Source: a bacterium (GTDB taxonomy: Bacteria > Patescibacteriota > Minisyncoccia > Phycocordibacterales > 2-02-FULL-43-11). From it: a stretch of 11,898 bases of DNA. Position 1 is the first letter of the stretch. Every line of letters begins with the position of its first letter. Where the stretch lies: NCBI GenBank assembly GCA_021814895.1, contig JAKAHN010000009.1, forward strand, positions 1 to 11,898. Direction: 5' to 3'. This document shows positions 1-11,898 of this stretch, piece after piece. Below the pieces are notes generated by a model. That model had not been told where the DNA came from and did not search any database. It saw only the letters and a list, made by a program, of their open reading frames with translations. Both the position numbers and the translations under genes were made by a program.

Positions 1-388
1 ACTTGAGTTTTTTTCATAATTTGAATAGTTATTATTTAAAATCTGATAATTTTCTTTAAACTCTTAAATTAATTTTCAAACATTGAATCAATAAATACTG
101 ACCAAACATCATAAAATTTAAAATTAAAAATTTTTAATCACGCACATACAACAAAGAGCGCCTTTTCATATTTGGCACTCTATTTTAATGATTGTTTTAT
201 TTATTTAGTTTATGCAAGATAAAATACTGGGCAAACGCCTAATAATCTTGAGTTTTCTCTCATTACTCAATCTTGCTGAAAGTGTGGAAAATCCTATATT
301 AAATAAGAAAATAAGTCAAGCATATCTACTATTGCGTTATAGAATATTTTGTGTCACAATTCAGATAGCTCGCTGTTCATTTTATGTT
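1..388. other. AT-rich stretch without a supported gene
   Basis: No convincing gene is seen in these 388 bases. An open frame runs from 212 into the next gene, but its first part is AT-rich and reads like non-coding sequence. Positions 112-139 hold four AT-only 7-bp units (two are TAAAATT), a weak version of the heptamer arrays seen elsewhere in the window. At 155-181 an imperfect inverted repeat (GAGCGCC against GGCACTC, one mismatch, 11-base loop) is followed by a T-rich run and could be the terminator of a gene beyond the left edge; this is weak. A possible promoter for the next gene lies at 273-300. Confidence 0.5.
273..300 (+). promoter_or_regulatory. Possible promoter for the 389-865 gene
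   Basis: TTGCTG (273-278), a 16-bp spacer and TATATT (295-300) resemble a sigma-70 type promoter. The expected leader is about 80 nt. In such AT-rich sequence this match could be chance. Confidence 0.25.
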
Positions 389-865
389 ATGCCAAATTCA
401 AAGATAGTACACTTACCTAAAATCACACCCTGCAAAAAAGCCCGGGCATTCTTTACAAAAGCCACGCCTCGCAACATGGGGCACCTGACTTTCACTGATG
501 TGAACCTTGATGGTCTACCGACCAAAGACATCGTGGTGTTCTACCCGAGGAAAGAACTGTCTTTGGTTGAACTTAAGCACGAAATAGGAACCAGACAGTT
601 TAAATTGTGTGAACACTCGACCTACTACCTGATGGGCATTATGATAAGCTATCCGGAAAGCCAAATGCCCACAGCATTAGATGGAATAGACATCTTAGCG
701 ATTCAAGACGAACCGGTTATATTTTTTGGGGCTGAGCCTCGCCACCTATGCGCGATTCGTTATCAGGTAGGAAAAAGAGAGGTTCGCTTAACACGCACCC
801 CCGTCCCTTACGGCCACATAAGTCCATCAACGGCCGTTCTGGCGGAACCAATCTCTAACCCCTGA
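389..865 (+). CDS. Hypothetical protein, 158 aa
   Basis: I do not recognise this protein. The ATG at 389 is preferred to an in-frame ATG at 212 because the extra 59 residues are encoded by AT-rich sequence unlike the rest, and because composition changes near 389. The product (starting MPNSKIVHLP) is soluble, with no signal peptide or membrane segment. It has a mixed alpha/beta look, with a hydrophobic strand-like stretch DIVVFY near residues 47-52, another at IFFGAE near 111-116, two histidines and a cysteine around residues 64-76, and a proline-rich tail. Base composition is more GC-rich than the AT-rich flanks. No Shine-Dalgarno site is visible. It ends in TGA inside an intrinsic terminator, so it is probably a single-gene unit. 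It could be accessory DNA; function is unknown. Confidence 0.55.
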   Translation: MPNSKIVHLPKITPCKKARAFFTKATPRNMGHLTFTDVNLDGLPTKDIVVFYPRKELSLVELKHEIGTRQFKLCEHSTYYLMGIMISYPESQMPTALDGIDILAIQDEPVIFFGAEPRHLCAIRYQVGKREVRLTRTPVPYGHISPSTAVLAEPISNP

Positions 866-888
866 TGCACCGGCATCTCGGGTTTTTT
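859..888 (+). terminator. Intrinsic terminator after the 389-865 gene
   Basis: A hairpin with GATGC (864-868) pairing GCATC (873-877) around loop ACCG, extended by a CCC/GGG pairing across a small bulge, is followed by six T residues (883-888). It overlaps the TGA stop codon of the upstream gene. Confidence 0.75.
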
Positions 889-897
889 ATAAAAAAT

Positions 898-925
898 TTG
901 TAAGATTTGTATATTGGTATATCAT
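898..925 (+). promoter_or_regulatory. Promoter for the HAD gene, probably leaderless
   Basis: TTGTAA (898-903), a 16-bp spacer and TATCAT (920-925) form a good sigma-70 type promoter. The ATG at 933 begins 8 nt after the -10 hexamer, where transcription would be expected to start, so the mRNA would have no leader or almost none. No Shine-Dalgarno site is present, which fits. Confidence 0.55.
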
Positions 926-932
926 ACTTTGT

Positions 933-1619
933 ATGCGTAAAGTGGCAATTTTTGATGTTGATGGCACAATCTTTCGTTCCAGCCTGTTTATTGAAATGGT
1001 TGAGGCAATGATTGCCGACGGTGTCTTCCCTATTAAAATAAAAGAGGGTTACAAAAAACAATATCAGAAATGGACCGATAGAAAAGGCAGTTATGAAGAT
1101 TATATCGGGGCAATGATAAAGGTCTTTATGGAAAACATAAAGGGTATAGATTATAAAAGTTTTTCAGAAACCGGCAAAAAAGTTGCCGAAGCGAACAAAG
1201 ACAAAGTTTATCGCTACACAAGAGATTTGGTAAAAAAATTAAAAAAGCAAGGTTATTTTCTTTTAGCTATCTCCCAATCGCCTAAAGGTCTCCTTGATGA
1301 ATTCTGCAAACATTTAGGCTTTGATAAAATATACGGCCGTTTTTATGAACTCGGTCCATCGGACAAATTCACGGGCGAAGTGACCGATCTCCACCTTATT
1401 GCCAACAAAGCAAATATCGTAAAACGAGTGGTGGAAAAAGAAAATCTCACTTTAAAAAATTCCTACGGTGTTGGCGATACCGAAGGCGATATTCCGATGT
1501 TGGAACTTGTTGAAAATCCAATCTGTTTTAATCCGAACGCAAAACTTTATCGTTATGCAAAATTGAATAAATGGAAAATCGTGGTGGAAAGAAAGGATGT
1601 GATATACGAAATAAAATAA
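933..1619 (+). CDS. HAD-superfamily phosphatase (subfamily IB, SerB-like)
   Basis: A 228-aa haloacid-dehalogenase-type phosphohydrolase. Motif I is FDVDGT (residues 7-12), with Asp8 the predicted nucleophile and Asp10 the general acid/base. Motif II is the serine-containing AISQS (112-116). Motif III lysine is probably Lys159 or Lys164. Motif IV is GDTEGDIPML (181-190), with Asp182 and Asp186 for Mg2+. The helical insert between motifs I and II (about 20-95) is the cap of subclass IB, as in phosphoserine phosphatase and related hydrolases. The substrate cannot be read from sequence; phosphoserine phosphatase is possible, but a less specific HAD-IB enzyme is as likely. No signal peptide, so cytoplasmic. 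It is convergent with trmD, with only 3 bp between the two stop codons and no terminator in the gap. Confidence 0.88.
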   Translation: MRKVAIFDVDGTIFRSSLFIEMVEAMIADGVFPIKIKEGYKKQYQKWTDRKGSYEDYIGAMIKVFMENIKGIDYKSFSETGKKVAEANKDKVYRYTRDLVKKLKKQGYFLLAISQSPKGLLDEFCKHLGFDKIYGRFYELGPSDKFTGEVTDLHLIANKANIVKRVVEKENLTLKNSYGVGDTEGDIPMLELVENPICFNPNAKLYRYAKLNKWKIVVERKDVIYEIK

Positions 1620-1622
1620 ATA

Positions 1623-2312
1623 TTACTGTTTCTTCTTTTTCCATTCTTCAATTTTTTGGTGATGCCCGGAGAGAAGTATTTTCGGCACGCGAAAGTTCTT
1701 GTTTTTATATTTAAAAACCTCCGGTCTTGTATAAACATCTGGACTAGCGATACGATTTTCCTCAAGCGACATAATATCGCCAAGCACTCCTTCAATCTGG
1801 CGAGATATTGAATCGATCATAATCATTGCCGGTAATTCCCCGCCAGTTAGCACAAATGGACCAACAGATATTTCCTCCACCTTAAAAATTTTTTTGACCC
1901 GCGCGTCTATTCCCTCATATCGGCCACAAATAAAAATCATGTCGGTATATTTATTGGCGTAAGTTTTGGCAATTTTTGTATCAAATTGTTTTCCGCCAGG
2001 CGTCAGCCAAACAATCCCAACTTTTGACCTTTCACTTTTAACCTTTAACTTTCCAAGCGCCGATTCTATCGCCCTGATAACAGGCTCGGCTTGTATTACC
2101 ATCCCTGGTCCTCCTCCATAAGGAGCGCGGTCAATACGCCGGTTTTTATAGTCGGCCCTAAAACCTCGCTCCGCTCGGTTCGGGCGCGTAAAATCTCGCG
2201 GATTATAAAATTTGACCGCAATTTTTTTATCCTCAATCGCCCGCTTCAAAATAGACTCGCCAAAATACGAGCAGAAAGCATCTGGAAATAATGTAATAAG
2301 GTGAAAAGTCAT
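1623..2312 (-). CDS. trmD: tRNA (guanine37-N1)-methyltransferase TrmD
   Basis: Transfers methyl from S-adenosylmethionine to N1 of G37 in tRNAs with a G at position 36, which prevents +1 frameshifting. SPOUT (trefoil-knot) family hallmarks are present: GGGPGM (67-71), FICGRYEGID (127-136), VGPFVLTGGELP (150-161), the presumed catalytic Asp167 in MIMID, and YTRP (194-197). The start at 2312 (MTFHLITLFPD) matches family N-termini; an upstream ATG at 2339 would add nine residues encoded by a repeat. Two oddities: residues 87-98 form a Lys-rich insertion encoded by a 7-bp repeat array, and the protein ends at EEWKKKKQ, where most homologues have another 15-25 residues. The usual Asp after SVG/SIG is Pro152 here. 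The gene is last in the minus-strand block, behind a hairpin terminator, without the usual rimM and rplS partners. Confidence 0.95.
   Translation of the reverse strand: MTFHLITLFPDAFCSYFGESILKRAIEDKKIAVKFYNPRDFTRPNRAERGFRADYKNRRIDRAPYGGGPGMVIQAEPVIRAIESALGKLKVKSERSKVGIVWLTPGGKQFDTKIAKTYANKYTDMIFICGRYEGIDARVKKIFKVEEISVGPFVLTGGELPAMIMIDSISRQIEGVLGDIMSLEENRIASPDVYTRPEVFKYKNKNFRVPKILLSGHHQKIEEWKKKKQ
2019..2053 (-). repeat. Five-unit heptamer array inside trmD
   Basis: Read on the plus strand, five consecutive 7-bp units (2019-2025, 2026-2032, 2033-2039, 2040-2046, 2047-2053) fit the consensus NACYTTT. They encode TrmD residues about 87-98, a charged segment (KLKVKSERSK) between the SAM-pocket region and the strand that normally follows closely. 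Homologues such as the Haemophilus enzyme have about eight fewer residues here, so roughly three heptamers (21 nt, frame-preserving) could account for the extra length. Confidence 0.75.
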
Positions 2313-2319
2313 TTGAGAT

Positions 2320-2347
2320 AGCTTTTGGCTGTTAGCCACTAGCTTTT
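2320..2347 (-). repeat. Heptamer array in front of trmD
   Basis: Four 7-bp units (plus strand 2320-2326, 2327-2333, 2334-2340, 2341-2347); first and last are identical AGCTTTT, the middle ones GGCTGTT and AGCCACT. The array begins 8 bases from the trmD ATG, replaces any Shine-Dalgarno site, and also contains a short inverted repeat TGGCT/AGCCA. Confidence 0.65.
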
Positions 2348-2363
2348 AGAAAAATAACATATA

Positions 2364-2418
2364 GAAACAAAAAAACAAAATTCCTATCCTTAGGATAGGA
2401 ATTTTGTTTTTTTGTTTC
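2364..2418 (-). terminator. 26-bp perfect hairpin, bidirectional-type terminator
   Basis: Positions 2364-2389 and 2393-2418 are perfect reverse complements with a 3-base loop. The stem core is TTCCTATCC/GGATAGGAA, and its outer part is an A-rich arm facing a T-rich arm, so either strand would give a GC-containing stem followed by a U tract. It lies 25 bp after the khpA stop and before trmD, so it should end khpA transcription or attenuate read-through into trmD. Confidence 0.85.
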
Positions 2419-2443
2419 TTAACTACTGAAGCTATTAGAATAG

Positions 2444-2755
2444 CTATATTTTGAGATCTTCAAGAGATTCGTCAACGGTTTTATCCGTTCTCATAGCTCT
2501 TGGTGCTGCGCCTTCCGGTTCGTTAATTTTCAAATTAACGCGGGCGTTATTTTTCATGCCCACAACACGAAGAAGAGTTCGGATGGCTTTGGCAGTATTT
2601 CCCATTCTTCCGATAACCTTGCCCATATCGGCAGGATTTACGGAAAGAGTAAGAAGAACTCCCATCTCATCAACTGTCCTTGCGACTTTAACATCGTTTG
2701 GATTGTCAACAAGACCTTTTACGACATATTCGAGAAATGTAACGTCTGATTCCAT
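2444..2755 (-). CDS. khpA: KH-domain RNA-binding protein KhpA (YlqC family)
   Basis: A 103-aa single-KH-domain protein. The RNA-binding GxxG loop is Gly49-Arg-Met-Gly52 within KVIGRMGNTAKAIRTLL, the typical KhpA signature. In Firmicutes, KhpA pairs with KhpB/Jag and affects small-RNA binding and cell-division genes; whether the partner exists here is unknown. The family is usually about 75-80 aa; this one has an additional C-terminal tail from residue 80, ending in an acidic helix-like segment (DESLEDLKI). The start MESDVTFLEYVVKGLVDNP matches family N-termini. It follows rpsP, the classical position, but has its own near-consensus promoter and a leader of about 70 nt. It is followed by a strong hairpin terminator. 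Confidence 0.92.
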   Translation of the reverse strand: MESDVTFLEYVVKGLVDNPNDVKVARTVDEMGVLLTLSVNPADMGKVIGRMGNTAKAIRTLLRVVGMKNNARVNLKINEPEGAAPRAMRTDKTVDESLEDLKI

Positions 2756-2793
2756 CTTTTTGTCTTTTCTGTTTATAATCTGCAGTTCGACAC

Positions 2794-2809
2794 GCGGTCT
2801 AACAACCGC
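2794..2809 (-). other. Small hairpin in the khpA leader
   Basis: GCGGTC (2794-2799) and AACCGC (2804-2809) form a 6-bp stem with one G-U pair and a 4-base loop, inside the predicted khpA 5' leader about 40 nt before the start codon. It has no U tract, so it is not a terminator. A regulatory or RNA-stability role is possible but unsupported. Confidence 0.4.
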
Positions 2810-2830
2810 CCTTACATACTGCTAACTTAT

Positions 2831-2859
2831 ATTATAACAAATCATCGACAAGTTTGCAA
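2831..2859 (-). promoter_or_regulatory. Near-consensus promoter for khpA
   Basis: On the minus strand, TTGCAA (2854-2859), a 17-bp spacer and a perfect TATAAT (2831-2836). Transcription should start near 2824, giving a leader of about 70 nt before the khpA ATG. This is the best promoter match in the window and uncouples khpA from rpsP. Confidence 0.8.
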
Positions 2860-2891
2860 ACTTAATCGAGAAAAAATATCATAGCGAATCG

Positions 2892-3359
2892 TTAATTTTT
2901 TGCTGTTTCGGCGGAAGTAACTTTTTCTTCAGTTTTTAGTTCAGTTGCGACAGGAGTTGATTCCGGAGCCTTGGTTTCCGCTTTCGGAGCTTCAGTTGCT
3001 GGAGCGCTCTGGGCAACAGCAGAAGTGGCAGGAGTGGCGGTTTTCTTATCGCTTGCTTGAGTCTTCAATTCTTTTCTCTTCAAGGTCTTGGCTTTTTTCG
3101 GCAAAACATTGACTTTCTTGCCTTCAATAATTTTTTTAGTGACCAAAAAGTTGTGCATCGTTTCCGAGGTTTTTGCGCCTTTTGAAATCCAGTATTTTAC
3201 GCGGTCAGCATCAACCTCTTTGACTTTATTGACCGGATCATAACTGCCTAAAACTTCCAAATATTTTCCGCTTTTAGTGCTATTTTTTGAATCGGTCAAA
3301 ACTACGCGAAAGGTCGCGACATTTTTTCGGCCAACTCTTTGTAATCTAATCATTAACAT
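2892..3359 (-). CDS. rpsP: 30S ribosomal protein S16
   Basis: Small-subunit protein that binds 16S rRNA in the 5' domain and aids 30S assembly. Residues 1-86 (MLMIRLQRVGRKN..., KYLEVLGSYDPV, RVKYWISKGAKTSETMHNFL) are a complete S16 domain. The ATG at 3359 is chosen because the family commonly begins with a short sequence before IRLQRVGRKN; 3353 is possible, and an upstream ATG at 3377 adds only non-family residues. After residue 88 comes a tail of about 65 residues, first Lys-rich, then built of Ala, Pro, Thr, Glu and Lys and surely disordered; this makes the protein nearly twice bacterial average. No Shine-Dalgarno site is visible. A possible promoter (TTGAGT, 17 bp, TATTTT around 3386-3414) lies upstream, after the terminator at 3435-3463, but it is weak. 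Confidence 0.95.
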   Translation of the reverse strand: MLMIRLQRVGRKNVATFRVVLTDSKNSTKSGKYLEVLGSYDPVNKVKEVDADRVKYWISKGAKTSETMHNFLVTKKIIEGKKVNVLPKKAKTLKRKELKTQASDKKTATPATSAVAQSAPATEAPKAETKAPESTPVATELKTEEKVTSAETAKN

Positions 3360-3434
3360 AGTAATAGAGATTAGCATATCATAAAAAAATAGGCAATCCC
3401 ACCCTATAACTCAAAAATTTTACATATCGTATAT

Positions 3435-3463
3435 AAAAAAGCGGTAGACTGTTAGCTTACCGC
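3435..3463 (-). terminator. Intrinsic terminator after the 3465-3857 gene
   Basis: On the minus strand, GCGGTA and TACCGC arms (plus-strand 3458-3463 and 3441-3446) form a stem followed by six U residues (3435-3440). It starts immediately after the TGA stop of the upstream gene and separates it from rpsP. Confidence 0.8.
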
Positions 3464-3464
3464 C

Positions 3465-3857
3465 TCATAACAAAACTTTTCCAGAAAAACCCATGCCCCA
3501 TAAATACCCCAACTCAAGCAACCTTGTATTAAACGGGGGCTTTTCTTGGTAATAAGGGTTTTCATAGCAACTACCAAAGCGTGCTCTGGTATCCTCACCC
3601 TCACGATACGCCTTTTGCCATTCCCATTGCCTGACCCAGAAATCTGTTTTCCAGGCATCATCGCCAAACCAAACGGGTCCCTGATCAACAGGCACCCCGG
3701 CATCATAAGCATCTCGTGCTTGGATAGCGATGACAGAATGACTGACCATGGCCCGCAACATTTCTGATGCCTGCTCTCTTTTCATTCCCATCTTAAGAAG
3801 GCCTGTGAAAAAAACTTTCACCTTTTCTTTGAGTTCTTTAAGTTTGAGTATGTCCAT
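3465..3857 (-). CDS. Hypothetical Trp-rich protein, 130 aa
   Basis: I do not recognise this family. The first 45 residues are a Lys-rich amphipathic helical region (MDILKLKELKEKVKVFF...REQASEMLRAM). The second half is aromatic, with six tryptophans (63, 69, 74, 78, 80, 120) and clustered tyrosines (98, 102, 103), ending in a Gly-rich hydrophobic tail; no signal peptide or clear membrane helix. The start at 3857 is supported by a GGAAGG Shine-Dalgarno site (3867-3872) nine bases upstream, unlike the neighbouring housekeeping genes. Composition is more GC-rich than smc. It sits 65 bp behind smc and is closed by its own terminator, so it may be co-transcribed with smc. An inserted accessory gene is my preferred reading. 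Confidence 0.65.
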   Translation of the reverse strand: MDILKLKELKEKVKVFFTGLLKMGMKREQASEMLRAMVSHSVIAIQARDAYDAGVPVDQGPVWFGDDAWKTDFWVRQWEWQKAYREGEDTRARFGSCYENPYYQEKPPFNTRLLELGYLWGMGFSGKVLL

Positions 3858-3922
3858 ACGATCAACCCTTCCACTTTTCTATAGATAGCTTAACTTGTTA
3901 TATAAATTGGTCAATAACAGTA

Positions 3923-6223
3923 TTATTTCGCCACTTGCACCGCCTCTTCAAAAGCTACGGAAAGAAGCTTAGAAACCCCATCTTGACCCATTGTTACACC
4001 GTAGAGAACACCTGCTCGCGACATTGTCTCTCGATTATGAGTTATCAAAATAAGTTGGGAAAGTTTTGAAAGACTCTCAATCATATCACCATATTTCCGC
4101 GAATTGGCTTCGTCCAAAGCGGCGTCTGTTTCATCAAGAATAATAAATGGCGGAGGATTAACTTGCGAAATCGCAAAAAGTAAAGCGATTGAGGTAAGCG
4201 CCCGTTCTCCGCCGGAGAGCATTTCCAATCCTTTGATATTTTTTCTCGGTAATTTTATTTCAATTTCTATTCCAATTTCAGGTTTTGTATCACCACCCTC
4301 AACCTCCTCAAGAATCGCCAGTTGAGACTCTTCATCACTCATCGTTTCGTTGATTTTCTTTTTCTGCTTTGTCTCTTCTTCGACTCTAATAGCCGCCTTG
4401 CCTCCACCAAACATCAATGTAAAAAAGGACTCAAATTGAGCATTGATTTTCAAAACTCCATTTTTAAACTCAATTGTCAATTTCTCATCCAATTCTTCTA
4501 TCAACTTCTGCAAAGAGTCGGATGATTGCTCAAGATCAGATAATTCTTTTTCAAGAAAAGCGTCATGTTCGCTAACTTCTTTATATTCCTTCAAAACATC
4601 GTCACCGCCACCAAGACCGGCATCTTCAATCCTCACCTTGTGTTTTTGAATAAGGCGTAAACGATCTTCCTGATTATTACGAGGTTCAAGATTGGAAACT
4701 TCTTTTGTAATCACTTCCCCACTCTCACCAACTAATTCTTGTTTTGAATAATCAAAAACTTCCCTGCCTAAAATCATTGCGCCCTCTTTCACCTCTCTTT
4801 CAAATTCATCTTTTAAAATTGCTAATCGGCCTTCTTTATCTTTAATAAGAGATAAAGAGGCGTAGATCTCCTTCTGTTCTGCCATAAGTTCAAACATTCT
4901 TTTTTCAGCGTCTCGACTCTTATCTTTTTCTGCCTCAATAGAAGTCTTTATTTCATTGTAACTTGCATAAAAAGATTCTTCTTCTTTTTTTAAATCATCT
5001 GTCTTAATTTCCAATTCCTTTTTTTGACTATCAAGATTGCCTATCTCCTTTTCAAAATCATTAATCTCTCCTGAGGTATTGGCCCGATGACTCTCAATAA
5101 AATCCTTGATAGCGTTTTTTATCTTGGAAAAAATAGAACGTATCGTTCCAAGATCTTCTATTTTTTCCGCGCTGACGATTTCTCTCTCAATTACCCCGTA
5201 CAAATCTTTTACTTTTGAAATAGGCACTACAGCATCATCGGCACGGCTTAGATCCCTTTTTGCCTTTTCCATCAAACGAGTTAAACTGCCGAGTTCGCCT
5301 TCAATCCTACCAGCCTCACGTGAAAAAGCGTCGCGTTTTGTTCGGACATCGTTTAACTTTCCCTCAATAGCAATCAGTTCGCTTCGTTTTTTATCAACAC
5401 CCGGTGATTCGGAGATTGTTCTTTTTACTGAGATCAGTTCGTTTTCAATTTTTTTTAATTTCTCTTCTGGTTCTCTTTTTTGCAATACAACCTCTTCCTT
5501 TTTGAAATCAATATAATGATTCTCTCTCCATAAATATTCTCTATACAAATGACGCAATTCTTCTTTAAGCTGGAGCGTCTTTTCAACTTTCTCAACTTGT
5601 TTTTTCAAGAATCGCAAATGCGGGGCAATTTCCTTTCTCAATGAATTAACTTGACCGATATTCTCTTTCGTTTTTTCTAACTTACGTTCACTTTCACGCT
5701 TTTTATATTGATAAATTTTTAACCCAAGAGCATCCTCAATCATCTCTTTTCTTTCTTTAGGACTAGCCAAAAGAATATGGTCGGCTTCGCCCTGAGAAAT
5801 TATGTGGTGTCCTGAAGCGCCAATATGAGCATTGGCTAAAAGCTCAATAACATCTTTTAATCGGACCACTGTGCCGTTTATTAAATATTCGGAAACAGAA
5901 TCGCGATAAACCACACGTTCAATCGAAACTTCGTCAAAATCAACATTCAAAAGACGTTTGGAATTATCGAAAACAATTTTTACTCCAGCTCTGTTTGTCC
6001 GATTGGCGCCTCCGCCACCGCCATTCCAAATCAAATCCTCACCTCGTTTGCCTCGCATTGATTTTAAAGATTGCTCGCCGAGAACAAAACGAAAGGCTTC
6101 AACTATATTTGATTTTCCACTGCCATTCGGCCCCACTACCGCCGTAATCGGCGCGCCAAAAGTGAGCTCCGTCTTTTTAGCGAAAGATTTGAAACCGCCG
6201 AGTTCGAGAGACTTCAAATACAT
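3923..6223 (-). CDS. smc: Compact SMC chromosome-segregation ATPase
   Basis: Structural-maintenance-of-chromosomes ATPase, the core of condensin, which extrudes DNA loops and organises the nucleoid. The N-terminal head carries Walker A GPNGSGKS (31-38) and a Q-loop region SQGEADHIL (143-151). The C-terminal head carries the ABC signature LSGGER (669-674), Walker B IILDETD with Asp697/Glu698, and His729 of the switch. The ending VLYGVTM...GVSKLLSV is typical of SMC rather than Rad50 or RecN. Length is 766 aa against about 1150-1200 for bacterial SMC. Coiled coils run about 175-330 and 382-590; only about 50 residues (333-381) separate them, where the hinge of about 150 residues should be. An acidic, low-complexity insert lies at about 617-650. 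Next to rnc, as in many bacteria, but ftsY does not follow. Confidence 0.93.
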   Translation of the reverse strand: MYLKSLELGGFKSFAKKTELTFGAPITAVVGPNGSGKSNIVEAFRFVLGEQSLKSMRGKRGEDLIWNGGGGGANRTNRAGVKIVFDNSKRLLNVDFDEVSIERVVYRDSVSEYLINGTVVRLKDVIELLANAHIGASGHHIISQGEADHILLASPKERKEMIEDALGLKIYQYKKRESERKLEKTKENIGQVNSLRKEIAPHLRFLKKQVEKVEKTLQLKEELRHLYREYLWRENHYIDFKKEEVVLQKREPEEKLKKIENELISVKRTISESPGVDKKRSELIAIEGKLNDVRTKRDAFSREAGRIEGELGSLTRLMEKAKRDLSRADDAVVPISKVKDLYGVIEREIVSAEKIEDLGTIRSIFSKIKNAIKDFIESHRANTSGEINDFEKEIGNLDSQKKELEIKTDDLKKEEESFYASYNEIKTSIEAEKDKSRDAEKRMFELMAEQKEIYASLSLIKDKEGRLAILKDEFEREVKEGAMILGREVFDYSKQELVGESGEVITKEVSNLEPRNNQEDRLRLIQKHKVRIEDAGLGGGDDVLKEYKEVSEHDAFLEKELSDLEQSSDSLQKLIEELDEKLTIEFKNGVLKINAQFESFFTLMFGGGKAAIRVEEETKQKKKINETMSDEESQLAILEEVEGGDTKPEIGIEIEIKLPRKNIKGLEMLSGGERALTSIALLFAISQVNPPPFIILDETDAALDEANSRKYGDMIESLSKLSQLILITHNRETMSRAGVLYGVTMGQDGVSKLLSVAFEEAVQVAK

Positions 6224-6256
6224 GAATTATGAATTAAATATTATGAATTATGGATA
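6222..6256 (-). repeat. AT-rich heptamer array abutting the smc start
   Basis: Five 7-bp units on the plus strand (6222-6228, 6229-6235, 6236-6242, 6243-6249, 6250-6256). Three are exactly ATGAATT; the others are AAATATT and ATGGATA. The first unit overlaps the smc start codon. With the promoter at 6268-6276 the array would make up almost the whole mRNA leader; no Shine-Dalgarno site is present. Confidence 0.7.
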
Positions 6257-6267
6257 AGAATAATAAA

Positions 6268-6276
6268 AGTATAACA
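6268..6276 (-). promoter_or_regulatory. Extended -10 promoter for smc
   Basis: On the minus strand, TGT directly followed by TATACT (one mismatch from TATAAT) makes an extended -10 element; no good -35 is seen. It lies just downstream of the rnc terminator. Predicted start near 6261, leader about 38 nt. Confidence 0.5.
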
Positions 6277-6289
6277 TTTTATAACAAAG

Positions 6290-6313
6290 AAAAAAGCGAG
6301 GATTTATCCCCGC
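6290..6313 (-). terminator. Intrinsic terminator after rnc
   Basis: On the minus strand, GCGGGG and CCTCGC arms (plus-strand 6308-6313 and 6296-6301) form a 6-bp stem with one G-U pair and a 6-base loop, followed by six U residues (6290-6295). It separates rnc from smc. Confidence 0.82.
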
Positions 6314-6335
6314 ATCTTTCATAATACTTAATTAC

Positions 6336-7025
6336 CTAATTCCAATTTTTTGACTTCAAACCTGCTTCGGCCGCCTTCTGCTCAGCGTCTTGCTTTGACT
6401 GTCCTTCGCCTTCCGCTACCTTTTCCGAACCGAGAAAAACGCCGACTGTGAATTTTTTATCGTGATCGGGACCGATTTCGCCCAAAGTTTTATAAGACGG
6501 CGTAATATTCGCTATCTCTTGAGCTTTTTCTTGAAAATGACTCTTGGAGTCAAGCCAGTGTTTCTGCTCCACAATCTCGTCTGTGGCTGGCAACAAAACC
6601 CTTTCAATAAATTTTTGAGTTTCAACATACCCTTGGTCAAGAAAAATCGCGCCGACTACAGCCTCAAAGGTGTTTGCTAAAATATATTGTCTTGCTCGGC
6701 CGGTATCTTTGGCCTCTCCCCGTGAAAGTAAAAGAAAATTATTCATTCCCAATTTCATCGCTAAATCAGACAAAATATTGGCATTAACAAGGGCGGAACG
6801 AAAAGCAGTTAACTCTCCTTCCGGTTTAGTCGGATATTTTGCAAAAAGAAATTCCGTAACAATCAATTCCAAAACCGCATCGCCTAAAAATTCCAAGCGT
6901 TCATTGTGCTCCAATTTCAATTTGCGATTTTCATTTAAGTAGGAACGATGAGTAAAGGCCGTTCGCAAAAGGTCTTTGCTTATAAAAGTCACTCCCAAAG
7001 TTTTTTCGCAAGCGTTTGTATCCAT
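6336..7025 (-). CDS. rnc: Ribonuclease III
   Basis: Double-strand-specific endoribonuclease that processes rRNA precursors and degrades structured mRNA; acts as a homodimer with Mg2+. The signature NERLEFLGD is at 41-49 (Glu42, Glu45, Asp49), with Glu71 in EGELT. The second catalytic segment reads LANTFEAVVGAIFLDQGY (117-133), giving Glu121, while the position equivalent to Asp114 of the E. coli enzyme is Asn118. The C-terminal double-stranded-RNA-binding domain covers about 155-226, with the usual KxxAEQKAAEAGL ending. Length 229 aa is typical. The ATG at 7025 is preceded within 6 bases by the heptamer array, not by a Shine-Dalgarno site. It follows the nusB fusion by 78 bp and is closed by a terminator. 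Confidence 0.96.
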   Translation of the reverse strand: MDTNACEKTLGVTFISKDLLRTAFTHRSYLNENRKLKLEHNERLEFLGDAVLELIVTEFLFAKYPTKPEGELTAFRSALVNANILSDLAMKLGMNNFLLLSRGEAKDTGRARQYILANTFEAVVGAIFLDQGYVETQKFIERVLLPATDEIVEQKHWLDSKSHFQEKAQEIANITPSYKTLGEIGPDHDKKFTVGVFLGSEKVAEGEGQSKQDAEQKAAEAGLKSKNWN

Positions 7026-7030
7026 ATAAA

Positions 7031-7098
7031 CTAGGCGCTAGGAGCTAGGCGCTAGGCGCTAGGAATTACTAGAGCCTAAGGCCTAAAGCCTAAAGCCT
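7031..7098 (-). repeat. Double heptamer array between nusB and rnc
   Basis: Plus-strand 7031-7063 carries four full CTAGGCG-type units (one is CTAGGAG) and a partial fifth. After a 10-base spacer, 7074-7098 carries GCCTAAG, two GCCTAAA units and a partial fourth. The second set resembles the reverse complement of the first (TTTAGGC against CTAGGCG), so the two halves can fold on each other into a long imperfect hairpin. It fills almost the whole 78-bp gap and ends 6 bases from the rnc ATG. There is no U tract in the direction of transcription, so it is not an ordinary terminator. Confidence 0.85.
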
Positions 7099-7103
7099 TT
7101 TTA

Positions 7104-8003
7104 TTATTTTTTACCTAATAAAATGTTGATTGCCTTTGTGATGATCGGCAAAATGTCACTATAAAAATTTAAAGTTAAAATATCCTGCATTTTAAACCAT
7201 CGGCCATCATCCAATCCGCCGGAAGTGCCAAGTTTAATATTTGAAAACGGCGATTCGGCCAAAAAATAATTAACGTGTTTTCTTATTTTTCCCAACTTCG
7301 GGTCATTGGCCGGATATTCATTGACACCAAGTCTTTCTATGATTTTTATATCAAGACCGAGCTCTTCTTTCAATTCCCTGACAGTTCCCTCCTCCTCATT
7401 TTCATTTTCTTCAATTTTTCCTTTAGACAAAGTCCAATGCCCGAAAATGTCATGAACTAAAGCTAGATAAATATCACCACCGTCTCTCGCGTAAACCACC
7501 GCTCCACCTAATTTTTGAATCGGCAATTTGTCATACGGAACATTTTCTTTTCTGATCCGGCGTGGCGGAGCGTCTTTTTCCGGTTCACCAAGCTCTTTGT
7601 AAACAGAGCCGAGAACGCCATTCACAAACTTGCTACTGTGTTCTCCGCCAAAAGTTTTGGCCAACTCAATAGCTTCGTTAATTGCCACCTTCGGCGGAAC
7701 TTCGGTGTGGTCAGAAAAAAGCAACTCAAAAAGACCGATACGCAAAACATTTCGGTCAAGGATGGCGATTTTAGAAATCGGCCATTCTGGAGCAGCTTTG
7801 GTTATAATCAAGTCAATATCCTGTTGTTTTTCAAGCACTCCTTTAAATAATTTTTCCGTAAAAGCGGGAGCGCCCATATCTGGCGCAAACTCTGCAGTAT
7901 TTCGCGCCAGGGCTTCAATAGCCTCTTTCTGATTAAGACCATTAAAATCACACTCAAAGAGTGTCTGAAGAACAACTGATCTTGCAAGGTGCCGATTGGC
8001 CAT
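7104..8003 (-). CDS. nusB: NusB fused to a Nudix hydrolase domain
   Basis: A 299-aa two-domain protein. Residues 1-138 are a complete NusB (MANRHLARSVVLQTLFECDF, ILDRNVLRIGLFELLF, PPKVAINEAIELAKTFGGEHSSKFVNGVLG), the helical factor that with NusE/S10 binds boxA RNA in rRNA antitermination and rRNA folding. After a charged, Pro-rich linker (139-162), residues 163-299 are a Nudix domain. Its box spans Gly195 to Leu217 and fits GX5EX7REUXEEXGU without a mismatch (Glu201, Arg209-Glu210, Glu213-Glu214, Gly216). Nudix enzymes hydrolyse nucleoside diphosphates linked to another moiety; this domain looks closest to the Ap4A/MutT-like group, but the substrate is not readable. The frame is uninterrupted, so this is a true fusion unless the sequence is wrong. 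Located between rpmF and rnc. Confidence 0.9.
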   Translation of the reverse strand: MANRHLARSVVLQTLFECDFNGLNQKEAIEALARNTAEFAPDMGAPAFTEKLFKGVLEKQQDIDLIITKAAPEWPISKIAILDRNVLRIGLFELLFSDHTEVPPKVAINEAIELAKTFGGEHSSKFVNGVLGSVYKELGEPEKDAPPRRIRKENVPYDKLPIQKLGGAVVYARDGGDIYLALVHDIFGHWTLSKGKIEENENEEEGTVRELKEELGLDIKIIERLGVNEYPANDPKLGKIRKHVNYFLAESPFSNIKLGTSGGLDDGRWFKMQDILTLNFYSDILPIITKAINILLGKK

Positions 8004-8015
8004 ATGAATTTTTTT

Positions 8016-8092
8016 GGCGCTAGACTCCGCCAGCTGGCGGAAGGCACTAGGCGCTAGAACTTATAAGGCCTAGGGTGTAAAGTCTGGAGCCT
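8016..8092 (-). repeat. Heptamer-like repeats and palindrome between rpmF and nusB
   Basis: GGCGCTAG occurs at 8016-8023 and 8050-8057, flanking a perfect 16-bp palindrome TCCGCCAGCTGGCGGA (8026-8041). From 8043 a degenerate 7-bp register continues to about 8092: GGCACTA, GGCGCTA, then units of form TARRGYC. ATAAGGC (8063-8069) also pairs with GCCTTAT (8089-8095). The element fills most of the 93-bp gap before nusB. Confidence 0.6.
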
Positions 8093-8096
8093 TATC

Positions 8097-8321
8097 TTAT
8101 TTAGTGTTTTGTTTCGCTTTCAATTTCTTTTCTTTTTTGGCGAGTTTTTTGCTCGCATCAAAAGTTTTCAAACCTTTGTACATACCGCAATTCGGACATG
8201 CGCGATGAGCTAAATGCGCCGTGTTGCAATTTGGACACATAGAAGTCCGCGCTCCTTTAAGAGCGTGGTGTGACCGCCTATTGTTGCGGTGGGAACGATT
8301 TGCGCGCATTCGAATTACCAT
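8097..8321 (-). CDS. rpmF: 50S ribosomal protein L32
   Basis: A 74-aa large-subunit protein. RSHHALK (residues 16-22) is the L32 signature. Cysteines 29, 32, 42 and 45 (CPNC and CPNCG) form a zinc ribbon, so this is the zinc-binding (C+) type. The C-terminal tail is Lys-rich, as expected for rRNA contact. The ATG at 8321 (MVIRMRANRSHRNN) is chosen because it lies 7 nt after a plausible -10 box and because the 12 residues added by the ATG at 8357 are hydrophobic and unlike L32. No Shine-Dalgarno site. First gene of the minus-strand block. Confidence 0.95.
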   Translation of the reverse strand: MVIRMRANRSHRNNRRSHHALKGARTSMCPNCNTAHLAHRACPNCGMYKGLKTFDASKKLAKKEKKLKAKQNTK

Positions 8322-8328
8322 AATAAAA

Positions 8329-8357
8329 AGGATAGCAGAAAAGGGTATATAACGCAA
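8329..8357 (-). promoter_or_regulatory. Promoter for rpmF, probably leaderless
   Basis: On the minus strand, TTGCGT (8352-8357), 17 bp, TATCCT (8329-8334). The match is moderate, but the spacing is ideal, and the rpmF ATG follows 7 nt after the -10 hexamer, where transcription would begin. The mRNA would be leaderless. Confidence 0.45.
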
Positions 8358-8423
8358 GGGGAATTATGAGATATTTCGAATTTAAACAAAAAAAAGAAAA
8401 AGATTGTCAAATTTTGGAAAAAG

Positions 8424-8450
8424 AAAAAGCGCCAGCATTGCTGTTGGCAC
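8424..8450 (-). terminator. Probable terminator after the divergent Nudix gene
   Basis: On the minus strand, directly after the TGA, GTGCC and GGCGC arms plus AGC/GCT form a stem with a 3-base bulge and AAT loop (8429-8450), followed by five U residues (8424-8428) and more U-rich sequence. Imperfect, but well placed. Confidence 0.55.
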
Positions 8451-9119
8451 TCATTTTGAACTCGCTTCCCCGTCAAGAGATTCAAGGTAAGACCGCACTA
8501 TTGGCATGTACTCAGGCACAACCTGAATAATGCCGGCGGATGCCTCAAGAATCTGGCCGTAACGAAAGGCTATTCCCTGATGCAACCCTGCCAACCGATG
8601 CACAGTTGCGGCAACCGCCTTTCGGTGGATAGGCTTGGTTGCTCGACGGGGTTCCATTTGCCTCCACAGATCAGAAACTTCGAACCACCGAGCTGGTTCG
8701 AGCGTTTCTTCACCTGGAGTCCCCTCTTCCTCCGTAAGCCTATGATCGCGAAGCACTCCGGCTTCATATCTCAAGGCCCGAAATCCTTTGAGGTGTAGCA
8801 GGGTTGCTTCCTCCAAGGGAGTCCCTTTTTGCTTGTCATCCACAACGAGCTCCCAGTACACCAAACTGCGAACCTCTTGAGTCCACTTCGGCTCCGGGGT
8901 GAGATTGAAAGCCTCTTGGCGCAACTCGCGCACAAGAGTTTCGTTGAAGGTCTCAGACCTACCCCCCTCACCAAAACCTTGCTTACCCATGAACATCCGG
9001 ATGGTAACTTCGTCCCATTTCCGGTAATTCATTGCTGCGATTTCCAACCTGTTTGGTTGGGATCTGTAAAGAACCACTCCGGCCGCATGCGACCGGATCT
9101 TAGCATTTGGATTCAGCAT
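8451..9119 (-). CDS. Divergent Nudix-domain protein, GC-rich, likely acquired
   Basis: A 222-aa protein whose N-terminal 155 residues look like a Nudix fold. The box runs Gly50 to about Asn72: Gly50, Glu56, Arg64-Glu65-Leu66, then Gln68-Glu69 where EE is usual, and Phe71 where Gly is usual. So most metal-binding positions remain but two box residues deviate; activity is uncertain. ARWFEVSDLW (143-152) is the usual aromatic stretch after the box. The helical C-terminal part (160-222) is unassigned. It differs from its neighbours in three ways: clearly higher GC, a full AAGGAGG Shine-Dalgarno site 7 nt before the ATG, and a promoter with a structured leader of about 55 nt. This suggests horizontal acquisition. 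It is a single-gene unit between rnhB and rpmF. Confidence 0.75.
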   Translation of the reverse strand: MLNPNAKIRSHAAGVVLYRSQPNRLEIAAMNYRKWDEVTIRMFMGKQGFGEGGRSETFNETLVRELRQEAFNLTPEPKWTQEVRSLVYWELVVDDKQKGTPLEEATLLHLKGFRALRYEAGVLRDHRLTEEEGTPGEETLEPARWFEVSDLWRQMEPRRATKPIHRKAVAATVHRLAGLHQGIAFRYGQILEASAGIIQVVPEYMPIVRSYLESLDGEASSK

Positions 9120-9126
9120 ATTCTGC

Positions 9127-9133
9127 CCTCCTT
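9127..9133 (-). promoter_or_regulatory. Perfect Shine-Dalgarno site
   Basis: AAGGAGG on the minus strand, 7 nt before the ATG at 9119. It fixes that start and is the only perfect site in the window; most of the housekeeping genes have none. Confidence 0.9.
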
Positions 9134-9142
9134 AGGCTAGAT

Positions 9143-9161
9143 CAGTCGGACCACCCGACCG
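9143..9161 (-). other. Leader hairpin of the Nudix gene
   Basis: CAGTCGG (9143-9149) and CCGACCG (9155-9161) form a 7-bp stem with one G-U pair and a 5-base loop, within the predicted leader, ten bases upstream of the Shine-Dalgarno site. No U tract follows. It could stabilise the mRNA or influence initiation. Confidence 0.45.
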
Positions 9162-9180
9162 TATCAACTTGCCTGTGAAA

Positions 9181-9209
9181 ACTCTAGCACACTGATTAAA
9201 TATAGTCAA
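9181..9209 (-). promoter_or_regulatory. Promoter for the 8451-9119 gene
   Basis: On the minus strand, TTGACT (9204-9209), exactly 17 bp, TAGAGT (9181-9186). Predicted transcription start near 9174, giving a leader of about 55 nt that contains a hairpin and the Shine-Dalgarno site. Confidence 0.6.
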
Positions 9210-9219
9210 TATTTTATGC

Positions 9220-9243
9220 AAAAAATCAGTTGCTTAATCAACC
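9220..9243 (-). terminator. Weak terminator after rnhB
   Basis: On the minus strand, GGTTG and CAACT arms form a 5-bp stem with one G-U pair and a 6-base loop, followed after TGA by six U residues (9220-9225). It lies just behind the rnhB stop. The stem is short, so efficiency is doubtful. Confidence 0.35.
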
Positions 9244-9249
9244 CATATT

Positions 9250-9846
9250 TCAAGCCGTTATTTTTGATATAAAACTCCGCCTGTGGATACCTGACGGACC
9301 AAGTTTTTTTAGCGCTTTTATATGATTTTTCGTACCATAACCCTTATTGATTTCAAAATCATAACCAGGATATTTTTTGGCCAACTTTTTCATCCTCTCG
9401 TCACGCCTGACTTTTGCCACAATAGAAGCGAGCGCAATTATCGGGACTTTTTCATCACCTTTAATAATTGTCTTTTGATTTTTAAATTCTTTCGGAGCAT
9501 ATAACGAACCATCCAAAAAAATCTCACAATAATTTGTTTTTAATTTTGCTTTTGTTATAGTTTTTTTAATTGCCAATCTGATTGCGCCCGCAATCCCATT
9601 CCGGTCAATAATTTTATGACTGACAAAAGAAACATAATAATCAATCGCTCCGGCATTTCTTAAATCTTTCATTTTCCTAAGCCAAAGATTTCTTTCGATT
9701 TCCGACAACTGTTTTGAATCTTTCACATCTTTTATAATCGACCAAACAGCTTTGAGTTTATTCTTTGGCAAAATACATAGGCCAATACATACCGGCCCCG
9801 CCAACGGTCCCCTACCCACTTCATCAATACCGACAAAATATTTCAT
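9250..9846 (-). CDS. rnhB: Ribonuclease HII
   Basis: Cleaves the RNA strand of RNA-DNA hybrids and single ribonucleotides embedded in DNA; cytoplasmic, Mn2+/Mg2+ dependent. The start MKYFVGIDEVGRGPLAGPV is the family signature, with catalytic Asp8 and Glu9 and the GRG motif at 11-13. Asp112 (FLDGS) and Asp149 (KVRRDE) complete the DEDD set. KDSKQLS (42-48) and the C-terminal YDFEINKGYGTKNH and GPSGIHRRSF segments are also typical. At 198 aa it is full length and ends in TGA. It is transcribed from an extended -10 promoter with a leader of only about 9 nt, so initiation without a Shine-Dalgarno site is expected. It is not linked to rplS or trmD as it is in some bacteria. Confidence 0.96.
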   Translation of the reverse strand: MKYFVGIDEVGRGPLAGPVCIGLCILPKNKLKAVWSIIKDVKDSKQLSEIERNLWLRKMKDLRNAGAIDYYVSFVSHKIIDRNGIAGAIRLAIKKTITKAKLKTNYCEIFLDGSLYAPKEFKNQKTIIKGDEKVPIIALASIVAKVRRDERMKKLAKKYPGYDFEINKGYGTKNHIKALKKLGPSGIHRRSFISKITA

Positions 9847-9861
9847 AATCTAAATTTGGTC

Positions 9862-9870
9862 ATTATACCA
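9862..9870 (-). promoter_or_regulatory. Extended -10 promoter for rnhB
   Basis: On the minus strand, TGG immediately followed by a perfect TATAAT. No clear -35. The ATG lies 15 nt beyond the -10 box, so the leader should be about 8-9 nt, too short for a Shine-Dalgarno site. Confidence 0.65.
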
Positions 9871-9961
9871 AAAAGTTCGGACTTACTTCCAGCAGAATCC
9901 GGAATGATGCCTACGCGCGGAGCGTGTGGTAGCTCTAACTAAAATCTTACGCTCTACGAAC

Positions 9962-10115
9962 GCCCCGCCGCCCGCCTCGGGATTACCCTCGGCGGCAACA
10001 CCGAAAGAAAACGCTCCTTGCATTTTGGATTTGCGCGCGGGGGAAATCTTTTTGAAAAAGGAAAGGGCGTTTTCTTTCGGTGTTCTGCCTCCAAGTTTTC
10101 GGCAGGTGGCGGGGC
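9962..10115. repeat. 154-bp GC-rich imperfect palindrome
   Basis: Three nested inverted-repeat segments share one centre. Outer: 9962-9976 pairs with 10101-10115 at 14 of 15 positions including one G-T. Middle: 9997-10014 and 10067-10084 are perfect 18-bp reverse complements (AACACCGAAAGAAAACGC). Inner: GATTT (10028-10032) with AAATC (10044-10048). A side hairpin can form at about 9968-9995. GC content is well above both flanks. AATGATG (9903-9909) and CATCATT (10152-10158) might be outer ends, but that is weak. Open frames on both strands inside it mirror each other (both contain APPPA), as expected of a palindrome rather than of genes. It lies in the roughly 400-bp gap between rnhB and the membrane gene and could be a MITE-like or REP-like element or a structured RNA. 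Confidence 0.8.
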
Positions 10116-10206
10116 TTCATGCAATTTCTGAAAAAAGTTAGTAGAAGTGCTCATCATTAAAAATAAGAACTTGTCCCTTTTTATCTTTTTTTTTCGCCTA
10201 TTGATG

Positions 10207-10215
10207 TGGTATGAT
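10207..10215 (+). promoter_or_regulatory. Extended -10 promoter for the 10281 gene
   Basis: TGG directly followed by TATGAT (10210-10215), without a recognisable -35. Predicted start near 10222, giving a leader of about 59 nt that includes the hairpin at 10246-10271. Confidence 0.4.
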
Positions 10216-10245
10216 TTTGTTAAAGTCGATTTTATTATTAATTTT

Positions 10246-10271
10246 TAGTGCTTTTACGACTAAAAGCACTA
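10246..10271 (+). promoter_or_regulatory. Leader hairpin before the 10281 membrane gene
   Basis: Positions 10246-10256 and 10261-10271 are perfect 11-bp reverse complements (TAGTGCTTTTA) around a CGAC loop. It ends 9 nt before the ATG at 10281, where the ribosome would bind, and has no U tract after it. It may control initiation, or be an operator-like inverted repeat in DNA. Confidence 0.6.
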
Positions 10272-10280
10272 TTAAAAACA

Positions 10281-10715
10281 ATGAACGAAAAGAAAAATCG
10301 TGCGAATTGGAACATTGCGGCAACGCATTTCTTGACAGCCGGTTTTGTAATGCCATTTTTGGTTAAACTGGTCGCAATGGCGATTATCGGTGCGTTGTTT
10401 ATGTCTTTATCTTTTGCTACCGCTTACATAATCCAATTGGTAGTTATAATTTTGTCTGTTTGGTTAGGAGTAATGTATTCGGCAAAATACATTTACAAGA
10501 AATATGTGATAACAAATTCGGGTTCAATAATAGGTTTATCAACTGCCTACACAATTGTTTTGCAGGGAATATTACTTATTATTGGGATATCGCGAGTGAA
10601 TGGAGTTAGCACAGATACTGCTTACAGCGTAATTTTAAGTTTGGTTTTGATACTGTCCTTTTATTTTTTCAGCAAAAAATATGTTTCTGCTAATTCTGCC
10701 CCTTCTGTCGCATAA
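10281..10715 (+). CDS. Hypothetical multi-pass membrane protein, 144 aa
   Basis: I do not recognise the family. The ATG at 10281 (MNEKKNRANWNIAATHF) is preferred to a GTG at 10248, which lies inside a perfect hairpin. Four hydrophobic segments are visible, at about residues 19-44, 47-70, 82-103 and 114-131. The N-terminal positive residues suggest a cytoplasmic N-terminus. Short basic loops (KYIYKKY at 69-75, SKKY at 131-134) also suggest cytoplasmic sides. No motif that identifies a transporter or enzyme. The next gene begins 16 bp after the stop, so the two are probably one transcript with a related membrane function. Confidence 0.7.
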   Translation: MNEKKNRANWNIAATHFLTAGFVMPFLVKLVAMAIIGALFMSLSFATAYIIQLVVIILSVWLGVMYSAKYIYKKYVITNSGSIIGLSTAYTIVLQGILLIIGISRVNGVSTDTAYSVILSLVLILSFYFFSKKYVSANSAPSVA

Positions 10716-10731
10716 AATAAAATCATAAGTT

Positions 10732-11295
10732 ATGGATTCAATAGTTGGAGATGAAAATTTTCCAAAAGTTTACTGGGAGAGCAAAAAATATGCTCTGTTT
10801 TTAGGTTTAGCTTTTATGATTGGGCTGGCCATTAAAGCTGTTGTCGAGGCGGGAAATATTCCGGGCCAATTTCCTTTTTTGTTGTCTTACTATCTTGTTT
10901 TGGTTGCAGTTATAGGTTTGCTTTTCTGGATTTATCCAATCGCAAAATTAGCACTTTATGCCGATCACTTTGAATTTCAGAGAGGAAGATTTAGTTTGAC
11001 TGCTCGCTGGTCGGAAGTAAAATATATTGCCCTTTCTGTAAAAGATAAAACGTCTCTTTTTATTGAAACCGAACATGGAACCACAAAGTTGATTGACACA
11101 AGGATACTAAAAATCAAAGACGGGCAAACTTATCGACCGGTTTCAAGAGAAGAAATTGTAAAAACACTTCAATCGCTAAGTGGAAAAGAAGTTGTATTTG
11201 GTGATATAAGTTTAGCCCAACATAAGAAACTTGTGGTATTTCTTATCATTGTAGTCGTCATAATTTTTTCGTATTCGTTTCTTATGTTCCCTTAA
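10732..11295 (+). CDS. Membrane protein with a possible PH-like domain, 187 aa
   Basis: Not assigned to a named family. Two adjacent membrane helices (about 20-38 and 48-73) are followed by a soluble region of alternating strands (about 76-155: YADHFEFQRGRFSLTARWSEVKYIALS..., SLFIETEHGTTKLIDTRIL) that ends in a helix. This resembles the bacterial PH (bPH) arrangement found after paired helices in YdbT/YvbJ-like membrane proteins. A last helix (165-186) ends the protein. The bPH reading rests on pattern alone and is tentative. Start at 10732 (MDSIVGDENFP); no clear Shine-Dalgarno site. Probably co-transcribed with the preceding membrane gene. Convergent with the next gene, with 13 bp between stops and no obvious terminator. 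Confidence 0.7.
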   Translation: MDSIVGDENFPKVYWESKKYALFLGLAFMIGLAIKAVVEAGNIPGQFPFLLSYYLVLVAVIGLLFWIYPIAKLALYADHFEFQRGRFSLTARWSEVKYIALSVKDKTSLFIETEHGTTKLIDTRILKIKDGQTYRPVSREEIVKTLQSLSGKEVVFGDISLAQHKKLVVFLIIVVVIIFSYSFLMFP

Positions 11296-11308
11296 GAAAT
11301 ATCGGACT

Positions 11309-11898
11309 CTACTTTGTCGCAAAAGTTTTTACGAACTGGTCAATTTTTACCAACAGATCGTTGGAGATTTGTTTTTCAGAATTATTGATTGAGATAAAAG
11401 AAACAAAAATAGTTTTATCACCAAACCCCAAAATGTAATCGTAATCAGTCTGTTGAGATGTTTTTCCGAACATATCTGTAACAATCGGGTGTACAAGATT
11501 AAACTTTTTTCCTTGCAAACTCGCCGTTTCGAAACTATTCATATTCTCTATTTTCCCCTTGCCAGCCAAAGTTGCTAGCTGTCCTAAAAATTTATCGAGT
11601 GACCAAGACATAACAGAAATATGGCCTGCCCTGTTGATTGGGTGGTTTTCTGTTTCAATAATTGTGTCAAACAAATAAGGCTCTTGATATTTATGCGTTG
11701 CGTCGCCAATTTCTTTTGAGACTTTCCAACCAGTCGGATATTTGAATTGGAAACCAAATTTATCGTTGGTATAAATCTGCCAGTCATCACTTTGGACATT
11801 TATATTGCTTACGGGTAATGTTGGCTGTTCTGTTTGCAAATTACTCTGAGTTTGAGTATTACTATTACTTTGCTCTTTGATTATGGGATTTTGATTTT
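11309..11898 (-). CDS. Probable exported or lipoprotein, PsbP-like domain, 5' end missing
   Basis: The frame stays open from the TAG stop at 11309-11311 to the right edge, so the N-terminus is outside the window. A TTG at 11839 could be read as a start, but upstream codons continue the same Asn/Gln/Ser/Thr-rich linker, typical of the segment behind a lipoprotein signal or membrane anchor. The following domain begins DDWQIYTNDKFGFQFKYPTGWKV, a pattern common in PsbP-like or similar exported domains of Gram-positive and CPR proteins, and runs about 150 residues to FVKTFATK. One hydrophobic core stretch (KTIFVSFISI) is strand-like, not a membrane helix. Function unknown; a cell-surface role is inferred only from the linker and domain type. 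Confidence 0.7.
   Translation of the reverse strand, partial: NQNPIIKEQSNSNTQTQSNLQTEQPTLPVSNINVQSDDWQIYTNDKFGFQFKYPTGWKVSKEIGDATHKYQEPYLFDTIIETENHPINRAGHISVMSWSLDKFLGQLATLAGKGKIENMNSFETASLQGKKFNLVHPIVTDMFGKTSQQTDYDYILGFGDKTIFVSFISINNSEKQISNDLLVKIDQFVKTFATK

Follow-up and report, generated by a model that had tools for sequence, protein, structure and literature searches.

A lineage-varying seven-base repeat hairpin in front of the RNase III gene of some Paceibacteria points to possible recognition and cleavage by the enzyme of its own message near the 5' side of the gene

The stretch of DNA analysed here (11,898 nucleotides, hereafter the window) is contig C157 of an assembly, G000, that comprises 866 kb in 160 contigs with an estimated contamination of 7.6%. 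On its minus strand it carries rnc (6336..7025), whose product joins an RNase III domain to a dsRNA-binding motif (Pfam PF14622, PF00636 and PF00035), preceded by nusB (7104..8003), which encodes a NusB domain fused to a NUDIX domain (PF01029 and PF00293). The 78-nt intercistronic leader between both genes (7026..7103, minus strand) is predicted to form a single imperfect 25-pair hairpin with an energy of -34.7 kcal/mol. Read on the transcribed strand, its 5' arm is made of GGCTTTA-type units (7069..7098; GCCTAAA on the plus strand), followed by the apical loop TAATTC of the RNA fold, flanked by two CTAG (7063..7068), and by a 3' arm of CCTAGCG-type units (7031..7063); in the genus sister G001 the apical loop is AAATTT. 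The original prediction of two opposed heptamer arrays filling the nusB-rnc gap was borne out by TRF, which recovers CTAGGCG x4.7 with 92% matches on the plus strand at 7031-7063 and CTAAAGC x4.3 with 86% matches at 7069-7098, and the capacity of these arrays to fold on each other is evident in the 25-pair hairpin, none of 200 shuffles reaching so low an energy. The array had been placed 6 bases from the rnc ATG; the count is 5 nt, and 5 nt also lie between the nusB stop and the 5' arm. The two arrays form the two arms of a single double-stranded RNA hairpin, situated between nusB and rnc on a putative polycistronic mRNA, since gene order suggests that both genes share a transcript.

The periodicity and the fold of this gap stand clear of chance, with a lag-7 score of 21.0 against a maximum of 8.5 in 2000 letter shuffles and a z of -2.97 for the RNA fold; folded as DNA, the same gap is unremarkable (z +0.30). 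The sense RNA is not more stable than its antisense (-34.7 versus -35.3), and among 24 rnc stems the sense fold was the lower one in 15, a bias common to other gaps (171 of 259). The locus shares with the E. coli-type RNase III feedback leader a long stem-loop in the untranslated leader of rnc. A search of the window against Rfam at gathering score returned no matches. The 7-bp periodicity had also been said to recur in the leaders of this gene block, and to this extent it does: the nusB leader contains a degenerate copy of the rnc-leader heptad family (8042..8102, minus strand; 76% identity to the rnc leader by blast, E 6.7e-5), and the nusB leader of G001 shows a comparable degenerate copy by eye. 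A further heptad array, with unit AATTATG in TRF, lies on the minus strand at the start of the SMC-like gene (so named by Pfam) downstream of rnc (6222..6255). Elsewhere in the window, an AACCTTT-type heptad array at 2020-2052 lies within a trmD-like reading frame, as if absorbed into the protein, and an inverted repeat at 2363-2419 whose 28-bp arms match perfectly around a 1-nt spacer, perhaps a two-way terminator, sits between this trmD-like gene and a KH-domain-like one (gene names assigned by eye). The open reading frames 8451-9119, 212-865 and 3465-3857 had no Pfam match at E 0.001.

The closest named rnc belongs to Ca. Taylorbacteria RIFCSPHIGHO2_02_FULL_43_32b (79% identity), where the array is the same as in G001. 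Residues E42, E45, D49 and E121 of RNase III are present in all 78 homologues compared, and position 118, close to the active site, holds N in 71 of them and D in the other 7; N is also the residue aligned at this position in one of the two RNase III domains of Drosha. The reading frame upstream of rnc measured 297-333 aa in 21 of 28 named relatives and 137-203 aa in the other 7, a comparison of lengths in which one of the 7 short frames is cut by a contig end.

The survey of rnc loci in the order and its kin covered 80 distinct loci, 78 of them usable (L030 and L196, which had no upstream ORF, were left out), with rnc starts reset by homology. The gap preceding rnc is at least 35 nt long in 33 of these 78 loci, 17 of which carry a heptad array and 19 a fold with z < -3; the remaining 45 gaps, shorter than 35 nt, are too short for such an element, so that a leader stem throughout the lineage, as would be looked for in an E. 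coli-type feedback leader, is not found. Nonetheless, where there is room the arrays are concentrated at rnc. Among gaps of 40-400 nt in 208 fetched loci (window included), arrays occurred before rnc in 14 of 27 as against 89 of 1089 other gaps, and among the 13 downstream-gene clusters with at least 5 members rnc was the only enriched one. Set against neighbouring gaps, the counts were 14/26 versus 11/162; the contrast held when the window was left out (13/25 versus 11/160) and when the set was thinned by hand to one locus per close clade (9/16 versus 9/133), and permutation of labels within 24 loci, again leaving out the window, gave 5.4 expected against 12 observed (p 0.00025). In both the 14/27 and the 14/26 counts ORF starts were used for all genes. 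When only strict stems were counted (20 pairs or more, loops no longer than 3, no more than 25 nt from the start), they were present in 12 of 29 rnc gaps and in 37 of 560 other co-directional gaps (p 5e-7), a comparison that may favour rnc in its distance component given that rnc starts were reset by homology and control starts were not. By a laxer statistic allowing loops up to 8, 20 leaders have a stem of at least 18 pairs, and in 19 of them it ends 1-24 nt ahead of the rnc ATG. The fold z differed only slightly between rnc and neighbouring gaps (p 0.04), since spacers of this kind often hold hairpins. The recA leaders, too few to carry weight (18 of 30 loci usable), included one array among 9 gaps of 40-300 nt.

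Seven-base periodicity extends well beyond rnc. Lag-7 arrays were more numerous than those of every other lag tested (4-15, 18 and 21) in the sampled part of G000 (40 contigs, 282 kb) and likewise in that of G001 (14 contigs, 150 kb), lag 14, a multiple of 7, ranking next. The expected excess of 7-bp periodicity in the genome and its relatives therefore holds for both these samples but not order-wide, since among 18 genome samples of the order lag 7 led the noncoding lags in 6; period 7 is thus common in the order, not universal. In co-directional gaps other than those of rnc, taken from 167 fetched loci, 81 lag-7 arrays were counted as compared with 2 at lag 6, 16 at lag 8, 11 at lag 9 and 62 at lag 14. 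A tandem period of 7 that exceeds other periods in intergenic DNA is shared with the fixed-unit heptamer repeats of other bacteria; one conserved unit per genome, as in STRR, TAACTGA or GGGAATC repeats, is not, with 94 distinct consensus units among 202 arrays and several within G000 alone. Stop codons in all frames were considered as a reason for period 7: units holding a stop on both strands made up 57% of 138 noncoding array units versus 31% after shuffling, a figure biased by the fact that noncoding here means lacking ORFs, and on which we therefore do not build. The repeat dialect of the window, CTAGGCG, gave 24 matches in G000, 21 in G001, 12 in G017, 11 in G038 and 9 in G033 and none in 17 of 41 genomes, in a search run up to E 10 whose weakest matches are chance and in which one place can match both strands. 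Inverted CTAGGCG/GCCTAA arrays also occur in other families, before a trmD-like gene in G133 (L203), among the matches listed, and before recA in G044 (L232).

The placement of the arrays is far from even. Their density was 8.33 per kb in rnc gaps (17 in 2.0 kb), 0.83 in other co-directional gaps, 0.49 in divergent and 0.20 in convergent ones, with 64 arrays, or 0.04 per kb, inside called ORFs; gene calls are longest ORFs, whose starts may be off. The excess of co-directional (without rnc) over convergent gaps (81 in 97.0 kb versus 6 in 29.8 kb) had a p of 4e-5 and that over divergent gaps a p of 0.025. In co-directional gaps 46 of 98 arrays ended no more than 20 nt ahead of the downstream start (random placement would give 32%), and 45 of 98 began within 20 nt of the upstream stop, the latter because the gaps are short. 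The hairpin of the window is one member of a class of repeats, often inverted and with a 7-nt period, in co-directional spacers of the Paceibacteria order that includes Ca. Taylorbacteria and its kin, and the rnc leader is a preferred site of this class.

The letters of these hairpins are replaced between close relatives while the hairpin itself stays. For this comparison a locus was labelled as having a hairpin when z was under -2.4 or the lag-7 score at least 9.5, a threshold chosen after the leader fold and array data had been seen; the short-gap loci L170 and L172 carry the label by z alone. Mapped onto a phylogeny of 78 RNase III proteins, the label, carried by 27 rows, requires 17 changes, of which well-supported branches force at least 11, so it has often been gained and lost. 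It is present in all 8 members of a group of related loci (L146, L147, L148, L150, L151, L152, L156 and L157), of which the 8-row fork is weak (81/5) and the 7-row fork has values of 88/84. Ten leaders were aligned, the pairs reported being those with z >4 or named beforehand. The RNase III proteins of L147 and L148 are 93% identical and those of L150 and L151 91% identical, yet the leaders of neither pair can be aligned above shuffles (z 1.8 and 1.7). The leaders of L148 and L151, on the other hand, are shared (91% identical, z 19.7), and that of L146 aligns weakly with those of L150 and L151 (z 4.5 each), so not all leaders of the clade are unrelated.

Where leaders can be compared, the paired positions are the slower ones: in the L148/L151 and G000/G001 pairs taken together 9 of 138 paired sites have changed as against 18 of 55 unpaired ones (p 9e-6). 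No base pair in these leaders has changed on both sides, so the pattern speaks for constraint and is not proof of compensatory change. Between G000 and G001 the 3' arm is identical at 31 of 31 nt, compared with 30 of 67 four-fold rnc sites (45%; p 7e-9), which indicates that this arm is kept in its sequence and not in its pairing alone; its copy number is the same in both species, and the 5' arm is different. Among 37 orthologous gaps of this species pair an array was present in either species in 8, and in both at the rnc gap only.

We interpret the heptad hairpin as an element of the rnc leader, most simply a feedback or processing site for RNase III, a reading whose probability we put at roughly 0.45; its architecture, period, enrichment at rnc and turnover are observed, and cleavage is what we infer. 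The original interpretation of the foldable leader as a possible target of the enzyme it precedes thus keeps its hairpin, its 7-bp periodicity beyond the locus and its special link to rnc, the cutting itself staying conditional. RNase III would bind and cut the stem that ends shortly before the rnc ATG, and the abundance of the enzyme would then determine what share of the rnc message is cut off from nusB, exposed or degraded, in a feedback like that of E. coli. RNase III needs a duplex of about two turns, and the letters matter little. If the enzyme reads duplex and not sequence, the heptads could have any letters as long as they came as an inverted pair, which would explain the turnover of the letters; moreover, heptad arms may pair in registers shifted by 7 nt, so that the hairpin could be kept through insertions and deletions. 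It is tempting to speculate further that Paceibacteria have a structure-only, sequence-replaceable rnc operator, on which arrays arise or land repeatedly and are kept since RNase III sees the duplex, and that heptad hairpins elsewhere mark operon spacers under RNase III control genome-wide, although we consider this extension unlikely as a whole. The PNPase leader was considered as a second RNase III target and set aside, its domain PF03726 having no match in 41 genomes of the order (it was detected in 10 of 14 control genomes).

The main rival to self-cleavage is a general intercistronic processing site, given that long stems also stand before nusB in at least 5 members of the 8-locus clade (L146, L151, L152, L156 and L157, by the lax statistic). 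Heptads would here stabilise, separate or translationally insulate cistrons, rnc being one target of many without any feedback. The 4-fold higher density of arrays in co-directional than in convergent gaps agrees with such a role, as do the same-type inverted arrays before nusB, the trmD-like gene and recA in some genomes and the missing PNPase domain, since the decay machinery may differ from that of E. coli; the roughly tenfold higher density of arrays in rnc gaps than in other co-directional ones and the enrichment of rnc alone among 13 clusters weigh against it, and we judge it improbable, if still a serious competitor. The constancy of period 7 across many units (94 among 202 arrays) and the rapid turnover of arrays could also be read as a mere product of mutation, in which replication favours 7-bp duplications and template switching and heptad palindromes appear wherever DNA is unconstrained; indeed, in most of the bacterial genomes examined in Mrazek 2007 no long simple repeat is more common than the heptamer, as reported in the available sections of PMC4692102 and PMC4679880. 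A purely mutational account does not, however, predict the poverty of convergent gaps, which are equally noncoding, nor the enrichment at rnc, the intact 3' arm beside four-fold sites 45% identical or the slower change of paired sites, and it appears rather improbable to us.

Insertion of a miniature inverted-repeat family into spacers, with the rnc leader as a hot spot, would accommodate the dispersed and patchy distribution of the CTAGGCG dialect and the replacement of whole leaders between some close relatives, but no shared core, ends or target duplication were noticed by eye, the sole PF01797 transposase of G000 has a different palindrome around it in place of heptads, and a 21-mer of the CTAGGCG array had no exact match in IMG/VR; we regard a mobile origin as very unlikely. 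An origin from this PF01797 gene and, on the one 21-mer, a phage link were discarded on the same observations. REP elements with their RAYT transposases are also small palindromic dispersed elements, and the heptads resemble them in this respect; the RAYT-like gene of G000, a single copy on contig C27 (L144) with palindromes of the type AAGGTCGAACCTT repeated around it, carries a different repeat, so that the flanking of a cognate Y1 transposase by its own repeats is not seen for the heptads. Least credible of all is a transcription terminator, antisense or bidirectional: on the plus strand the hairpin is followed by TTTTTATTATTTTTT, but, as originally stated, transcription through the hairpin does not run into a U tract, the only one being on the opposite strand, where no gene was recognised here. 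Arrays are scarcest in convergent gaps, the natural place for terminators, and the hairpin did not appear in a scan for terminator-like sites (loops 3-8, simple stems). An intrinsic terminator would have a U tract behind its GC stem on the transcribed strand; the hairpin does not, and it was rejected as one.

To our knowledge little RNA-based regulation has been described in Patescibacteria. A leader whose fold persists through the replacement of its letters would exemplify, in clear form, selection acting on the duplex alone. Candidate RNase III targets would become recognisable from sequence in organisms difficult to cultivate, and the long-known excess of heptamers in bacteria would gain a possible function besides polymerase slippage.

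The cyanobacterial STRR sequences, to which the repeats had been likened beforehand, are tandem heptamers with fixed units, and we know of no hairpin at rnc among them; the parallel holds for the tandem heptamers and fails for the unit, which is fixed there and highly diverse here. Searches on tandem repeats in Parcubacteria and on RNase III in Patescibacteria, on the surface of the open-licence literature, yielded nothing resembling a heptad rnc hairpin and no heptamers in Patescibacteria/CPR, in keeping with the earlier statement that no equivalent is described in this group. As far as the available sections of the sources go, a heptamer excess is reported in many bacteria, with polymerase slippage proposed as its cause (PMC4679880, PMC4692102; Mrazek 2007 as reported there). 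TAACTGA direct heptamers are known from Beggiatoaceae, some Cyanobacteria and Bacteroidetes; they share with our arrays the period of 7 and the intergenic location, lie mostly just before start codons and have been proposed to act post-transcriptionally, but consist of one fixed unit in almost exclusively direct orientation, with one inverted set among 170 (PMC4679880), whereas here many units, often inverted hairpin pairs and a focus on rnc are found. The GGGAATC repeats of Xanthomonas and GGGGA(T/C)T of Nostoc are, like ours, heptameric, intergenic and in some cases inverted; they differ in being G-quadruplex-prone, and the available part of their description holds no link to rnc (PMC4692102). 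On the side of the enzyme, RNase III of E. coli cuts a structure in its own 5' UTR and thereby speeds the decay of its message (available sections of PMC5371410), the rnc leader or rncO autoregulation being attributed there to Bardwell 1989 and Matsunaga 1996. The leader described here is similar in placing a stem-loop before or in the rnc message, which is cut there and could be cut here; it differs in lying between cistrons behind nusB, in being built of heptads and in having its letters replaced between some close relatives. RNase III feedback is reported for Streptomyces as well as for S. aureus (PMC3386247, where S. aureus is compared with E. coli and Streptomyces); in S. aureus it operates through a stem that is cut within the coding sequence, as opposed to the leader stem of our locus. 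Heptamer repeats before genes and hairpins in rnc leaders are each already known elsewhere; what seems to be new is their combination, inverted and lineage-specific heptad hairpins concentrated in the rnc leader.
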